NCBI RefSeq assembly: GCF_028680575.1
Contig: NZ_JAPCKI010000008.1
Span: 1-64,000 of the forward strand
Length of the DNA: 64,000 nt
Direction: 5' to 3'
Source: Acidovorax benzenivorans
Lineage (GTDB): Bacteria > Pseudomonadota > Gammaproteobacteria > Burkholderiales > Burkholderiaceae_C
In this document: positions 1 through 64,000 of the stretch, one piece after another
Layout: each line of letters starts with the position of its first letter
How positions within the stretch are numbered: the first letter of the stretch is position 1
Program-made: the position numbers and the translations under genes
Notes under the pieces: generated by a model
Told to the model about the DNA's origin: nothing
Seen by the model: the letters and a program-made list of their open reading frames with translations, nothing else
The model's database searches: none

Positions 1-248
1 CGAACGACGCGGCGATCGTGCGGACGATCCTGGCACTGGCCAAGAGCCTGGACCTGGAGGTGGTGGCGGAGGGGGTGGAGACGACGGGGCAGTTATCGTT
101 CCTGAGGCTGCATGGGTGCGAGGGGTTTCAGGGGTATCTGTTTGGAAGGCCCGGACCCGTGGAATTGTTTGAGCGTGAGCATCTGCCAGGCCACTCGGCG
201 CTGCTGGGGCCCGCAGCACGGTCCTCGCAGCAGGAGCCGCAGCCATGA
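1..248 (+). CDS. EAL-domain protein, C-terminal fragment (5' end outside window)
   Basis: This is the 3' end of a c-di-GMP phosphodiesterase-type EAL domain whose start lies before the window. The reading frame begins with NDAAIVRTILALAKSLDL and contains VVAEGVETTGQL and GFQGYLFGRP, the terminal motifs of EAL domains. The same block recurs in the next gene (nt 2568-2715) with many residue and base differences, so the two are older tandem paralogues rather than a fresh duplication. A short Ser/Gln-rich tail follows the domain. The stop overlaps the start of the next gene (ATGA, 245-248), implying coupled translation. Whether the missing part has a GGDEF domain cannot be seen; it is likely, given the paralogue. 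Confidence 0.85.
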   Translation, partial: NDAAIVRTILALAKSLDLEVVAEGVETTGQLSFLRLHGCEGFQGYLFGRPGPVELFEREHLPGHSALLGPAARSSQQEPQP

Positions 249-2758
249 ACAGCGTGGGCATCCTGTGGGTGGACATCGATACCCAGCATGCGGCGGCTGC
301 GCGGCGGCTCATGGCGGAGCGTTACCCCGACTGGCGGGTGGTCAACAGCCCCACGCCCGAGACCGCCAAGGCCCCCCTGGCCAGCCAGGCCTGGGACGCT
401 GTGGTGCTGTGCCTCAAGCCCACCGACCAGGAGCTGCCCGGCCTGTTGGAGCTGTGTGCAGGTCGCCCGGTGTTGATGTGCATCGACGCGGCGCAAGAAG
501 CGCTGGCCGCGCGCGCCTTTCGCTGCGGGCTGGGCGACTATGTGCTGCGCGAGGCCGATGGCGCCGCGCATCTGAGCGAGCTGCTCAACCGCCTGGTGGC
601 GTTGGTCCAGGGCGCCAAGGGACAGGGCCAGCCCGTGCGCATGGTGGATGCCCGCATCTGGCAAGAGGCGCTGACCATGCTGCAGGAGCAGCGCTCGGCT
701 CTGCAGGCCACACTGGCCAGCATGAGCCAGGGCATCTTCAAGACTGGGCCCGACGGTCGCATCACCGTCTACAACGAGCGGGTGCTGGAGCTGCTGAACC
801 TGCCCGAGTCGCTGATGGCCGCGCGCCCCACGCTGGCCGATCTGACGCGGGTGCAGGCCGAGCGCGGCGACTTTGGCGCGGGCTACAGCCTGGTGGACCG
901 GCGCGGACATGACTACGTGGCCCGGGGGGCCGTGGCTGCCGCCCCGGCGCTGTACTGGCGCACCACGCGCGATGGCCGCACGTTCGAGGTGCGCACCACC
1001 ACGTTGGCCGACGGGAGCCTGGTGCGCACGTTTGCCGATGTGAGCGACTATGTGCGCGTGGAGAACGAACTGCGCGAGAGCGAGGCGCGCTTCCGGTCGC
1101 TGAGCGACCTGTCGTCCGACTGGTATTGGGAGCACGATGTCGAGGGCCGCTTTGTGCAACTGGCGGGTGACCTGAGCGTGAACGGCATCCCGCTGTCGGA
1201 CGTCATCGGGCGCACGCGCTGGGAGATCGGCGCTCTGAACATGACCGAGGCCGACTGGGCCGAGCACCGCGCCCTGCTGGCGGCGCACCAGCCGTTCCGT
1301 GACCTGGAGCTGCAGCGCCTGCGAGCGAATGGCAGCATGCACTGGATCTCGGTCAGCGGCGTGCCGGTGTTCGATGCCAACGGCGCCCTGCGCGGCTACC
1401 GGGGCGTGGGCCGCGACATCACCGAGCGCAAACAGGTCGAGAGCCAGATCGAGCGCCTGGCTTTTTATGACTCGCTGACCGGCCTGCCCAACCGCCGCTT
1501 GCTGGTGGACCGGCTGCAGCACGCCACGCTGGCGGTGGCACGCTCTGACACTCAGGGCGCGTTGTTGTTCATCGACCTCGACAACTTCAAGGACCTTAAC
1601 GACACCTTGGGCCACGACACCGGCGACCAACTGCTGCTGCAGGTGGCGCAGCGCCTGACAGGCTGCGTTCGGGAGTCCGACACCGTGGCCCGCTTTGGTG
1701 GCGACGAGTTTGTGGTGCTGGTGGAAGGCCTCAGCCCCGACCCCGCCCACGCGAGTGCCGAGGCTGCGCTGGTTGCCAGTCACATCGCTACCACGTTGGG
1801 TAAGCCCTATGCCCTGGGCGAAGCCAGTCACCACAGCACACCCAGCATAGGCATTGCGCTGTTTGGCCGGCAGACCGTGAGCGTGGACGAACTGCTCAAA
1901 CACGCCGACCTGGCCATGTACCAGGCCAAGGCGGCGGGACGCAACACCCAGCGGTTCTTTGACCCCGACATGCAGGCGGCCGTGAGCAACCGTTCGGCCC
2001 TGGAGGCCGACCTGCGTCGGGGCCTGCAAGAAAAGGAGCTGGTGCTGTACTACCAGCCCGTGGTGGACGGCAAAGGTCGGCTGCAGGGCGCCGAGGCCTT
2101 GGTGCGCTGGCGCCACCCACGCCGTGGCATGGTCTCACCCGCCGAGTTCATCCCGCTGGCGGAGCAGACCGGGCTCATCCTGCCCCTGGGCCAATGGGTG
2201 ATGGAAGCCGCGTGCGCACAGCTGGTGGCCTGGTCGCGCAGCTCGCTCACCCGGCAGTTCTTCCTGTCGGTGAATGTGAGCGTGCGGCAGTTCCGCCAAC
2301 CCGACTTTGTGGAGCAGGTGCTGGGCGTGCTGGATGCCACAGGCGCCAACCCCGAACGACTCAAGCTCGAACTCACCGAAAGCCTGCTGCTGGCCGATGT
2401 GGAGGACATCATCGTGCGCATGGAGCGCCTGCGCCGCTATGGCGTGGGTTTCTCGCTGGACGACTTTGGCACCGGCTATTCCAGCCTGAGCTACCTCAAG
2501 CGCCTGCCGCTCGACCAGCTCAAGATCGACCAGAGCTTTGTGCGTGACCTGCAGACCGACCCCAACGATGCGGCTATCGTGCGCACCATCCTGGCCCTGG
2601 CCGACAGCCTGGACCTGGCCGTGGTGGCCGAAGGCGTGGAGACCACAGGCCAGCTGGAGTTTTTGCAGCGCTACGGCTGCAAGGCCTTCCAGGGCTACCT
2701 GTTTGGCCGGCCCATGCCGGCCGAAGTGCTGGAGCGGGCGCTACGGCCTGCGTTATGA
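245..2758 (+). CDS. Pseudo-receiver/PAS/PAS/GGDEF/EAL c-di-GMP signalling protein
   Basis: An 837-residue cytoplasmic protein expected to make and/or degrade cyclic di-GMP. Residues 1-120 look like a receiver fold, but the strand that should carry the phospho-acceptor reads VVLCLKPTD with no Asp, so it is probably not phosphorylated. Two PAS-like regions follow (about 145-260 and 280-395; the second begins RFRSLSDLSSDWYWEHD). The cyclase domain has an intact GGDEF at 485-489, with an RESD inhibitory site five residues before it. The phosphodiesterase domain has EAL at 617-619, then DDFGTGYSSL, KIDQSFV and VVAEGVET. Both catalytic signatures are therefore intact and the net activity cannot be read from sequence. 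No transmembrane segment is seen. The start overlaps the previous stop (ATGA). Confidence 0.93.
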   Translation: MNSVGILWVDIDTQHAAAARRLMAERYPDWRVVNSPTPETAKAPLASQAWDAVVLCLKPTDQELPGLLELCAGRPVLMCIDAAQEALAARAFRCGLGDYVLREADGAAHLSELLNRLVALVQGAKGQGQPVRMVDARIWQEALTMLQEQRSALQATLASMSQGIFKTGPDGRITVYNERVLELLNLPESLMAARPTLADLTRVQAERGDFGAGYSLVDRRGHDYVARGAVAAAPALYWRTTRDGRTFEVRTTTLADGSLVRTFADVSDYVRVENELRESEARFRSLSDLSSDWYWEHDVEGRFVQLAGDLSVNGIPLSDVIGRTRWEIGALNMTEADWAEHRALLAAHQPFRDLELQRLRANGSMHWISVSGVPVFDANGALRGYRGVGRDITERKQVESQIERLAFYDSLTGLPNRRLLVDRLQHATLAVARSDTQGALLFIDLDNFKDLNDTLGHDTGDQLLLQVAQRLTGCVRESDTVARFGGDEFVVLVEGLSPDPAHASAEAALVASHIATTLGKPYALGEASHHSTPSIGIALFGRQTVSVDELLKHADLAMYQAKAAGRNTQRFFDPDMQAAVSNRSALEADLRRGLQEKELVLYYQPVVDGKGRLQGAEALVRWRHPRRGMVSPAEFIPLAEQTGLILPLGQWVMEAACAQLVAWSRSSLTRQFFLSVNVSVRQFRQPDFVEQVLGVLDATGANPERLKLELTESLLLADVEDIIVRMERLRRYGVGFSLDDFGTGYSSLSYLKRLPLDQLKIDQSFVRDLQTDPNDAAIVRTILALADSLDLAVVAEGVETTGQLEFLQRYGCKAFQGYLFGRPMPAEVLERALRPAL

Positions 2759-2795
2759 CAAACGCCCGCCAGCGCGTGCAGTTCACAATCACTCC

Positions 2796-4007
2796 ATGAA
2801 AAAACAGGTGTTGGTCGCCGGTGGCGGCATAGGCGGCTTGGCCGCGGCGTTGGGTGCATCGCGTGCGGGGTGGGATGTGCGGCTGTATGAGCGTGCTGCC
2901 GCGTTCAGCGAAGTAGGGGCGGGCGTGCAGATTGGGTCCAACGTGGTGCGCCGCCTGCAAGCCTGGGGCCTGCAGCAGCCGTTGCTGGCTGTGGCTGCGT
3001 TCCCCAGCCGCTTGCAGGTACGTAACGCCGTCAGCGGCCAGGAACTGGCCGTGCTGCCGCTGGGCCCCACGGCGGTGCAGCGCTATGGCGCGGCCTACGC
3101 CACCATTCATCGTGCAGACCTGCATGGCCTGCTCTTGGCCGCCGTGACCAAATACACAGACACGCAGTTGCATCTGGAGCACGCCATTGACGGATTCACC
3201 GATGCCGATGGTGTCGTGACGGTTCGCACCAGCCGGGGCAAGGCGGTAGAGGGCGATGCGCTCATCGGCGCCGATGGCCTGTGGAGCCGCACGCGCACCC
3301 AGTTGCTCGGTGCCGTGCCGCCCCGCGTGACAGGGCACCTGGCTTACCGAGCGCTGGTGCCGCAACATGCGCTGCCCGATGCACTGCGCACGGGCCAGGT
3401 CACCGCCTGGCTGGGCCCGCGCCTGCATGCCGTGCAGTACCCCGTGCGCCGGGGCGAGCTGCAGAACCTGGTGGTCATCGTGCAAGGCCCCGCGCCGCAC
3501 GATCTGGAGAACTGGGACCATGCCGCCAACGCTGCAGGCCTGGAGCATGCGCTGCAAGGCACCTGCACCGCACTGCAGGATGTTGTGCGCAGCGTGAGTG
3601 CTGTGGGCGGCGCTGGCTGGCGCCTGTGGCCCCTGTGCGACCGCCCCCCCGTGCGCAGCGCCGACGAGATGGCGCAAGGCCTGGTGGGCCTGCTGGGCGA
3701 TGCGGCCCACCCCATGCGGCCGTATCTGGCCCAGGGTGCGGGCATGGCGATTGAAGACGCGGCCGAGCTGCAGCGTGCGTTGGCCATGCACGACCTCGAC
3801 GTGCCGCTGCGCCTGCGCCGCTACGCGTTGAACCGCTGGCAACGCAACGCGCGGGTGCAGGCCAGGTCTACACGCAACGGGCGCATCTTCCACGCCACCG
3901 GGCCCGCGCGCTGGGGGCGCGACCTGTCGTTGCGCCTGCTGGGCGAGCGGGTGCTGGATGTGCCCTGGTTGTACCGGGGCGACGGCTCTAGCGCCAGTTC
4001 GTTGTGA
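2796..4007 (+). CDS. FAD-dependent aromatic-ring monooxygenase (salicylate hydroxylase-like)
   Basis: A 403-residue class A flavoprotein monooxygenase. The chosen ATG gives MKKQVLVAGGGIGGLAAAL, placing the GxGxxG dinucleotide fold at the N terminus as the family requires; the frame stays open further upstream but that part overlaps the preceding EAL gene. Later motifs are GADGLWSRTR (the DG motif) and GLLGDAAHPMRPYLAQGAG, the FAD-ribityl GD motif. Relatives hydroxylate aromatic acids such as salicylate or 3-hydroxybenzoate with NAD(P)H and O2. No ring-cleavage or other catabolic genes lie beside it, so the substrate is unknown. It begins 37 bases after the EAL gene and could be read through from it. 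Confidence 0.85.
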   Translation: MKKQVLVAGGGIGGLAAALGASRAGWDVRLYERAAAFSEVGAGVQIGSNVVRRLQAWGLQQPLLAVAAFPSRLQVRNAVSGQELAVLPLGPTAVQRYGAAYATIHRADLHGLLLAAVTKYTDTQLHLEHAIDGFTDADGVVTVRTSRGKAVEGDALIGADGLWSRTRTQLLGAVPPRVTGHLAYRALVPQHALPDALRTGQVTAWLGPRLHAVQYPVRRGELQNLVVIVQGPAPHDLENWDHAANAAGLEHALQGTCTALQDVVRSVSAVGGAGWRLWPLCDRPPVRSADEMAQGLVGLLGDAAHPMRPYLAQGAGMAIEDAAELQRALAMHDLDVPLRLRRYALNRWQRNARVQARSTRNGRIFHATGPARWGRDLSLRLLGERVLDVPWLYRGDGSSASSL

Positions 4008-4324
4008 TGGGGGGTGTGCGCGGGGCGTCCTGCGCATAAGCCGTTGGCGCATGCTCCACGCATGGGGCATCAACACGACCTCTGGGTTGTCAGTGCATTC
4101 CCTATCCGGGGCAACCCGTGAGCGGGTTTTGCAGGGTGAACTTTGCGCAGTGTGCCACGCTCTATCCCTGTGTGTGCAACGCCCTGAAAAGGTCCATCAT
4201 GACCTCACGAATTCGCTGTTCAAGCGCAGTTCGTGGTGCTACAAAGGGCCAAGCCGGTAGCGATAGCCAATGCAACACCGTGGTGCCACCTGAGCCCGTC
4301 AGGGGTGCTGTCACAGGAGGTCGT
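4008..4324. other. Intergenic region before prkA
   Basis: 317 bases between the monooxygenase and prkA. An imperfect hairpin with arms AACCCG and CGGGTT (4113-4128) is followed by only two more Ts, so at best it is a weak terminator for the upstream gene. The region should also contain the prkA promoter, but I see no convincing -35/-10 pair and no sigma-54 site with correct spacing. The frame of prkA stays open back to 4118, but that part lacks family similarity. A clear ribosome site (ACAGGAGG, about 4312-4319) precedes the prkA start. Confidence 0.5.
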
Positions 4325-6247
4325 ATGGATGCCATCAGCAACTTCGCCGCGCGCTATGCCCGTAGCCGCGAAGAGGAAATGTCGATCGACGAGTACCTCG
4401 CCGAGTGCAAACGTGATCCCATGGCCTACGCCACGTCGGCCCAGCGCATGCTGGCCGCCATTGGCGAGCCCGAGATGGTGGACACGCGCAACGACCCGCG
4501 CCTGTCGCGGCTCTTTGCCAACAAGGTCATCAAGCGCTACCCCGCGTTCACCGAGTTCTATGGCATGGAGGAGTCCATCGAACAGGTGGTGAGCTTCTTC
4601 CGCCACGCCGCGCAGGGGCTGGAGGAGCGCAAACAGATCCTCTACCTGCTGGGCCCCGTGGGGGGCGGCAAGAGTTCGATCGCGGAGCGCCTCAAGGCCC
4701 TGATGCAGAAGGTGCCGTTTTATGCGCTCAAGGGCTCGCCGGTGAACGAGTCGCCGCTGGGCCTGTTCGATGCGCAGGAGGACGGCCCGGTGTTGGAAGA
4801 TCAGTTTGGCATTCCGCGCCGTTACCTGCAACGTGTGCTGTCGCCGTGGGCGGTGAAACGGCTGGAAGAGTATGGCGGTGACATCCGCCAGTTCCGCGTG
4901 GTCAAGCGCTACCCCAGCGTGCTCAAGCAGGTGGGCATTGCCAAGACCGAGCCGGGCGATGAGAACAACCAGGACATCTCCAGCCTGGTGGGCAAAGTGG
5001 ACATCCGCAAGCTCGAAACCTTTGCCCAGGACGACACCGATGCCTACAGCTACAGCGGCGGCCTGTGCCTGGCCAACCAGGGCTTGCTCGAATTCGTGGA
5101 AATGTTCAAGGCACCCATCAAGGTGCTGCACCCGCTGCTGACAGCCACGCAGGAGGGCAACTACAAGGGCACGGAGGGCTTTGGCGCCATCCCGTTCGAC
5201 GGCGTGGTGCTGGCCCACAGCAACGAGAGCGAGTGGAAGGCGTTTCGCAACAACAAGAACAACGAGGCCTTCCTGGACCGCATCTACATCGTCAAGGTGC
5301 CGTACTGCCTGCGCGTGAGCGAGGAGACCCGCATCTACGAGAAACTCATCCGCGAATCGTCTCTGGGCAACGCCGTGTGCGCACCCGGCACGCTCAAGAT
5401 GATGGCGCAGTTCGCCATCCTCACGCGGCTGAAGGAGCCCGAGAACTCCAGCATCTTCAGCAAGATGCAGGTGTATGACGGCGAGAGCCTGAAAGACACC
5501 GACCCGCGCGCCAAGAGCTACCAGGAGTACCGCGACTACGCGGGTGTGGACGAGGGCATGACGGGCGTCTCCACCCGTTTTGCGTTCAAGATTTTGTCCA
5601 AGGTGTTCAACTTCGACAGCGCCGAGGTGGCCGCCAACCCCGTGCACCTGATGTACGTGCTGGAGCAGCAGATCGAGCGCGAGCAGTTTCCTGCCGAGCT
5701 GGAGACCAAGTACACCAGCTACATCAAGGAATACCTCTCGCCGCGCTATGCCGAGTTCATCGGCAAGGAGATCCAGACCGCTTACCTGGAGAGCTACAGC
5801 GAGTACGGCCAGAACATCTTCGACCGCTATGTGACGTATGCGGACTACTGGATCCAGGACAACGAGTACCGCGACACCGACACCGGTGAGGTGTTCGACC
5901 GGGGTGCGCTCAACGCCGAGCTGGAGAAGATCGAGAAGCCCGCAGGCATTGCCAACCCCAAGGATTTCCGCAACGAGATCGTCAACTTCGTGCTGCGCGC
6001 GCGCGCCAACAACCAGGGCCAGAACCCCAGCTGGACCAGCTACGAAAAGCTGCGCCTGGTGATCGAGAAGAAGATGTTCTCCAACACCGAAGAATTGCTG
6101 CCGGTGATCAGCTTCAACGCCAAGGCCAGCGCCGAAGAGGCGCGCAAGCACGAGGACTTTGTCACCCGCATGGTGAACAAGGGCTACACCTCCAAGCAGG
6201 TGCGGCTGTTGTGTGAGTGGTACCTGCGGGTGCGCAAGAGCAGCTGA
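4325..6247 (+). CDS. prkA: PrkA family serine kinase / AAA protein
   Basis: A 640-residue protein that lines up with E. coli YeaG/PrkA over its whole length. Landmarks are RLSRLFANKVIKRYPAF, the P-loop GPVGGGKSS (from residue 110), AKTEPGDENNQDISSLVGKV, VLHPLLTATQEGNY and the very conserved end EWYLRVRKSS. The ATG at 4325 is chosen because it has a strong AGGAGG and gives MDAISNFAARYARSREEE, matching the family start. PrkA proteins have an AAA-type N-terminal half and a kinase-like C-terminal half; they were described as Ser/Thr kinases, and protease-type activity has also been proposed. In enterobacteria the gene is co-transcribed with yeaH and induced in stationary phase or nitrogen stress. 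Here yeaH and a spoVR-type gene follow directly. Confidence 0.97.
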   Translation: MDAISNFAARYARSREEEMSIDEYLAECKRDPMAYATSAQRMLAAIGEPEMVDTRNDPRLSRLFANKVIKRYPAFTEFYGMEESIEQVVSFFRHAAQGLEERKQILYLLGPVGGGKSSIAERLKALMQKVPFYALKGSPVNESPLGLFDAQEDGPVLEDQFGIPRRYLQRVLSPWAVKRLEEYGGDIRQFRVVKRYPSVLKQVGIAKTEPGDENNQDISSLVGKVDIRKLETFAQDDTDAYSYSGGLCLANQGLLEFVEMFKAPIKVLHPLLTATQEGNYKGTEGFGAIPFDGVVLAHSNESEWKAFRNNKNNEAFLDRIYIVKVPYCLRVSEETRIYEKLIRESSLGNAVCAPGTLKMMAQFAILTRLKEPENSSIFSKMQVYDGESLKDTDPRAKSYQEYRDYAGVDEGMTGVSTRFAFKILSKVFNFDSAEVAANPVHLMYVLEQQIEREQFPAELETKYTSYIKEYLSPRYAEFIGKEIQTAYLESYSEYGQNIFDRYVTYADYWIQDNEYRDTDTGEVFDRGALNAELEKIEKPAGIANPKDFRNEIVNFVLRARANNQGQNPSWTSYEKLRLVIEKKMFSNTEELLPVISFNAKASAEEARKHEDFVTRMVNKGYTSKQVRLLCEWYLRVRKSS

Positions 6248-6321
6248 TCGCTGTTGATCGCTCTGGAAGGTTTTGCCAGCGCGTCCCGCCGGGGCGCTGG
6301 CCTATGCAGGGGAGCAAGGGG

Positions 6322-7590
6322 ATGGCACTGCAAATCATCGACCGCAGGCTCGCAGGCAAGAACAAATCTGTGGGCAACCGCGAACGCTTTGTCCGCCGCT
6401 TCAAGGAGCAGATTGCGGAGAGTGTGCGCCGTGCGGTCTCGCAGCGTGGCATTCGCGACATGGAGCAGGGCGAGAGCATCACCATCCCACGCAAGGACAT
6501 CAGCGAGCCTGTGTTCCACCATGGCCAGGGCGGCATCCGCGACACCGTGCACCCCGGCAATGCAGAGCATGTGCGCGGCGACCGCATTGAGCGGCCCCAG
6601 GGCGGGGCGGGCGGGCGCGGCTCGCAGGCCAGTGACAGCGGCGAGGGCGAGGACGACTTCACCTTCACGCTGACCAAGGAAGAGTTCATGCAGCTCTTTT
6701 TTGAAGACCTGGCGCTGCCGCACCTGCTGCGCACCCACATTGGCGAGAACCCACAGTGGAAGTCGCGCCGCGCGGGCTACAGCCAGGACGGCATCCCCAA
6801 CAACCTGGCCGTGCTGCGCACCATGCGTGGGGCGCTGGGGCGGCGCATTGCGCTGGGCAAGTCGGCACACCGCGAGCTGTTGGCGCTGCAGGCCGAGCTG
6901 GACGCCCTGCTGGCGCAGGACGACGGCACCAGCGAGGCGGTGGCCGAGCTGCAGCACCGCATCGACGTGCTCAAGGAGCGCGTGGGCCGGATTCCGTACC
7001 TCGACCCCATCGACCTGCGTTTTCGGGCCCGCGTTCAGGTGCCCGTGCCCAACAGCCAGGCGGTGATGTTCTGCCTGATGGATGTTTCGGGCTCCATGGA
7101 CGAGGCGCGCAAGGACCTGGCCAAGCGCTTTTTCATCCTGCTGTACCTGTTTCTCACGCGGCACTACGAGAAGATCGACATCGTCTTCATCCGCCACCAC
7201 ACCCAGGCGGCCGAGGTGAGCGAGGAGCAGTTCTTCCACTCCACCGAAAGCGGTGGCACGGTGGTGAGCAGCGCGCTGGTGCTGCTCGACCAGATCATCC
7301 GTGCGCGCTACCCGCAAGGCGACTGGAACATCTACGTCGCCCAGGCCAGCGACGGCGACAACTTCACCAACGACAGCGGCAACTGCCGCGACCTGCTGGT
7401 AGACCGCATCCTGCCGCTGGTGCGCTACTTTGCCTATGTGCAGGTGGCCGAGGAGGAGCAGAACCTGTGGGACGAGTACAGCCAGTTGTTGCCGCTGTTC
7501 TCCCACTTTGCGATGCGCAAGGTCTCCGAGCCGGGCGACATCTATCCCGTGTTCCGCGACCTCTTCAAGAAAGAGGGGGTGCCCGCATGA
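6322..7590 (+). CDS. yeaH: YeaH/YhbH family (DUF444) von Willebrand A-like protein
   Basis: A 422-residue DUF444 protein. It starts MALQIIDRRLAGKNKSVGN, the typical family N terminus, so the ATG at 6322 (preceded by GGGGAGCAAGGGG) is preferred over upstream in-frame starts. The C-terminal half carries a von Willebrand A-like fold with the metal-site motif DVSGSMDE (D at residue 254). The acidic/Gly-rich stretch around residues 90-112 is a low-complexity linker. The molecular function is unknown; it is consistently linked to PrkA. It lies 74 bases after prkA, and its stop overlaps the next start (ATGA), so the three genes form one operon. Confidence 0.94.
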   Translation: MALQIIDRRLAGKNKSVGNRERFVRRFKEQIAESVRRAVSQRGIRDMEQGESITIPRKDISEPVFHHGQGGIRDTVHPGNAEHVRGDRIERPQGGAGGRGSQASDSGEGEDDFTFTLTKEEFMQLFFEDLALPHLLRTHIGENPQWKSRRAGYSQDGIPNNLAVLRTMRGALGRRIALGKSAHRELLALQAELDALLAQDDGTSEAVAELQHRIDVLKERVGRIPYLDPIDLRFRARVQVPVPNSQAVMFCLMDVSGSMDEARKDLAKRFFILLYLFLTRHYEKIDIVFIRHHTQAAEVSEEQFFHSTESGGTVVSSALVLLDQIIRARYPQGDWNIYVAQASDGDNFTNDSGNCRDLLVDRILPLVRYFAYVQVAEEEQNLWDEYSQLLPLFSHFAMRKVSEPGDIYPVFRDLFKKEGVPA

Positions 7591-9218
7591 ACAACGTTGT
7601 GCAGTACCCGGTGCTGGAGCGCCGCATCACCGACAACCCCTGGAAAGCCGCCGCCGTGGGCGAGCGTCGCCATCGCGCCGTGCCCGGCCAGCCCTTGCCC
7701 GCCGGGGAACGACCCGCCGAGCCGTTGCCCGACCCGAGCGACTGGACGTTCGAGCTGATCGAGCGCTACCACGCGGCCATTGCTGCCGCGGCCGAGCGCT
7801 TTGGCCTGGATACCTACCCCAACCAGCTGGAGATCATCACCGCCGAGCAGATGATGGATGCCTACTCCAGCGTCGGCATGCCGGTGAACTACCGGCACTG
7901 GAGCTACGGCAAGGAGTTTCTGGCCACCGAGCGGCGCTACCGGCGCGGGCATATGGGGTTGGCGTATGAGATCGTCATCAACTCCAACCCCTGCATCAGC
8001 TACCTGATGGAGGAGAACACCACCGCCATGCAGGCCCTGGTGATTGCCCATGCCGCCTATGGGCACAACAGCTTCTTCAAGGGCAACTACCTGTTTCGCA
8101 TGTGGACGGATGCGTCCAGCATCATCGACTACCTGGTGTATGCCAAGGACTACGTGGCCCAGTGCGAAGAGCGCTACGGCATGGCTGAGGTGGAGCGGCT
8201 CATGGATTCGTGCCACGCGCTGGCCAACTTTGGAGTGGACCGCTACCGCCGCCCCTCCAAGAAGAACCTGGCGCGCGAGCGCCTGGAGCGCGCGCAGCGC
8301 GAGGCCTATGCCCAGCAGCAGGTGAACGAGCTGTGGCGCACCCTGCCCATGCGTCCCGGCAAGGACGATGCGGCGCAGGAGCACAACCGCTTTCCGCAGG
8401 AGCCGCAAGAGAACATCCTGTACTTCATCGAAAAAAACGCGCCCCTGCTGGAGCCTTGGCAGCGCGAGATCGTTCGCATCGTGCGCAAGATCGCGCAGTA
8501 TTTCTACCCCCAGCGCCAGACCCAGGTGATGAACGAAGGCTGGGCCACGTTCTGGCACTACACGCTGCTCAACACCCTGTACGACGAGGGCTACCTGAGC
8601 GATGGCGTGATGATCGAATGGCTGGGCTCGCACACCAACGTCGTCTACCAGCCGCCCGTGGGGCACCGTGCCTACAGTGGCATCAACCCCTATGCGCTGG
8701 GTTTTGCCATGTACCGCGACATCCAGCGCATCTGCCAGTACCCCACGCCCGAAGACCGGCACTGGTTCCCCGACATCGCAGGCACCCCCTGGCTGCCCGC
8801 GCTGGACCATGCCATGCGCAACTTCAAGGACGAGAGCTTCATCGGCCAGTACCTCAGCCCGCACCTGATGCGCGAGATGCGCCTGTTTGCGCTGCACGAC
8901 GACGCCAACGAGCGTGAGCTGTTGGTCAGCGAGATCCACGACGAGAACGGCTACCGCAACCTGCGCCAGATGCTGTCGCAGCAGTACGACCTGGGCACGC
9001 GCGAGCCCAACATCCAGGTGTGGAACGTGAACCTGCGCGGCGACCGCAGCCTGACCCTGCGCCACACCCAGTACCAGGGCCGCCCTCTGGCCGACGACAC
9101 GCAGGAAGTGCTGCGGCATGTGGCGCGCCTGTGGGGCTTTGGGGTGCAGATCGAGAGTGTGGACGCCGACGGCAACCACCCGGTGCTGTTGCACCAGGTG
9201 CCTGCTTCAGTCACCTGA
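7587..9218 (+). CDS. ycgB: SpoVR family protein (YcgB-like)
   Basis: A 543-residue SpoVR-family cytoplasmic protein. Recognisable blocks are DTYPNQLEIITAEQMMDAYS, GMPVNYRHWSYGKEF, GLAYEIVINSNPCISYLMEE, HAAYGHNSFFKGNYLF and NEGWATFWHYTLLN, all characteristic of the family. Length is close to E. coli YcgB. Named for a Bacillus spore-cortex gene, the family is widespread in non-sporulating proteobacteria and its biochemical role is unknown. It often sits in one operon with prkA and yeaH, as here (ATGA overlap at 7587-7590). Residues 20-50 are Pro/Arg-rich and poorly conserved. A GC-rich hairpin (arms 9223-9229 and 9238-9244) follows the stop but has no adjacent T tract. Confidence 0.95.
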   Translation: MNNVVQYPVLERRITDNPWKAAAVGERRHRAVPGQPLPAGERPAEPLPDPSDWTFELIERYHAAIAAAAERFGLDTYPNQLEIITAEQMMDAYSSVGMPVNYRHWSYGKEFLATERRYRRGHMGLAYEIVINSNPCISYLMEENTTAMQALVIAHAAYGHNSFFKGNYLFRMWTDASSIIDYLVYAKDYVAQCEERYGMAEVERLMDSCHALANFGVDRYRRPSKKNLARERLERAQREAYAQQQVNELWRTLPMRPGKDDAAQEHNRFPQEPQENILYFIEKNAPLLEPWQREIVRIVRKIAQYFYPQRQTQVMNEGWATFWHYTLLNTLYDEGYLSDGVMIEWLGSHTNVVYQPPVGHRAYSGINPYALGFAMYRDIQRICQYPTPEDRHWFPDIAGTPWLPALDHAMRNFKDESFIGQYLSPHLMREMRLFALHDDANERELLVSEIHDENGYRNLRQMLSQQYDLGTREPNIQVWNVNLRGDRSLTLRHTQYQGRPLADDTQEVLRHVARLWGFGVQIESVDADGNHPVLLHQVPASVT

Positions 9219-9265
9219 CCCGGCTGCGCTGGCGCCTGCGCAGCGGGCGAAGAATGGCTGCTCTG

Positions 9266-9316
9266 TTTTTGATAGCTGCTGGCGCATGATGCACTAGCGC
9301 TACCGCCCGATTGGGC
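9266..9316 (+). repeat. Intergenic repeat family 1, copy a
   Basis: Reads TTTTTGATAGCTGCTGGCGC then ATGATGCACTAGCGCTA. It shares the core TTTGATAGCTGCTGGCGC with the copy at 14946 and the TAGCGCT turn with the others. It lies in the gap between the convergent ycgB and merR ends. Function unknown; a degenerate REP-like element is the best description. Confidence 0.7.
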
Positions 9317-9703
9317 TCAAAAAACGGGCGAAGAGGCCTTGGCCCGTGGCGCACGGGCTTGCAGCGGGCAGTCGGTGGCCACACGCTCGGCCAGCGTCTG
9401 GCGCAGGGTCTGCAGTGCTGCAATCCGGGCATCGATCTCCTGCAGCTTGGCGGCCAGCACCTGCGCCAGCGCGGGGCCGGGCTCGGCCGCATCCCAGATG
9501 GCGGGTAACCGGTCGCCAATCTCGGCCAGCGTAAAGCCCAGCTGCTGCGCGGTGCGGATGTACTGCACCAGCGTCACCACCTCGGGCGGGTAGTCGCGGT
9601 AGCCGTTGCTGAGCCGCCGTGCACGAATGAGGCCCTGCTGTTCGTAAAAACGCAGCGCCTCGCGGCTCAGGCCCGAGGCGGTGGCCAGTTCTCCGATCAG
9701 CAT
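9317..9703 (-). CDS. MerR family transcriptional regulator
   Basis: A 128-residue regulator with an N-terminal winged helix-turn-helix starting MLIGELATASGLSREALRFYEQQGLI, the canonical MerR signature, followed by a dimerising coiled coil (about residues 75-112). Only one Cys is present near the C terminus, so neither a SoxR-type iron-sulfur site nor a typical metal-binding loop is visible and the inducer is unknown. It is divergent from a small membrane-protein gene at 9807, with a dyad between them that probably serves both promoters. That arrangement suggests the regulator controls its neighbour and itself. Confidence 0.92.
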   Translation of the reverse strand: MLIGELATASGLSREALRFYEQQGLIRARRLSNGYRDYPPEVVTLVQYIRTAQQLGFTLAEIGDRLPAIWDAAEPGPALAQVLAAKLQEIDARIAALQTLRQTLAERVATDCPLQARAPRAKASSPVF

Positions 9704-9736
9704 TCCACGCTCCCTCTCAATACAAAGTACAAAGTG

Positions 9737-9769
9737 CTTGACCCTGAAGCGTACTTCAAGGTGGAAGCT
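9737..9769 (+). promoter_or_regulatory. Predicted MerR-type operator/promoter
   Basis: An inverted repeat ACCCTGAAG-CGTA-CTTCAAGGT (9741-9762, one mismatch) lies between merR and the divergent gene at 9807. A TTGACC hexamer (9738-9743) overlaps its left edge, as expected for promoters with a long spacer that MerR proteins remodel. The -10 element is not convincing (the bases 19 nt downstream are GAAGCT). Confidence 0.55.
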
Positions 9770-9806
9770 CAGGACCTCATTGATTCATTCACAGAGGTTT
9801 CTTGTT

Positions 9807-10277
9807 ATGCACATCCCCGCTTTCGCCTCCGACCGTTACCTGCGCATCGTGCGCACCAGCGGCTGGTACGACCTGCTCGTCACCTGGCCGTTTGCCCTGC
9901 CCTGGACCTTTGCCTGGCTTTACGCCCAGCTGAACCTGCTGGCCCAGACGCTGGGGCTGCCGGGCACGCTGCACCCGCTCGACACCACCCACATGCTGCT
10001 GGCCAACCTGCTGGGCTCGGTAGTGGTGGTGTGGTCGGTGGCGCGCATCGTGGCGCCTTCGCTGCTGCTGGGGCGGCTCGATGGCGTGGCGCGCTTCCTG
10101 TTTGCCGCCTGGCAGATCTACGCCGTGGCGCACGGGGCCAATGCCATCGTGCTGGGCTTCACCGCTTTTGAGCTGATGTTTGGCGTGCTGCAGTGGTGGC
10201 GTGTGGACGGTGCCAGCGCGGCAGCGTGCCCGCCCGGCCCCGCGCGGGTCAAGGTGCGGGCGCGGGCAGCAGCCTGA
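9807..10277 (+). CDS. Small integral membrane protein, MerR-neighbour
   Basis: A 156-residue protein with about four hydrophobic segments: LLVTWPFALPWTFAWLYAQL, LLANLLGSVVVVWSVARIV, FLFAAWQIYAVAHGANAIVL and the adjoining FTAFELMFGVLQWW. The C-terminal 25 residues are Ala/Arg/Pro-rich. I do not recognise a named family. The ATG is preceded by AGAGG at suitable distance. Being divergent from merR with a dyad in between, it is the likely regulatory target. Its 3' end overlaps the convergent MFS gene by 29 bases. Confidence 0.8.
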   Translation: MHIPAFASDRYLRIVRTSGWYDLLVTWPFALPWTFAWLYAQLNLLAQTLGLPGTLHPLDTTHMLLANLLGSVVVVWSVARIVAPSLLLGRLDGVARFLFAAWQIYAVAHGANAIVLGFTAFELMFGVLQWWRVDGASAAACPPGPARVKVRARAAA

Positions 10278-11481
10278 AGGCTGCCGCACCCACTCCCAGC
10301 ATGGCCGCTATGGTGAGCATCACCGCCACATAGGGGTCGGCACCTTGCGCTGTGGCGAGGGACGCGGCCACGCCCGTGACCCACTGCATCAGCGCCACGC
10401 CCAGAAACAGCGCCATGGTGAACACCGCCATGGCGCGCCCGGTCATGGCGGCCGGGTAGGCCGAGCGCACGTCCGAATACTGCAGCACCATGTAGCCCGA
10501 CAGCAGCCCCACGGCGATGGAGCCGCCTACGTCCAGCCATTCGGCGTGCAAAAAGCCCATGGCCGCAAACAAGGCCGCCAGCAGGGCCGTAAAACCCAGC
10601 AGCCAGCGCCTGCGCCGCGTGGGGCCGGGGTCCAGCCGACCAAAAAAGGCCGGGCTGAACAGCGACACCAGGGACGTCAGCATGGCCACGTTGCCGCTGG
10701 CCACCAGCGAATAGCCGTGCCGCTCGATCAACAACGGCCCCAGCCACAGCCCGCGCAGTGTGAGAAATGAGGCATAGGTCATCAGCGCCAGCAGCATGAT
10801 GCCGGCCGTGTGCGGCAGCAAGAACAAGGCGCCAAAGCCGCGCACCGCCTGCAGCACCGATTCACGCGGAGCGGCATCGTCGGTGGGCTGTGCGGGCTCG
10901 CGTACCTTCCAGAAGATCAGCAACCACGCCAGCGCCGCCAGGCCCGCCAGCACACCAAACCCCATGCGCCAGGACGACTGCTGCACCAGCCAGGCCAGCG
11001 GCGTGCCGGTGAACAACATACCCAGCCCGCCCACACCCATGGCCACACCCGACACCATGGCAAACCGCGACGCGGGAAAGTAGCGTGCAATGAACACCGT
11101 GCACACCAGAAAGGCAGGTGCGCAGCCCACACCAATCAGCACCTGCCCCAGCAGCACCGTGCCATAGCCCGGCGCCAGTGCCGACAGCACCGCGCCCGCA
11201 ATGGTGAGCGGGAACGCCACCAGCAGTGTGCGCCGCACGCCATACAGGTCGATGCCAATGCCCATGAACAGCTGCATGGTGCCAAAGGCAAACGCAAACG
11301 CCCCGGCAAACACCCCCAGTGCCTGCGCCGACAACCCGAACTCGGCACGCAGCCCCGTGGCCATGATGGCCGTGATGGTGCGAAACGCCTGGCTCAACGC
11401 AAAACCAGCCACCAGCGCCAGCAGCATGGACCAGGCAGTGCGGGGAGCGAGAAGCGGTGCAGAGGGCTGCGAGGTGGGCAC
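10249..11481 (-). CDS. MFS transporter
   Basis: A 410-residue major facilitator superfamily carrier with twelve predicted membrane helices. The loop after helix 2 reads GIGIDLYGVRRTLL, a version of the MFS signature, and a long charged cytoplasmic loop (residues 198-215, KVREPAQPTDDAAPRES) separates the two six-helix halves. The substrate cannot be assigned. It is monocistronic and convergent with the small membrane gene at 9807, sharing 29 bases of 3' end. No regulator lies beside its start. Confidence 0.9.
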   Translation of the reverse strand: MPTSQPSAPLLAPRTAWSMLLALVAGFALSQAFRTITAIMATGLRAEFGLSAQALGVFAGAFAFAFGTMQLFMGIGIDLYGVRRTLLVAFPLTIAGAVLSALAPGYGTVLLGQVLIGVGCAPAFLVCTVFIARYFPASRFAMVSGVAMGVGGLGMLFTGTPLAWLVQQSSWRMGFGVLAGLAALAWLLIFWKVREPAQPTDDAAPRESVLQAVRGFGALFLLPHTAGIMLLALMTYASFLTLRGLWLGPLLIERHGYSLVASGNVAMLTSLVSLFSPAFFGRLDPGPTRRRRWLLGFTALLAALFAAMGFLHAEWLDVGGSIAVGLLSGYMVLQYSDVRSAYPAAMTGRAMAVFTMALFLGVALMQWVTGVAASLATAQGADPYVAVMLTIAAMLGVGAAAFRLLPAPAP

Positions 11482-12110
11482 GAGGGAGGGTCTCCAGAGC
11501 AGATTTCGCGGCTGTCGGGAGGGGCTCTCCGTCAGCGACTGTGCCCCGCGAGGTTACCCGCAGAGCCTGAGCGCCACTGTCGCCCACGGACAGGGCAGGC
11601 AGATTGGGGGTGGGCTGGACGGCTGGAGGGCGCTTGTACGTGCGCACCTAGGGTATGTCCCAGTCCCGCCGCCCCATACCCCACCAAACGCATCGGATGC
11701 TGCGAACTTTGGGGTATCGGTGTTTGTAATTAGATGTTTCTTCTGCGGATTGGACTCTCCGGTGCATCCAATCCAGCCCTGTCCATGGGCTGTCGGGGCC
11801 GTCATGAGGGCGCCACAGGGCGCGGGCAGACTTTAGAGGAGGCTCTCGATGTGGGGATCACCCCAATGACGGTGCCGGGGGCCTGGGGCACTCTTGTGCC
11901 TATGCGCTGCACCGGGTGTTGGTCACGGCTCTGGAATCGCAGGTTTCGGTCTCTCGCAATCAGGATGGTGCAGGCAGTGGTGAGTGGCAAGGTTTGTGCT
12001 TGGGTGGTCACCACGGGGCTTTGAATGGGCCCCGGTGGCCGGTGGCCACAAGCCGTTGGATGGAAGTTGTCGTGCGCTGTCAGGCTGCGCCGCGATGTCA
12101 GGAGTGACCG
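11482..12110. other. Long intergenic region, no convincing gene
   Basis: 629 bases between the divergent MFS gene and the MliC-like gene. Open frames exist (for example 11734-12024 plus strand) but have no recognisable protein character and no good start. An 8-base inverted repeat (GGATTGGA 11747-11754, TCCAATCC 11767-11774) lies in a locally AT-richer patch (11710-11775) and may be an operator or a relic. The region must also hold the two divergent promoters. Confidence 0.5.
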
Positions 12111-12473
12111 ATGAAGACGATGGTTTTGTTGGGTTCGGGTGCGTTGGCTACCCTCATGTTGTCGGGCTGCGCAAGCCAGCCCCCCGCGATGCAGGCGTTC
12201 AGCACACAGACGGATGGCCGCAGCATGCAATACGCCTGCGGCAATGGCGAAAAGGTAGAGATGCAGTTCTACCCCGAGCAGGGCCGCAGCGTGATGCGTC
12301 GCAGCGGCTGGACGGTGGAACTGCCCAAACAGGCTGCAGAAACCGGATACGCCTTCAGCAACGGCCCCACCACCGTGCTTGGCAAGGGCAATGAGCTGAC
12401 CATCCAGATTGGTCACCTGGCACCGATCTGGTGCCGCAGCAACCGCCCCATGATGGTGGCGGGCGTTCAGTAG
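12111..12473 (+). CDS. MliC-like lysozyme-inhibitor lipoprotein
   Basis: A 120-residue lipoprotein. The signal peptide MKTMVLLGSGALATLMLSGC ends in the lipobox LSGC, so the mature protein starts at Cys20. The rest fits the MliC/PliC fold: YACGNGEKVEMQFYP, SGWTVELPKQ, TGYAFSNGPTTVLGKGNEL and a final IWC whose Cys can pair with the YAC Cys. MliC proteins protect the cell wall by inhibiting c-type lysozymes from the outer membrane. The start has AGGAG at a good distance. It is convergent with kynA. Confidence 0.85.
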   Translation: MKTMVLLGSGALATLMLSGCASQPPAMQAFSTQTDGRSMQYACGNGEKVEMQFYPEQGRSVMRRSGWTVELPKQAAETGYAFSNGPTTVLGKGNELTIQIGHLAPIWCRSNRPMMVAGVQ

Positions 12474-12605
12474 CCTGCACAAGCGGCAAACCACGGCCTC
12501 CTGGTTGCCTGCGCTGGCGACTGGTGCGTGCGCCACGTGCTTTGCCCCTGGTTCCCACTGAGCAGGTACGTGGCTGCCAAGCAGCCGCCGTAGCCTTCCC
12601 TTCGC

Positions 12606-13487
12606 TCATAGGTCCGTGCGCAGCTTCCAGATTTCGGGGAACAGCACCACGTCCAGCATCTTGCGCAGGTAGCTCACCCCGCCCGTGCCGCCCGTGCCGC
12701 GCTTGAAGCCGATCACGCGCTCCACCGTGGTCACGTGGCGAAAGCGCCAGAGGCGGAACGCGTCCTCCAGGTCGGTCAGCTCTTCGCCCAGCTGGTACAA
12801 GTCCCAGTGTTTTTCGGGGTTGCGGTACACGGTCAGCCAGGCTTGCTCCACTGCATCGTTTTCTGCATAGGGCTGCGTCCAGTCGCGCTCAGTGTGGCTG
12901 GCTGGCACGGCCAGGCCACGCCGTGCCAGCAAGCGCAGGGCTTCGTCGTACAGCGATGGTGCCTCGTACGCGGCCTGCACCAGGGCCAGCAGGTCGGCGC
13001 GGTGCTCGTGGGGCTTGAGCATGGCGTGGTTCTTGTTGCCCATCGAGAACTCGATGCAGCGGTACTGGTAACTCTGAAATCCGCTGGACTGGCCCAGGTA
13101 CGGGCGCATGGCGCTGTACTCGGGCGGCGTCATGGTGGCCAGCACATCCCACGCATGCACCAGCTGTTCCATGATCTTGCTCACGCGCGCCAGCATCTTG
13201 AACGCGGGCGGCAACTCGTCGCGCGCAATGTGGCCGATGGCCGCGCGCAGCTCGTGCAGCATGAGCTTCATCCACAGCTCGCTGGTCTGGTGCTGCACGA
13301 TGAACAGCATCTCGTCGTGCGCAGGCGACAGCGGCTTTTGTGCGGTGAGGATGGCGTCAAGCTGCAGGTAGTCGCCGTAGCTCATGCTTTTGCTGAAGTC
13401 GAGCTGGGCGCGCTCCTCGTGCACGATGGATTCGGGCAGGGCGGCGCCGGGGGCTTCGCTGGCGGGGGTTTGGGAAAAGGGGCACAT
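12606..13487 (-). CDS. kynA: Tryptophan 2,3-dioxygenase
   Basis: A 293-residue heme enzyme that opens the indole ring of L-tryptophan to N-formylkynurenine, the first step of the kynurenine pathway. Diagnostic blocks are [55 protein letters not shown] and the heme-ligand region [20 protein letters not shown], in which the proximal His is residue 251. Length is typical for bacterial enzymes. It is the last gene of kynB-kynU-kynA, all on the minus strand, 124 bases after kynU; that gap contains a 60-base palindrome. Confidence 0.98.
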
Positions 13488-13523
13488 GGTCGGTCTCCTG
13501 GATACGCGTTCGATCCACTAGAA

Positions 13524-13583
13524 CCGTTCGGGCTGAGCCTGTCGAAGCCCTGCGCGGCGCTTCGACAAGCTCAGCGTGAACGG
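13524..13583. repeat. 60-base imperfect palindrome between kynU and kynA
   Basis: Left arm CCGTTCGGGCTGAGCCTGTC plus GAAGC; right arm GCTTCGACAAGCTCAGC plus GTGAACGG. The arms pair almost completely around a 10-base GC-rich centre. This matches a dispersed repeat common in several proteobacterial genomes (GCTTCGACAAGCTCAG type). In the transcript it would form a long hairpin between kynU and kynA and could stabilise or attenuate the message. Confidence 0.8.
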
Positions 13584-13611
13584 ATTTTTGGTTTTTGTAT
13601 GCAGACGGCTA

Positions 13612-14922
13612 TCAGGTCACTGCGTGCGTTTGGTTGAACTCTGGCTTTTGCCATTCGCCGCTTTCCAGCACCTGGCGCAGGTGCTCCACGGCATTCCATA
13701 CATCTTCAAAGCCCAGGTACAGCGGCGTGAAGCCAAACCGCAAGATGTCCTTGTGGCGACCCGTGCCGCCGTCGCCTTTGCGGAAGTCGCCAATCACACC
13801 GCGTGCAATGAGCGCCTGCACGATGGCGTAGGCGCCGCTGCCCTGGCCGTTGACGCCAGCGCCTTCGTCGCGGGTCAGGCAGGCTTGCGAGCCGCGCTGG
13901 GCGTGCGCACGCGGCGTGGCCAGGCCCAGGCCGTGGCCTGCGCAGCGCTCTTCCACCAGCTTGATGAACAGGTCTGTGAGCGCCAGCGATTTGGTGCGCA
14001 ATGCGGCCATGCCACCCAGGCTTTCGGCCGCCGTGAACACGTCCAGCCCACACTGCAAGGCCGACAGGCTGATGATGGGCTGCGTGCCACACAGGTAGCG
14101 CGTGATGCCCGGTGCAGGCTTGTAATCCGGCGTAAATGCAAAAGGTGCGGCGTGGCCCCACCAGCCCGACAGCGGTTGCCAGAAGCGGTTGGCGTGGCGC
14201 GGGTGCACCCACACAAAAGCCGGTGCGCCGGGGCCGCCGTTGAGGTATTTGTAGCCGCAGCCGATGGAGAAGTCGGCGCCTGCGCCGTTCAAGTCCACGG
14301 GCACCGCACCTGCGCTGTGCGCCAGGTCCCACACGCACAAGATGCCTTGGGCATGTGCGGCAGCGGTGATGGCGGCCATGTCGTGCATGGCGCCGGTGCG
14401 GTAGTTCACGTGGGTGAGCATCAGCACGGCCACGTCGCTGGTCAGCGCAGCGGTGATCTCTTCAGGCTCCACCAGCACCAGCTCCAGGCCGCGCTCCTTG
14501 CACAGGCCTTCGGCAATGTAGAGGTCGGTGGGGAAGTTGCTGCGCTCGCTCACGATGCGCTTGCGGGCGGGGCCGTCTTCACGCGCGATGTTGAGCGCCG
14601 CGCTCAGCACCTTGTAGAGGTTGATGGAGGTGCTGTCGGTGCACACCACCTCATGGGGGCCCGCGCCGATCAACGGAGCGAGCTGGTTGCCCAGGCGCTG
14701 GGGCAAGTCAAACCAGCTGGCGGTGTTCCACGATTTGATGAGGTCCGTGCCCCATTCGCGGGTGACCACATCGGCCACGCGCGCGGCGGCGGCCTTGGGC
14801 GCCACGCCCAGCGAGTTGCCGTCAAGGTAGATCACGCCCGCAGGCAGGCTGAAGTGGTCGCGCAGCGGGGCCAGCGGGTCTTGCGCATCCAGGGCGCGGC
14901 AGTCTTGGAGGGTAGTGGTCAT
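13612..14922 (-). CDS. kynU: Kynureninase
   Basis: A 436-residue PLP enzyme that cleaves kynurenine to anthranilate and alanine. Family blocks are [56 protein letters not shown], the cofactor Asp region [17 protein letters not shown], and [14 protein letters not shown] with Lys225 as the PLP-binding lysine. Length is normal. It lies between kynB and kynA on the minus strand; the 88-base gap to kynB holds a copy of intergenic repeat family 1. Confidence 0.98.
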
Positions 14923-14945
14923 GATGGTCCGGGTCGGTTACTTCT

Positions 14946-15000
14946 GTTTTGATAGCTGCTGGCGCTTATGGGATAGGCGCTAGAGGCCAAAAAGGCTTGA
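14946..15000 (+). repeat. Intergenic repeat family 1, copy b
   Basis: Reads GTTTTGATAGCTGCTGGCGC, then TTATGGGATAGGCGCTAGAG and GCCAAAAAGGCTTG. The GGCGC...GCGCT part is an imperfect inverted repeat. It fills most of the gap between kynB and kynU. It is the most complete copy in the window; the right half GCGCTAGAGGCCAAAAAGGC recurs exactly in the copy at 50908. Confidence 0.8.
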
Positions 15001-15010
15001 ATTTTTGTTG

Positions 15011-15661
15011 TCAAAGCGCCCTGAGCACGGCGCGCACGGGCGATGCGTCGGCGGTGGTCAGCTTCAGGGGCAGGGCGATCAGCTCGTAGTCGCCCTCGGG
15101 CACGGCGTCGAGCACCAGGTTTTCCAGCACGCGCAGGCCCCGGCGGCGGATGACCTGGTGGCTGTCCAGCGTCTTGCTGTTGGCCGGGTCGATGCTGGCG
15201 GTGTCGATGCCCACCAGCAACACGCCCAGGTCGGCCAGGCGCTCGATGGTGTCGGGGGCGTAGGCGGTGAGTTGGCCGTCCCATTGCTCGGGGGCCTGGG
15301 CGTAGGTGCGGACCAGCACGCGGGCGGGCAGGGCGCTGTCCACCGCATGGGCGATGTGCTGCCACTCGATCAGCGGGCCGCAGCCGATGGCGTGGATCAC
15401 GCGGCAGGGGCCCAGAAAGGCGTCGAGCGACACATCGCCAATGGTGGCGCCCTGCGCGTCGTAGTGCAGTGGTGCATCGGCATGGGCACCCACGTGGGGC
15501 GACATGGTGATGGCGCTTACGTTGACCGGGCAGCCGGGGCCGATGGTGGCGCACCACTGCTGGCTGTAGGCCGTGTCGCCCGGGAACACGGGGCTGCCCG
15601 CAAACACGGGCGGGGAGATGTCCCAGAGCTGGCGGGTGTGGGATGAGGAAGGCGTTGACAT
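15011..15661 (-). CDS. kynB: Kynurenine formamidase (arylformamidase)
   Basis: A 216-residue metal-dependent hydrolase that converts N-formylkynurenine to kynurenine. It begins with the family block WDISPPVFAGSPVFPGDTAY and carries the metal motif HVGAHADAPLHY (HxxxHxDxPxH); RRRGLRVLENLVLDAVPEG is also typical. It is the first gene of the minus-strand kyn operon, which therefore encodes the full route from tryptophan to anthranilate. No KynR-type Lrp regulator is seen next to it. No strong ribosome site precedes the ATG. Confidence 0.97.
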   Translation of the reverse strand: MSTPSSSHTRQLWDISPPVFAGSPVFPGDTAYSQQWCATIGPGCPVNVSAITMSPHVGAHADAPLHYDAQGATIGDVSLDAFLGPCRVIHAIGCGPLIEWQHIAHAVDSALPARVLVRTYAQAPEQWDGQLTAYAPDTIERLADLGVLLVGIDTASIDPANSKTLDSHQVIRRRGLRVLENLVLDAVPEGDYELIALPLKLTTADASPVRAVLRAL

Positions 15662-15884
15662 GGGACAAAGTTTGCATGTCCCTGAAAACCCGTGGTGTCG
15701 GTTATTTCCAACAGCCCTGCGGTTTTTTGTTGAGGCCTAAAGTAACTGAATACGGCGCTCTACAGCGTTCTGTGCATCGCACGCACTCAGCACAACCGAT
15801 GCGGCCGTCGCCAGCGGACGCCGAGCAAGGCGTGAAAGAAGCCGGGCACGCGGGGCGAAATGGTGGGTGGTTCGCCCGGCGGAT

Positions 15885-17306
15885 TCAGGCGCTGCGAGGA
15901 AGGGGAACGCTCACGAAAAATCCCACGCCCTGGCCGTTCAAACCTTCGCCCACCTGCACTTGCCCGCCCATGCGCCGCACCGCCTGCTGCACGATGGCGA
16001 GGCCCAGGCCCGAGCCATTGGCCGCGTGCCCGGCGCCCCGGTAAAAGCGCTCAAACACCCGGCTGCATTCGGTGACTGGAATGCCCGGCCCATCGTCCTG
16101 CACCACAAGTTGAAGGGCCGCGCCTTCCTGGCGCAGGGTTACCGCCACATTGCCTCCGGCCAGGGTGTAGCTCATCGCGTTGTCGATGAGGTTGTGGGCT
16201 ATCGATTCGAGCGCGGGCAGGTCGAGCCTGGCGTCCAGGGTGTCGGGTGCGTCCAGCGACAGTTCAATCTGCCGCGCCATCGCTGCAGGCGCAGCCTGCG
16301 CCAGCACGCCGCGCAGCCACTGCGCCACATCCAGGTCACGCGGGGCGAGGCGCTGCGCGTCGTCCAGCGCCGCCAGGTCCAGCAGTTGCTGCGCCAGGTG
16401 CGAGGTGCGGGCAATGGCCTGCTCCAGGTGGGCCTGGGCCTGCGTGCGTTCGGCTTCGCTGGGCGAGCGGGCCATCACATGGGCCTGTGCGGTGATAACG
16501 GCCAGCGGCGTGCGGATCTCGTGCGCAGCGTCTTGTACAAAGGCGCGCTCTCGCTCGACCTTCTGGCGCAGCTGGGTAAAGAGGTGGTCCAGCGATTGCT
16601 CCAGGGGCTTGAGTTCGCGGTGGCGGGCGTTGAAGCCCACCGATTGCAGGTCGTCCTGCCCACGCTGCGCAATGCGGCTGGCCAGTTGCTGCAGCGGCCG
16701 TAGACCATGGCGTACCGAGAGCCACACCGCCAGCAGCACAAAAGGTGACGCCAGCAGCAGATAGGGCAGCAGGGCGCGGCCGTTGTACTGCAGGAAGTTG
16801 GAATCCGTGCGCTTGGTCTCGAACACCCGCAGCACCCAGCGCGCATTGCGGCCGGTGTAGATGCGGAACGACCGGCCCTGCAGGGCGGCTTCCTGGATGA
16901 ATGGCTCGGTGTGTGGTGTGGCGGGCGGCAAGGCCACGTTCTGCAGCCCCGGCGAGGCAAACACACGCTGGCCTGAGGCAGCATCCAGCAGCTCGTGCAT
17001 CTGTACCCCCGGCAGCAGCCCGATCTGGCGGCGGCGGATGTTGGTCCAGTGGTCGGTGGCCGCCACAGCCGTGGCGGCGTGCGCAGGGGCGGTGATTGGG
17101 GCCAGCGATTCCAGCACTGCGTCGCCGTACTTCATCAGGCCTGGGTCGCGGGTGATGGTGTGTTTGTAGTTGACGAAGTTGTATCCCAGCAGTACCGCCC
17201 ACACCACCACAAACGCCACCAGTACCGAGGCCACGCTGCGGCGCATCAGCGTGGGCTCTGCCAGCCAGGCCCATGCACCGCGCAACGCGTGCTTCATCGT
17301 GGTCAT
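15885..17306 (-). CDS. Sensor histidine kinase (QseC-like)
   Basis: A 473-residue membrane kinase. Two transmembrane helices (about 24-45 and 178-198) flank a 130-residue periplasmic sensor region. A HAMP-like linker leads to the H box FVQDAAHEIRTPLAV (His262), the N box NLIDNAMSYT and the G boxes DDGPGIP and GSGLGLAIV. The architecture fits the QseC/PmrB branch of OmpR-linked kinases. It overlaps its response regulator by four bases (ATGA, 17303-17306), regulator first. The stimulus is unknown. Confidence 0.93.
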   Translation of the reverse strand: MTTMKHALRGAWAWLAEPTLMRRSVASVLVAFVVVWAVLLGYNFVNYKHTITRDPGLMKYGDAVLESLAPITAPAHAATAVAATDHWTNIRRRQIGLLPGVQMHELLDAASGQRVFASPGLQNVALPPATPHTEPFIQEAALQGRSFRIYTGRNARWVLRVFETKRTDSNFLQYNGRALLPYLLLASPFVLLAVWLSVRHGLRPLQQLASRIAQRGQDDLQSVGFNARHRELKPLEQSLDHLFTQLRQKVERERAFVQDAAHEIRTPLAVITAQAHVMARSPSEAERTQAQAHLEQAIARTSHLAQQLLDLAALDDAQRLAPRDLDVAQWLRGVLAQAAPAAMARQIELSLDAPDTLDARLDLPALESIAHNLIDNAMSYTLAGGNVAVTLRQEGAALQLVVQDDGPGIPVTECSRVFERFYRGAGHAANGSGLGLAIVQQAVRRMGGQVQVGEGLNGQGVGFFVSVPLPRSA

Positions 17307-17968
17307 GCCTGCAGCAGATAGCCCACGCCCCGCACCGTGCGGATCAGCTCCGCACCGATCTTGCGGCGCAGGTTGGACACATGCACTTCAATGGCGGCAA
17401 AGTCCATGGGCTCGCCCAGCGGGTCCAGCCGCTGCGACAGCACGCTTTTGGACACCACCACGCCGGGCTCGCGCGCCAGTTCCAGCAGCAGCTGGAACTC
17501 GCGCGGCGACACATCCAGCACCGTGCCGTTGCGCTGCACCGCATGGCGGCGCGGCTCGATCACTAGCTCGCCCAGCACCCAGCGCTCGCTGGCTTGGCGG
17601 GCGCTGCGGCGCAGCACGGCGCGGATGCGCGACATGAGCTCGGCCGTGGCAAAGGGCTTGATCACAAAGTCGTCCGCCCCGCCGTCCAGCCCCGCCAACC
17701 GGTCCTCCACGGCCGAACGCGCGGTGATGACGATGATGGGCACCTGCCCGCTGTGCCCCGTCTGGTTGCGCCAGCGCGCCAGCAGGTCAAAGCCACTGCC
17801 GTCGGGCAGCGTCAGGTCCAGCAGCACGCAGTCCACCGTGGTGGCGTCGACCGTAGCGGGCGCGTCCACCGCACGGCGCAGCCATTCGCTGGTCAGGCCC
17901 TCCACCTTCAGTGCGGACTGCAGCGCGCGGCCCAGGTCCAGGTCGTCTTCGATGAGCAGGATGTGCAT
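17303..17968 (-). CDS. OmpR-family response regulator (QseB-like)
   Basis: A 221-residue regulator: receiver domain with the acidic pair IEDD near the N terminus, phospho-acceptor Asp51 in CVLLDLTLPDGSG and the conserved Lys in VIKPF; then a winged-helix DNA-binding domain ending EVHVSNLRRKIG...TVRGVGYLL. It is the first gene of a two-gene unit with the histidine kinase. The kinase-regulator pair is divergent from the S9 peptidase gene at 18092 with about 120 bases between, so that gene is a possible target. Confidence 0.94.
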   Translation of the reverse strand: MHILLIEDDLDLGRALQSALKVEGLTSEWLRRAVDAPATVDATTVDCVLLDLTLPDGSGFDLLARWRNQTGHSGQVPIIVITARSAVEDRLAGLDGGADDFVIKPFATAELMSRIRAVLRRSARQASERWVLGELVIEPRRHAVQRNGTVLDVSPREFQLLLELAREPGVVVSKSVLSQRLDPLGEPMDFAAIEVHVSNLRRKIGAELIRTVRGVGYLLQA

Positions 17969-18091
17969 GGGGCGATTGTGGCGGGAGCCATGGCCGTTGC
18001 GGGGTGCAGCCGCAGGCGTCTTTGGCTGCCCTTAAGACAGGGCTTTGCACAATGGCCGTGTTCAATGGCTCAACACGTGGGGGAGAAGGCG

Positions 18092-20077
18092 ATGCAATGG
18101 ACGACAGGACAAGACGGGATGCGGCGATGGTGGGGCAGTGCGGCGCTGGTTGCTGCGCTGGCTTTGGCGGGCTGTGCGTCCGGGCCAACGCACCCGTCGC
18201 TGGCAGGGGCGCAACTGCCCGACCTGGTGCCGGTGCGCGACTTTGTGGCCAGCCGGCAGTCCACGGGGGGCTACCGCGTGTCGCCGGATGGAAAACACAT
18301 TGCCTGGTTTGGCACCGACGGCGTGGTGCCCGCGATCTGGGTGCAGTCCATCGATGGGAGCGACGCCAAGGCGTTCCGCATCCGTGCTCGCGCCATCCGC
18401 TTCAGTGCCGACAGCCGCTGGCTCGGCATCACGGCCGACCCCGCGGGCGATGAAAACACCCGCATCTATGCGGGCGCGGTCGATGGCCCCGGCACTGACT
18501 TGCGTGAGCTGATGCCTGCACCACGCTCGGTGGCGCATTTTGCAGAGGCGGTGGATGCCTCGTCCGACTTCATCGTCACCTCCAACCGGCGCGATAAAAA
18601 GGTGTTTGACCTGTACCGCGTGAACCCTGCAGGTGGTGCGCCGGTGCTGATGGCCACCAACCCCGGCAACGTGGGCTGGTGGGGCGTGGATACCACGGGC
18701 CAGCTGCGTGTCCGGGCACAGATTAAGGGCGAGCAAGTGCTGCTGGAGCGGCCTGGCGCCGAGCCGGGCAGCTGGGTGACCGTTGCCGAGCGCAGCCGGT
18801 GGGACACGCTAAACATCTTTGGCCTGCACGATGAGGGACGCAAGGCCTGGGCGCTGTCGAACCGGGGGCGCGACAAGCTGGCGCTGGTGCGGCTGGACCT
18901 GACCACAGGCACCGAGGAAGAGTGGTTTGCCTCGCCCGACGTGGACCTGGACAGCGTGACCCTCAGCCGCCGCACCCGCGAGCCGCTGCTGGCGCATTTC
19001 ATGCCGGGCTACCCGGCGCGCAAGGTGTTCGACCCCGCGCTCGATGCCCGGCTGTCTGCCCTGGCCGGTGACAAGCCCGCAGAGGTGCTGGTGACCAGTC
19101 TGGACCGGACCGACAAGGTGCTCACGGTGGCGGTGGCCACCGACCGGGGCACGCGCCATTACCTGCTGCGCGATGGGCACGAGCCCCGCTTTCTGGGCGA
19201 GAACCGCCTGAGCCTGATTGCCAAGGACCTGGCTCCCACCCAACCCATCACTTACACCGCGCGCGATGGTCTCGCCATTCACGGCTACCTCACGCTGCCC
19301 GTGGGGGCGGCGCCACAACGTTTGCCAACGGTGCTGCTGGTGCATGGCGGCCCCTGGGCGCGCGACCGCTGGGGCGATGGCACCACCAGCCGCGCCATGC
19401 AGCAGTTCCTGGCCAACCGGGGTTATGCGGTGCTGCAGGTGAACTACCGGGGCTCCAGCGGCTATGGCCGCACCCACATGGAAAAAGCCCGGGGCGAGTT
19501 CGCAGGCCGCATGCACGACGACCTGGTGGACGGCGTGCGCTGGGCCGTCGAGCGCGGCGTGGCCGACCCGCAGCGCGTGGCGATCTATGGCGCCAGCTAC
19601 GGCGGCTATTCGGCCCTGGTGGGCGCCACCTTTACGCCCGAGGTGTTTGCCTGTGCCGTGGATGTGGTGGGTGTGACGGATATTGCGCGCCTGCTGGAGG
19701 CCGCCCCGCCTTATTGGGAACTGGGCCTGCCCTGGTGGCACCGCTATGTGGGCAACCCCGCCGTGCCAGAGGACCGTGCGCGCATGGATGCGAAGTCGCC
19801 CCTGTACCGGGCCGAGCATGCGCAAAAGCCCATCCTCATCATGCACGGCGTGAACGACCCGCGCGTGAAGCTGGAGCAGTCCGAATGGATGGTGGCGGCC
19901 CTGCGCAAGGCGGGCAAGCAGGTGGACTACGTCACCTTCACCGGCGACGGCCATGGCAACCAGCGCTGGCCCAACAACCTCACCATGTACCGCAAGACCG
20001 AGGACTTTTTGGCGCAATGCCTGGGTGGCCGTACCAGCGGGTTTGACTATTACCAGCTGGGCGCATGGGCGTTTTGA
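18092..20077 (+). CDS. S9-family (prolyl oligopeptidase type) peptidase lipoprotein
   Basis: A 661-residue alpha/beta-hydrolase peptidase. The catalytic serine is in GASYGG (Ser502), Asp589 is in MHGVNDPRV and His621 in GDGHGNQ; VLLVHGGPWARD and VNYRGSSGYGRT are typical of acylaminoacyl/dipeptidyl peptidases. The N-terminal half is a beta-propeller-type region beginning YRVSPDGKHIAWF. The start at 18092 follows GGGGGAGAAGG and gives a signal peptide ending ALALAGC, a lipobox, so the enzyme is probably an outer-membrane-anchored periplasmic lipoprotein. In-frame ATGs at 18065 and 18119 are alternatives. The next gene starts on its stop codon (TGATG). Confidence 0.9.
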   Translation: MQWTTGQDGMRRWWGSAALVAALALAGCASGPTHPSLAGAQLPDLVPVRDFVASRQSTGGYRVSPDGKHIAWFGTDGVVPAIWVQSIDGSDAKAFRIRARAIRFSADSRWLGITADPAGDENTRIYAGAVDGPGTDLRELMPAPRSVAHFAEAVDASSDFIVTSNRRDKKVFDLYRVNPAGGAPVLMATNPGNVGWWGVDTTGQLRVRAQIKGEQVLLERPGAEPGSWVTVAERSRWDTLNIFGLHDEGRKAWALSNRGRDKLALVRLDLTTGTEEEWFASPDVDLDSVTLSRRTREPLLAHFMPGYPARKVFDPALDARLSALAGDKPAEVLVTSLDRTDKVLTVAVATDRGTRHYLLRDGHEPRFLGENRLSLIAKDLAPTQPITYTARDGLAIHGYLTLPVGAAPQRLPTVLLVHGGPWARDRWGDGTTSRAMQQFLANRGYAVLQVNYRGSSGYGRTHMEKARGEFAGRMHDDLVDGVRWAVERGVADPQRVAIYGASYGGYSALVGATFTPEVFACAVDVVGVTDIARLLEAAPPYWELGLPWWHRYVGNPAVPEDRARMDAKSPLYRAEHAQKPILIMHGVNDPRVKLEQSEWMVAALRKAGKQVDYVTFTGDGHGNQRWPNNLTMYRKTEDFLAQCLGGRTSGFDYYQLGAWAF

Positions 20078-20526
20078 TGGGGCAGGCCGTCGCTTCGTTG
20101 CTTGTGCGCAAGGGTCTGCGCAGCGGTAGGCTGGTCATTGCACTGGTTCTGGCCGCAGGGTGTGCTGTGGCAGGCGCCCAACCGGTCGCTCCGGCAGGCG
20201 CGGCCTCGGTGGCCGTGGAGGCTGCAGCACCTGCGGCGGCTCCGGTCTACACCCGGGCGCGGCTGGTGTCTGTGGAGGTGGATGCGGGTGGCAACACCAC
20301 GCATGTGCGGCTGAAGCTGCTGCCTCGCGCCAAGCTGCCGTTCACCACACAGACCTTCCGGGTGGTCAACCCCGCCCTGATGCACGGCATTCCGCAGGGG
20401 GCCTGGGTGCAGTTCACTGCCCGGCACATCGACGGCGAAAACACGCTCACATCCATCCGCGCTACTGCGGAGTGCAAGCGGTTTGTGAAGCGGGCCGCGA
20501 AAACTCAAGCACTGACAGTGCGATAA
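20077..20526 (+). CDS. CusF-like periplasmic protein lacking copper ligands
   Basis: A 149-residue exported protein. The signal sequence is hydrophobic (LVIALVLAAGCAVAGAQP) and the Cys could serve as a lipobox Cys. A Pro/Ala-rich linker leads to about 80 residues with the pattern of the CusF/copper-efflux fold: RARLVSVEVDAGG, VRLKLLPRAKLPFTTQTFRV, IPQGAWVQFTA. The Trp and Met residues that bind copper in CusF (pattern WPxMTM) are not present: the equivalent segment is LPFTTQTF. The ATG at 20077 is in the TGATG overlap with the peptidase stop; an in-frame ATG at 20065 is the alternative. Confidence 0.7.
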   Translation: MGQAVASLLVRKGLRSGRLVIALVLAAGCAVAGAQPVAPAGAASVAVEAAAPAAAPVYTRARLVSVEVDAGGNTTHVRLKLLPRAKLPFTTQTFRVVNPALMHGIPQGAWVQFTARHIDGENTLTSIRATAECKRFVKRAAKTQALTVR

Positions 20527-20674
20527 ATCCTCTCGCCCATCGTTACAACGGGTGAAATGAAATTGCGATGAAGCGAGGAGCCGGGCTGGCTCCAAAGCGC
20601 CGTCAGCAGAACTCCTGACTCGCACTTTGCGGGGTCCTTCCCTAGAGTCCGACCGACTTTTAGGAGCCCTCGCA

Positions 20675-20908
20675 ATGACCACCGCCCCCCAATCCAAAGC
20701 CTCCCTGGTTCGTGAACACATGGCCGCTGGCCGTTGGGCTGACGCCGTCCGCCTGGCTGCATCGTTCCCCCGCCTGGACAAGCACCGTGACGCGATCCTT
20801 GACGCCCGCACTGCATACACGAACCCTCGCTGGCTGACTCAGCTTGGCATGGACCCCGAAGCGGCCAAAGAGGCCGGTCATGCGGCCCTGCGTGAGCGCT
20901 TTGCCTGA
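20675..20908 (+). CDS. Small phage-type protein
   Basis: A 77-residue hydrophilic protein beginning MTTAPQSKASLVREHMAAGR, with a good ribosome site (TAGGAG) upstream. Proteins of this pattern (a short SLVREHMAAGRWADAVRLAA helix and a C-terminal AALRERF) occur in prophages of related bacteria; function unknown. The upstream leader (20600-20665) is rich in short GC-rich words of the kind found before phage early genes. It is the leftmost recognisable gene of the relic and the only plus-strand gene in its left part. Confidence 0.65.
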   Translation: MTTAPQSKASLVREHMAAGRWADAVRLAASFPRLDKHRDAILDARTAYTNPRWLTQLGMDPEAAKEAGHAALRERFA

Positions 20909-20917
20909 TCGCCCCTC

Positions 20918-21199
20918 TCAAGCCCCCACATTCCAAAACAACGCGCCAGGCCCCGCCTCGGCGCGTATGTACTCCCAGGCCTTGGCGTCGTAGCCCGCCG
21001 CGCTTGGGAAAGGCGGCAGCACCTTTGCCGACCGGCCAAAGGGCAGCGGATGCAATATCCGCCTCGCTCGGCCCGTATCACACCCCTCTTTACCCACCAC
21101 CACCGCCACAAATCGGGCGCTCGGCCATGCGAGTTGCAGCGCCCGTGTGAGGACAACCAGGACGCCCGCATGCTGCTCAACCACGGGCGCCGGGAGCAT
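20918..21199 (-). pseudogene. Remnant of a phage PLP-dependent enzyme, internally deleted
   Basis: A 93-residue frame. Its last 35 residues (PPFPSAAGYDAKAWEYIRAE then GALFWNVGA) match the C terminus of PLP-dependent ACC-deaminase-like enzymes found in phages, from memory of the family. Its first residues (PVVEQHAGVLVV) resemble the N terminus of the same kind of enzyme, but the roughly 150-200 residues that should lie between, including the PLP lysine, are absent. The simplest reading is an internal deletion joining start to end. Its ATG overlaps the stop of the methyltransferase frame (TGATG). Confidence 0.45.
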
Positions 21200-21660
21200 C
21201 AGCGCACCGCTCCGCAGGCCGCCGTCGCGCGCTGGGGGTCGCCCTTCACGAAAACCAGCACATGCTGGTGCGTCTTGCCCAGCTTGCGCGAGATCTCAAA
21301 GCCTTTGCCCACCCGGATCGGCAGAGAGCCCGCCTGAGTGACCAGGATGGCTTCGTTGTAGAGCCTGGCGCCCGCATCGCGGAAGGCGGCGATGGTGTCG
21401 CCCACAAATCCACGGTACAGGCCCTGGGTGTCCCGGATGTCACCGACCACAAAGCAGGCGAAACGATCCTGGCGCAGCATGGCCACGGCCTCCTTGATGA
21501 TCTGGCGGTAGGTGCGCAGGAACCGGGGGTAGCGCATGGTGGAAAGGTCGGCTTTGTCGTCGCTGTATCGCTCCAGGTTGCCATAGGGCGGGCAGGAGAA
21601 AAGGAGGTCGGCCTGTACACCAGGCAGGGCCTGGCGCACCTCCAGCGCATCGCCCTGCAC
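21199..21660 (-). pseudogene. Phage DNA methyltransferase, N-terminally truncated
   Basis: 153 residues from a GTG start. It carries the catalytic motif CPPYGNLE, then YSDDKADLSTM, FACFVVGDIRD and the end KLGKTHQHVLVFVKGDP, typical of phage ParB-linked modification methylases. Family-like sequence continues upstream of the GTG (QPGLPAPRWVQGD) to about nt 21714, but an in-frame TGA at about 21715 blocks further extension. The N-terminal ParB-like part seen in intact relatives is gone. The break lies next to the truncated end of the neighbouring tail gene, so one deletion probably removed both. Activity is doubtful. Confidence 0.7.
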
Positions 21661-21714
21661 CCAGCGCGGTGCAGGCAGGCCGGGTTGGCCGCGACCGCAG
21701 GCAGTTCTGCGGGG

Positions 21715-22110
21715 TCAGGCAACACATGGGTAGGCGCGCACGAAGGCGCCCTCAAGGCCGGGGTTGTCGAACACCACCTGGGCACGCGCTGCGGGGGTGT
21801 AGATGGCCACGGAGCCGTCATCGTTCTTGAACCCATCCCAGTCCACCAGCACCAGGTCGAGCACCTCCTTGTCGGTGATCTGGTCGGTGGGCTGGGGCGG
21901 CGCGGGCTGGTTTTCCAGCAGCGCCCGGCTGAGTGCGCGCACATACTCGCGGCCCGCGTGGATGCGCTGGTCCAGCGCATTGCGCTCTTCTTCGTTCAGA
22001 CGCTTGAAGCGCGCCTTGAACTTGAAGACCAGCGGCTTGTCGGGCTGGTCCGGGACGATGAAGTGGCCGGGCGCCCAGTAGGCGGGGTTCTTGGTGATGA
22101 CAACTGCCAT
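21715..22110 (-). pseudogene. Phage tail-assembly-chaperone-like protein, C-terminally altered
   Basis: 131 residues starting MAVVITKNPAYWAPGHFIVP. The run LDLVLVDWDGFKNDDGSV and the following VVFDNPGLEGAFVRAY are typical of a phage protein encoded just after the tail tube, where tail assembly chaperones lie. Relatives continue after FVRAY with a short helical tail; here the frame reads PCVA and stops, which fits a deletion joint with the methyltransferase remnant at about 21715-21735. It follows the chimeric tail-tube frame by about 57 bases. Confidence 0.55.
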
Positions 22111-22167
22111 GGCGGAAAACTCCTTTGCAATGCGTGAAACGGGGGCGATACGTGGCTCAGGCGGCGA

Positions 22168-22983
22168 TCAGACGCGGATGGTCAGCTCGTCGTTTCCTGC
22201 GGCCGTGGGGATGAACTTCAGCGGCAGCGTGACCATCTGCAGGCCGTCCTGTTCTCCGAAGCTGGGCTTGCCGATCTGCGCCTGCGGCGCGGCCACGGTG
22301 AGCGTGTTGGTGGCGCCCAGGCCGTGCAACAGCTCGAATGGCAGCTTGGTGCCGATCAGTTGGTCCCAGTCGTGCGTAGTGGCCAGGGTGTTGCGGATCG
22401 TGATAGAGCCGCTGCTGGCACGGCCGGTGATCTCGGTGTTGTCAACCTCGGTCAAGTCCTGCTTGGTCACCGTGTTGCCCAGGTCGATGCTGAACGCATT
22501 ACAGGGCCAGAACTTGGCACCCAGCTTGACTCGGGTGTTCGCTGCGTTTACGCCCAGTGGCAGCTCAAAGACCGGCGTGGTGGCGGGCATGGCCCCCAAT
22601 ACTTCGACGGCCTGCCAGGCGCCCGTGAACTCGAAATTGAACCAGGGCAGCTGCTTCGCGTTGCCTTCGAGCTTCACGTTGCCAGCAGCGCCGGGCATCT
22701 TGTAGACGTTGCGACCGACCACGGCGTAGAGGGAGAGGCTCTTGAATCGCTCGATAACGTGCTGCGCGCTGGCTGCATCGATGCGCCAGGCGCCGGGCTT
22801 CAGCTCGCGGCCGTCGTTGGGTTTGAATGTGCCCGCCGGGGTGAGCTGCAGCATGACCGTGCCGCCCGTCGCCTGCGCGGTCTTGGCGGGCACGCCGAAC
22901 GTGCAAGCGGCTATGGCCAGGGCGGCGGCACCAGCGCTGCAGACAGCGATGCGGGTGCTACGGGAGGCGGTGCGTTGAGACAT
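22168..22983 (-). pseudogene. In-frame chimera: Mu I-type protease N terminus fused to tail tube protein
   Basis: 271 residues in one open frame. Residues 1-83 (AALAIAACTFG, MLQLTPAGTFKPNDGRELK, GAWRIDAASAQHVIERF) look like the N terminus of Mu-like I protease/scaffold proteins. From about residue 86, the sequence changes to the pattern of a phage tail tube protein: KMPGAAGNVKLEG, FNFEFTGAW, then ASSGSITIRNTLATTHDWDQ and the typical end GNDELTIRV. The junction is near nt 22715-22740. In an intact phage these genes are separated by the capsid and connector genes, so an in-frame deletion is inferred. The N terminus mimics a lipoprotein signal, but the phage reading is preferred. Confidence 0.6.
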
Positions 22984-23055
22984 GCCGCCATGGTCGGCGG
23001 CAGCGGGTTGGAAGTATTGGGAACCAGGACCCTATTTAGCTTCAGAAGGGTGGTC

Positions 23056-24066
23056 TCATTTGACCTCTTCAAGCCTCAAAGACAGAGCTTTCAGATGTCG
23101 CTCCAGGCGCTCCGTGTATTGAGGGTCGGGTATAGGCGTAACCAGTTGCATAAGCTCTTTTCCAGCCTGCGAAGTCACGACACCATAAAGCTTCACCGTC
23201 GTTTTTGCTTGCCCCTCGTAAACACATCGGTAGTGCTTGCCGCTATGGAGAAAACTGATGTCGTCTCCTTGCTTCTCGAATTCGACTTGTTGTGCCCCAT
23301 CCATATCGATCAACACGAGTCCGTACTCAACCAAAGCCAGTAGCGATCGGTAGTCGAGGCCGTATTTTCCAAGTCCATTTGTGCTGGGGCGCTCGCCTAC
23401 TGTCATCAGCAAGCCACCGAAAACCTTTTCTGCTTTTGTGAACTGTATTGCGAGAGAGCTATAGCGAGCAAACAACTCGGCTTCTTCATTGCCCATCTGG
23501 CCCAGAACCTTTATGGCTCGGCGGGAGAATGAACCAGGCCTCGCCACTTCCCCTGCAAGCAATTTGGCGAAGACGTTCCTCATTTCGTCGGAGCTCATAT
23601 TCTCAGCTTCAGCTTCAAACGTGTTCATCCAGTCGTCGCTAATCTCTGCTGATGCTGTGGAATCACCCGTCATCTCGGGAGGCGAACGCCTAGACAACTC
23701 GTGGACAGCTTTGTTGGCGATGGCGTCAAGATTTTTCTGTTTCCCAACGATTCGCTCCGCAAACTTGATACCGGCCGCATCCAGGTAGGTAGGTGGGACC
23801 TGGATCTGATCTGCTATGGCACTCCCCGATGCCTGGATTGCCCGAACCCGTGCATCAGAGGTTGCCTGAATTTCTGCCACTTTGCCCGCAAAGTACGCTT
23901 GGGGTACCTCCATGAAAGAGGTAGTCAACCGCTTAAGAACGTATCCAAGCGTTTTCTGAACAGGCGCTGGAAGCCCAGTCACATGCCCCAAAGCTGCGCT
24001 AGCTACCTCGCCTAGCCCAGATTCGTCCGACTCCTGTTCGTCCTGCGCTGCGGATTCGTCCACCAT
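23056..24066 (-). CDS. DUF2806 domain protein (prophage cargo)
   Basis: A 336-residue soluble protein. The central part (EISDDWMNTFEAEAENMSSD, then MRNVFAKLLAGEVARPGSFS) is the conserved core of DUF2806, a family of unknown function with some resemblance to abortive-infection alpha-type proteins. The first 20 residues are acidic and low-complexity. Codon use is clearly more AT-rich than in the flanking genes, suggesting separate acquisition. It interrupts the phage late order between the gpG fragment and the protease/tail chimera, and unlike them it looks complete. A role in phage defence is possible but only inferred. Confidence 0.75.
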   Translation of the reverse strand: MVDESAAQDEQESDESGLGEVASAALGHVTGLPAPVQKTLGYVLKRLTTSFMEVPQAYFAGKVAEIQATSDARVRAIQASGSAIADQIQVPPTYLDAAGIKFAERIVGKQKNLDAIANKAVHELSRRSPPEMTGDSTASAEISDDWMNTFEAEAENMSSDEMRNVFAKLLAGEVARPGSFSRRAIKVLGQMGNEEAELFARYSSLAIQFTKAEKVFGGLLMTVGERPSTNGLGKYGLDYRSLLALVEYGLVLIDMDGAQQVEFEKQGDDISFLHSGKHYRCVYEGQAKTTVKLYGVVTSQAGKELMQLVTPIPDPQYTERLERHLKALSLRLEEVK

Positions 24067-24111
24067 TTGTTCCTCCAGTATGTAGTTTGCGACCTCATTT
24101 TGCCCAAGAAA

Positions 24112-24498
24112 CTACACCCTCCTATCCCCCAACCAGGCCAGAACAATCTGCCTAATTTCACGGTCGTCTTCAGAACTGACCCCCAGAAACGGTCGAGCCG
24201 GGATGTTCACTCGGTACGCGGGTATGTTCACCTGCCGTTCGGTCGCCCGCTTGTGCTTCTTGCCCGCAAACAGCACCCGGCCGGCCACGCTGCGATAGCG
24301 CACCGTCGCCTGGCGCGCTGGCATCTCGATGGTGCCGCCGAGCTGGTGGATGGCGGCGTACTTGGTGTTGCTGCCCACCTCGACCTCTGCATCTCCCGTG
24401 ACCTGGTAGTGGATGCCGCTGCGCAAGTAGCCGCGCAGGGTGAGCTGGTGCAGGAGTCCGATCTGTACCTGAACAGGGGCCAGGGCTTTGACATCCAC
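24112..24498 (-). pseudogene. Phage virion morphogenesis protein (gpG-like), N-terminally truncated
   Basis: 128 residues from a GTG. The segment SGIHYQVTGDAEVEVGSNTK, then YAAIHQLGGTIEMPA and IPARPFLGVSSEDDREI, is characteristic of the Mu gpG / phage virion morphogenesis family. Family members carry about 50 more residues before LRSG; here the preceding residues (DVKALAPVQVQIGLLHQL) do not fit, so the 5' part was lost. The break near 24440-24498 coincides with the end of a plus-strand phage frame. Confidence 0.6.
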
Positions 24499-24588
24499 TG
24501 GTGGGCCTGGGAATGCCTCATGGGCGTGTTGAATCGGCCCATATCGGCCGACATGGCCGTTTTGACGCCCCAGGGGGCGGCACAGTGA
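24481..24588 (+). pseudogene. C-terminal scrap of the phage gene upstream of mor
   Basis: A frame ending GFDIHWWAWECLMGVLNRPI then SADMAVLTPQGAAQ runs into the Mor gene with overlapping GTGA (24585-24588). Overlap of stop and start is typical of a phage early operon, so this is probably the tail of the gene that preceded mor. Upstream of 24481 the same frame crosses the antisense gpG fragment and lacks protein character. Identity unknown. Confidence 0.3.
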
Positions 24589-24962
24589 GCGTTGAAGTCA
24601 CCCGCATGGCGCTCAAGCGCCATGAGCTGCTGGAAGAGCTGCAGGCGGTGATCGCCCGTCAGCTGGAGGAAATGGGCACGCCCCCCGATGCGGCCTCGGT
24701 CATCGGCTCGTCGGCCGTGGACTACCTGAGCACCTATTGGGCGGGCCAGGTGGTGACTTTCCCGAAGGACGCTCAGTACAAGCTGACGCTCAAGGAGTTG
24801 GAGATTTACGACCAGTTCGACGGCCGCAACAAGGATGATCTGGCGCGCCGGTATGGGATGACGCCGCGCGGGATGGGGAAGTTGCTCAAGCGCATCCGGG
24901 AGAAGATCAAGGCGCAGAACGCGGATGCGGAGGCGGCTGGGCAGCTCGAATTGATCAGCTAG
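24585..24962 (+). CDS. Mor/C family phage transcription activator
   Basis: 125 residues from a GTG, close to the size of Mu Mor (129). It has an N-terminal dimerisation-type helix (MALKRHELLEELQAVIARQL), the family block YLSTYWAGQVVTFPKDAQY, and a C-terminal helix-turn-helix (NKDDLARRYGMTPRGMGKLL, KRIREKIK). Mor activates the middle promoter of Mu-like phages by contacting RNA polymerase. It may still be expressed but has no phage middle operon left to drive. It appears full length and is followed 15 bases later by the unknown gene at 24978. Confidence 0.85.
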   Translation: MSVEVTRMALKRHELLEELQAVIARQLEEMGTPPDAASVIGSSAVDYLSTYWAGQVVTFPKDAQYKLTLKELEIYDQFDGRNKDDLARRYGMTPRGMGKLLKRIREKIKAQNADAEAAGQLELIS

Positions 24963-24977
24963 CCTGAGGACCAATCA

Positions 24978-26234
24978 ATGGCGTTTGCGCAGGGCTGGAG
25001 TACATTGGCAGTTGCCTATAAAAGTAACTCTCAATACCACTCGTCACAGATGTTCGAACACATAGTTCTTCGTCGCTCAGAAGCCGGGACGCCGGTCTCC
25101 GCAGGCCAAATAGCGCAAGCGCTGCTTTTCTACAAAAAAGTTCACGTCATTCTTGATGTCGGGAGTTTCAGGACGCTTATCGGTAGCGTTGGCCCCGAGG
25201 GTCTATTAGCGTTGCTGGCCCGACCCGATTTCAGCGCTGTCTATTCTGAGGAGACATTGGCCACCGTCACCAATGTTGTGGGGCCGATGAAGGTTCACAC
25301 CTTCGATGCAATGACAGTTACTGGCCACGAAACTGTTGGTATCCGCAAGAGTACAGCCGAAAGAATCGAGTTTCATCTCAACCGCCAGGGCATCACTGGC
25401 AGGCGCGCTAAAGAGTTCACTCGCCGTTTTCTCCAGTATGTACCGGTTCGCAAGCTGACCGGTGATCACTTCCGCAGCGGTGGATTGATTGAGGCAGCAA
25501 GACAAGACTTGAGAGACGCCGAGTATGTACACGCCGCAGTCCGCAGAATTCTCAGTCTCTTGCCTGAGGGGGGCGATCCGGGAACGGGGCTGAAATTCGA
25601 AGTACTTGAAACAGAGTTGGGCAACTACGTTTTCGAGAACATCGACTTCGGATCCATAAATGGACGCCGCGCGCAGCAGGTCCCGCCGTTGGAGCCCCTC
25701 ACAGTCGCACATATCCTCAATCAGCTGCAAGAAGCAAGGACAGACCTTGAGTTGGCAGCTCACTACGGGGGCGACTTCGTTACATCAACGACGACTTCAG
25801 GCGTTATCCAAGTGAGGCACGAAGCCCTACTTAGAAGAACAGGCATTAACCTGGCAGCGCAGCAAACCTTTCTCGAGGTCACTCTTCCGGACATGCCCAT
25901 GATCGCGGAACTCATCGATTCAGGGGAGAGGTCGTTTGCAGACTTCATGCGGCTTTACGAGCGCTCAGTGAAGTTTAAGCAGTGGCTAAGCGCAGCCACC
26001 CCTGATACGGGACTAGTTCGCGAGTACCTGTTGGCGGCTAGCTCTCAAGACTGGATTCGGACGTCAGAGGCGAAACTGATCCGCTACCTATTCACAGGTG
26101 CAGTCTCCCTCGTTGACCCAACCCTTGGGGTCGCTGCTGGACTAACAGATAAATTCTTCGTGGACAAAATCTTCGCGGGCTGGCGGCCCAATCACTTCGT
26201 CGATGGAAAACTGAAGCCGTTCCTGAGCCCCTAG
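24978..26234 (+). CDS. 418-residue protein of unknown function (prophage cargo)
   Basis: I do not recognise this protein. It is soluble for most of its length, with IAQALLFYKKVHVILDVGSF near the N terminus and one moderately hydrophobic stretch near the C terminus (LFTGAVSLVDPTLGVAAGLT) followed by DKFFVDKIFAGWRPNHF, an ending I have seen in other uncharacterised proteins. Codon use is much more AT-rich than the chromosome, similar to the DUF2806 gene. It follows mor by 15 bases, with TGAGGA as a possible ribosome site; an in-frame ATG at 25050 is an alternative start. It lies at the right edge of the relic, where Mu-like phages carry accessory genes. Confidence 0.75.
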   Translation: MAFAQGWSTLAVAYKSNSQYHSSQMFEHIVLRRSEAGTPVSAGQIAQALLFYKKVHVILDVGSFRTLIGSVGPEGLLALLARPDFSAVYSEETLATVTNVVGPMKVHTFDAMTVTGHETVGIRKSTAERIEFHLNRQGITGRRAKEFTRRFLQYVPVRKLTGDHFRSGGLIEAARQDLRDAEYVHAAVRRILSLLPEGGDPGTGLKFEVLETELGNYVFENIDFGSINGRRAQQVPPLEPLTVAHILNQLQEARTDLELAAHYGGDFVTSTTTSGVIQVRHEALLRRTGINLAAQQTFLEVTLPDMPMIAELIDSGERSFADFMRLYERSVKFKQWLSAATPDTGLVREYLLAASSQDWIRTSEAKLIRYLFTGAVSLVDPTLGVAAGLTDKFFVDKIFAGWRPNHFVDGKLKPFLSP

Positions 26235-26247
26235 CAGCCGTCCACCA

Positions 26248-26287
26248 GTTGCAATGCTATTGCAATGAACCGTTTCGTTTCGTTCCA
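26248..26287. other. Possible right-end motif of the Mu-like element
   Basis: Just after the last prophage gene the sequence reads GTTGCAATGCTATTGCAATG, then AACCGTTTCGTTTCGTTCC. It has a near-direct repeat (TTGCAATGC/TTGCAATGA) and a TTTCGTTTCG run; Mu transposase sites combine AATGAAA-like and CGAAA-like words. A related word, ATTGCGATGAA, lies at 20562-20572 near the left edge, in the same orientation rather than inverted. Suggestive only. Confidence 0.3.
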
Positions 26288-26453
26288 CTTTGGCCCAATA
26301 AATCCCAATTTTCGCGCCGCCAGGGTGGATGATTTCTCAACTTCCTTCAGGTTTGAGCGATGTGACTGACCACCTGGGCAGGGCAGCGGGGACTGCGGCT
26401 TGCGCTGCGTCAAGGAGAGAGTGAGACGGCAACCAGCACGATACAGATATTGG

Positions 26454-26480
26454 TAGAATGAGAATCAATATTATTTGTAT
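26454..26480 (+). promoter_or_regulatory. Predicted Fur box before feoA
   Basis: AATGAGAATCAATATTATTT (26457-26476) matches the GATAATGATAATCATTATC-type Fur consensus in most positions and stands out as AT-rich. It overlaps a TAGAAT -10-like hexamer (26454-26459), so iron-loaded Fur would block transcription of feoA-feoB. No clear -35 is seen. Confidence 0.75.
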
Positions 26481-26494
26481 CGAGGCCAATCACC

Positions 26495-26833
26495 ATGAAG
26501 ACCATGGACGATGGCGCTGCGGCGCGGTTGCATCTTCCTACGCAGCAGACCCTGTCCACCCGGCTGGACCAGTTGCCCCGCCGTGCCCAGGGCCGGGTCA
26601 CGGGTTTGTTGCCCGCACAGGACGCGCAAGAGCACAGCATGCTGCTGCGCTTGCTGGAGATTGGCTTCCTGCCCGGCGAAACCGTGCAGGTGGTTGCACG
26701 CGGCGGCTGGGGCGGCGATCCCATCGCGGTGCGGGTGGGGCAGGCCACGTTTGCGCTGCGCCGCCAGGAGGCCTCCATGGTGCAGGTGCAGCCGCTGGAT
26801 GACACCAGCCTGTCTGCCAAGGAGCTGGCATGA
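26495..26833 (+). CDS. feoA: FeoA ferrous iron transport protein A
   Basis: A 112-residue protein whose last 75 residues form the SH3-like FeoA domain: HSMLLRLLEIGFLPGETVQV, then GDPIAVRVGQATFALRRQEA. The first 35 residues are a hydrophilic extension containing QTLSTRLDQLPRRAQGRV. FeoA is a small cytoplasmic partner needed for FeoB-driven Fe(II) uptake. It is preceded by a Fur box and overlaps feoB by four bases (ATGA at 26830-26833). Confidence 0.94.
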   Translation: MKTMDDGAAARLHLPTQQTLSTRLDQLPRRAQGRVTGLLPAQDAQEHSMLLRLLEIGFLPGETVQVVARGGWGGDPIAVRVGQATFALRRQEASMVQVQPLDDTSLSAKELA

Positions 26834-28755
26834 ACGCCCAGGCTACTGTGCAGCCCACCGCCGCCGATGCGCCCCTGCGCGTGGCGCTGCTGGGCAACCC
26901 CAACTGCGGCAAGACCGCGCTGTTCAACCTGCTCACCGGCGCACGCCAGAAGGTGGCCAACTACGCGGGCGTGACGGTGGAGCGCAAGGAAGGCCTGCTG
27001 CAGACCGCCGCCGGCCGCCGCGTGCGCGTGCTGGACCTGCCGGGTGCCTACAGCCTGCATGCACACAGCGTGGACGAGGCCATCACCCGCGACATCGTGC
27101 GCGGGCGCCGCGCGGGCGAGCCCGTGCCCGATGTGCTGGTCTGTGTGACCGACGCCACCCACCTGCGCCTGAACCTGCGTCTGGTGCTGGAGGCGCGCGC
27201 CCTGGGCCTGCCCATGGTGCTGGTGCTCAACATGATGGATGTGGCCGAGCGCCAGGGCATTGCCATCGACCGCGAAGCGCTATCGCGCGAGCTGGGCATG
27301 CCCGTGCTGGCAACCGTGGGTGTGCGCGGCAATGGTGCCCAGGAGCTGGTGCAGTGGCTGGATGGCGCCAACCTGCAGCAACTGCAGCGCCCGGTGGTGG
27401 CGCCCGATGCAGCGGCGCGGCTGGATGCGAGCGACCTCGAAGCGCAGAACGACGTCATCCGCACCCACCAGGAGGTGCGGCGCATTCTGGATTTGGCCGT
27501 GCGTGTGCCCGTAGTCAGCCTGCGCACCGACGACCGGATCGACGCCGTAGTGCTGCACCCGGTGTGGGGCATGCTGATCCTGGCCGCCACGCTGTTCCTG
27601 ATGTTCCAGGCGGTGTTCAGTTGGGCCGAGCTGCCCAAGTCGTGGATTGAAGATGGCGTGGGCTGGCTGGCGGCGCTTCTTAACAGCCACATGGCCGACG
27701 GTCCCTTGCGCAGCCTGTTGACCGACGGGGTGCTGGCAGGCGCGGGCGGGGTGCTGGTGTTTTTGCCGCAGATCCTGTTTTTGTTCCTGTTCATCCTGGC
27801 GCTCGAAGACTCCGGCTACCTGCCGCGTGCAGCGTTTTTGCTGGACCGTGTGATGGGCACGGTGGGCTTGTCAGGCCGCTCGTTCATCCCGTTGCTGTCG
27901 AGTTTTGCCTGCGCGGTGCCGGGCGTGATGGCTACACGTTCCATTACCCATTGGCGCGACCGGTTGGTGACCATCATGATCGCCCCGCTCATGACCTGCT
28001 CAGCGCGCCTGCCGGTGTATGCGTTGCTGATCGCAGCCTTCATCCCCGAGCGCACGGTGGCGGGGGTGTTCAACCTGCAGGGCGTGGTGCTGTTTGCCCT
28101 GTATGTGGCGGGCATCGCCAGCGCCATGGCGGTGGCGGCAGTGGCCCAGCTGGCCCGCAGCGATACGCGGGCCACGCCGCTGATGATGGAGCTGCCCGCG
28201 TACCGCTGGCCTAGCGTGCGGGGCCTGGCCTACGGCCTGTACGAGCGGGCGGTGATTTTCATCAAGCGGGTGGGCGGCATCATCCTGGCCGTCACGGTGT
28301 TGTTGTGGTTTCTGTCCACCTACCCCGGCGCGCCGGATGGCGCCACGCAGCCCGCCATCACCTACAGCTTGGCTGGCCAGCTGGGGCGCCTGCTGGAGGT
28401 CATCGTTGCACCGATTGGCTTTAACTGGCAGATTGCCATTGCGCTGGTGCCCGGCATGGCGGCTCGCGAGGTGGCGGTGAGTGCGCTGGGCACGGTGTAC
28501 GCGCTGTCTGCCACCGGCGACGAGGTGGCCAACCAACTGGGGGCGCTGGTTGCAGGCTCGTGGTCGCTGGCCACCGCGCTGTCGCTGATGGCCTGGTACG
28601 TGTTTGCACCCCAGTGCATCTCCACCATTGCCGCCGTACGGCGTGAGACCAATGGCTGGCGCTACCCGCTGCTCATGGTGGTGTACCTGTTTGCCATGGC
28701 GTATGCCGCCAGTTTTGTGACCTACCGCGTGGCGCTGGCGCTGGGCGGTGGCTGA
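26830..28755 (+). CDS. feoB: FeoB ferrous iron transporter
   Basis: A 641-residue inner-membrane Fe(II) transporter with a cytoplasmic G domain: G1 GNPNCGKT (22-29), G3 DLPG (69-72) and G4 NMMD. The membrane part starts at about residue 245 and has the two Gate-type motifs around LEDSGYLPRAAFLLDRVMG, SFACAVPGVMATR and GMAAREVAVSALGTVYA. It is shorter than E. coli FeoB (773), as in other proteobacteria with compact versions. Co-transcribed with feoA and the Cys-rich gene that follows 14 bases later. Confidence 0.97.
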   Translation: MNAQATVQPTAADAPLRVALLGNPNCGKTALFNLLTGARQKVANYAGVTVERKEGLLQTAAGRRVRVLDLPGAYSLHAHSVDEAITRDIVRGRRAGEPVPDVLVCVTDATHLRLNLRLVLEARALGLPMVLVLNMMDVAERQGIAIDREALSRELGMPVLATVGVRGNGAQELVQWLDGANLQQLQRPVVAPDAAARLDASDLEAQNDVIRTHQEVRRILDLAVRVPVVSLRTDDRIDAVVLHPVWGMLILAATLFLMFQAVFSWAELPKSWIEDGVGWLAALLNSHMADGPLRSLLTDGVLAGAGGVLVFLPQILFLFLFILALEDSGYLPRAAFLLDRVMGTVGLSGRSFIPLLSSFACAVPGVMATRSITHWRDRLVTIMIAPLMTCSARLPVYALLIAAFIPERTVAGVFNLQGVVLFALYVAGIASAMAVAAVAQLARSDTRATPLMMELPAYRWPSVRGLAYGLYERAVIFIKRVGGIILAVTVLLWFLSTYPGAPDGATQPAITYSLAGQLGRLLEVIVAPIGFNWQIAIALVPGMAAREVAVSALGTVYALSATGDEVANQLGALVAGSWSLATALSLMAWYVFAPQCISTIAAVRRETNGWRYPLLMVVYLFAMAYAASFVTYRVALALGGG

Positions 28756-28769
28756 GGGGGACGGTTCTT

Positions 28770-29009
28770 ATGGCCCAGCAATTTATCGTCGGTCTGATCG
28801 TCCTTGCCGCAGCGCTCTATGTGCTCTGGCGTTATCTACCCAGGCGCTGGCGCCAAGGGTTGGGCAAGGTCCACCCGGGGCTGGTCCAGTCGCCCGGCTG
28901 CGGTGGAGGCGATGGTGAATGCAGCAGCTGCGGCAGTTGCGCGGCGCCATCCGAGGCGGGCGCTGAAAAGCCCGTGGCCATGCCCGTACGTCGCGGGCCT
29001 GCTTCTTGA
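28770..29009 (+). CDS. FeoB-associated Cys-rich membrane protein
   Basis: A 79-residue protein with one N-terminal membrane helix (FIVGLIVLAAALYVLWRYL), a basic stop-transfer RRWRQ and a Cys-rich cytoplasmic segment, PGCGGGDGECSSCGSC. Small proteins of this design follow feoB in many proteobacteria, where they stand in the place of FeoC. The four Cys could bind iron or sense redox state; this is inference. It is the last gene of the feo operon and is followed by a family 1 repeat. Confidence 0.82.
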   Translation: MAQQFIVGLIVLAAALYVLWRYLPRRWRQGLGKVHPGLVQSPGCGGGDGECSSCGSCAAPSEAGAEKPVAMPVRRGPAS

Positions 29010-29076
29010 TGGGTGCTATATTTTATATAGCTGCCTGCGTTTGATTCACTAGCGCTGCAGGCCGTTTTGGCTCATA
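29008..29076 (+). repeat. Intergenic repeat family 1, copy c
   Basis: A diverged copy: GGGTGCTATATTTTATATAG, CTGCCTGCGTTTGATTCAC, then TAGCGCTGCAGGCCGTTTTG. The inner ATAGCTG...TAGCGCT...GGCC skeleton is shared with the other copies, and the left part forms a GCTATATTTTATATAGC hairpin. It lies between the convergent feo operon and HD-domain gene, where it could help to end transcription. Confidence 0.65.
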
Positions 29077-29080
29077 TCGC

Positions 29081-29761
29081 CTACTGATGCAGCTGGCCCT
29101 GGCCCAGCGCGTTCAAAGCCTGTTGCAGGTTGGCGCGCGCCTGGGCCTCGTAGCGCTGCGCAAAGTAGGCTGTGCCATAGATGTGCGGGCGGTTCAGAAA
29201 GCCTTGCAGCACCGCGCTGCGCCCCGCCACATAACGCGGCCAGCGCACAAAGAAGTATTCACGCCGCACGTTGCGTTCGAACTGGCGGTACGCCGCGTCG
29301 CTCTGGCCCAGGGTGGCCAGGTCGATGTCCACCACCCACTGCGCATCGCCCGTGAGCGGGCCGGGCGTGTGGCGGGTGTCCATCACATGCTGGTGCACGG
29401 TCTCTGCCAGCGCGGTGGGCAGCCCTTGGCTTAGCAGGAACTGGCGCGCCCAGTCGGCGCTGCGCGCCTCGTTGTGCCCGCTCCACGGCCAGTAGATGGC
29501 GTCGTGGTACCACAGGGCGAGGGCCACAGCATGGGGGCTTTGGAGCGTGCCGGGCTGCTGGTCTTGCACCGCCTGCAGGTGCCGCAGGCAGGCCCGCAGA
29601 TGCGTGGTGTCGTGGTAGGCGCGGGGCCAGCGGGCCCAGCTGCGCAGCAGGCGTCGGCCCTCGGCTCGCCAAGCGGGGGTGTCGCGCCCCAGCGCTTGGC
29701 CCAGGGCCTGCCAGTGCGCCAGTAATTCGGCGCTGTGGGCGGGCTGGCGGCGCCAGGGCAT
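29081..29761 (-). CDS. HD-superfamily metal-dependent hydrolase-like protein
   Basis: A 226-residue cytoplasmic protein of the predicted HD-phosphohydrolase family sometimes mislabelled as an NMDA-receptor subunit homologue. It has the metal-ligand pattern H...HD: YHDTTHLRACLRHL, then ALWYHDAIYWPWSGHNEARS and HVMDTRHTP with the late Asp in VVDIDLATLG. The Tyr/Arg-rich C-terminal half (RREYFFVRWPRYVAGRSAVL) is typical. Substrate unknown. It ends 71 bases from the feo operon and starts 7 bases before the end of argF's frame on the same strand, so it may be read through from argDF. Confidence 0.8.
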   Translation of the reverse strand: MPWRRQPAHSAELLAHWQALGQALGRDTPAWRAEGRRLLRSWARWPRAYHDTTHLRACLRHLQAVQDQQPGTLQSPHAVALALWYHDAIYWPWSGHNEARSADWARQFLLSQGLPTALAETVHQHVMDTRHTPGPLTGDAQWVVDIDLATLGQSDAAYRQFERNVRREYFFVRWPRYVAGRSAVLQGFLNRPHIYGTAYFAQRYEAQARANLQQALNALGQGQLHQ

Positions 29762-29768
29762 GGGGCTG

Positions 29769-30698
29769 TCAGGCCAGTTTGCCCAGCAGCAGGTACTCCA
29801 TCAGGGCCTTCTGCACGTGCATCCTGTTTTCCGCCTCATCCCACACCACCGACTGCGGACCGTCGATCACGTCGGCCTCGACCTCTTCGCCCCGGTGTGC
29901 AGGCAGGCAGTGCATGAACAGGGCGTCGGGTTGGGCGGCGGCCATCATTTCGGTGTCCACACACCAGTCGGCAAAGGCTAATCTGCGCGCTTCGTTCTCG
30001 GCCTCGTAGCCCATGCTGGTCCACACATCGGTGGTGACCAGGTCAGCGCCCTGGCAGGCTTCCATGGGGTCGCTAAAGAATTGATAGCTGTCAGCGCTGA
30101 TTCCATGGGCACCAGCGGCCAATTTCTCGTCCACTTCGTAACCGCGCGGGGTGCTCACATGCACCTTGAAGCCCAGCAGCGACGCGGCCTGCAGCCAGGT
30201 GTTGGCCATGTTGTTGCCGTCGCCCACCCAGGCCACCGTCTTGCCCTGGATGGAGCCACGGTGTTCGATGAAGGTGAAGATGTCTGCCAGGATCTGGCAG
30301 GGGTGGTATTCGTTGGTCAGGCCGTTGATGACGGGCACGCGCGAGTTGGCGGCAAAACGCTCGATCTTGGCCTGCTCGTAGGTGCGGATCATCACCAGAT
30401 CGGTCATGCGGCTGATGACCTTGGCGCTGTCCTCGATGGGCTCTGCGCGGCCCAGTTGGCTGTCGCCGGTGGTCAGGTGCACCACACTGCCGCCGAGCTG
30501 GTACATGCCCGCCTCAAAGCTCACGCGCGTGCGGGTGCTGGCTTTCTCGAAGATCATGGCCAGCGTGCGGTCCACCAGAGGGTGGTGCTTTTCGTAGGCC
30601 TTGAACTTCTTCTTGATGAGCGCGGCGCGCTCGAACAGGTAGGTGTACTCGTCGGCGTTGAGGTCGGTGAACTGCAGGTAATGTGTCAGCGTCGTCAT
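29769..30698 (-). CDS. argF: Ornithine carbamoyltransferase
   Basis: A 309-residue anabolic enzyme making citrulline from ornithine and carbamoyl phosphate in arginine synthesis. Signatures are FEKASTRTRVSFEAGM (carbamoyl-phosphate site STRTR), DLVMIRTYEQ, NEYHPCQILADIFT (HPCQ), the ornithine region and FMHCLPAHRGEEV (HCLP). Length is typical. It starts 17 bases after the argD stop on the same strand, so the two arginine genes form an operon. Confidence 0.98.
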   Translation of the reverse strand: MTTLTHYLQFTDLNADEYTYLFERAALIKKKFKAYEKHHPLVDRTLAMIFEKASTRTRVSFEAGMYQLGGSVVHLTTGDSQLGRAEPIEDSAKVISRMTDLVMIRTYEQAKIERFAANSRVPVINGLTNEYHPCQILADIFTFIEHRGSIQGKTVAWVGDGNNMANTWLQAASLLGFKVHVSTPRGYEVDEKLAAGAHGISADSYQFFSDPMEACQGADLVTTDVWTSMGYEAENEARRLAFADWCVDTEMMAAAQPDALFMHCLPAHRGEEVEADVIDGPQSVVWDEAENRMHVQKALMEYLLLGKLA

Positions 30699-30715
30699 GA
30701 GAATCTTGCTTTGCT

Positions 30716-31912
30716 TTATTCAGCCAGGATGGCTTTGACCAGCGGGGTCAGCTTGGCGACGATTTCGTCGGCTTCGGCGGTGGTGAGGATCAGCGGGGGC
30801 ACCAGGCGGATCACGCTGTCGGCCGTCACCGACAGCAGCAGGCCCGCCTCGGCTGCGCGGCCAATCAGGGCGCCGCAGGGCTTGTTCAGCTCAATGCCCA
30901 GCATCAGGCCCTGGCCCCGGATCTCCTTCACACCGGACAGGCTGCCCAGCTCGCGCTGCAGTGCCGCCCTGAGGTGCTCACCCACCGTGGTGGCATTTTG
31001 CAGCAGGCCGTCTTCTTCCATGATGCGAATGGTTTCGACCCCGGCGCGCATGGCCAGCGGGTTGCCGCCAAAGGTGGTGCCATGGTTGCCGGGCTGCAGC
31101 ACGTTGGCGGCCTTGGGGCCCGCCACCACCGCGCCAATCGGCACACCCGAGCCCAGGCCCTTGGCCAGCGGCATCACGTCGGGCACGATGCCCGCCCACT
31201 GGTGGGCAAACCACTTGCCGGTGCGGCCCATGCCGCACTGCACTTCGTCGATCATCATCAGCCAGCCGCGCTCGTCGCACAGCTTGCGCAGCTGTTGCAG
31301 GTATTCCACGCGCATGGGGTTGATGCCGCCCTCGCCCTGGATGGTCTCGAAGAACACGGCCACCACATTGGGGTTGCCTTCGGTGGCTTGCTTGATGGCT
31401 TCGATGTCGTTGAGCGGCACGCGCACAAAACCCTCGACCAGCGGGCCGAAGCCGCTGTAGATCTTGGGGTTGCCGGTGGCTGACATGGTGGCAATCGAGC
31501 GGCCATGGAAGGCCTTTTCGTAAACCACGATCTCGGGCTTGGCAATGCCCTTGTCCACGCCGAACTTGCGTGCGATCTTCAGGGCCGCCTCGTTGGCCTC
31601 CAGGCCCGAGTTGCAGAAGAACACGTTGGTCATGCCCGACAGCTCCACCAGCTTGGCGGCCAGCTGCTCTTGCAGTGGCGAGTGGTAGTAGTTGGAGGTG
31701 TGTATCAGCTTGGTGATCTGGTCCTGCAGCGCGGGCACTAGCTTGGCGTGGTTGTGGCCCAGCGTGTTCACGGCAATGCCACCCAGGCCGTCCAGGTATT
31801 CCTTGCCGTTCACGTCCCAGACGCGGCTGCCTTGCCCACGGGCCAGCGCGATGGGTACGCGGCCATAGGTGTTCATCACGTGGGGCGAAGCTGCCGGGAT
31901 GGAAGCGGTCAT
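30716..31912 (-). CDS. argD: Acetylornithine aminotransferase
   Basis: A 398-residue class III PLP aminotransferase. Family blocks are GQGSRVWDVNGKEYLDGLGG, FFCNSGLEANEAALKIARK, FHGRSIATMSATGNPK, the cofactor Asp MMIDEVQCGMGRTGK and PLAKGLGSGVPIG, with the PLP Lys in AKG. The ATG at 31912 is chosen (GGAG upstream, MTASIPAASPHVMNTY) over an in-frame ATG at 31954. It converts N-acetylglutamate semialdehyde to N-acetylornithine and may also act in lysine synthesis. The gene lies directly before argF. Confidence 0.96.
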   Translation of the reverse strand: MTASIPAASPHVMNTYGRVPIALARGQGSRVWDVNGKEYLDGLGGIAVNTLGHNHAKLVPALQDQITKLIHTSNYYHSPLQEQLAAKLVELSGMTNVFFCNSGLEANEAALKIARKFGVDKGIAKPEIVVYEKAFHGRSIATMSATGNPKIYSGFGPLVEGFVRVPLNDIEAIKQATEGNPNVVAVFFETIQGEGGINPMRVEYLQQLRKLCDERGWLMMIDEVQCGMGRTGKWFAHQWAGIVPDVMPLAKGLGSGVPIGAVVAGPKAANVLQPGNHGTTFGGNPLAMRAGVETIRIMEEDGLLQNATTVGEHLRAALQRELGSLSGVKEIRGQGLMLGIELNKPCGALIGRAAEAGLLLSVTADSVIRLVPPLILTTAEADEIVAKLTPLVKAILAE

Positions 31913-32069
31913 GCGGAAATCTCCAGACGGTACGGTGGCGAAAAAGCGAGTCACGATTCTAGGGGGAGCAGGGGTGCGGTCTGTTGACGATTGCGCATCA
32001 CTGCAATGCCGGGCCTTTACCCTCTTTTGGGGGGCTATGTGTAGCGCGGCAGAGGGATTAGGGAGCTAG

Positions 32070-32083
32070 CTCTTATATAAGAG
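32070..32083. promoter_or_regulatory. Perfect palindrome CTCTTATATAAGAG before the DUF3579 gene
   Basis: A 14-base perfect palindrome standing out as AT-rich. It resembles TCTTATATAAGA-type operators that I recall for GntR-family regulators of central metabolism in Burkholderiales, and it could also overlap a -10 element. It lies between the divergent argD and DUF3579 genes, about 72 bases before the preferred DUF3579 start. Confidence 0.45.
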
Positions 32084-32154
32084 TTAGAATGTCGCGCTGC
32101 GGTGCAACATGCAGTGATCCTGCGTCTGTGCCCTCACTACCACCCCAATCCCCG

Positions 32155-32478
32155 ATGGTTTCCCCCTCCTCCAAAGAAGTCTTCATCCAGGGCATCACCC
32201 ATGACGGGAAAACCTTTCGTCCCAGCGACTGGGCCGAGCGGCTGGCCGGGGTGATGAGCAGCTTTCGACCCGGTGGAGCCCGGCCAGGCAGCCATCTGAG
32301 CTATTCGCCCTGGTGCATTCCCACCACGCTCAACGGCGTGAAATGTGTGGTCGTACACCGCGACCTGCAGGGGCACGAGCCCATGGCCTGGGACTTCGTG
32401 ATCAATTTCGCCCGCGACAACAATCTGCAGGTGGCCGAGGCCTGCCTGCTGCCCGACCCGCCTGCTGCCAAGCCCTGA
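32155..32478 (+). CDS. DUF3579 domain protein
   Basis: A 107-residue cytoplasmic protein of the DUF3579 family, widespread in betaproteobacteria. The start of the domain is VFIQGITHDGKTFRPSDWAE, followed by RLAGVMSSF and CIPTTLNGVKCVVVHRDL. Function unknown. The ATG at 32155 begins just before the domain; an in-frame ATG at 32089 would add 22 residues without family similarity and would sit almost on the palindrome at 32070-32083. Neither has a strong ribosome site. A bidirectional terminator follows at 32588. Confidence 0.82.
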   Translation: MVSPSSKEVFIQGITHDGKTFRPSDWAERLAGVMSSFRPGGARPGSHLSYSPWCIPTTLNGVKCVVVHRDLQGHEPMAWDFVINFARDNNLQVAEACLLPDPPAAKP

Positions 32479-32587
32479 GCTGACCTAGTCTGGCTGGGGC
32501 TGGTGGGGCGATCGGCCAGTGCGCGTTCAACATCCCAAACTCTGCAGCGCATCGCGCCGCTCTGCACCGTTTTCAAGCGCCAACGAA

Positions 32588-32622
32588 AAAACCGCCCGAA
32601 GGCGGTTTGTTCGTTTTTTTGC
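32588..32622. terminator. Bidirectional rho-independent terminator
   Basis: Hairpin AACCGCC-CGAA-GGCGGTT with T-rich sequence on the right (TTTGTTCGTTTTTTT) and A-rich sequence on the left (AACGAAAAAACC), so it reads as an intrinsic terminator on both strands. It can end the DUF3579 transcript from the left and the rpsT transcript from the right. Confidence 0.85.
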
Positions 32623-32646
32623 TGGCAGCGCACCCGTTACAAACGG

Positions 32647-32666
32647 CGAACGGCAGTTGCCGTTCG
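32647..32666. repeat. Palindrome CGAACGGCA-GT-TGCCGTTCG downstream of rpsT
   Basis: A perfect 9-base inverted repeat with a two-base centre, 18 bases beyond the rpsT stop on the minus strand. It has no T tract on either side, so it is more likely a stabilising 3' hairpin ahead of the true terminator at 32588-32622. Confidence 0.6.
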
Positions 32667-32683
32667 GGCTGTTTGCCTGAAGA

Positions 32684-32986
32684 TCAGGCGGAAGCGAGTG
32701 CCAGGGCTTTCACCTTGGCAGACAGACGGCTCTTATCGCGAGCAGCCTTGTTCTTGTGGAAGATGCCCTTGTCAGCCACGGTGTCCACCACGGCTTGCAT
32801 CTTGGCGAACAGTTCGGTCGCCTTGGTCTTGTCGCCAGCCAGAACGGCCTTTTCGACGTTCTTGACAGCGGTACGGTATTTGGAACGCAGCGAGGTGTTT
32901 GCAGCGTTGATCTTGACGTCCTGACGGACGCGCTTGCGGCCCGACGCCAGGCGCGGGTTCTTCTTCTTTGGTTTAGCGGATGCCAT
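32684..32986 (-). CDS. rpsT: 30S ribosomal protein S20
   Basis: A 100-residue basic protein matching bacterial S20: [35 protein letters not shown] and [19 protein letters not shown]. It binds 16S rRNA early in small-subunit assembly. Length is slightly above E. coli S20 (87). Monocistronic; a hairpin and an intrinsic terminator follow. In many bacteria S20 represses its own translation, but no such element can be identified here. Confidence 0.98.
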
Positions 32987-33100
32987 GATTTATTTCCTTG
33001 GGGTCTGTGGATGATGCCAGCAAAGCCCGCGATTATAGCCCAGAGCACTTCCCGCATCCACTCCACTGGCTGAAACCGGCGCAGCGCCATCGCGAGCGCA

Positions 33101-33172
33101 CCCGTGGAACTGGCTCCGCCAGGCCAGCGGGTGCGGCCCTTCCGGGGGAAGACGCGCAGCGGCTCAGGGGGG
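33101..33172 (+). repeat. Intergenic repeat family 2, copy a
   Basis: Contains GTGGAACTGGCTCCGCCAGG, a short C/G-rich middle and the end GCGCAGCGGCTCAGGGGGG. The same start and end words recur at 51040-51127 with a different middle. The GGCTCCGCC part forms a small hairpin. It lies in the murJ leader, ending about 14 bases before the murJ start. Confidence 0.7.
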
Positions 33173-33186
33173 CTACACTTCTTGCG

Positions 33187-34752
33187 GTGTCACTGTTCAA
33201 AGCCGCCTCCACCGTCTCCCTATTGACTCTCGTCTCCCGTATCACCGGGCTGGTGCGCGAGTTGCTCATGGCCTCCGTCTTCGGGGTCAGCGCCATGACG
33301 GACGCCTTCAATGTGGCGTTCCGCATTCCCAACCTGTTCCGCCGCGTGCTGGGCGAGGGCGCTTTCAGCCAGGCTTTTGTGCCGGTGCTGGCTGCCGCCC
33401 GCGCCCAGGATGGTGACGATGGTGCGCGGGCACTGATCGACCATGTGGGCACCTTGCTGGCCTGGACACTGGTGCTGCTGTGCATCGCTGGCGTGCTGGG
33501 TGCGCCCTGGATGGTGTGGGCCATGGCCAGCGGCCTCCAGCAGTCGCCCCAGGGTTTTGACGCCGCCGTCACCATGACGCGCTGGATGTTCCCCTACATC
33601 GGCTTCATGTCGCTGGTGGCGCTGGCGGGGGGCATTCTCAACACCTGGAAGAAGTTTGCAGTGCCCGCAGCGTCGCCGGTGCTGCTCAACATCGCACTCA
33701 TCCTGTCCATCACGCTGGGCGCGCCCTTGTTTGCGCGCCACGGCATCGAGCCCATCTACGCGCAGGCGGCGGGCGTGATGCTGGGTGGCCTGCTGCAATT
33801 GGCCATCCAGGTGCCCGCGCTGCTGCGCCTGGGGCTGTTGCCACACATTGGTGTGCGCTGGTCCGCCATCCGCGCGGCCTGGGCCGACCCCACCACCCGC
33901 AAGGTGGCGCGCCTGATGCTGCCTGCTCTGCTGGGTGTGAGCGTGGCGCAGGTCTCCCTGCTCATCAATACGCAGATTGCCTCGCACCTGGCCACTGGCA
34001 GCGTGAGCTGGATCACCTATGCCGACCGCCTGATGGAGCTGCCCACCGCCCTGCTGGGGGTGGCGCTGGGCGTGGTGCTGATGCCGCAACTGGCCAGCGC
34101 CCGAGCCAAGCAGGACGACGAACGCTACTCGGCCATGCTTGACTGGGGGCTTCGGCTGGTGGTGGTGCTGTCGGTGCCCTGCATGGTGGCGCTGCTGGTG
34201 TTTGCCAAGCCGCTGGTGGCCGTGCTCTACCACTACGGTGCCTTTGCCGACCGGGACGTGCAGCAGACCACGCTGGCCCTGGCGGGCTACGGGGTGGGCA
34301 TTGTGGGCATCGTGGCCATCAAGGTGTTGGCGCCGGGCTACTTTGCCAAGCACGACATGCGCACGCCCATGCTGATTGCCGTGGCGGTGCTGGTGCTCAC
34401 GCAGATGATGAACTTTGTGCTGGTGCCCTATTTGCAGCATGCGGCGCTGACGCTGTCGATTGGCGTGGGCGCGGTCATCAACGCCACCTGGCTGCTGGTG
34501 GGGCTGCTGCGGCGCGGTAGCTACAAGCCCCTGCCGGGCTGGGGCAAGTTTGCCCTGCAGGTGGTGGCGGCCAGTGCCTTGCTGGCAGTGCTGCTGGTTT
34601 GGGGTGCCCAGCATTTCGACTGGGTGGAAATGAAGGCACAGCGCCTGCAACGCATCGGCCTGCTGGCCGCGATGATGGCTGCGGCAGCGGTGCTGTACTT
34701 TGGCGCCTTGTGGGCGGCCGGCCTGAAGCTGCGCCAGTTGCTGCGCCGCTGA
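33187..34752 (+). CDS. murJ: Lipid II flippase MurJ
   Basis: A 521-residue inner-membrane protein of the MOP superfamily with about 14 transmembrane helices that flips lipid II for peptidoglycan synthesis. The N terminus LFKAASTVSLLTLVSRITGL, the following GLVRELLMASVFG and FRIPNLFRRVLGEGAFSQAF are family hallmarks. The start is a GTG at 33187 (VSLFKAAST...); upstream in-frame sequence is repeat-derived. It is probably essential. It is divergent from rpsT, and the SirB1-like gene follows 91 bases later. Confidence 0.96.
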   Translation: MSLFKAASTVSLLTLVSRITGLVRELLMASVFGVSAMTDAFNVAFRIPNLFRRVLGEGAFSQAFVPVLAAARAQDGDDGARALIDHVGTLLAWTLVLLCIAGVLGAPWMVWAMASGLQQSPQGFDAAVTMTRWMFPYIGFMSLVALAGGILNTWKKFAVPAASPVLLNIALILSITLGAPLFARHGIEPIYAQAAGVMLGGLLQLAIQVPALLRLGLLPHIGVRWSAIRAAWADPTTRKVARLMLPALLGVSVAQVSLLINTQIASHLATGSVSWITYADRLMELPTALLGVALGVVLMPQLASARAKQDDERYSAMLDWGLRLVVVLSVPCMVALLVFAKPLVAVLYHYGAFADRDVQQTTLALAGYGVGIVGIVAIKVLAPGYFAKHDMRTPMLIAVAVLVLTQMMNFVLVPYLQHAALTLSIGVGAVINATWLLVGLLRRGSYKPLPGWGKFALQVVAASALLAVLLVWGAQHFDWVEMKAQRLQRIGLLAAMMAAAAVLYFGALWAAGLKLRQLLRR

Positions 34753-34843
34753 ACGGCTGCGGCAGACCTGGCCCCCGAAATACCCTGCAAAGCCCGTTCT
34801 TCTGTGGCTTGACGCCATGGCGACGGCCCCGTACAAAGCTGCC

Positions 34844-35695
34844 ATGTCCCTGAGCCTTTCCGTGCCCACCTCGCTGGAGTACTTTGCATCGCTGGTGCAA
34901 AGCGACGACCACTTTCCGCTGCTCGAAGCCGCAGCCAGCCTCGCACAAGACGAATACCCCGAGTTCGACGTGCAGCAACTGCTGGGTGATGTGGACCAGC
35001 TGCAGGCCCGCATCAAGCGCCGCCTGCCCGCCGATGCGCCCGCGCTGCAGCGGCTGCGCACGCTCAACCAGTTCTTTTTTACCGACCTGGGCTTCGGCGG
35101 CAACATCAACAACTACTACGACCCCGAGAACAGCTACCTCAACGCCGTGCTGCGCACGCGCCGGGGTATCCCCATCAGCCTGGCCGTGCTGTGGATGGAA
35201 CTGGCCCAGGGCCTGGGCCTGCATGCGCGGGGCATTGCGTTCCCGGGGCACTTCATGGTCAAGGTGCTGCTGCCCAAGGGCCAGGTGGTGTTGGACCCGA
35301 TCTCGGGCCAGTCACTCAGCCGCGAGGAGCTGGCCGAGCGGCTGGAGCCCTACAAGCGCCGCAATGGTCTGGTGGACGATTACGACGTGCCGCTCGGCCT
35401 GTACCTGCAGGCGGCCACGCCGCGCGACATCATTGCGCGCATGCTGCGCAACCTCAAAGAGGTGCACCGCGCCCAGCAGGACTGGCAACGGCTGGTCGCC
35501 GTGCTGGACCGGTTGATCGTGTTGTTACCCCAGGCCTGGGGCGAACGGCGTGACCGGGGCCTGGCGCATGCCGAGCGTGGCAACACGGCCGAGGCCGTGG
35601 CCGACCTGGATGCCTACCTGGCCCACAGTGAAGACGGGCTGGACATCGACCTCATTGCCGACCGGCTGAGCGCACTGCGCAACGCCAACGGCTGA
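34844..35695 (+). CDS. SirB1/YchA family protein (transglutaminase-like fold)
   Basis: A 283-residue soluble protein. The core TDLGFGGNINNYYDPENSYL, then RRGIPISLAVLWMELAQGLG and GIAFPGHFMVKV, is typical of SirB1 proteins; GFGGN...NSYL and FPGHF are invariant. A C-terminal TPR-like helical region (about 200-280) follows. The precise function is unknown. The ATG at 34844 (MSLSLSVPTSLEYF) fits the family better than one at 34817. It is convergent with the ParB-like gene, the stops being 31 bases apart. Confidence 0.88.
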   Translation: MSLSLSVPTSLEYFASLVQSDDHFPLLEAAASLAQDEYPEFDVQQLLGDVDQLQARIKRRLPADAPALQRLRTLNQFFFTDLGFGGNINNYYDPENSYLNAVLRTRRGIPISLAVLWMELAQGLGLHARGIAFPGHFMVKVLLPKGQVVLDPISGQSLSREELAERLEPYKRRNGLVDDYDVPLGLYLQAATPRDIIARMLRNLKEVHRAQQDWQRLVAVLDRLIVLLPQAWGERRDRGLAHAERGNTAEAVADLDAYLAHSEDGLDIDLIADRLSALRNANG

Positions 35696-35726
35696 CCCCC
35701 GGCGTTGCCCCTCTGAAAAACACGTT

Positions 35727-36572
35727 TTAGAACGGCGTGCTGTCTGCAGGCAGCGCTGCCTGCAATTGCGCCACCTGACGGCGCAGCTCGGTGTTCTCCG
35801 CCGTCAGCTCTGCCACGCGGGTGCGCAGGGTGTGTAGCTCGTCGGTGGCCGGTGCGGAGTCGGCGGGTGCGTCTGCTGGGCTCTCTTCTATCGCAGCCTC
35901 CTCGCGTGGCTTGCGCTTGTTGAGTTCGCGCACGCGCTTGGCAGCCTGCTTGAGTTCGTCCTTGCCGGCCGCCGCTGCCGCCACCTGTTCCTCGGCGGGC
36001 AGGGTGGCCACGGCGGCTGCGGCGTTGATGGAGATGGTGCCGGACTTCACGGCCGCTACCAGCTCGGGCGCCGCCTGCTTCTGGATCTTTTCGATCATCA
36101 CCACCTGGCTGCTGCTCAGGCGCGCAGCCTTGGCAATGGCCTCGCGGCTGCTCAACGGGTCGGGGGCGGGCAGGGCGGCAGCGGCTTCGGGCGCGTCAGG
36201 GGCGGGGGGGGCTTCGGCGGCCTCTGTAGAGGCGGCTGCTCGGGCTTTGCGCTCGGCCATGATCTCGCGCTTGCGCAGCGCCAGCACACCGCGCTGGAAA
36301 TCCGACACGCTGCGGCGGCCCAGGTGCTGGTCGATCATCCACAGGTGCACGTCTTCCATCGACTGGAAACGGGGGTTCTGCACGGTCTGAAACGGCAGGC
36401 CATGCTTTTGGCAGATGCCATAGCGGTTGTGGCCGTCCACCAACACATCGCCCCACAGCACCAGCGCGTCGCGGCAGCCTTCGGTCAGGATGCTGCGTTC
36501 CAGCGCGTCGTGCTCGTCCTGGGTCAGGGGTTCGATGTAGGCTTTGAGTTCTTCGTTGACGACGATGTTCAT
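35727..36572 (-). CDS. ParB-like nuclease-domain protein with coiled-coil C terminus
   Basis: A 281-residue protein. Residues 1-75 resemble the ParB/Srx N-terminal domain (IEPLTQDEHDALERSILTEG, ALVLWGDVLVDGHNRYGICQ); DGHNRY corresponds to the GxRR/K region of ParB. Then comes a low-complexity Ala/Pro/Glu linker (110-145), a helix-turn-helix-like part (SREAIAKAARLSSSQVVMIE) and a coiled coil at the end (ELTAENTELRRQVAQLQAAL). Similar proteins are annotated as plasmid replication/partition-related. No parA or plasmid genes are nearby, so it is probably a chromosomal regulator. The ATG at 36572 starts the domain; 36602 is an alternative. Confidence 0.78.
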   Translation of the reverse strand: MNIVVNEELKAYIEPLTQDEHDALERSILTEGCRDALVLWGDVLVDGHNRYGICQKHGLPFQTVQNPRFQSMEDVHLWMIDQHLGRRSVSDFQRGVLALRKREIMAERKARAAASTEAAEAPPAPDAPEAAAALPAPDPLSSREAIAKAARLSSSQVVMIEKIQKQAAPELVAAVKSGTISINAAAAVATLPAEEQVAAAAAGKDELKQAAKRVRELNKRKPREEAAIEESPADAPADSAPATDELHTLRTRVAELTAENTELRRQVAQLQAALPADSTPF

Positions 36573-36657
36573 GGTGGCAGGCGGTCCGGGGGATCTGGGC
36601 AAGGGGCGCGATTGTAGAGGCCCAGGCGCCCGACCCCGAAAAGACGGCGAACAGGTT

Positions 36658-37725
36658 CTAAGCGTCGCGTGTGCCCCGCAGGGCCAGCCAGCCCGCTACT
36701 GCCGTGAAGGCCGCCACCACGGCCACGATGATCCAGAAGCCATGCCCGTTGTCCGCCAGCGGCACGCCACCCACGTTCATTCCAAACAGGCCTGCCAGGA
36801 TGTTGATGGGCAGTGCGAGCACGGTTACCACGGTCAGTACAAACAGGCTGCGGCTGTTGGCCTCCTGCACGCTGGCGGCGATCTCTTCCTGCAGCAGCTT
36901 GATGCGCTCCTGCAGGCCCTGCATGTCGCGCAGCACCACCGAAAACTCCTCGGTCGAATCGCGCAGCTCCTGTGCGTCGTCGGCGCCCATCCAGACAGGC
37001 GGGTGCTGCAGCAGGCGAAACAGCGCGGCAGGCTCGGGCGCCAGCAGTCGCTGCAGACGCACCAGCAAGCGCCGCAACACACCGAGCCGCGCGCGTTTGT
37101 GGTCCAGGCGCCCAGCCAGCAGCGCGTCTTCCACGTCGTCAATCCGCTGGGTCACGCCCCGCACGATGTCCACCAGGCCCGAGGCCTGGGTGCGCATCAG
37201 TTCGGCCAGCAACGCCACGCTGGAGCAGGGCGCATTGCCGCTGCGCACAGCGGTTCGCAGCGCGTCCACCGACCGCAGTGGGCGCGTGCGGCCTGTCACC
37301 ATCAGGTGCGGCGCCACGCTGGTCCATAGCGTGGCGATGTCCGAGGGCTCGAACGCAAAATCAAAATGTGCGTCGTTGAGCACTGCGATGAGCGTGTCGT
37401 CGTCGCGCTCGATGCGGGTGGACACCGAACGGTCCTTGAGCGCGTCAAAAAAGGCTTCAGGCAGGTCGGCGTGCCGCTCCATCCAGCGCACGGCCTGCGC
37501 GTGGCTCAGGTTGAAGTGCAACCACAGGAACTGCCCTGGCGGCGCGGCCCCGGCCTGCAGGCTCGCCAGCCACTGCGCGGCCTGGGCCGTATCCACCTCA
37601 TGCGGCGGGGTGTTGGCGCCCAGCAGGTAGCCGCAGATCAGCCCGGCGGCGTCTCCGCCGTAGTTCTGGCTGGCGCTGGCGGAGAGAGGGGTGGACAAAA
37701 GGGGGGAGTGGTCTGCGGGCGGCAC
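36658..37725 (-). CDS. CorA/ZntB family metal-ion transporter
   Basis: A 355-residue inner-membrane protein with a long soluble N-terminal domain (1-290), a coiled-coil stalk (ELRDSTEEFSVVLRDMQGLQ) and two C-terminal helices. The first helix ends in the signature LFGMNVGGVPL (GMN), and the second is FWIIVAVVAAFTAVAGWLAL. The N-terminal WLHFNLSHAQAVRWM is closer to ZntB than to CorA, so zinc transport is more likely than magnesium, though not certain. Monocistronic, divergent from ppk2. Confidence 0.88.
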   Translation of the reverse strand: MPPADHSPLLSTPLSASASQNYGGDAAGLICGYLLGANTPPHEVDTAQAAQWLASLQAGAAPPGQFLWLHFNLSHAQAVRWMERHADLPEAFFDALKDRSVSTRIERDDDTLIAVLNDAHFDFAFEPSDIATLWTSVAPHLMVTGRTRPLRSVDALRTAVRSGNAPCSSVALLAELMRTQASGLVDIVRGVTQRIDDVEDALLAGRLDHKRARLGVLRRLLVRLQRLLAPEPAALFRLLQHPPVWMGADDAQELRDSTEEFSVVLRDMQGLQERIKLLQEEIAASVQEANSRSLFVLTVVTVLALPINILAGLFGMNVGGVPLADNGHGFWIIVAVVAAFTAVAGWLALRGTRDA

Positions 37726-37847
37726 GGCCTCGCATGCTGGCCTCAGGGCATGACAACGTTGTGACAGATCACGCCAGTGTCACGGCGCTGTCACTGCGGC
37801 AGTCCACCATCGCGCATCTGTTTTGCACTACCGCCGGATGCTTGCCC

Positions 37848-38762
37848 ATGTTCTACAACAACGCCCTTGACACCCAGGAGCTGATGCAGCGCATCGCCAA
37901 CGACCTCATCGACAGCTACGACGAAGAGCTGGAGCTGGAGATCGAAGACCGCGAGGTCGATGACATTGGCGCCCCCAGCCCTGGCGACAAGCTGGCGCGC
38001 CAGCAGTATTTCAAGGACCTGTTTCGCCTGCAGGGCGAACTCGTCAAGCTGCAGGACTGGGTGCAGCACAGCCGCCAGAAGGTGGTGATCCTGTTCGAGG
38101 GGCGCGATGCGGCTGGCAAGGGCGGCGTCATCAAGCGCATTACCCAACGCCTGAACCCCCGCGTGGCCCGCGTGGCGGCACTGCCCGCACCCAACGACCG
38201 CGAGCGCACGCAGTGGTACTTTCAGCGTTATGTGGCACACCTGCCTGCGGCAGGCGAAATGGTGCTGTTTGACCGCAGCTGGTACAACCGCGCGGGCGTC
38301 GAGCGGGTGATGGGTTTTTGCAGCGACGATGAGTACGAAGAGTTCTTCCGCACCGTGCCCGAGTTCGAGAAGATGCTGGTGCGCTCGGGCATCACGTTGG
38401 TCAAATACTGGTTCTCCATCACCGATGAAGAGCAGCACCTGCGTTTTCTGGGGCGCATCCACGACCCGCTCAAGCAGTGGAAGCTCAGCCCCATGGACCT
38501 GGAAAGCCGCGTGCGTTGGGAGGCCTACACCAAGGCCAAAGAAACGATGCTGGAGCGCACCCACATCCCCGAAGCCCCCTGGTGGGTGGTGCAGGCGGTG
38601 GACAAGAAAAAGGCGCGCCTGAACTGCATCGCGCACCTACTGGGTCAGTTGCCTTACCAGGAGGTGCCACACCCGCCCGTGGTGCTGCCCGACCGCGTGC
38701 GCAACCCCGAGTATTTGCGCCAGCCCGTGCCTGCCAGCATGTACGTGCCGGAGATCTACTGA
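37848..38762 (+). CDS. ppk2: Polyphosphate kinase 2
   Basis: A 304-residue PPK2 enzyme, which uses polyphosphate to phosphorylate nucleotides (or the reverse). The Walker A-like motif GRDAAGKGG is at 85-93 and the Walker B/lid region reads FDRSWYNRAGVERVMGF. KYWFSITDEEQHLRFLGRIH and DPLKQWKLSPMDLESRVRW are typical of class I PPK2. The ATG at 37848 (MFYNNALDTQELMQRIAND) is preferred over upstream in-frame starts in the zntB-like leader. The N terminus is acidic (EELELEIEDREVDD). Confidence 0.95.
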   Translation: MFYNNALDTQELMQRIANDLIDSYDEELELEIEDREVDDIGAPSPGDKLARQQYFKDLFRLQGELVKLQDWVQHSRQKVVILFEGRDAAGKGGVIKRITQRLNPRVARVAALPAPNDRERTQWYFQRYVAHLPAAGEMVLFDRSWYNRAGVERVMGFCSDDEYEEFFRTVPEFEKMLVRSGITLVKYWFSITDEEQHLRFLGRIHDPLKQWKLSPMDLESRVRWEAYTKAKETMLERTHIPEAPWWVVQAVDKKKARLNCIAHLLGQLPYQEVPHPPVVLPDRVRNPEYLRQPVPASMYVPEIY

Positions 38763-38793
38763 ACCCACCGGCGCGTTGTGCGCGAGGGCGTGG

Positions 38794-39183
38794 TTACGCG
38801 TCCTTCAGCATGGTGATGGTGGCGATCACGTCCCGCACCTTGAAGGGTTTGATCAACACCCGCCGCACCTGCAGGGCCTTCATCTTCACGGCGGTGGTCG
38901 CATCCACCTGTGTGGTGGTCACCGCCACCGGCACGCTGGCCCTGACGGCCAGCGCATCGTTGCGCACTTGCTCCAGCAGGGCGACGGCCTCCTGCTCTTG
39001 CTCGTCAAGCGAGACGATCACGCCCGCATAGTTCTCGTGGCCCAGCCGCTGCTGGGCCATGCGCACGCTGTTCACCTGTCGCACCACTGGCAGGTTCAAT
39101 TGGCGGGCCGTGGCGACGATGATGCTGCCGGTCAGCGAGCTGGGTTCGATCAGCAAAATATCCTGGGGGTTGTGGTCGCTCAT
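38794..39183 (-). CDS. Receiver-like single-domain protein
   Basis: A 129-residue protein resembling a CheY-type receiver: ILLIEPSSLTGSIIVATARQ at the N terminus, GVIVSLDEQEQEAVALLEQV in the middle and VRRVLIKPFKVRDVIATI (the KPF motif) near the end. The acidic pocket is reduced (IEPS instead of a DD pair), and the central acidic residue is in SLDE. Phosphorylation is therefore uncertain. The start overlaps the stop of the GAF-domain gene (ATGA, 39180-39183), so they are co-translated and probably act together. Confidence 0.8.
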   Translation of the reverse strand: MSDHNPQDILLIEPSSLTGSIIVATARQLNLPVVRQVNSVRMAQQRLGHENYAGVIVSLDEQEQEAVALLEQVRNDALAVRASVPVAVTTTQVDATTAVKMKALQVRRVLIKPFKVRDVIATITMLKDA

Positions 39184-39686
39184 GGGGTCGGGGCTCCCTG
39201 GTCGCGCCGCACCAGCTCTTCCACCGCCAAGTCGCGCAGCGACCCCAGGATGGCCAGGTCGATGGCGTCCAGGGTGCGCGGTTTGTTGTCGATCAGGCAC
39301 AGCGTGCCCACGTTCTGCCCGCCCGGCAGTTTGAGCGGAGCACCGGCATAAAACTGGATGTGGGGCTCGCCCGTCACCAGCGGGTTGCCGATGAAGCGCT
39401 CGTCCTGGTTCACATCGGGCACCACCATGATGTCGTCCTGCAGGATGGCGTGGCCGCAGAACGAGATGCCCCGCGAGGTCTCGCATTGGTTCATGCCCAC
39501 CCGCGACTTGAACCACTGGCGGTCGTCATCGATCAGCGAGAGCAGCGCCGTGGGCACATCGAACTCCTGCGCGGCAAAAGCCGTCAGGCGGTCAAACCGC
39601 TCTTCGGGCGGCGTGTCCAGAATCAGCAACTGGCGCAGCGCCTGCAGGCGGTCCGGCTCATCGGCGGGGCGGGGTGGTTCTTGCAT
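39180..39686 (-). CDS. GAF-domain protein
   Basis: A 168-residue soluble protein made of one GAF domain. ERFDRLTAFAAQEFDVPTAL, SLIDDDRQWFKSRVG, ISFCGHAILQDDIMVVPD, and FYAGAPLKLPGGQNVGTLCL are typical of stand-alone GAF sensors of the type fused to diguanylate cyclases. The start MQEPPRPADEPDRLQALRQL at 39686 is chosen; the frame is open further upstream but over the neighbouring gene. It is coupled to the receiver-like gene by ATGA. Ligand unknown. Confidence 0.86.
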   Translation of the reverse strand: MQEPPRPADEPDRLQALRQLLILDTPPEERFDRLTAFAAQEFDVPTALLSLIDDDRQWFKSRVGMNQCETSRGISFCGHAILQDDIMVVPDVNQDERFIGNPLVTGEPHIQFYAGAPLKLPGGQNVGTLCLIDNKPRTLDAIDLAILGSLRDLAVEELVRRDQGAPTP

Positions 39687-39778
39687 GGTGGCGACCCGGT
39701 GGGGTGGTGCGGCAAAGGACCCGATTATCAGCCGGTGCCGAGGGGCTGCACGGCGCGGCACGGCCTGTGCCTCACCCC

Positions 39779-40774
39779 TCAATGGCTGCGCGCGCTGCCC
39801 TGCGACGGGGTGCCGCCGCGCCCGAACTGGTGCCATGCCCGGCGCAGCTGGGTGTCCGAGCTGAACCCTGCCATCAGCGCGGCCTGCGTCACGTTCTGGC
39901 CGGACCGCAGCGCGGCCTCGGCGGTGGCCAGGCGGATGCGGCGCAGGTATTGCAGGGGGGCGATGCCCGCATGTTCCAGAAACAGCCGCGTGAGGTGCCG
40001 GGGCGAGGTGTGGGCTACCTCGGCCATCTGGGGCACGCTCCAGTCGGCCTGGGGCTGCTGGCCCACGGCATCCTGCACGCGGTGCAGGGCGGGGTGCAGG
40101 TGGTTGCGGTGGTGCAAAAACGGCGAAAACTCGGGGTCGTTGGGCCCCCGGCGCAGGGCCACCACCATGGCCTGCGCCACCTGCGCGGCCAGCGCGGGGC
40201 CACAGGTGTCCGAGATGCGGTGCAGCAGCAGGTCGATGCCCGTGGTCACGCCCGCGCTGCTGTACACGGCGCCATCGGCCACAAACACGCGGTTGGCGAC
40301 CACGTCGCAGCGCGGGTCCACGGCGGCCAGCTCGTCCAGATGCTGGTGGTGGGTGGTGGCGCGGCGCCCGGTCAGCAGGCCGGCATGGGCGGCCAGCACC
40401 GAGCCCGCGCACACGGTGATCAGCTCCAGCTGCCCCGCCACGGGCCGCAGCCCGCGCAGCCAGTGGAGCAGCGCGCGGGCCTCGGCGCCGTCCACCGCGA
40501 TGTGTTGCCCGGCCAGCCCCACCAGCACCACCCAGGCGGGACTGGGCAGGGTGGCAGGCAGCGGCTCCAGCTGGGTCAGCACGGCGCCTACCGACGAGAC
40601 AGACTCGGGCGTGGGGCTCACAAAGTGCTGCACAAACCGCTCGGGCTGGCCTTGTTTGGCCAGGGTCTGGTTGGCGATGCGCAGCGCTTCGGCCGGGCCC
40701 GCCCAGTCCAGCACCAGGCTGCCTGGCAGCAGGGCGAAATAGACGTGGATGGGGGAAGGGGCCGGGTTTTGCAT
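39779..40774 (-). CDS. GlxA-type transcriptional regulator (DJ-1/PfpI plus AraC HTH)
   Basis: A 331-residue regulator. The N-terminal half (about 10-185) is a DJ-1/PfpI amidotransferase-like domain with the pseudo-nucleophile region ITVCAGSVLAAHAGLLTGRR. The C-terminal 100 residues are an AraC DNA-binding domain: VPQMAEVAHTSPRHLTRLFL, then RIRLATAEAALRSGQNVTQA and GFSSDTQLRRAWHQFGRG. It lies 34 bases after a DJ-1/PfpI gene and an isochorismatase-type gene on the same strand, and probably regulates them. Confidence 0.92.
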   Translation of the reverse strand: MQNPAPSPIHVYFALLPGSLVLDWAGPAEALRIANQTLAKQGQPERFVQHFVSPTPESVSSVGAVLTQLEPLPATLPSPAWVVLVGLAGQHIAVDGAEARALLHWLRGLRPVAGQLELITVCAGSVLAAHAGLLTGRRATTHHQHLDELAAVDPRCDVVANRVFVADGAVYSSAGVTTGIDLLLHRISDTCGPALAAQVAQAMVVALRRGPNDPEFSPFLHHRNHLHPALHRVQDAVGQQPQADWSVPQMAEVAHTSPRHLTRLFLEHAGIAPLQYLRRIRLATAEAALRSGQNVTQAALMAGFSSDTQLRRAWHQFGRGGTPSQGSARSH

Positions 40775-40808
40775 GGGTGGTTGTCAGCGAGGGCGCCTCA
40801 AAAGCGTG

Positions 40809-41444
40809 TCATGGCGTGGGGTTCCAGGGCGTGTCCATCTGGCGGGCCGTGCGCTCGGACAGCGCCGCGCCCACCAGCCGGGTGACCAGGTGCAGGCTCA
40901 TGTCGATACCCGCGCTGATGCCTGCAGACGTGACCAGCGCACCCCGGTCCACCCAGCGCACATTCTCCTGCACGTCGAGTGCGGGGTACTGCGCGCGCAG
41001 GTCGGCGATGTCCTCCCAGTGGGTGGTGGCCGGGCCTTCGGTCAGCACACCGGCTGCGGCCAGGATGAAGGCCCCTGTGCACACCGAGGCCGTGATCTGC
41101 GCATGGCCTGCTGCCTGGGCGACCCAGGCGCGGGTGGCGGGGCAGGCCGCAGCGGCATCAACCACCCCGCCGGGCACGATGAGCACATCTGGCACGGTTG
41201 CGTTGGCAAAGTCCGCATCGGGCAACACGCACAAGCCCGCGCGGGCGCGCACCGGACCCATGCTGCGGGCCACGCACTGCACCACAAACGGTGCAGGCGC
41301 GCCAGGGTGTTGCCGCTGGTGCATGCGGCTGGCGGTGGTGAGGACCTCATAGGGCCCGCCCAGGTCCAGGGCCTCCACGTCGTCGAAAACGAGGATGGCC
41401 ACTTGCAAAGGGTGCGCGCGGTGGGCGGGGGTAACGCTGCTCAT
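40809..41444 (-). CDS. DJ-1/PfpI family protein
   Basis: A 211-residue protein with the DJ-1/PfpI fold: VAILVFDDVEALDLGGPYEV, VLIVPGGVVDAAAACPA and the nucleophile elbow ITASVCTGAFILAAAGVLTE with Cys in VCTGA. Relatives include isonitrile hydratases and the sensor halves of GlxA regulators (TTHWEDIADLRAQYP, VTSAGISAGIDMSLHLV). Enzymatic activity is plausible since the Cys is present. The ATG at 41444 overlaps the preceding stop (ATGA); an upstream in-frame ATG at 41480 lies inside the preceding gene. Confidence 0.9.
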   Translation of the reverse strand: MSSVTPAHRAHPLQVAILVFDDVEALDLGGPYEVLTTASRMHQRQHPGAPAPFVVQCVARSMGPVRARAGLCVLPDADFANATVPDVLIVPGGVVDAAAACPATRAWVAQAAGHAQITASVCTGAFILAAAGVLTEGPATTHWEDIADLRAQYPALDVQENVRWVDRGALVTSAGISAGIDMSLHLVTRLVGAALSERTARQMDTPWNPTP

Positions 41445-42001
41445 GCTGCGGCCCGGTCCAGCGCCTGCTGCACGGTGCACAGGGTGGCGAAGCGGCCTTG
41501 CAGCACGGTGGCCGTGCGGGTCTTGATGTCGGCCGCTGCCAGCACCTGGCCGTCGGGCTGCACCATGTCCCAGGTCAGGGTGGCGTCGGTCACGTAGTCC
41601 ACGTCCCAGCCCAGGTCAGAGGCGTGGCGGGTGGTGGTTTCGCAGCATTGTTCGGTGCGGATGCCGCTCACGATCAGGCGCTGGATGCCGTGGCGTGTCA
41701 GCCATACATCGAGGCCCGTGCCCACCAGCGCGCTGTGGCGCGACTTGGTGAAGGTGGCTGCCGCGTCGAAGGTGGCCAAGCCTTGCAGGGGCCGTACCTG
41801 GCCCGAGACCTGCGAGAACGGGTTCTCGGCCACTTCGGGGCCGTCGCTGTGGAACACGCGCACCACCGGAATACCCTGGGCGACACACCCGTCGATCAGC
41901 GCGTTCTGCGCTTGCAGGTAGGCGGGCAGGTCATGTTCGGTGAAAAAGGGGCGGTGGCGGAACGACTCCTGGACATCAATCACTATCAGACAGGTTTTCA
42001 T
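41441..42001 (-). CDS. Isochorismatase-family cysteine hydrolase
   Basis: A 186-residue hydrolase. It has the family core CLIVIDVQESFRHRPFF with the catalytic Asp, the Lys in TFTKSRHSALVGTGLDVWL and the Cys region IVSGIRTEQCCETTTRHASD. Substrates in this family include isochorismate, nicotinamide and other amides; none can be assigned. It is the first gene of a three-gene minus-strand unit with the DJ-1/PfpI protein and the GlxA-type regulator. Confidence 0.9.
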   Translation of the reverse strand: MKTCLIVIDVQESFRHRPFFTEHDLPAYLQAQNALIDGCVAQGIPVVRVFHSDGPEVAENPFSQVSGQVRPLQGLATFDAAATFTKSRHSALVGTGLDVWLTRHGIQRLIVSGIRTEQCCETTTRHASDLGWDVDYVTDATLTWDMVQPDGQVLAAADIKTRTATVLQGRFATLCTVQQALDRAAA

Positions 42002-42326
42002 GGTGTGCTCGCAAAGGAAGTGGTTGGGATGCGCTTATGTTCGCCGCGCAGGGGCACACTGTCCGAACTGGTGGAGACACGATTCGATCAATTTCAGCCA
42101 TCATTCTCTGACGGATGATCTGCCGGGCTGGAGCGTGCAGACCATTCCAGGTGCCTTGCTCGCTCTTTAGTGCAGGTTTTGAGGGTGAATTGGCGTTTTG
42201 CGCCGGTAAATCATTCCTTTGAAGCTATTAAAAACATAGCAAAATCCAGGGCGAGCGGGAAGCTGTTAAGGTGGCTAGGGTTTTCCCTGATTTTTGAACA
42301 TCGCCCGCAAGACCACCTGCCTGCCT

Positions 42327-43448
42327 ATGCCCCGCCGCTCCCGCCTGTTCTCGCTGTCGTCCCTGGCGCGGGCCTACCAGCGCAATCTCAAGGCCTTCAC
42401 GCGGGCTGCACGGGCCACCACCCGGCCGTTGCGGGCCAAGGCGGCGTCCAAGCTGCGGGCGGTGCCGCACAAGGTGGCGGTTGCCAAAGCTCCCTCCACG
42501 GCCCGCACACCGCACCCGGCAGGCAAGCCGGTGCCCGTGCGGGGCGAGTGGATCTCTGGCATTGCGCCCGGCCCGGCGGGGGCGCGGCGGTTTCATGCGT
42601 ATGTGCCCGCCACGTTGGCCCTGCAGCCGGGCGAGAAGCTGCCGCTGCTGGTGATGCTGCACGGCTGCGGCCAGACGGGGCGGGACATGGCTGCCGTGTC
42701 GCGCATGAACCGGCTGGCGGCGCGCCATCGGTTTGTGGTGCTGTACCCGGAGCAGGAGCGCATGGCCAACGCCCACGGCTGCTGGAACTGGTTTGAACGC
42801 CGCAGCGGCCGGGCCGAGGCCGAAGCCGCCACGCTGCTGGCTGCCGTGGACAAGGTGGCGCGCCGCCTGCCGGTGGACCTGGCACGGGTGGCGGTGGCCG
42901 GGTTGTCGGCTGGCGCCAGCATGGCGGTGCTGATGGCGGCGCTTTACCCCGACCGGTTCTGCGCGGTGGCCATGCATTCCGGCGTGGCGCCCGGCACCGC
43001 CGAGTCCGCCGCCACCGCCCTGGCGGCCATGCATGGCCGCCGCGAAGCCCATCTGCCGGACCCTTCTGCGGTTGCCGCTGCGGTCGCACCGACGGACGCT
43101 ACCGTGCTGCCCGTCAGCGCCCCTGCGGCCTTGCCCCCGCTGCTGATCCTGCATGGGGATGCCGATGGCGTGGTGTCGATGCGCAATGCAGCGGCCACCG
43201 CCTTGTTGTGGGCCGATGCGCTGGGCGCGCGGGCGAGCGCCATCCGCACTTTGCAGCGCGGCCAGCGTTACCCCATGCGGGTGACCGAATTCAAGACCCG
43301 TGGCCGCACCGTGGTGGCCCTGCGCGAGGTGGTCGGGCTGGCCCATGCCTGGAGCGGTGGCGCCGCCCAGTTGCCCTACAGCGACCCGACCGGGCCCGAT
43401 GCGTCGGCGCTGGTCTGGGCCTTTGTGGCCCGGCAATTCGGAAAATAG
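42327..43448 (+). CDS. PHB-depolymerase family esterase
   Basis: A 373-residue alpha/beta-hydrolase of the esterase-PHB depolymerase family. LPLLVMLHGCGQTGRDMAAV is the oxyanion region, VAVAGLSAGASMAVLMAALY contains the nucleophile Ser, LLILHGDADGVV the Asp and VVGLAHAWSGG the His. The N terminus (MPRRSRLFSLSSLARAYQRN) is strongly basic and has no clear signal peptide. The ATG at 42327 is chosen; a TTG at 42294 is possible. About 180 bases upstream hold a GCTAT-TAAAAAC-ATAGC hairpin, possibly a diverged family 1 repeat. Confidence 0.87.
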   Translation: MPRRSRLFSLSSLARAYQRNLKAFTRAARATTRPLRAKAASKLRAVPHKVAVAKAPSTARTPHPAGKPVPVRGEWISGIAPGPAGARRFHAYVPATLALQPGEKLPLLVMLHGCGQTGRDMAAVSRMNRLAARHRFVVLYPEQERMANAHGCWNWFERRSGRAEAEAATLLAAVDKVARRLPVDLARVAVAGLSAGASMAVLMAALYPDRFCAVAMHSGVAPGTAESAATALAAMHGRREAHLPDPSAVAAAVAPTDATVLPVSAPAALPPLLILHGDADGVVSMRNAAATALLWADALGARASAIRTLQRGQRYPMRVTEFKTRGRTVVALREVVGLAHAWSGGAAQLPYSDPTGPDASALVWAFVARQFGK

Positions 43449-43461
43449 TAACGAAAAATGC

Positions 43462-43500
43462 AGCAGGCGCTTATGTTCATTGCGCTTGTTGCTATCAAAA
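43462..43500 (-). repeat. Intergenic repeat family 1, copy d (inverted)
   Basis: On the minus strand this reads TTTTGATAGCAACAAGCGCA then ATGAACATAAGCGCCTGCTG, matching the left half of the family (TTTTGATAGC...GCGC...). It lies between the convergent esterase and AI-2E transporter genes, the same position type as copies a and c. Confidence 0.6.
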
Positions 43501-43551
43501 AGTGATCACAAGAGCCAGAGGCTGCTCCCGAAGGCGGGGGCAAGGCTGCGG

Positions 43552-44658
43552 TCACACCAGCCGTGCGGCCACCAGTTCCTTCTTGAGGTAGGCGTAGAAC
43601 AGCGGCGCCGCTACCAGCCCGGCGGGGCCGAACACGGCCTCGGCCACGAACATCACGCTCAGCAGCTCCCACACGCCCATCTGGGTGCGGCGGCCCACCA
43701 CCTTGGCGTTGATCACGTATTCGGCCTTGTGGATCAGGATCAGAAACCCCAGGCAGGCGGCCGCCGCCAGCGGCGACACCGACAGCCCCACGATGGTGAT
43801 TACCACGTTGCACACCAGGTTGCCCACGATGGGCACCAGCCCGGCCACGAAGGTGAAGGTGATCAGCACCGGCGTATAGGGCAGTTGCAGCCCCCACGCG
43901 GGCAGCACAAACAGCAGGAAGAGGGCGGTGAGCAGGGTGTTGAACGCCGCGATCCAGAACTGTGCTGCCACGATCTGGCGGAACGCCTCGCCAAACAGCG
44001 TGATGCGCAGCTTGAGCTGCTGGGCCAGCGGGCCACGCGCCAGCACCGGTGGCCGTACGGCAGCCAGTGCGCCGATCAGCAGGCCCACGTAGGCAAACAG
44101 CACGCCTGCCAGCCAGGCCCGCCCCGCCATGGCCAGGGCCCCGGCCTTGGCGCCCAGGTAGCTGGCAATGATGCGCTGGATGTCGGCCACACCCTCGGGC
44201 AGGTGGGTGGCCATGTCGGCCGGCAGCTTCAGGCGCAGCTCCAGCACCGTGCGGGCCATGTAGGTGAGCAGTTCCTGGTACTGCTGCGGTGCGTTGACCA
44301 GGTAGCCACGCGAATGGGTGAGGCCCAGCGCCAGCAGCGCCAGGGGCAGCAGCATCACCAGACCAGCGGCCGTGACCTGCGCTGCGCGCAGGCTGGTGGT
44401 AGACGGGGGAGCTTGGCGCTGGATGCGGCCCAACCCCGCCGCAAACCAGCCCGTGAGCGCGCGGGTGAGCAAAAAGCCCAGGCACACACACAGCAGGCCG
44501 GGCAGGAGGCCGCGCCACATCACCAGCAGCAGTACGGCGGCCACCAGCAGGTAGCTGGCCACCACGATGCCCTGGTTCAGGGCGCGCGGCGGCAGTGTGG
44601 TGGGCGTGGGCTCAGGCCGCGCTGAGGGTGCGGGGGCTGGGGAGGGGCGCTGCGCCAT
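43552..44658 (-). CDS. AI-2E family transporter (PerM-like)
   Basis: A 368-residue inner-membrane protein with about eight transmembrane helices in the pattern of the AI-2 exporter superfamily: helices near the N terminus (IVVASYLLVAAVLLLVMWRG, LLPGLLCVCLGFLLTRALTG), a long amphipathic middle and C-terminal helices after PYTPVLITFTFVAGLVPIVG. The motif LVPIVGN is conserved in the family. Substrate unknown. It starts 33 bases from the end of purM on the same strand; the perM-type/purM/hda neighbourhood is usual in Burkholderiales. Confidence 0.9.
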   Translation of the reverse strand: MAQRPSPAPAPSARPEPTPTTLPPRALNQGIVVASYLLVAAVLLLVMWRGLLPGLLCVCLGFLLTRALTGWFAAGLGRIQRQAPPSTTSLRAAQVTAAGLVMLLPLALLALGLTHSRGYLVNAPQQYQELLTYMARTVLELRLKLPADMATHLPEGVADIQRIIASYLGAKAGALAMAGRAWLAGVLFAYVGLLIGALAAVRPPVLARGPLAQQLKLRITLFGEAFRQIVAAQFWIAAFNTLLTALFLLFVLPAWGLQLPYTPVLITFTFVAGLVPIVGNLVCNVVITIVGLSVSPLAAAACLGFLILIHKAEYVINAKVVGRRTQMGVWELLSVMFVAEAVFGPAGLVAAPLFYAYLKKELVAARLV

Positions 44659-44691
44659 GCGCGATGAGGGGGCAGTGTTCCAGGCGGGGGG

Positions 44692-45741
44692 TCAGGCCAC
44701 CACGACGGCGGCGCCCTCGCCGCGCGCTGCGATCGTGCCAATCGCGTACACCTGCTCACCTGCCGCACGCAGCGTGGCGGCCGTGGCTTCGGCGTTGGCC
44801 GCGTCCACCACCACCACCATGCCGATGCCGTTGTTGAAGGTGCGGTTCATCTCGATGTCGTCGATGCCCGCAGTCTTCTGCAGCCAGGCGAACAGCTCGG
44901 TCTGGGGCCAGCTGCCCTTCTTCAGGTGGGCAGCCGTGCCGTCGGGCAGCACGCGGGGGATGTTCTCCAGCAGGCCACCGCCGGTGATGTGGGCCAGGGC
45001 CTTGATGGGATGTGCGGCCAGCGCGGCCAGCACGTTCTTCACGTACAGGCGGGTGGGCTCCATGATGGCCTGCTTGAAGGGCTTGCCGTCCAGCGTGGCG
45101 GGCACGGTGCCAGCGGCTTCGGCTCGGTCAATGCACTTGCGCACCAGCGAGAAGCCGTTGGAGTGCACGCCGTGGCTGGCCAGGCCCAGCACCACATCGC
45201 CAGGGGCCACGTCCTTGCCGGTCAGGATCTTGGACTTTTCGACCGCGCCCACGGCAAAACCGGCCAGGTCGTATTCGCCCGCAGGGTACATGCCGGGCAT
45301 TTCGGCGGTTTCGCCGCCGATCAGAGCGCAGCCGCTCAGTTCGCAGCCCTTGGCGATGCCGCCAACCACGGCAGCGGCCGTGTCCACATCGAGCTTGCCG
45401 CAGGCAAAGTAGTCCAGGAAGAACAGCGGCTCGGCGCCTTGCACCAGCACGTCGTTCACGCTCATGGCCACCAGGTCGATGCCCACGGTGTCGTGCATGT
45501 TCCATTCAAACGCCAGCTTGAGCTTGGTGCCCACGCCATCGGTGCCAGAGACCAGCACGGGCTCTTTGTAGCGCTTGGGCACTTCAAACAGCGCGCCAAA
45601 GCCGCCAATGCCCGCCAGCACGCCTTCGCGCATGGTCTTCTTGGCCAGCGGCTTGATGCGCTCGACCAGGGCGTCGCCCGCGTCGATGTCAACGCCGGCG
45701 TCTTTGTAGGAGATGGGGGTGGAGGGGGCAGAAGAGCTCAT
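44692..45741 (-). CDS. purM: Phosphoribosylformylglycinamidine cyclo-ligase (AIR synthetase)
   Basis: A 349-residue enzyme of purine synthesis that closes FGAM to AIR using ATP. The N terminus [20 protein letters not shown], then [53 protein letters not shown] and [20 protein letters not shown], is diagnostic. The ATG at 45741 starts the family sequence; the frame continues upstream only over the MFS gene. Usual position next to hda-region genes. Confidence 0.98.
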
Positions 45742-45818
45742 GGGTGGTGTGGTGCTGGTAGGCCCGCCGAGCGGGCTGGAATCCGGGGATTTTAAGGGGC
45801 ACGCCCTGACGCACTTTC

Positions 45819-47036
45819 TCAGCCCTGTGGGTCGGGGGGCTTTGGGGTGCGACCGTGCCGTGCGGATTGCACCAGCACACCGGCCAGCGCCAGCGTGGCA
45901 AACAGCATTCCGGCACCAAACGTGGCGCTGGCGCCCAGCCGGTCCCACAGCAGGCCTGCCAGGCCGCTGGCCACCAGCAGCGCCACACCACTGACCAGGT
46001 TGAACATGCCAAACGCCGTGCCCCGCAGGTCGGCGGGCGCGGTGTCGGCCACCATCGTGGCCAGCAGACCCTGCGTCATGGCCATGTGCAGGCCCCACAG
46101 CGCAATGCCCAGCCAGGCGACGACACCCCGGTCGCTGAAGGTCAGCAGCGCATCGGCCGCGATCAGCGCCACCAGCCCCCAGGCCAGCAGCGTGGTGTGG
46201 CGGGTGCTGTCTGCCAGTTTGCCCAGCGGGTAGGCGCCCAGTGCAAACACCACGTTCATCAGCACCAGCACCAGGGGCGTCCAGGCCAGCGGCAGACCAC
46301 CCTGTTGCACGCGCAGCACCAAAAACGCCTCGCTGAAGCGCGCCAGCGTAAACACGGCGCCCAGGGCCACCACCCACCAGTAGGCGCTGCTCAGGCGGCG
46401 CAGGTTGTCGCGGCGGATGGGGTTGGTGCGCACGGCACTGGCGGCGCGCTCGGGCTCACGCACGCCCACCAGCAGCAGGGCCACGCACAGGGCGGCCGGA
46501 ATCACGGCCACCCAGAACACCGCGCGGAAGTCGTTGGCCCACAGCAGCATCAGGCCCATGGCCAGCAGCGGGCCCACAAAGGCGCCCACGGTATCGAGCG
46601 ACTGCCGCAGCCCGAACGCCGCGCCACGCATGCCGGGCGGTGCCAGGTCGGCCACCAGCGCATCGCGCGGCGCGCCCCGGATGCCCTTGCCCACGCGGTC
46701 GATCAGGCGCGCCGTGACCACCAGGCCCACGGTGGGTGCCATGGCAAACAGCGGCTTGGACAGCGCCCCCAGCCCGTAGCCCAGCACCGCCAGCGGCTTG
46801 CGCCGCCCCCACCAGTCGCTCAGCACCCCCGAGAACACCTTGAGCATCAGCGCCGTGGCCTCGGCGGCCCCCTCGATGAGGCCCACCGCCAGCATGCTCA
46901 CGCCCAGCGTGGTGACCAGGAATACCGGCAGCAGGCTGTGGATCATCTCGGACGACACGTCCATCAGCAGACTGACGAAGCCCAGGGCCCAGATGCTGGC
47001 GGGCAGGCGCTTGGTGGGGGCAGTGGGAGGGGCCAT
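45819..47036 (-). CDS. MFS transporter
   Basis: A 405-residue MFS carrier with about twelve helices. The first helix ([20 protein letters not shown]) leads to [11 protein letters not shown], a start typical of the sugar-efflux or UhpT-unrelated YfcJ/MdtG-type MFS subgroup. The A motif variant is [20 protein letters not shown], and [18 protein letters not shown] is strongly conserved in the subgroup. Substrate unknown. The ATG at 47036 is used; further upstream sequence on this frame has no membrane pattern. It lies 77 bases before purM on the same strand. Confidence 0.9.
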
Positions 47037-47298
47037 GGTGCAGGGCGGGTGAGGGTGGGGCCAGGTGGCGGCCATGGGGGCTGGCGGCAGACTAAAATCG
47101 CGGCCATTGTCACCCAGCCCCTGCAAGGGAGCCGGTCGGTGACCACGCGCCGTACGCCACTTTGCCGCCGCGCCTGGCCGGAGTCCTCGACGGCCCGGTG
47201 CCTTCTCACCCATTTGTGATGCCGCTGCTGACCCCTTCCCTGACCGCCGATCTCGCACCCACCGCCATGGGCCAGCCCGTGCTGCACGGATTTCGCGC

Positions 47299-48003
47299 AT
47301 GCTGATGAAGCAACTGGCGCTCGACATTGGCCTGGCCACCGGGCCTACTTTGGACCGTTTTTTTGCCGGGCCCAACGAGGCCGCGCTGCAGCACCTGCGC
47401 CTGGCTGCCGGGGTGGGCAGCAGCGAGGCCACCCGGTCTCCCGTGCCCACCTACCTGTGGGGCGAGCCCGGCAGTGGCAAGACCCATTTACTCCAGGCCG
47501 TGCGCCAGGCCCTGCGCGAGCAGGGCTCCAGCGTAGGCTGGCTCGACCCCTCGGTGGGCGAGCCGCCGGATTTTGATGAACACTGGGCCGCCGTGGTCAT
47601 GGACGATGTGCACCTGTACAGCACCGCCCAGCAGGCCACCGCCTTCAACTGGTTCGTCAACGCCATCAGCCCTGCCAGCGGCAGCCAGCGCTGGGTGCTG
47701 GCTGCGGGTGACCTGCCCCCGGCCGACCTGCCGCTGCGCGACGACCTGCGCAGCCGCCTGGGCTGGGGCCATGTGTTCCAGCTGCAATTGCTGGGCGAGG
47801 CCGAGCGCCGCGCCGTGTTGCGCCAGGAGGCCGATGCACGCGGCGTGTTCCTGGGTGACGACGTCATGGACTACATGCTCAACCGCTTCTCGCGCGACCT
47901 GGGCAGCCTCATGCAGCTGCTGGACCAGCTTGATGCGTTTGCCTTGCGCACCCAGCGCGCCATCACGATTCCGCTGCTCAAGACGATGCTCGAATCGGAA
48001 TGA
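47299..48003 (+). CDS. hda: DnaA regulatory inactivator Hda
   Basis: A 234-residue DnaA-like AAA protein. The N terminus MLMKQLALDIGLA has the sliding-clamp-binding pattern QLxLD. Unlike E. coli Hda, whose P-loop is degenerate, the Walker A motif is intact: WGEPGSGKTHLLQ; Walker B is VVMDDVHLY. RSRLGWGHVFQLQLLGEAER and the C-terminal RAITIPLLKTMLESE fit Hda. It promotes ATP hydrolysis by DnaA after replication starts. The second in-frame ATG at 47305 is an alternative. It precedes a HAD phosphatase by 34 bases. Confidence 0.93.
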   Translation: MLMKQLALDIGLATGPTLDRFFAGPNEAALQHLRLAAGVGSSEATRSPVPTYLWGEPGSGKTHLLQAVRQALREQGSSVGWLDPSVGEPPDFDEHWAAVVMDDVHLYSTAQQATAFNWFVNAISPASGSQRWVLAAGDLPPADLPLRDDLRSRLGWGHVFQLQLLGEAERRAVLRQEADARGVFLGDDVMDYMLNRFSRDLGSLMQLLDQLDAFALRTQRAITIPLLKTMLESE

Positions 48004-48037
48004 TGCTGGACCCACTTTTGTCTTTTTGTGAACCTGA

Positions 48038-48748
48038 ATGACTTCTGAACCCCGCCGCCTGCGGCTTGCGCTGTTTGACCTGGACCACACGCTGCTGCCC
48101 CTGGACTCCGACTACGAGTGGGGCGAGTTCACCATCCGCATCGGCTGGAACGACCCGGTGGAGTTCGCGCGTCGCAACGACGAGTTTTATGCCCACTATC
48201 AGGCGGGCACGCTCGATGTACACGACTACGTGCGTTTTGCGACCGAGGCCGTGCGCCTGCGCGGGCCCGAGGCCGCAGCGGCTGCGCACCAGCAGTTCAT
48301 GCGCGAGGTCATCACGCCTGCCATCCAGCCGCAGGCGCTCGACCTGATCCGCCAGCACCAGTCGGCGGGTGACGAGGTGCTGATCGTCACCGCCACCAAT
48401 GAGTTTGTGACCACGCCCATCGCCCAGGCGCTGGGCGTGCCGCAACTGCTGGCGGTGCAACTGGTGCGCGATACCAGCGGCTGGTTCACCGGCGAAATCG
48501 ACGGCATTCCCACCATGCGCGAAGGCAAGGTGCGGCGCATGGAACAATGGCTGGCCCAGCGGCAACTGGCCTGGGCCGATGTCGAAAGCACGTTCTACAG
48601 CGACTCCATGAACGACGTGCCCCTGCTGGAGAAGGTGAACCACCCCGTGGCCACCAACCCCGACCCGCGCCTGCGCGCCCTGGCCCAGGAGCGCGGCTGG
48701 CGCATACTGGACCTGTTCGCAGCACCCGCCAGCCAGGCGGCCTCCTGA
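48038..48748 (+). CDS. HAD-IB family phosphatase (SerB-like)
   Basis: A 236-residue HAD hydrolase of the IB subfamily. Motif I is LALFDLDHTLLPLDSDYEWG with nucleophile Asp in DLDHT, motif II VLIVTATNEFVTTPIAQ, the Lys in TMREGKVRRMEQWL and motif IV FYSDSMNDVPLLEKV. Relatives are annotated as phosphoserine phosphatase-like or CicA; the true substrate is unknown. It sits between hda and pcnB, a conserved order in Burkholderiales. Confidence 0.92.
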   Translation: MTSEPRRLRLALFDLDHTLLPLDSDYEWGEFTIRIGWNDPVEFARRNDEFYAHYQAGTLDVHDYVRFATEAVRLRGPEAAAAAHQQFMREVITPAIQPQALDLIRQHQSAGDEVLIVTATNEFVTTPIAQALGVPQLLAVQLVRDTSGWFTGEIDGIPTMREGKVRRMEQWLAQRQLAWADVESTFYSDSMNDVPLLEKVNHPVATNPDPRLRALAQERGWRILDLFAAPASQAAS

Positions 48749-48788
48749 CCCCCTGCGCGAGCGCAGCACCCCTGATACCTCCCTACCC

Positions 48789-50384
48789 ATGATCAAGAAG
48801 TTCATCGACAAACTGCTGGGCAAATCGACGCCTGGAACCTCGGGCGGCAAGCCCCACTTCGGCAAGCGCGAAGAGGTGCCCGCCTCGGTGCATGGCATCA
48901 ACCCCGAGTTGGTGGACCGCCGCGCCGCCGAGGTGGTGCAGACGCTCAAGGACGCGGGCTTCGAGGCCTACATCGTGGGCGGCGCCGTGCGCGACCTGCT
49001 GCTGGGCCTGCGCCCCAAGGACTTCGACGTGGCCACCAATGCCACGCCCGAGCAGGTCAAGGGGCTGTTTCGCCGCGCCTTCATCATCGGCAAGCGCTTT
49101 CGCATCGTGCACGTGGTGCACGGCCGGGGCCGCGAGCATGAGGTGATCGAGGTCTCCACCTTCCGCGCCTACCTCGACAACGCCGCCGCAGGCCAGGTGG
49201 CGGGCAACGAAAAGACCAGCAAGGCCCAGCTGTCGGGCATGCAGCATGCCGTGGACGCCAGCGGCCGCGTGCTGCGCGACAACGTCTGGGGCCCGCAGGA
49301 CGAAGACGCCACGCGCCGCGACTTCACCGTGAACGCCATGTACTACGACCCGGTCAGCCAGATCGTGGTGGACTACCACAAGGGTCTGCAGGACGCCAAG
49401 AAGAAGACGCTGCGCATGATTGGCGACCCCGCCACGCGCTACCGCGAAGACCCGGTGCGCATCATCCGCGCCGTGCGGTTTGCGGCCAAGCTCAGCCCGC
49501 TGGGCTTCAGCATCGATGCCAAGTCGGCCGCACCGCTGGTGCAGTCGCAGGCGCTGCTGGCCGAGGTGCCCCAAAGCCGCATGTTCGATGAAATGCTCAA
49601 GCTGCTGCAAACCGGCCACGCCATTGCCACCATCGAGCAACTGCGCAAGCTGGGCATGTCCAAGGGCATCTACCCCCTGTTGGACGTGGCCGTGGAGCGT
49701 GCAGATACGCCGTTTGTCAAAGCCGCTCTGGTGGACACCGACCGCCGCGTGAACGAAGGCAAGCCCGTGGCGCCCAGCTTCTTGCTGGCCTGCGTGCTGT
49801 GGGAGGACGTGCGCAATGGCTGGACGGAGCGCCTGAACCAGCGCCAGCATCCTCTGCCCGCGCTGCAGGAGGCCATCGACGAAGTGTTCGACAAGCGCAT
49901 TGGCGACGTGTCGGGCCGGGGCAAGCTGGCCGCCGACATGCGCGAGATCTGGGTCATGCAGCCGCGATTTGAAAAGCGCGTGGGCAATACCCCGTATGGC
50001 ATGGTGATGCAGCCGCGCTTCAGGGCCGGGTTCGACTTCATGCGCCTGCGCGCCGATGTGGGCGAGGTCGAAGAAGCACTGGCCGAGTGGTGGCAAGACT
50101 TCCAGGCGGCGGACGACGAGCGTCGCGATGACCTGATGGATCAGGCGAAGGAAGAGCAGAAAGCGCGCCAGAAAGCGCAGCCCGTGGTCAAGCGTGTGCC
50201 GCGCAGTGCGCCGCCTGCCGCAGCACCACGTGCCTCTGGCCTCGCCCAAGACACGGAACATGCAGGCGGCGAGGCCGAATTTGCCGCCGACGGCGGTGCG
50301 CCCAAGAAGCGCCGCCGTCGTCGCCGCAAGCCCGGTAGCGGCGGGGGCGGCGAGGGTGCTGCGCCTGGCGCGGCTGGCGAGTGA
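48789..50384 (+). CDS. pcnB: Poly(A) polymerase I
   Basis: A 531-residue RNA 3'-polyadenylation enzyme. The nucleotidyltransferase head has YIVGGAVRDLLLGLRPKDFD with the catalytic Asp pair in KDFDVATNA; RRAFIIGKRFRIVHVVHGRG, ATRRDFTVNAMYYDP and RYREDPVRIIRAVRFAAKL complete the PcnB signature and distinguish it from tRNA CCA-adding enzymes. Residues 470-531 are a basic, Gly/Ala-rich tail (APKKRRRRRRKPGSGGGGEG), longer than in E. coli, likely RNA-binding. The stop overlaps folK (GTGA). Confidence 0.95.
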   Translation: MIKKFIDKLLGKSTPGTSGGKPHFGKREEVPASVHGINPELVDRRAAEVVQTLKDAGFEAYIVGGAVRDLLLGLRPKDFDVATNATPEQVKGLFRRAFIIGKRFRIVHVVHGRGREHEVIEVSTFRAYLDNAAAGQVAGNEKTSKAQLSGMQHAVDASGRVLRDNVWGPQDEDATRRDFTVNAMYYDPVSQIVVDYHKGLQDAKKKTLRMIGDPATRYREDPVRIIRAVRFAAKLSPLGFSIDAKSAAPLVQSQALLAEVPQSRMFDEMLKLLQTGHAIATIEQLRKLGMSKGIYPLLDVAVERADTPFVKAALVDTDRRVNEGKPVAPSFLLACVLWEDVRNGWTERLNQRQHPLPALQEAIDEVFDKRIGDVSGRGKLAADMREIWVMQPRFEKRVGNTPYGMVMQPRFRAGFDFMRLRADVGEVEEALAEWWQDFQAADDERRDDLMDQAKEEQKARQKAQPVVKRVPRSAPPAAAPRASGLAQDTEHAGGEAEFAADGGAPKKRRRRRRKPGSGGGGEGAAPGAAGE

Positions 50385-50908
50385 ACCTGCTGGACATGGG
50401 CGAGCAGGCCGAGCGGCCCTCTTGGGTCTATGTGGGCCTGGGCGCCAACCTGGGCGAGCGGCAAGAGGCCTTGTGCAATGCGTTGGCCGCCATCGGTCAG
50501 TTGCCCGGTACCCAGGTAACGCGCGTGTCGCCACTCTACGGCAGCGCACCGGTCGATGCCGGTGGCCCGGACTACCTCAACGCCGTGGCCGAGCTGACAA
50601 CGACCCTGGCACCTGAGGCCCTGTTGGGTGCCCTGCAAGCCATTGAGCTATCTGCCGGCCGCGAGCGCCCCTACCGCAACGCGCCGCGCACGCTGGACCT
50701 CGACATTCTGTGGTTTGGCGACCAGGTGATCGACACCCCCACACTCACCGTGCCCCACCCCCGCATGGCCGAGCGCGCGTTTGTGCTGCGCCCCCTGGCC
50801 GACCTGGTGCCGGAGCGCGTGGAGGCCGCAGTGTTGCAGGCCGTGGCATCGCAGGACATTCACCAGTTGGAAGGCCCAGGTTGGGCAGACGCTGTGGTGA
50901 GTAGATAG
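50381..50908 (+). CDS. folK: 2-amino-4-hydroxy-6-hydroxymethyldihydropteridine pyrophosphokinase
   Basis: A 175-residue enzyme of folate synthesis that transfers pyrophosphate from ATP to the pterin. Family motifs: VYVGLGANLGERQEALCNAL at the N terminus, YGSAPVDAGGPDYLNAVAEL, and RPYRNAPRTLDLDILWFGDQ with the metal-binding Asp pair DLDI. It follows pcnB with a GTG in a GTGA overlap; an ATG at 50396 is an alternative. The same pcnB-folK order is widespread in proteobacteria. Confidence 0.96.
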   Translation: MNLLDMGEQAERPSWVYVGLGANLGERQEALCNALAAIGQLPGTQVTRVSPLYGSAPVDAGGPDYLNAVAELTTTLAPEALLGALQAIELSAGRERPYRNAPRTLDLDILWFGDQVIDTPTLTVPHPRMAERAFVLRPLADLVPERVEAAVLQAVASQDIHQLEGPGWADAVVSR

Positions 50909-50980
50909 TTTGCTCCTGAATCAGGAGCTGTTAGTGCTTTATGGATAAGCGCTAGAGGCCAAAAAGGCTTAAAAAACTTT
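50908..50980 (+). repeat. Intergenic repeat family 1, copy e
   Basis: Reads GATAGTTTGCTCCTGAATCA, GGAGCTGTTAGTGCTTTATG, GATAAGCGCTAGAGGCCAAA and AAGGCTTAAAAAAC. An extra palindrome GCTCCTGAATCAGGAGC is inserted in the left half. The right half GCGCTAGAGGCCAAAAAGGC is identical to copy b at 14946. It follows folK directly and may act as its 3' hairpin. Confidence 0.8.
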
Positions 50981-51039
50981 CCTGGTGAGATGGCTTCCCC
51001 GCACCAGATGAAACTGGCGCGGCACCAACGCCAGTGCCA

Positions 51040-51127
51040 CCGTGGAACCGGCTTCGCCAGGCTGCGGGCGGCATCGAAGAGCTGCCGCCTCTGGCGGCGG
51101 CACCGAGCGCGCAGCCGCTCAGGGGGT
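51040..51127 (+). repeat. Intergenic repeat family 2, copy b
   Basis: Begins CGTGGAACCGGCTTCGCCAG and ends GCGCAGCCGCTCAGGGGGTT, matching the ends of the copy at 33101-33172. The middle carries the inverted repeat GAGCTGCCGCCTCTGGCGGC. It ends in the stop region of the convergent Bug gene, whose transcript it would terminate or stabilise. Confidence 0.7.
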
Positions 51128-52119
51128 TAATCTACCTTCGCCCCGGACGCCTTCACCACCTGCTGGTACTTGGCGCGTTCGCTGGCCATGAAGCTGTCGA
51201 ACTGCTGCGGTGTGGTAGCTACAGGCTCTGCCAGCAGTGCACCAAAACGGGTCTTGGTCTCGGGGGCGTTCAGCGCCGCCACAAAGGCCTTGTTCAGCTT
51301 GTCGATGATGGGCTTGGGCGTGGCAGCGGGTGCCACCAGGCCCCACCAGGTGTCGATGGAGAAACCCTTGAACGTGGCCGACAGCGGTGGCACGCCCGGC
51401 AGCGAGGCCGAGGCGTCCAGCGAGGTCACGGCCAGCGCCTTGAGCTTGCCTGCGCGGATGTTGGGGGCGGCGGCGGCCAGGTTGTCGATGTTGAAGTCCA
51501 CCTCGCCCGCCAGCAGCGCCAGCTGGGCCGGGTTGGCGCCCCGGTAGGGGATGTGCAGGGCGTAGATGCCCGCGCGCTGCTTGAACATCTCGCCCGCCAG
51601 GTGGCCCGCACTGCCATTGCCGCCACTGCCGTAGTTGAGCTTGGCGGGGTTGGCCTTGGCGTAGGCAATCAGGTCGGCCAGGGTGTTGATCTTGAGCTGT
51701 TCGGCCTTGGCGGCGTTGATGACCAGCACGTTGGGCACGCGCACCATCTGCGTGATGCCCGCGAAGTCCTTGCCCGCGTCGTACGGCATACGCGCATACA
51801 GCCAGGGGTTGACCGCGTGGGTGGCGGTGGCAGCGATACCGATGGTCAGGCCGTCGGGGGCGGCCTTGGCAATGGCGTCGGCGCCAATGTTGCCGCCTGC
51901 ACCGCCCTTGTTGTCGATGATGACCGTGCCCAGCGAATCGCGCACGCGTTCGGCCAGCGCGCGGGCCGTGACGTCGATGGGGCCGCCTGGGGCATACGGC
52001 ACGATCAGGCGGATGGGCTGGCCCGCATCCTGAGCCCATGCGGCGGAGGACGAAAAAACCGTTGCGGCGGCAGCGGCGCTAGCGAGGAGGATGAGGTTTC
52101 TGCGGTTCATGGGTGCCAT
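51127..52119 (-). CDS. Bug/TctC family tripartite tricarboxylate-type substrate-binding protein
   Basis: A 330-residue periplasmic solute-binding protein. The signal peptide (RRNLILLASAAAAATVF...) ends near SAAWAQD. The mature part has PIRLIVPYAPGGPIDVTARA, IIDNKGGAGGNIGADAIAKA and LNYGSGGNGSAGHLAGEMFK, all typical of the Bug family. Such proteins bind carboxylates; many in Comamonadaceae are orphans without tctAB permease genes, as here. The ATG at 52119 has no clear ribosome site; the second ATG at 52110 is equally possible. It follows a DctSR-like pair on the same strand by 63 bases. Confidence 0.93.
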   Translation of the reverse strand: MAPMNRRNLILLASAAAAATVFSSSAAWAQDAGQPIRLIVPYAPGGPIDVTARALAERVRDSLGTVIIDNKGGAGGNIGADAIAKAAPDGLTIGIAATATHAVNPWLYARMPYDAGKDFAGITQMVRVPNVLVINAAKAEQLKINTLADLIAYAKANPAKLNYGSGGNGSAGHLAGEMFKQRAGIYALHIPYRGANPAQLALLAGEVDFNIDNLAAAAPNIRAGKLKALAVTSLDASASLPGVPPLSATFKGFSIDTWWGLVAPAATPKPIIDKLNKAFVAALNAPETKTRFGALLAEPVATTPQQFDSFMASERAKYQQVVKASGAKVD

Positions 52120-52182
52120 TGTGCAAAAAATTCGTAAGAAAGCTTATGAAGCCCTGAGGGGGTGATGGTCAGACGGTGATCG

Positions 52183-52869
52183 TCATGCCGTGCGGGGCGC
52201 GCTGAGCGCCACGCCCAGGTCTTCCACCAGCATGCCCAGTTCGTGCGACGAACGGATGTCCAGCTTCAGGAAGATGGCGGACCGGTGCGTGTCCACGGTG
52301 CGCGGGTCGATGGGGCGCTCGGGGTCACGCTGGGCCAGTGCGCGGGCCACCTCTTTGCTGCTGAGGCCGGTGGCCAGCAGTTGGGCCACCTCTTGCTGGC
52401 GCGGGCTCAGGGCGTTCCAGCGCTCGCGCAGCAGGTGCTGTCGCTGTGCTTGCCGTGCCTGCGCTTGCGACAGCGTGGAGGCCTTCTCGACGGCGGCCAG
52501 CAGAGTGGCTTCGTTGCACGGCTTTTCGAGCCAGTCCACCGCCCCTTGCTTGACGGCTGCGACGGCGGAGGACAGCTCGCCGTGGGCCGACAGGAACACG
52601 GTTTTGAGCACGGTGTGGCGCTGGCCGAGTTCGTGGAACACCTGCAGCCCGCTCAGGCCTTCCATGCGCAGGTCCAGCAGCACGCAGCCGGGCTGGTCCA
52701 GCGCGGCCTGCGCCAGAAAGGTCTCCCCGCCCGCAAAGGTGCGTACCGTGTGTCCCCGTGCGATCAGCAGTGCGGCCAGCGACTGGCGCACGCCTTCGTC
52801 ATCGTCCACGATATGGACCAGGGTGTGGTCGGGCGAGTCTGCGGCGATAGGGGCGGTGTCGTAAGTCAT
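52183..52869 (-). CDS. FixJ/DctR-type response regulator
   Basis: A 228-residue regulator with an N-terminal receiver (VHIVDDDEGVRQSLAALLIA, phospho-acceptor Asp in CVLLDLRMEGLSGLQ, Lys in WLEKPCNE) and a C-terminal LuxR/NarL-type helix-turn-helix (LSPRQQEVAQLLATGLSSKE, then VDTHRSAIFLKLDI). It overlaps the kinase gene by four bases (ATGA, 52866-52869). Together they resemble the DctS-DctR pair that controls C4-dicarboxylate uptake in Rhodobacter. The nearby Bug gene is a plausible target. Confidence 0.93.
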   Translation of the reverse strand: MTYDTAPIAADSPDHTLVHIVDDDEGVRQSLAALLIARGHTVRTFAGGETFLAQAALDQPGCVLLDLRMEGLSGLQVFHELGQRHTVLKTVFLSAHGELSSAVAAVKQGAVDWLEKPCNEATLLAAVEKASTLSQAQARQAQRQHLLRERWNALSPRQQEVAQLLATGLSSKEVARALAQRDPERPIDPRTVDTHRSAIFLKLDIRSSHELGMLVEDLGVALSAPRTA

Positions 52870-55067
52870 GGCGCGGTGGCATTCTTGCTGGCTGCGGTGC
52901 AGGGCAGGCGGATCTCGAAGACCGCGCCGCCGCCCTCTCGGTTGCGGGCCTGCAGTTGTCCGCCCATGCTCTCAATGATGGAGCGGCAGATGTTGAGCCC
53001 CAGACCCAGGCCGTCAGAGCGTGTGGTGAAGAAAGGCTCGAACAGGCGCTCGGCGATGCCGGGCGGCAGGCCCGGGCCCCGGTCGAGCACCTGCAACAGC
53101 GCGTGGCCGTTGTCCGCTGCCATGCGCAGCCGCAATTCGTGCCCGCCGGGCGAGGGCTGGTGGGTCTGCATGGCCTGAAGGGCGTTCAGGCCCAGGTTGA
53201 TCACCACCTGTTCGAGCAGCACGCGATCAGCATTCACCTGCAAAGGGGCTCCGACCTGTTCCACGCGCACGGGGATGCCCTGGCGCCGGGCCTCGGCGCG
53301 CAGCAGCAGCTCCAGCGACTGCTCCACGATGGCTGGCAGGTCGCAAGGCTCGCGGGTTTCGGGGTGCTGTCGCACCCAGCGGCGGATGCGGCCCACGATG
53401 TCAGCGGCCCGCAGTGCCTGGGCCGACAGGGCCTCCAGGCTGTCGTTGAGGGGGCCGGTCTTGCCCTGGGCGGCCAGCGCCCGCGCGGCGGCTGCATAGT
53501 TGACCAGGGCGGCCAGCGGCTGGTTCAGCTCGTGGGCCAGGGTGGACGCCATCTCACCCACGGTGATCACGCGCTGCACCCGCTGCAGCTGGGTCTCGCG
53601 CTGCTGCTGCTGTTCCTCGGCCCGTTTTTGTGCGGTGATGTTGACCACTGAACTCATCCAGCCGATGTGCTGGCCGCTGCCGTCGATGAGGCGCGTGGTG
53701 TAGAACATGGTGTACACGTCCGACCCGTCGCGGTGTCTCAGCCGGTTCTCCCGCCCCTGGGGAAACGCGTTGCCGGCCAGCACGGTGTCGCTGTCGTTCC
53801 AGTGGCGGTCCAGCTCGTCGGGGTGCCAGTAGGGGTAGGGCGGGAGCTGGCCGATGAGTTCGTCGGCCCGGTAGCCCACCATGTCGCACATGGCGGCGTT
53901 GACATAGACGATGCGCCCTTCGAGGTCGCGGGCGCGCATGCCCACCAGCAGCGAGTCCTCCATCGACTGGCGAAACGCCTGGGACTGCTGCAGTGCATGC
54001 GTGCGCTCTTGCACGCGCTGCTCCAGCTCGATGCGAGCCAGCCGGTTTTCCGCCAGCCGCCGCTCGCGCAGCTGCCAGTACAACGCGCCCAGCACCAGCA
54101 GGCCCGACGCCAGCGTGGCCAGCGCCCAGGCCTGTTGCCGCGCCAGGGCTACCACGCGGCTGTCAGCAGTGACGGTGAGGGTCCAGCCCAGGTCGGGAAG
54201 TTTTTCCTCGAAGGCCAGATACCGCTTGCCCCCCAGACCTTCCAGGCGCAGCTCGGCACCGGGTGGGTCGTCCTGTGGGCGCAAGGTCCAGGGCACGGGG
54301 CGGGGGGTCCAGCCTGTGCCGTACTGTTCGTCATGTTGTAGCTGCTGCACCTGCGCGGCTGGCACAGGTTGGCTGGTGCGGTAGAGCCAGTGGGGCACCG
54401 AGCCGAGGAAGACGATGCCCCGCTCGTCCGTCACAAACACCGGATCGCGCAGCTGGGCCCATGGGTCCGAGATGGGCTCCATGCGCACCTTGACCGCCAC
54501 CACGCCGATCACGCGGCCTGCCTCGACCACCGGGGCGGAGACAAACAGGCCAGGCTCGCCCGTGGTTTTGCCCACGCCATAAAAGCGCCCGGTCTGGCCC
54601 GCGAGGGCATCGCGAAAGTACGGGCGGTTGCCGTAGTTCTGGTGGACAAAGCTGTTGGGGGTGTCCCAGTTGCTGGACGCGAGCGTGAGGCCCTGCGGGT
54701 CCATCACGTACAGCATGTCGGAGCCCGCATGCTGATTCACCGTCTGCAGGTAGGCGTTGGCGGCGTCGCGCACGGCCTGCGATGCAGGCTGGCGCAGCAG
54801 CTGGCGCACCAGCGGGTGCTGCGCGGCTGTGAAGGGCAGGTAGTTGTAGCGCGTGGCGACGCCACGCAGCGCCAGGGCCTGCACTTCGCCCAGGCGGCGC
54901 AGGTTGTCCCACTGGGCATCGCGTTCGCTCTGCTCGGCCCATTCTCCCGCGCCCCACACCAGCAGGACGGCCAAGCACAGCAGCGTGGCGATAAAGCCTG
55001 CGCGGTGGGTGGCGAGCCAATGGCGCGGTGCGCCCTGCGGGGCTGGCGGGGCGAGAGCTGCGCGCAC
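52866..55067 (-). CDS. PAS/Cache sensor histidine kinase (DctS-like)
   Basis: A 733-residue membrane kinase. Helix 1 (about 24-43) and helix 2 (about 313-335) enclose a double-Cache periplasmic domain with FVHQNYGNRPYFRDALAGQT and FYGVGKTTGEPGLFVSAPV, as in DctB-type dicarboxylate sensors. A PAS domain follows (about 365-490, LEGRIVYVNAAMCDMVGYRA), then the H box MASTLAHELNQPLAALVNYA, N box INLGLNALQAM and G box SDGLGLGLNICRSI. It precedes and overlaps the FixJ-type regulator. The ligand is probably a carboxylate, by family analogy. Confidence 0.93.
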   Translation of the reverse strand: MRAALAPPAPQGAPRHWLATHRAGFIATLLCLAVLLVWGAGEWAEQSERDAQWDNLRRLGEVQALALRGVATRYNYLPFTAAQHPLVRQLLRQPASQAVRDAANAYLQTVNQHAGSDMLYVMDPQGLTLASSNWDTPNSFVHQNYGNRPYFRDALAGQTGRFYGVGKTTGEPGLFVSAPVVEAGRVIGVVAVKVRMEPISDPWAQLRDPVFVTDERGIVFLGSVPHWLYRTSQPVPAAQVQQLQHDEQYGTGWTPRPVPWTLRPQDDPPGAELRLEGLGGKRYLAFEEKLPDLGWTLTVTADSRVVALARQQAWALATLASGLLVLGALYWQLRERRLAENRLARIELEQRVQERTHALQQSQAFRQSMEDSLLVGMRARDLEGRIVYVNAAMCDMVGYRADELIGQLPPYPYWHPDELDRHWNDSDTVLAGNAFPQGRENRLRHRDGSDVYTMFYTTRLIDGSGQHIGWMSSVVNITAQKRAEEQQQQRETQLQRVQRVITVGEMASTLAHELNQPLAALVNYAAAARALAAQGKTGPLNDSLEALSAQALRAADIVGRIRRWVRQHPETREPCDLPAIVEQSLELLLRAEARRQGIPVRVEQVGAPLQVNADRVLLEQVVINLGLNALQAMQTHQPSPGGHELRLRMAADNGHALLQVLDRGPGLPPGIAERLFEPFFTTRSDGLGLGLNICRSIIESMGGQLQARNREGGGAVFEIRLPCTAASKNATAP

Positions 55068-55112
55068 GGTCGGTAGCGGGGCAGGTGCCGTGGTGGGCCT
55101 TTTGAGGGGGTG

Positions 55113-56177
55113 TCAGCCGCCGTGCTTGTCGGCTTCCGACGTGAACGCGTCGGCAAAAAACTCCTCGGGCGGCAGGCCACGCTGGGCACTGTAGGCGTCG
55201 CGGGCGGATTCGACCACGATGGGCGCGCCGCAGGCATAGACCTGGTGGCCCGAGAGGTCTGCGAAGTCGTCCAGCACCGCCTCGTGCACAAAGCCGATGC
55301 GGCCGGTCCAGCCGTCTTCGGGCAGGGCGTTGGAGACAACCGGGACATAGCGCAACCACGGCAGTTCGGCCACGCGGGCCTGTACCCAGTCGGCCAGGTA
55401 CATGTCGCCAGGGCGGCGGCCTCCCCAGTACAACACGGTGGGGCGGCTGATGCCCTTGAACTGCAGGTGCTCGATCAGCGCCTTGATGGGGGCAAAACCG
55501 GTGCCTGATGCCAGCAGCACGATGGGCTTGTCGGAGTCTTCGCGCAGGAAGAAGCTGCCGAACGGGCCCTCGACGCGCAGGATTTCCTTTTCTTTCATCG
55601 CCCCAAACACATGGTCGGTGAACTTGCCGCCCGCCATGTGGCGGATGTGCAGTTCCACGCCGGGCGCCTCGGTTTGGGTGTGTGGCGCATTGGCCATCGA
55701 GTAAGCGCGGCGGGCACCGTCGCGCAGGATGAATTCGATGTACTGGCCCGCGTGATAGCGGAAGGTGTCTGCGGCAGGCAGTTGCAGGCGCACCTGCATC
55801 ACGTCGTGCGATTTCTTGTCGAGCGAGGCCACGCGCACCGGCATCTTCTTGACCGGGAAAGCACTTTCGTCGGTAACCTGGCGCGATTCGAGCACCACAT
55901 CGGACAGCGGCTGGGCGCAGCAGGTCAGGACCAGACCCGCTGCCTCTTCATCGGCCGTGAGGGCCTTGGACTGGTGGGCGCCGTGTTGCACCGTGCCGCT
56001 GAGCTTCTTGCACTTGCACGAGCCACACGCTCCGTCTTTGCAGCCATAGGGCAGGCCCACGCCGCTGCGGATGGCGGCGGCCAGAATGGCTTCGCCTGCA
56101 TTGGCACTGAAAGCGCGGCCGCTGGGCTGCACGGTGATCTGGAACGCTGCGGTGGTAGCAGCCTCGGCGCTGGTCAT
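55113..56177 (-). CDS. 2Fe-2S/FAD/NAD(P)H reductase (CDP-6-deoxy-glucoseen reductase-like)
   Basis: A 354-residue electron-transfer flavoprotein. Residues 10-100 form a plant-type ferredoxin: LPYGCKDGACGSCKCKKLSG and LTCCAQPL supply the four cluster Cys. Then a FAD-binding barrel (RRAYSMANAP) and NAD(P) domain (LLASGTGFAPIKALIEHL). Annotation pipelines in Burkholderiales usually call this a CDP-6-deoxy-3,4-glucoseen reductase, but it resembles oxygenase reductases equally well. No partner oxygenase is adjacent. The divergent SDR gene lies about 50 bases from its start. Confidence 0.9.
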   Translation of the reverse strand: MTSAEAATTAAFQITVQPSGRAFSANAGEAILAAAIRSGVGLPYGCKDGACGSCKCKKLSGTVQHGAHQSKALTADEEAAGLVLTCCAQPLSDVVLESRQVTDESAFPVKKMPVRVASLDKKSHDVMQVRLQLPAADTFRYHAGQYIEFILRDGARRAYSMANAPHTQTEAPGVELHIRHMAGGKFTDHVFGAMKEKEILRVEGPFGSFFLREDSDKPIVLLASGTGFAPIKALIEHLQFKGISRPTVLYWGGRRPGDMYLADWVQARVAELPWLRYVPVVSNALPEDGWTGRIGFVHEAVLDDFADLSGHQVYACGAPIVVESARDAYSAQRGLPPEEFFADAFTSEADKHGG

Positions 56178-56225
56178 GTGTGGGTATCCTTGGAGTCGTC
56201 TCTAGCTAAGCAAACGGACCCGATT

Positions 56226-57170
56226 TTGCCCTCAAACCAGAACCCCCTTGGCGCGCTCCCAGCGCGCTTTCGCCGCGAACGCCTGCTCATTGTGGGCTGC
56301 GGTGATGTCGGTCAACGGGTGCTTCGCAATTTGCAGACCGGCCCTGGGGCCGGGCGCATGCAGGTGCTGGCGCTGACTTCCAGCGCGGGGCGGGTAGCGG
56401 GGCTGCGGGCGCAAGGGGCCCGGCCTCTGGTGGGAAATCTGGACGATGCGGGCACGTTGCGCAGGCTGTCTGGCCTGGCCACGCGGGTGCTGCATCTGGC
56501 GCCCCCGCCGGGGGAAGGCGCAGGGGGCGATGCTTGGTGGCGCGACCCGCGTACTGTGGCGCTGACCCGTGCGCTGCGGCTGCGCAGCCTGCCGGTGTCA
56601 TTGGCCTATGCGTCTACGAGCGGTGTGTATGGCGACTGCCAGGGGGCGCTGGTGCCAGAGACACGGACAGTGGCCCCCGGCACCCCGCGCGCCCAGCGCC
56701 GCGTGAACGCCGAGCGCGCCGTGCGCCACCTGGGCCGCGCGGGTGTGCGGGCCACCATGCTGCGCATTCCTGGCATTTACGCCCCCGACCGGGAGGGCGG
56801 CACCCCGGAGGCGCGCTTGCGCCGGGGCACACCTGTACTGGCGGCCGAGGACGATGTGTTCACCAACCACATCCATGCCGACGATCTGGCGCGCGCCTGC
56901 ATGGCGGCGGTGTGGAAGGGGCGCCCGCAGCGCGCCTACAACGTGAGTGACTCGACCCAGATGAAGATGGGCGACTACTTTGACCTGGCGGCCGACCTGT
57001 ATGGCCTGCCGCGCCCGCCGCGTGTGCCGCGCAGTGCGGCGCAGGAGCAGCTGTCGCTGATGCTGCTGAGTTTCATGAGCGAATCACGCCGACTGGACAA
57101 TCAGCGCATGCTGCGCGAGCTGGGGCTGCGGTTGCGCTACCCCAGTGTGGCCGAGGGGTTGCGGGCCTGA
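56226..57170 (+). CDS. NAD-dependent epimerase/dehydratase-like SDR
   Basis: About 314 residues of the extended SDR type. RERLLIVGCGDVGQRVLRNL carries the GxGxxG nucleotide fold and LAYASTSGVYGDCQGALVPE the active-site region; IPGIYAPDREGGTPEARLRR and FTNHIHADDLARACMAAVWK are typical of YeeZ-like proteins. There is no ATG before the domain, so the start is uncertain: a TTG at 56226 is used; other alternatives lie up to 45 bases upstream. Substrate unknown. Confidence 0.82.
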   Translation: MPSNQNPLGALPARFRRERLLIVGCGDVGQRVLRNLQTGPGAGRMQVLALTSSAGRVAGLRAQGARPLVGNLDDAGTLRRLSGLATRVLHLAPPPGEGAGGDAWWRDPRTVALTRALRLRSLPVSLAYASTSGVYGDCQGALVPETRTVAPGTPRAQRRVNAERAVRHLGRAGVRATMLRIPGIYAPDREGGTPEARLRRGTPVLAAEDDVFTNHIHADDLARACMAAVWKGRPQRAYNVSDSTQMKMGDYFDLAADLYGLPRPPRVPRSAAQEQLSLMLLSFMSESRRLDNQRMLRELGLRLRYPSVAEGLRA

Positions 57171-57220
57171 GAAGCTGGAGAACCCCGCACTTTCCTCATC
57201 CCGCCAACACGGACGCCGGA

Positions 57221-57883
57221 TCAGCGGGGGTAGCTATTGCCCTGGGCGTCGTAGCAGCGAAACACGTTGCACTGCGTGAATTTTTTGGGGGCGGGTGTGG
57301 GGACCGGTGGCTGCACGGGCGTGGGCCGCACGGGGTAGTACGGTGGGGGCACCACCACCACCGGTGTCGTGGTACTTGGCCGGGGGCGGGATTTCTCCAC
57401 CTCCGCATAGCCCTGGGGGCCCAGGCAGTCCAGATCGACCTGGCGCTGCGCCGCTTCCACCCGCAGTTTTTGCTCGTAGCCACCACCGGTGACGCTGCTC
57501 AACACCACATCCAGGTTGCGGCGTGAGCGGGCGCACTCCGGAGAGCGTGTGTAGTCTGTGGTTTTTGCGGGGGCAGCCTGGTTGTGCTGTGCATTGCGCC
57601 GCGACTCGGTCTCTGCGGCGGTGGCCTCGGCCTGCAGACGCTGCTGTTTGCGCGCCAGCGCCTCGGCCGCCTCTTCGCGCTCTTGCTGGATCTCTTGCGG
57701 GGTTTTGCGGGCCTCCACCTCACGCACGGTGGTGCCGCTGGCGCAGTTGCCGTCGGTGTAGGTGACCTTGCCCGTGGCGGCGTCGGTGCAGCGCACGACC
57801 TGCGCCTGGGCCCCCAGGGGCGCAAGGGTGCCCAGGAAGGCCACGCACAGACCGGCGATGAGGGAGTAGGTACGTGGCTTCAT
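57221..57883 (-). CDS. DUF4124 domain periplasmic protein
   Basis: A 220-residue exported protein with signal peptide MKPRTYSLIAGLCVAFLG... ending near APLGAQAQ. The DUF4124 domain follows at once: VVRCTDAATGKVTYTDGNCA. Then come a charged coiled-coil (TPQEIQQEREEAAEALARKQ), a Pro-rich stretch (VVVVPPPYYPVRPTPVQPPV) and a Cys-containing end (FTQCNVFRCYDAQGNSYPR). Function unknown. It lies 46 bases after the charged lipoprotein on the same strand. Confidence 0.82.
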   Translation of the reverse strand: MKPRTYSLIAGLCVAFLGTLAPLGAQAQVVRCTDAATGKVTYTDGNCASGTTVREVEARKTPQEIQQEREEAAEALARKQQRLQAEATAAETESRRNAQHNQAAPAKTTDYTRSPECARSRRNLDVVLSSVTGGGYEQKLRVEAAQRQVDLDCLGPQGYAEVEKSRPRPSTTTPVVVVPPPYYPVRPTPVQPPVPTPAPKKFTQCNVFRCYDAQGNSYPR

Positions 57884-57929
57884 GGTGTGCCTAGAAAGTG
57901 AATGGAGCAGCGGGGTCAGCGCCAGGCCA

Positions 57930-58481
57930 TCAAGGCTTTTCCTGGCTGTTGGACTGTTGGCGTGAGCGCCAGTCGTACGGGCTCGGGGTGTAGCTGTCAG
58001 GCGCCAGACGGCCAGGGCGGTTTTCGCGGTTGCGGCGGTCTTCGGCAGCGCGGCGATCCCGCTCTGCCTGTTCCCGGCGGGCCTGGTCCTGCTCGCGGGC
58101 CCGGCGGTCGGCTTCACGGGCCTGCTGGTCGCGGCGTTCGCGTTCACGGGCAGCCCGGTCGCGCTCAGCGCGGTCACGGTCACGCTCTCTTTCGCGCCAG
58201 TCATTGCGGTTGCGGTCGTTGTCCCAGCGGTGGTCGTCACGGTCACGTCCACCGTAGTAGATGGCGGGCGGCGGCGGCGGGGCCGAATAGATCACGCCAG
58301 GCGCGCGGTACACGGGCGGGGCCTGGTACACCGGCGGCGGGGCACTGTAGATATAGCCTGGCTGCTCGTACACCGGGTAGCGCGGAGCGTCGTAGTACGG
58401 GTCGCCCGGCACGGTGGCGCACCCCGTCACCAGGGCCCCCAGAACCGTGGCGGAAAGAATGCGGGTGATGGTGTAGGTCAT
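57930..58481 (-). CDS. Charged-repeat lipoprotein of unknown function
   Basis: A 183-residue lipoprotein: ILSATVLGALVTGC gives a lipobox (VTGC). Residues 25-75 are Pro/Tyr-rich with repeated AP, PPV and IYSAPPP words. Residues 80-165 are almost entirely Arg, Asp, Glu, Ala and Gln (RERERDRDRAERDRAARERE, then RRDQQAREADRRAREQDQAR), a pattern expected to form a single stable alpha-helix or coiled coil. It may span or tether the envelope, but no function is known. Likely in one unit with the DUF4124 gene. Confidence 0.8.
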   Translation of the reverse strand: MTYTITRILSATVLGALVTGCATVPGDPYYDAPRYPVYEQPGYIYSAPPPVYQAPPVYRAPGVIYSAPPPPPAIYYGGRDRDDHRWDNDRNRNDWRERERDRDRAERDRAARERERRDQQAREADRRAREQDQARREQAERDRRAAEDRRNRENRPGRLAPDSYTPSPYDWRSRQQSNSQEKP

Positions 58482-58696
58482 GGTGATCAGACTCCGACCG
58501 GGTGGGCGCGTTCCGCCTTGTCCGTAAAGCCCATGAAAAGCGCTCCGGTGGAGCGTTACAAATTTCAGGGGCTTGGCACAGGAGTGCAAATCACTTTAGC
58601 GCGTGGGGGTGGTTTTTGGTTGACCCGGTGCTTGCACAGGTACCAGCTGAGGCTGTAACAACCTGTGAGCACGGGGCCTGCCCACTGCTTGGAAAT

Positions 58697-58735
58697 ATCA
58701 AAAATGATAGCTGCCAGGCTATATGCGGCTGGCGC
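58697..58735 (+). repeat. Intergenic repeat family 1, copy f (partial)
   Basis: ATCAAAAATGATAGCTGCCA, then GGCTATATGCGGCTGGCGC. The left half of the family (AAAAATGATAGCTGC) is clear and the right half is lost. It lies in the 340-base gap between the charged lipoprotein and cheV. Confidence 0.6.
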
Positions 58736-58741
58736 AATCGG

Positions 58742-58760
58742 TTATTTTTGCGAAAAATAA
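58742..58760. repeat. AT-only hairpin TTATTTTT-GCG-AAAAATAA
   Basis: A perfect 8-base inverted repeat built only of A and T around GCG. It is an unusual patch in a GC-rich genome, 62 bases beyond the cheV stop on the minus strand. On that strand the second arm is A-rich, so it is not a standard terminator. The rest of the 58482-58821 gap shows no gene. Confidence 0.6.
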
Positions 58761-58821
58761 AACCAGTGAAGACGCACGCGGCCCGGCGAGGCCTTTGCGG
58801 CCCTCCGGGTCGGGCACAGGC

Positions 58822-59781
58822 TTACTTGGGCAGCACGCGGCGAATGGTTTCGGCCAGGTCTTCGGCCACAAACTTGGCCACGTAGCCGTCGGCCCCGACG
58901 CTGCGCACATGGTCTTCGTTGGCCGAGCCCGACAGCGAGGAGTGGATGACCACGGGCAGACCGTGAAAGCGGGCGTCCTGCTTGATGTTGCGTGTCAGCG
59001 TAAAGCCGTCCATCTCGGGCATTTCCAGGTCGGTCAGCACCATGGCTACGCGGTCGAGCGCGGTCTTGCCTTCGGCCTCCGCACTCTTGGCGATGGCATT
59101 GAGCCGGTCCCAGGCCTCCTTGCCAGACTTCACCATTTCGTAGGGCGCGTTAAGCACCTTGAGCTCCTGTTCGATGAGCGAGCGCGCCACGAACGAGTCG
59201 TCGGCCGCCAGGATGATGCAGCCGGGCTTGAGCTTGAGCTTGGCGCCCACCTTTTCCTCGGTGACTTCATGCCCGTCGGAGGGCGAGATCATTTGCAGGA
59301 TGGCTTCCACGTCCAGCACCTGCGCCAGGCGGGACTCATCAGTGTTGCCATCCAGGCGAGCAATGCTGGTCACCAGCTTGCCAGCGGCGCCGCTGGTTTC
59401 GGCCGACAGCACCTGCTTCCAGTCAAGGCGCACGATGTCTTCGACCGACTCCACAGCAAATGCCTGGGTGGTGCGTGCGTACTCGGTCACCAGCATGATG
59501 TTCAGCCCCGTCTGGGGCTTGCAGCCCACGATGGCGGGCAGGTCCAGCACCGGAATCACCTGCCCGCGCAGGTTGACCACCCCCAGCGAATGCGCTGTGG
59601 TGCCCGCAATCGGCGTGATGCTGGGCATGGCCACGATCTCGCGGATCTTGAAGACGTTGATGCCGAACAGCTCGGATTTACCCAAGGCGCTGTCAACACC
59701 CAAGCGAAACAGCAGCAGCTCGAACTTGTTGGTGCTGGTGAGGTTGGTCCGCTCGTCGATGTCCTGCTGGATGGCTTTCAT
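58822..59781 (-). CDS. cheV: Chemotaxis coupling protein CheV
   Basis: A 319-residue protein with an N-terminal CheW-like domain (TNKFELLLFRLGVDSALGKS, FGINVFKIREIVAMPSITPI, LGVVNLRGQVIPVLDL) and a C-terminal receiver (CIILAADDSFVARSLIEQEL, phospho-acceptor Asp in VLTDLEMPEMDGF, and VAKF near the end, where the usual Lys of KP(F) is retained as AKF). CheV links chemoreceptors to CheA and is tuned by phosphorylation. Start at 59781 follows AAGGATCC. It stands alone: no other chemotaxis gene is in the window. Confidence 0.94.
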   Translation of the reverse strand: MKAIQQDIDERTNLTSTNKFELLLFRLGVDSALGKSELFGINVFKIREIVAMPSITPIAGTTAHSLGVVNLRGQVIPVLDLPAIVGCKPQTGLNIMLVTEYARTTQAFAVESVEDIVRLDWKQVLSAETSGAAGKLVTSIARLDGNTDESRLAQVLDVEAILQMISPSDGHEVTEEKVGAKLKLKPGCIILAADDSFVARSLIEQELKVLNAPYEMVKSGKEAWDRLNAIAKSAEAEGKTALDRVAMVLTDLEMPEMDGFTLTRNIKQDARFHGLPVVIHSSLSGSANEDHVRSVGADGYVAKFVAEDLAETIRRVLPK

Positions 59782-60045
59782 GTTGGATCCTTCGCGCAAA
59801 AGATACGCGTGTTTACAAATTCTAGAAGTAGACGTTGCGACTGTCCGCAATTTTTGCACCCGCAGCGGATATATGCCTGGGCAGACCGAACCCCATTAGG
59901 GTTTGCATACCCTTGGCGTCCTGCGCACCGTTGCTTGTGTGCACCGATTTCCATGTGTCCATAAACGTCTGCAATGGAAATGTATCACATTTATCAAAAT
60001 AATCAATATTATTGAATGACGAGTGAATCCGCCTGCCCTGGTGCC

Positions 60046-60369
60046 TCAGACTGCAGATGCGGACCGCAGTGTGGCCGCGCAGGCCGGTGCCTCAAAGTGA
60101 AGCACCGTGGGGAACGGATCGTAGAAGTGGTGCAACAGGCGCTTCCAATCCTGGTACTGGGGCGACTGGCGGAACCCCACCTCGTGGTCTTCCAGCGTGG
60201 CCCAACGCACCAACAGCACGTAGTCCTGGGGGCGTTCCACGCAGTGGTCTAGTTCATGGGCCAGGTAGCCGGGCATGGAGGCAATGAGGATCTGTGCTTG
60301 CGCAAAAGCCTGCTCAAAGGCTTCGTTCTGTCCAGCGCGGATGGTGAGGTGGGCGATTTCAAGGATCAT
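60046..60369 (-). CDS. ABM-domain monooxygenase-like protein
   Basis: A 107-residue protein of the antibiotic biosynthesis monooxygenase (ABM) fold: ILEIAHLTIRAGQNEAFEQA, FAQAQILIASMPGYLAHELD, YVLLVRWATLEDHEVGFRQS. Such small dimeric proteins may oxidise quinols or act as dimer scaffolds; many have no known substrate. The C-terminal ACAATLRSASAV is a nonconserved extension. It lies downstream of the LysR gene on the same strand (113-base gap). Confidence 0.85.
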   Translation of the reverse strand: MILEIAHLTIRAGQNEAFEQAFAQAQILIASMPGYLAHELDHCVERPQDYVLLVRWATLEDHEVGFRQSPQYQDWKRLLHHFYDPFPTVLHFEAPACAATLRSASAV

Positions 60370-60482
60370 GACGAAGCAGTAGGTTGGCGATCCGGCTTTG
60401 TAACCCAGTCCACTGAATCAGAGGAATCGGTGGCCTGGTGGTGTCGGCATTCATGTGCTGCGACCGGGTCGGGATCGAGCCC

Positions 60483-61385
60483 TCAGCGGTAGATGCCTGG
60501 TAATTGGCGCAAGTAGGTCTCCAGGGCTGCCATCGCCTGGCGCACCTTGGCGGGCTGGGCATCGCGCTGGGGCGTGACTGCCCAGATGTCCAGCGTGCCA
60601 AACGACCACTCGGGTAGCAACTGCACCAGCCTGCCGGCCTGCAGCGCGTCGTGCGCGTCCATGCTGCCCACCAGCGCCAGGCCCAGCCCGGCCTCGCACA
60701 TCTGCTGGATCGACAGCTGGTTGTTGCTGGCAATGCGCGGCTCCACCCGCAACGCGCGCGGCTCACCCGTGGGGCTGCGCAGGTCGATGAGCAACCCGCC
60801 GCTCTCCCGCGCAAAGCCCAGCCAGCTGAGGGACAGCAGAGCGTCCGGGTGCTGCGGCATGCCGTGTGTGGCCACCCATTCGGGCGATGCGCACAGGTAC
60901 CAGCACATGCCGCCCAGGCGCCGTGCCGCCCAGGTCGAGTCCGCCAGGCGCCCATAGCGCACGGCCAAATCGATGCGGGCGTTGATGAGATCGATGGTGG
61001 AGTCGTCCACCAGCAGCCGCAGGCGCAGCGCCGGGTGTGCGGCCAACAGCTCGCCCAGTGCTGGCGCGATGTGCCGGGCAAAACCCACGGTGGCCGACAT
61101 CCGCAGCTCGCCACTGGGCGCATCGCGGGAGGCTGCCAGCTCGGCCCGCGCCTGCTCCGCCGCCGCCCACATCGCGGCGCAGCGCGCGTGGTAACGCTGG
61201 CCCGCCTCGGTCAGCGCCAGCTTGCGGGTGGAGCGGTGCAGCAGCGTCACGCCGCCATCGCTTTCGAGCTTGCGCACCTGCTGGCTCACGGCGGAAGTGC
61301 TCATGCCCAAGGCGCGTGCGGCGCTGCTCATCGAGCCGTGCTGCACCACGGCGGCAAACACCGCCATGCGTTTGAGGTCTTCCAT
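60483..61385 (-). CDS. LysR family transcriptional regulator
   Basis: A 300-residue LysR regulator. The N-terminal winged helix reads MEDLKRMAVFAAVVQHGSMS, then SAARALGMSTSAVSQQVRKL; the remainder is the periplasmic-binding-protein-like effector domain (RIDLAVRYGRLADSTWAARR, CEAGLGLALVG). It is divergent from an NAD(P)-binding reductase gene, the usual LysR arrangement. The 120-base gap holds TGAAG-GTGGG-CTTCA (61405-61419), a candidate operator although its spacing is not the classic T-N11-A. Confidence 0.94.
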   Translation of the reverse strand: MEDLKRMAVFAAVVQHGSMSSAARALGMSTSAVSQQVRKLESDGGVTLLHRSTRKLALTEAGQRYHARCAAMWAAAEQARAELAASRDAPSGELRMSATVGFARHIAPALGELLAAHPALRLRLLVDDSTIDLINARIDLAVRYGRLADSTWAARRLGGMCWYLCASPEWVATHGMPQHPDALLSLSWLGFARESGGLLIDLRSPTGEPRALRVEPRIASNNQLSIQQMCEAGLGLALVGSMDAHDALQAGRLVQLLPEWSFGTLDIWAVTPQRDAQPAKVRQAMAALETYLRQLPGIYR

Positions 61386-61505
61386 GCTTGAAAAAATCTG
61401 ATTGTGAAGGTGGGCTTCAAAGAGAAGATGGTTTTAGCCATCTACCGCTCGCTTTGACAAGCTCCTATTCTCACTGCATCGCAACTCTGAAACCAAGGAC
61501 ATCGT

Positions 61506-62147
61506 ATGAACATCGCCCTGATTGGCGCCACCGGCTTTGTGGGCTCGGCTGTGCTTGCTGAACTGCTGCAACGCGGCCACCGCGTGACCGTGCTGGCCCG
61601 CAACCCCGCCAAGCTCGCTGCCCGCGAAGGCCTTGCGGTGGTGGCAGCCGACGCACAAGACGCCGCCCAAATCGCCAAGGCCGCCGTGGGCCACGATGCC
61701 GTGGTGAGCGCCTACAACCCCGGCTGGGAGAACCCCAACATCCACGACGACTTCCTGAAGGGCACCCGCGCCATCATCGACGGCACCAAGGCGGCTGGTG
61801 TGCGCCGCTTTCTCATGGTGGGTGGCGCTGGCAGCCTGTTTGTGGCGCCCGGCGTGCAGCTGGTGGATACGCCCCAGTTCCCCGCCGAATGGAAGCAGGG
61901 CGCCCTGGCCGCGCGCGAGGCGCTGAACTGGATCCGCACCGAAAACACGCTGGACTGGACCTTCCTCTCGCCCCCCATCCTGCTGCAGCCCGGCGAGCGC
62001 ACCGGCCAGTACCGTCTGGGCGACGAAGCCCCCTTGATGAATGGCGAGCAGCCCGGCAGCATCAGCGTGGCCGACCTCGCCGTGGCCATCGTGGACGAGC
62101 TGGAAACGCCGCGCCACGTGCAAAAGCGGTTCACGGTGGCGAACTGA
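61506..62147 (+). CDS. NAD(P)-binding SDR-like reductase
   Basis: A 213-residue atypical SDR of the YwnB/NmrA-like type: MNIALIGATGFVGSAVLAEL has the GxxGxxG nucleotide fold, followed by LAARE...ADAQDAAQIAKAAVGHDAVV, FLMVGGAGSLFVAPGVQLVD and TFLSPPILLQPGERTGQYRL. Enzymes of this type reduce quinones or imines, or act as sensors; the substrate is unknown. It is divergent from the LysR gene at 61385 and is its likely target. The ATG follows AAGGACATCGT. Confidence 0.9.
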   Translation: MNIALIGATGFVGSAVLAELLQRGHRVTVLARNPAKLAAREGLAVVAADAQDAAQIAKAAVGHDAVVSAYNPGWENPNIHDDFLKGTRAIIDGTKAAGVRRFLMVGGAGSLFVAPGVQLVDTPQFPAEWKQGALAAREALNWIRTENTLDWTFLSPPILLQPGERTGQYRLGDEAPLMNGEQPGSISVADLAVAIVDELETPRHVQKRFTVAN

Positions 62148-62199
62148 ACCTTTCGGATCGGCAAAGGGTCGTCACTGGTGGGTGCTGCCCTTTGTTTCT

Positions 62200-62868
62200 T
62201 CAGGCAAAAGCAGCCAAGTCGATCATCGTGTGACCCAGCACCACGGGCCACAGCGTTCTCCAGAACAAGAACCACCTGCACATCACGAAATGTGAAAAAA
62301 AGGCTGCAATCATGATGTGCCTGCCGTGTTCCCAGTGCGCCAGTGCAAAGATGACCGATACAGAAAATGTGAAATGCAGTTCTGAAGGTTGCTGGCGCGC
62401 ACTGCGATACCAGAGCCAGGGTAGCCCGATGAAGAAGACGCTCTCTACCAGCCCAGCGCTGACCGCCGCGTAGATTTGCACCGCCGCACCCGCTAGGCCC
62501 TGGGGGAGAAATTGCGTCCAATGGACGCTGCCAGGCGATGGCCCCAGCACCCGCCAAGACAGGTTTCGCGCCACCAGAAAAACCAGCCCGGCGGTGACGA
62601 ACACCATCAGGCTCTGTCCTGCGAGGGGCCAAAGGTTCTTTTCCGGAGTTACTAGTCCGTACTGCTGGGGGCGCACTGCGGCTTTATGGGCAAGCAGCCC
62701 GAGCAAGATGGCGGGAAGCGCTATCCATTGAACCCCGTCAACCGCCCAGAACAGCAAAACATCCTCGCGCCCCATTGTCGGCAGGTAAAGGCCGTTGAGT
62801 TGCCAGACGACACACACTGGAATGAGCGCCCAGCCGACGCGAGCCTGCTGGCCCGCATTCAGAACCAT
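62200..62868 (-). CDS. CPBP-like membrane protein with altered catalytic motif
   Basis: A 222-residue protein with about six to seven hydrophobic helices. Late motifs resemble the CPBP/CAAX-protease-like family: FALAHWEHGRH (FxxxH), and GHTMIDLAAF at the end, where HxxxD replaces the usual HxxxN. The first motif should be EExxxR, but the sequence is LVESVFFIGLPWL, with only one Glu and no Arg. So the fold is likely but protease activity is doubtful. The ATG at 62868 (AAAGAGAC upstream) is preferred over 62928. Confidence 0.65.
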   Translation of the reverse strand: MVLNAGQQARVGWALIPVCVVWQLNGLYLPTMGREDVLLFWAVDGVQWIALPAILLGLLAHKAAVRPQQYGLVTPEKNLWPLAGQSLMVFVTAGLVFLVARNLSWRVLGPSPGSVHWTQFLPQGLAGAAVQIYAAVSAGLVESVFFIGLPWLWYRSARQQPSELHFTFSVSVIFALAHWEHGRHIMIAAFFSHFVMCRWFLFWRTLWPVVLGHTMIDLAAFA

Positions 62869-63077
62869 CTGTCTCTTTGGTGATGCGATCAAGCGTTCCC
62901 CTGGGATCAAGTTTGATGGTGATCCCATTCAGACGTCGGAGAAAGCGTGGAGCCGAGCGGGAAAGACCTATCTTCCGGGTGAATGGCCACGTCCGCTGTG
63001 TCGCCATGTGACTTGGCGTGAAATAGTCCGCAATTGATCGCATGGAGCGATCCGGCGGGCCAGTCGGCGATGAGCCT

Positions 63078-64000
63078 TCATCCTGTAAACCACCGCATCG
63101 GCACCATCACGATGGACGGAAACAGCACCATCAGGAACATCACCGCGAACTGCGCCACCATGAACGGGATGACGCCTCGGGTGACGTCGTCCATGCGCAT
63201 CTTGCCCACGCCTGCCACCACGTTCAGCACCGTGCCCACGGGTGGTGTGATGAGCCCGATGGCGTTGTTGATGATGAAGAGCACGCCGAAATAGACCGGG
63301 TCGATACCGGCGGCTTTGACCACCGGCATCAGCACCGGGGTGAGGATGAGGATGGTGGGCGTCATGTCCATGGCGGTGCCCACGGCCATCACCAGCACCA
63401 TGATGGCGATGAGCAGCAGGGTGCGGTGTTCCATCAAGGGCTTGAGCAGATCCACCAGCTGGCGCGGGATGTCTGCCACGGTGATGAGCCAGGCGCTGAC
63501 CATGGCAGCGGCCACCAGGAACATGATCACCGCCGTGGTTTTTGCGGCGCTGATGAACACCTCGGTCAACTGGCGCCAGTGCAGCTCGCGGTAGACCAGC
63601 GTGGCTACCAGCAGGGCATAGACCGCCGCGACCGCCGCCGCCTCTGTGGGGGTAAAGACGCCCATCTTCAGGCCCACGATCACGATGACGGGCAGGAACA
63701 GAGCCCAAGTCGAATCCTTGAACGCCTGCAGCGTTTCGGCCGTCGATGCCTTGGGCGGTGGCGTGACGTTTTCGCGCTGCGATACCCAGTACCAGGTGAT
63801 GGCAATCGCCAGCCCCAACAGCAGCCCCGGCACGATGCCCGCCAGAAACAGCTTGCTGATCGACACATTGGCCGCCACGCCGAACACCACAAAACCGATG
63901 GAGGGCGGGATGACCGGCGCGATGATGCCGGCCGAGGCGATCAACCCGCCAGCGCGCGCCTTGTCGTGCCCGGCCTTCACCATCATGGGCAGCAGCAGGG
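63078..64000 (-). CDS. dctM: TRAP transporter large permease (DctM), C-terminal part
   Basis: The last 300 or so residues of a TRAP-family large membrane subunit; the N terminus lies beyond position 64000. GGLIASAGIIAPVIPPSIGF, then VTPTEAAAVAAVYAL-type sequence (GVFTPTEAAAVAAVYALLVA), DMTPTILILTPVLMPVVKAA, FGVLFIINNAIGLITPPVGT and VAQFAVMFLMVLFPSIVMVP are characteristic of DctM. Several transmembrane helices are evident. It normally works with a small permease (DctQ) and a DctP binding protein, which should lie beyond the right edge of the window. Confidence 0.95.
   Translation of the reverse strand, partial: LLLPMMVKAGHDKARAGGLIASAGIIAPVIPPSIGFVVFGVAANVSISKLFLAGIVPGLLLGLAIAITWYWVSQRENVTPPPKASTAETLQAFKDSTWALFLPVIVIVGLKMGVFTPTEAAAVAAVYALLVATLVYRELHWRQLTEVFISAAKTTAVIMFLVAAAMVSAWLITVADIPRQLVDLLKPLMEHRTLLLIAIMVLVMAVGTAMDMTPTILILTPVLMPVVKAAGIDPVYFGVLFIINNAIGLITPPVGTVLNVVAGVGKMRMDDVTRGVIPFMVAQFAVMFLMVLFPSIVMVPMRWFTG

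Follow-up and report, generated by a model that had tools for sequence, protein, structure and literature searches.

Both phage ends are kept and the transposition genes are lost in mini-Mu elements. Cryptic or "grounded" prophages are reduced by deletion, with gene loss inside a prophage that no longer leaves, as described in PMC6379469, and the words "in-frame" and "fusion" are absent from the main text of that paper. The locus described here lies in a window of 64,000 nucleotides (the whole stretch of DNA that was analysed), where a single open frame joins the start of a Mu-like I protease gene to the end of a tail tube gene inside a short phage remnant. We consider this fusion, with a probability of about 0.93, to be a product of prophage erosion without function, and its joint to be one among several left by the decay.

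The fused frame and its parent genes

A preliminary description, made from the sequence of the window, had claimed a single 271-residue frame at 22168–22983 that begins like a Mu I protease and continues like a tail tube protein, and both the coordinates and the nature of the two halves were borne out. The frame is on the minus strand, starts with ATG and has 271 codons with no internal stop. The relative used for comparison, L014, is a 20.6-kb part of the IMG/VR contig 3300024933_000034, the entire contig of 37.2 kb being denoted G433. The parts of the fusion are as follows.

22168–22983, minus strand: fused open reading frame, 271 aa, with I protease residues 1–81 followed by tail tube residues 123–312
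22741–22983, minus strand: protease N-terminal part, fusion residues 1–81, by comparison with the L014 protease
22168–22740, minus strand: tail tube C-terminal part, fusion residues 82–271 and the stop, by the PF18906 match and comparison with L014
22737–22746, minus strand: joint J4, an imperfect 10-bp repeat of the parental sites, with 4401 bp missing relative to L014
22984–23037, minus strand: region upstream of the start codon of the fusion, 54 bp, identical to L014

Profile searches with the two halves taken apart gave the protease and tube matches that had been predicted. Fusion residues 1–90 alone match Pfam PF10123 (Mu-like_Pro, E 5e-7, 30.0 bits with a cut-off of 25.2), the match spanning profile positions 2–42 of 330 only, and also PHROG 328, head maturation protease (E 2e-10). 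The C-terminal 185 residues alone match PF18906 (Phage_tube_2, E 4e-7, 30.2 bits with a cut-off of 27) over profile positions 103–255 of 266, and gave no match in a search of PHROG. A profile search with the whole fusion reports the protease match only, and the tube family is not reported.

L014 has both genes complete, the protease/scaffold gene at 5369–6571 (400 aa) and the tube gene at 9647–10585 (312 aa). Fusion residues 1–82 are 97.6% identical to the L014 protease, and residues 78–271 are 93.3% identical to the L014 tube, which is a separate gene. On the DNA level the window is 95% identical to L014 over 22737–23037 and 94% over 21729–22746, and these alignments overlap by the ten bases 22737–22746. 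Ser82 of the fusion corresponds to Ser123 of the tube, and residue 82 of the L014 protease is Thr. The claim of an in-frame fusion therefore stood, but its junction, placed earlier at about residue 86 and 22715–22740, is moved by the overlapping parental alignments to residue 82 and 22737–22746.

The two genes had been said to lie normally several kilobases apart, and in relatives the distance is 3.7–4.6 kb, which implies a deletion in the window. The joined sites are separated by 4401 bp in L014, a multiple of three, in agreement with the in-frame deletion that had been proposed. Missing relative to L014 are protease residues 82–400, the intervening genes and tube residues 1–122, and judging by position the genes between protease and tube in the lost block should be capsid and connector genes. 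The upstream identity shows that the native initiation region of the I gene is retained.

A short direct repeat had also been suggested at the joint; one is present, yet it is imperfect, the parental sites being identical at 8 of 10 bases with a longest perfect run of 3 bp, so that a perfect direct repeat was rejected. The bases of the window change parent at this perfect 3-bp core. The 8/10 match is equalled by 0.5% of random position pairs in both genes and by 1.1% of in-frame pairs, and the perfect 3-bp run, reached by 23 and 31% respectively, is unremarkable; these chance figures, like those for the other joints, are rough, since relatives of the parents were compared and the joint positions were chosen by eye. 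Because L014, 94–95% identical in DNA, is not the true parent, there is uncertainty about the precise sequence of this repeat. The repeat weakly favours a repeat-guided deletion, presumably by slippage or microhomology end-joining.

Predicted product and selection

All residues that are invariant among seven proteases from residue 88 on are missing from the fusion, whose protease part ends at 81, including the blocks VIDYEHQT (88–95), YFSPV (143–147) and MGALTN (162–167). Some of the invariant positions before 81 survive. The conserved blocks from residue 88 on should hold the catalytic region with the active site. The model of the full L014 tube has a mean pLDDT of 73.5 and is predicted to consist of two like-built halves, about 13–161 and 191–311, which may reflect a duplication. 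It matches solved siphophage tail tubes, the best match being the major tail protein of SH-Ab15497 (E 2.8e-10), with further matches to P74-26 (1.3e-9), T5 (3.1e-9) and DT57C. The absent first 122 of the 312 tube residues hold six predicted secondary-structure elements; by the numbering of the tube model, what remains in the fusion is three strands at the end of the first half, followed by the complete second half, and with most of the first predicted half gone the tube fold is incomplete.

The model of the fusion has a mean pLDDT of 52.8, with values of 26–37 over residues 1–90, and the most confidently predicted stretches are in the second tube half. The drop in pLDDT from the full tube to the fusion is suggestive only, as the underlying alignments were neither equally deep nor of the same composition, and the comparison is not a controlled one. 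Tail tubes are the top matches in a structure search with the fusion model, which is very weak. A protein of this composition would have no plausible protease or tube function.

Compared with L014, the protease part shows dN 0.011 and dS 0.237 (dN/dS about 0.05), the tube part dN 0.030 and dS 0.355 (about 0.09), and the gene next after the tube dN 0.003 and dS 0.022, with 99% identity. These uneven dS values point to a parent that was related to L014 in mosaic fashion. Between the tube gene (dS 0.36) and the gene after it (dS 0.02) there is perhaps a border of recent mosaic exchange. When the tube changes were polarised with L013, 17 synonymous and 7 nonsynonymous changes fell on the branch of the window and 13 and 4 on that of L014, with 10 and 1 unpolarised, so that the window branch gives no sign of relaxed selection in the tube part. 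Most of the change should therefore have taken place while the tube gene still worked, and the deletion would be recent on that scale. This substitution pattern fits a recent deletion and may be compatible with selection on the product too; a counterpoint to neutral decay is that the 271 codons are open, and a long-neutral pseudogene would show more replacements.

The rival that survives best, and that we nevertheless find improbable, is a domesticated gene whose product, mainly the second tube half with a short leader, is kept by the host or by the element, for example because it disturbs the tail assembly of related incoming phages. An open frame with the native start region kept, the low dN/dS in both parts and the position of the best-predicted stretches in the second tube half speak for such a role, but the low dN/dS may wholly predate the deletion, since both branches show few replacements, and the neighbouring phage genes are broken as well. 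The fusion is moreover confined to the window's own genome among 399 of the family and was found in none of the phage and IMG/VR searches described below, so that conservation across several lineages after the event is not seen. Against domestication there is also the count of sigma-70-like sites in the element, none found with 1.4 expected by chance, which says little about phage-type promoters.

The prophage remnant and its joints

The fusion is part of a remnant of 5864 bp, located at 20486–26349, in which five joints are recognized including J4. The features outside the fusion are the following.

20480–20485, plus strand: right copy of the target-site duplication, GGTTTG, 5 or 6 bp
20486–26349: whole remnant, 5864 bp, with borders TGAAG... 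and ...CTTCA, absent at the empty sites
20627–20908, plus strand: small phage ORF near the right end, 93 aa, PHROG 18237
21151–21154: joint J1, 4 bp shared, shorter by about 0.4 kb than G008 and G011
21199–21660, minus strand: C-terminal remnant of a phage DNA methyltransferase, PHROG 498 positions 459–608 of 633
21684–21691: joint J2, from DNA comparison
21684–21736, minus strand: 53-bp scrap between J2 and J3, matching L014 18603–18655 in a long gene of the tail region
21729–21736: joint J3, about 7.6 kb missing relative to L014 (calculated)
21715–22110, minus strand: gene next downstream of the tube, 127 of the 151 aa of its L014 relative, then four foreign residues and a stop
23056–24066, minus strand: DUF2806 gene, 336 aa, DUF2806 match E 4e-29
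24112–24498, minus strand: tail completion (gpG-like) gene, N terminus lost at J5 and replaced by 18 unrelated residues
24435–24445: joint J5, about 20 kb missing relative to G433 (calculated)
24501–24962, plus strand: Mor-family activator, from a family match and the G433 comparison
24978–26234, plus strand: ORF of 418 aa next to the left end, no family found
26350–26355, plus strand: left copy of the target-site duplication, GGTTTG, 5 or 6 bp

The host DNA of two genomes of the same genus, G018 and G004, is uninterrupted where the window has 20486–26349 and constitutes an empty site; the overlap of the flanks is 6 bases in the alignment with G018 and 4 in that with G004. With CA as the terminus of the element the target duplication would be 6 bp, but G is the next base in all three left ends, so that 5 bp is possible. 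Stretches resembling the right border are found in G021 and G008, and stretches resembling the left border in G008 and G017; these are probably phage ends as well.

An artefact of assembly is very improbable: the genome is a draft of 43 contigs, but the fusion and both ends of the element match once each in it, leaving no second prophage or other template that could confuse the assembly, and the target duplication together with the empty site fits a real insertion. We attach just as little weight to the idea of a natural mini-Mu-like unit of 5.9 kb, movable by the transposase of a related phage, in which the tube fragment made from the fused frame poisons the tube assembly of such phages and the deletion was kept because it protects the cell. 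No second copy of the element ends is present in the genome of the window (G000).

The order Mor, gpG-like, I and tube is of the Mu type and is shared with the related phage. No transposase family (A or B genes) was found among the ten proteins searched, and their absence fits the loss of about 20 kb at J5. The four measurable losses and the 5.86 kb that is left add up to about 38 kb, and G433 is 37.2 kb. In the contig of L014, too, Mor and the late genes are on opposite strands, and an inversion was therefore rejected as an explanation of the divergent Mor gene.

Perfect runs of 4, 4, 7 and 4 bases are found near J1, J2, J3 and J5 (expected by chance in roughly 6, 5, 0.1 and 6%), and the best ten-base scores there are 6, 8, 7 and 7 (9, 0.4, 2 and 2%). 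J1 could alternatively be explained by an insertion in G008 and G011 instead of a loss in the window. The methyltransferase remnant had no match in 11 other genomes or records searched, and in a separate search it was matched by G008 and G011. The long L014 gene that is matched by the 53-bp scrap should by its position be tail fibre-like. J3 terminates the frame neighbouring the tube after the four foreign residues; this gene is probably a tail assembly chaperone, a name taken from its position, with no supporting family match.

Two genes of the remnant deserve a separate mention. The DUF2806 gene at 23056–24066 (minus strand) has a weak similarity to Abi_alpha (E 0.014, below the cut-off) and no match in a PADLOC search. 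A relative with 33% identity is located between the same gpG-like and I genes in G021 and L015, and L014 has no gene in this place; possibly it is an exclusion gene. The 418-aa ORF at 24978–26234 (plus strand) has no family in four libraries. Among 200 family genomes it has relatives with 36% identity in G149 and G212 and weak relatives in G001 and G118, and IMG/VR gave none by peptide patterns.

The most probable course of events starts with a Mu-like transposable prophage of roughly 38 kb, which would have inserted between the present window positions 20485 and 26350 and would have been eroded in place by internal deletions, until 5.86 kb with five joints was left. Among these deletions one of about 4.4 kb, located at an imperfect repeat of about 10 bp, would have removed the remainder of the protease/scaffold gene, the intervening genes and the first 122 tube codons, and would have happened to keep the reading frame, which is about a 1-in-3 event. 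Translation of the resulting chimeric pseudogene could begin at the protease gene's own start. With five joints in a prophage that has lost nearly all its content, there is nothing special in one of them, the fusion, being in frame.

Gene order in relatives and comparison with known systems

399 genomes of the bacterial family were searched with the fusion, up to six candidates being scored per genome; 30 of them match the query, which is covered in full only in the genome of the window itself. The halves are separate on one contig in G004, G062, G166, G216 and G368 and on different contigs in G250, and in a comparison of 40 relatives they are on one contig and in one orientation in G004 and G021. 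In all six single-contig genomes the positions equivalent to the joint are about 4.1–4.4 kb apart (calculated) and in the same order. The parental order thus appears, from these sequences, to be otherwise kept in the family. In the related prophage of G004 (L009 2105 and L010 4280; G004:C1 3942104–3964279), a left arm of about 22 kb is inverted relative to the tail arm when compared with G433, and the breakpoint coincides with the I gene's start codon and is flanked by GCGGCATG on either side.

IMG/VR was searched by peptide patterns, the protease side being the best 80 of 321 relatives. Both genes are present in 37 of the 118 loci, 3710–4628 bp apart from start to start, where 11 of the 37 repeat a contig listed under another locus (26 distinct contigs), the protease start is extrapolated past the contig end in three (L084, L086 and L097), and the tube match is weak in L169 (22% identity) and short in L187. 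The tube N terminus is missing in two of 57 IMG/VR tube loci, namely the distant L169 and L115 at a contig edge. In another comparison, in which some places are held twice (L002/L010, L003/L011 and perhaps L013/L018) and L036 is below the threshold, all 32 tube matches begin at tube residue 1–17, and none of them is therefore cut like that of the window. L042 (G054:C1 941526), where the match ends at residue 175 with 120 codons of frame before it, is possibly another protease remnant.

Among 50,697 phage records 161 match the fusion and among 72,556 plasmid records five, none of which covers 80% of the query, and a degenerate DNA pattern of the joint gave no matches in IMG/VR. The two halves in one frame were thus not found elsewhere in the 399 family genomes, the phage and plasmid records or IMG/VR, and the full-length homologue with the same domain order in an intact phage, named in the preliminary description as evidence against a fusion, did not turn up in any of them.

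A single alignment runs across residue 82 in 13 of the 118 IMG/VR loci, but the identity falls from 47–56% before this residue to 25–32% with 9–15 gap columns after it, and in the one example inspected the alignment continues into the VIDYEHQT block that belongs to the protease itself. The 54 tube-side matches all start at residue 70 or later. We read the 13 as over-extended protease matches, and by analogy the many Pseudomonas phage records that align to fusion residues 27–127 are likely to be the same. In four tube relatives (L020, L023, L029 and L030) 78–296 open codons precede the tube match, but the protease query matches nothing in them. A genuine multidomain phage gene inherited whole, for which these alignments and open codons might be taken, is on this evidence and the coverage of the phage records so improbable that it can be dismissed.

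The locus is a clean example of how prophage decay yields chimeric open frames that gene finders could annotate as real proteins, and its joints can be read because a related phage and an empty site exist. Biologically it is ordinary, and proof that the product is made and kept would be needed to give it more weight. With the Mu-like I or head maturation proteases (PF10123, PHROG 328) the fusion shares the N terminus and the start region, and it is without everything from residue 82 of 400; with the phage tail tubes (PF18906) it shares 190 residues, L014 tube 123–312, and it is without the first 122. Like a mini-Mu the remnant keeps both phage ends and has apparently lost the transposition genes, but it is natural, has one copy in the genome and gives no sign of movement after the deletion. 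With the cryptic or "grounded" prophages of PMC6379469 it shares, as far as these are described in the main text, the loss of genes by deletion, and it differs from them in that one deletion fuses two virion genes in frame.
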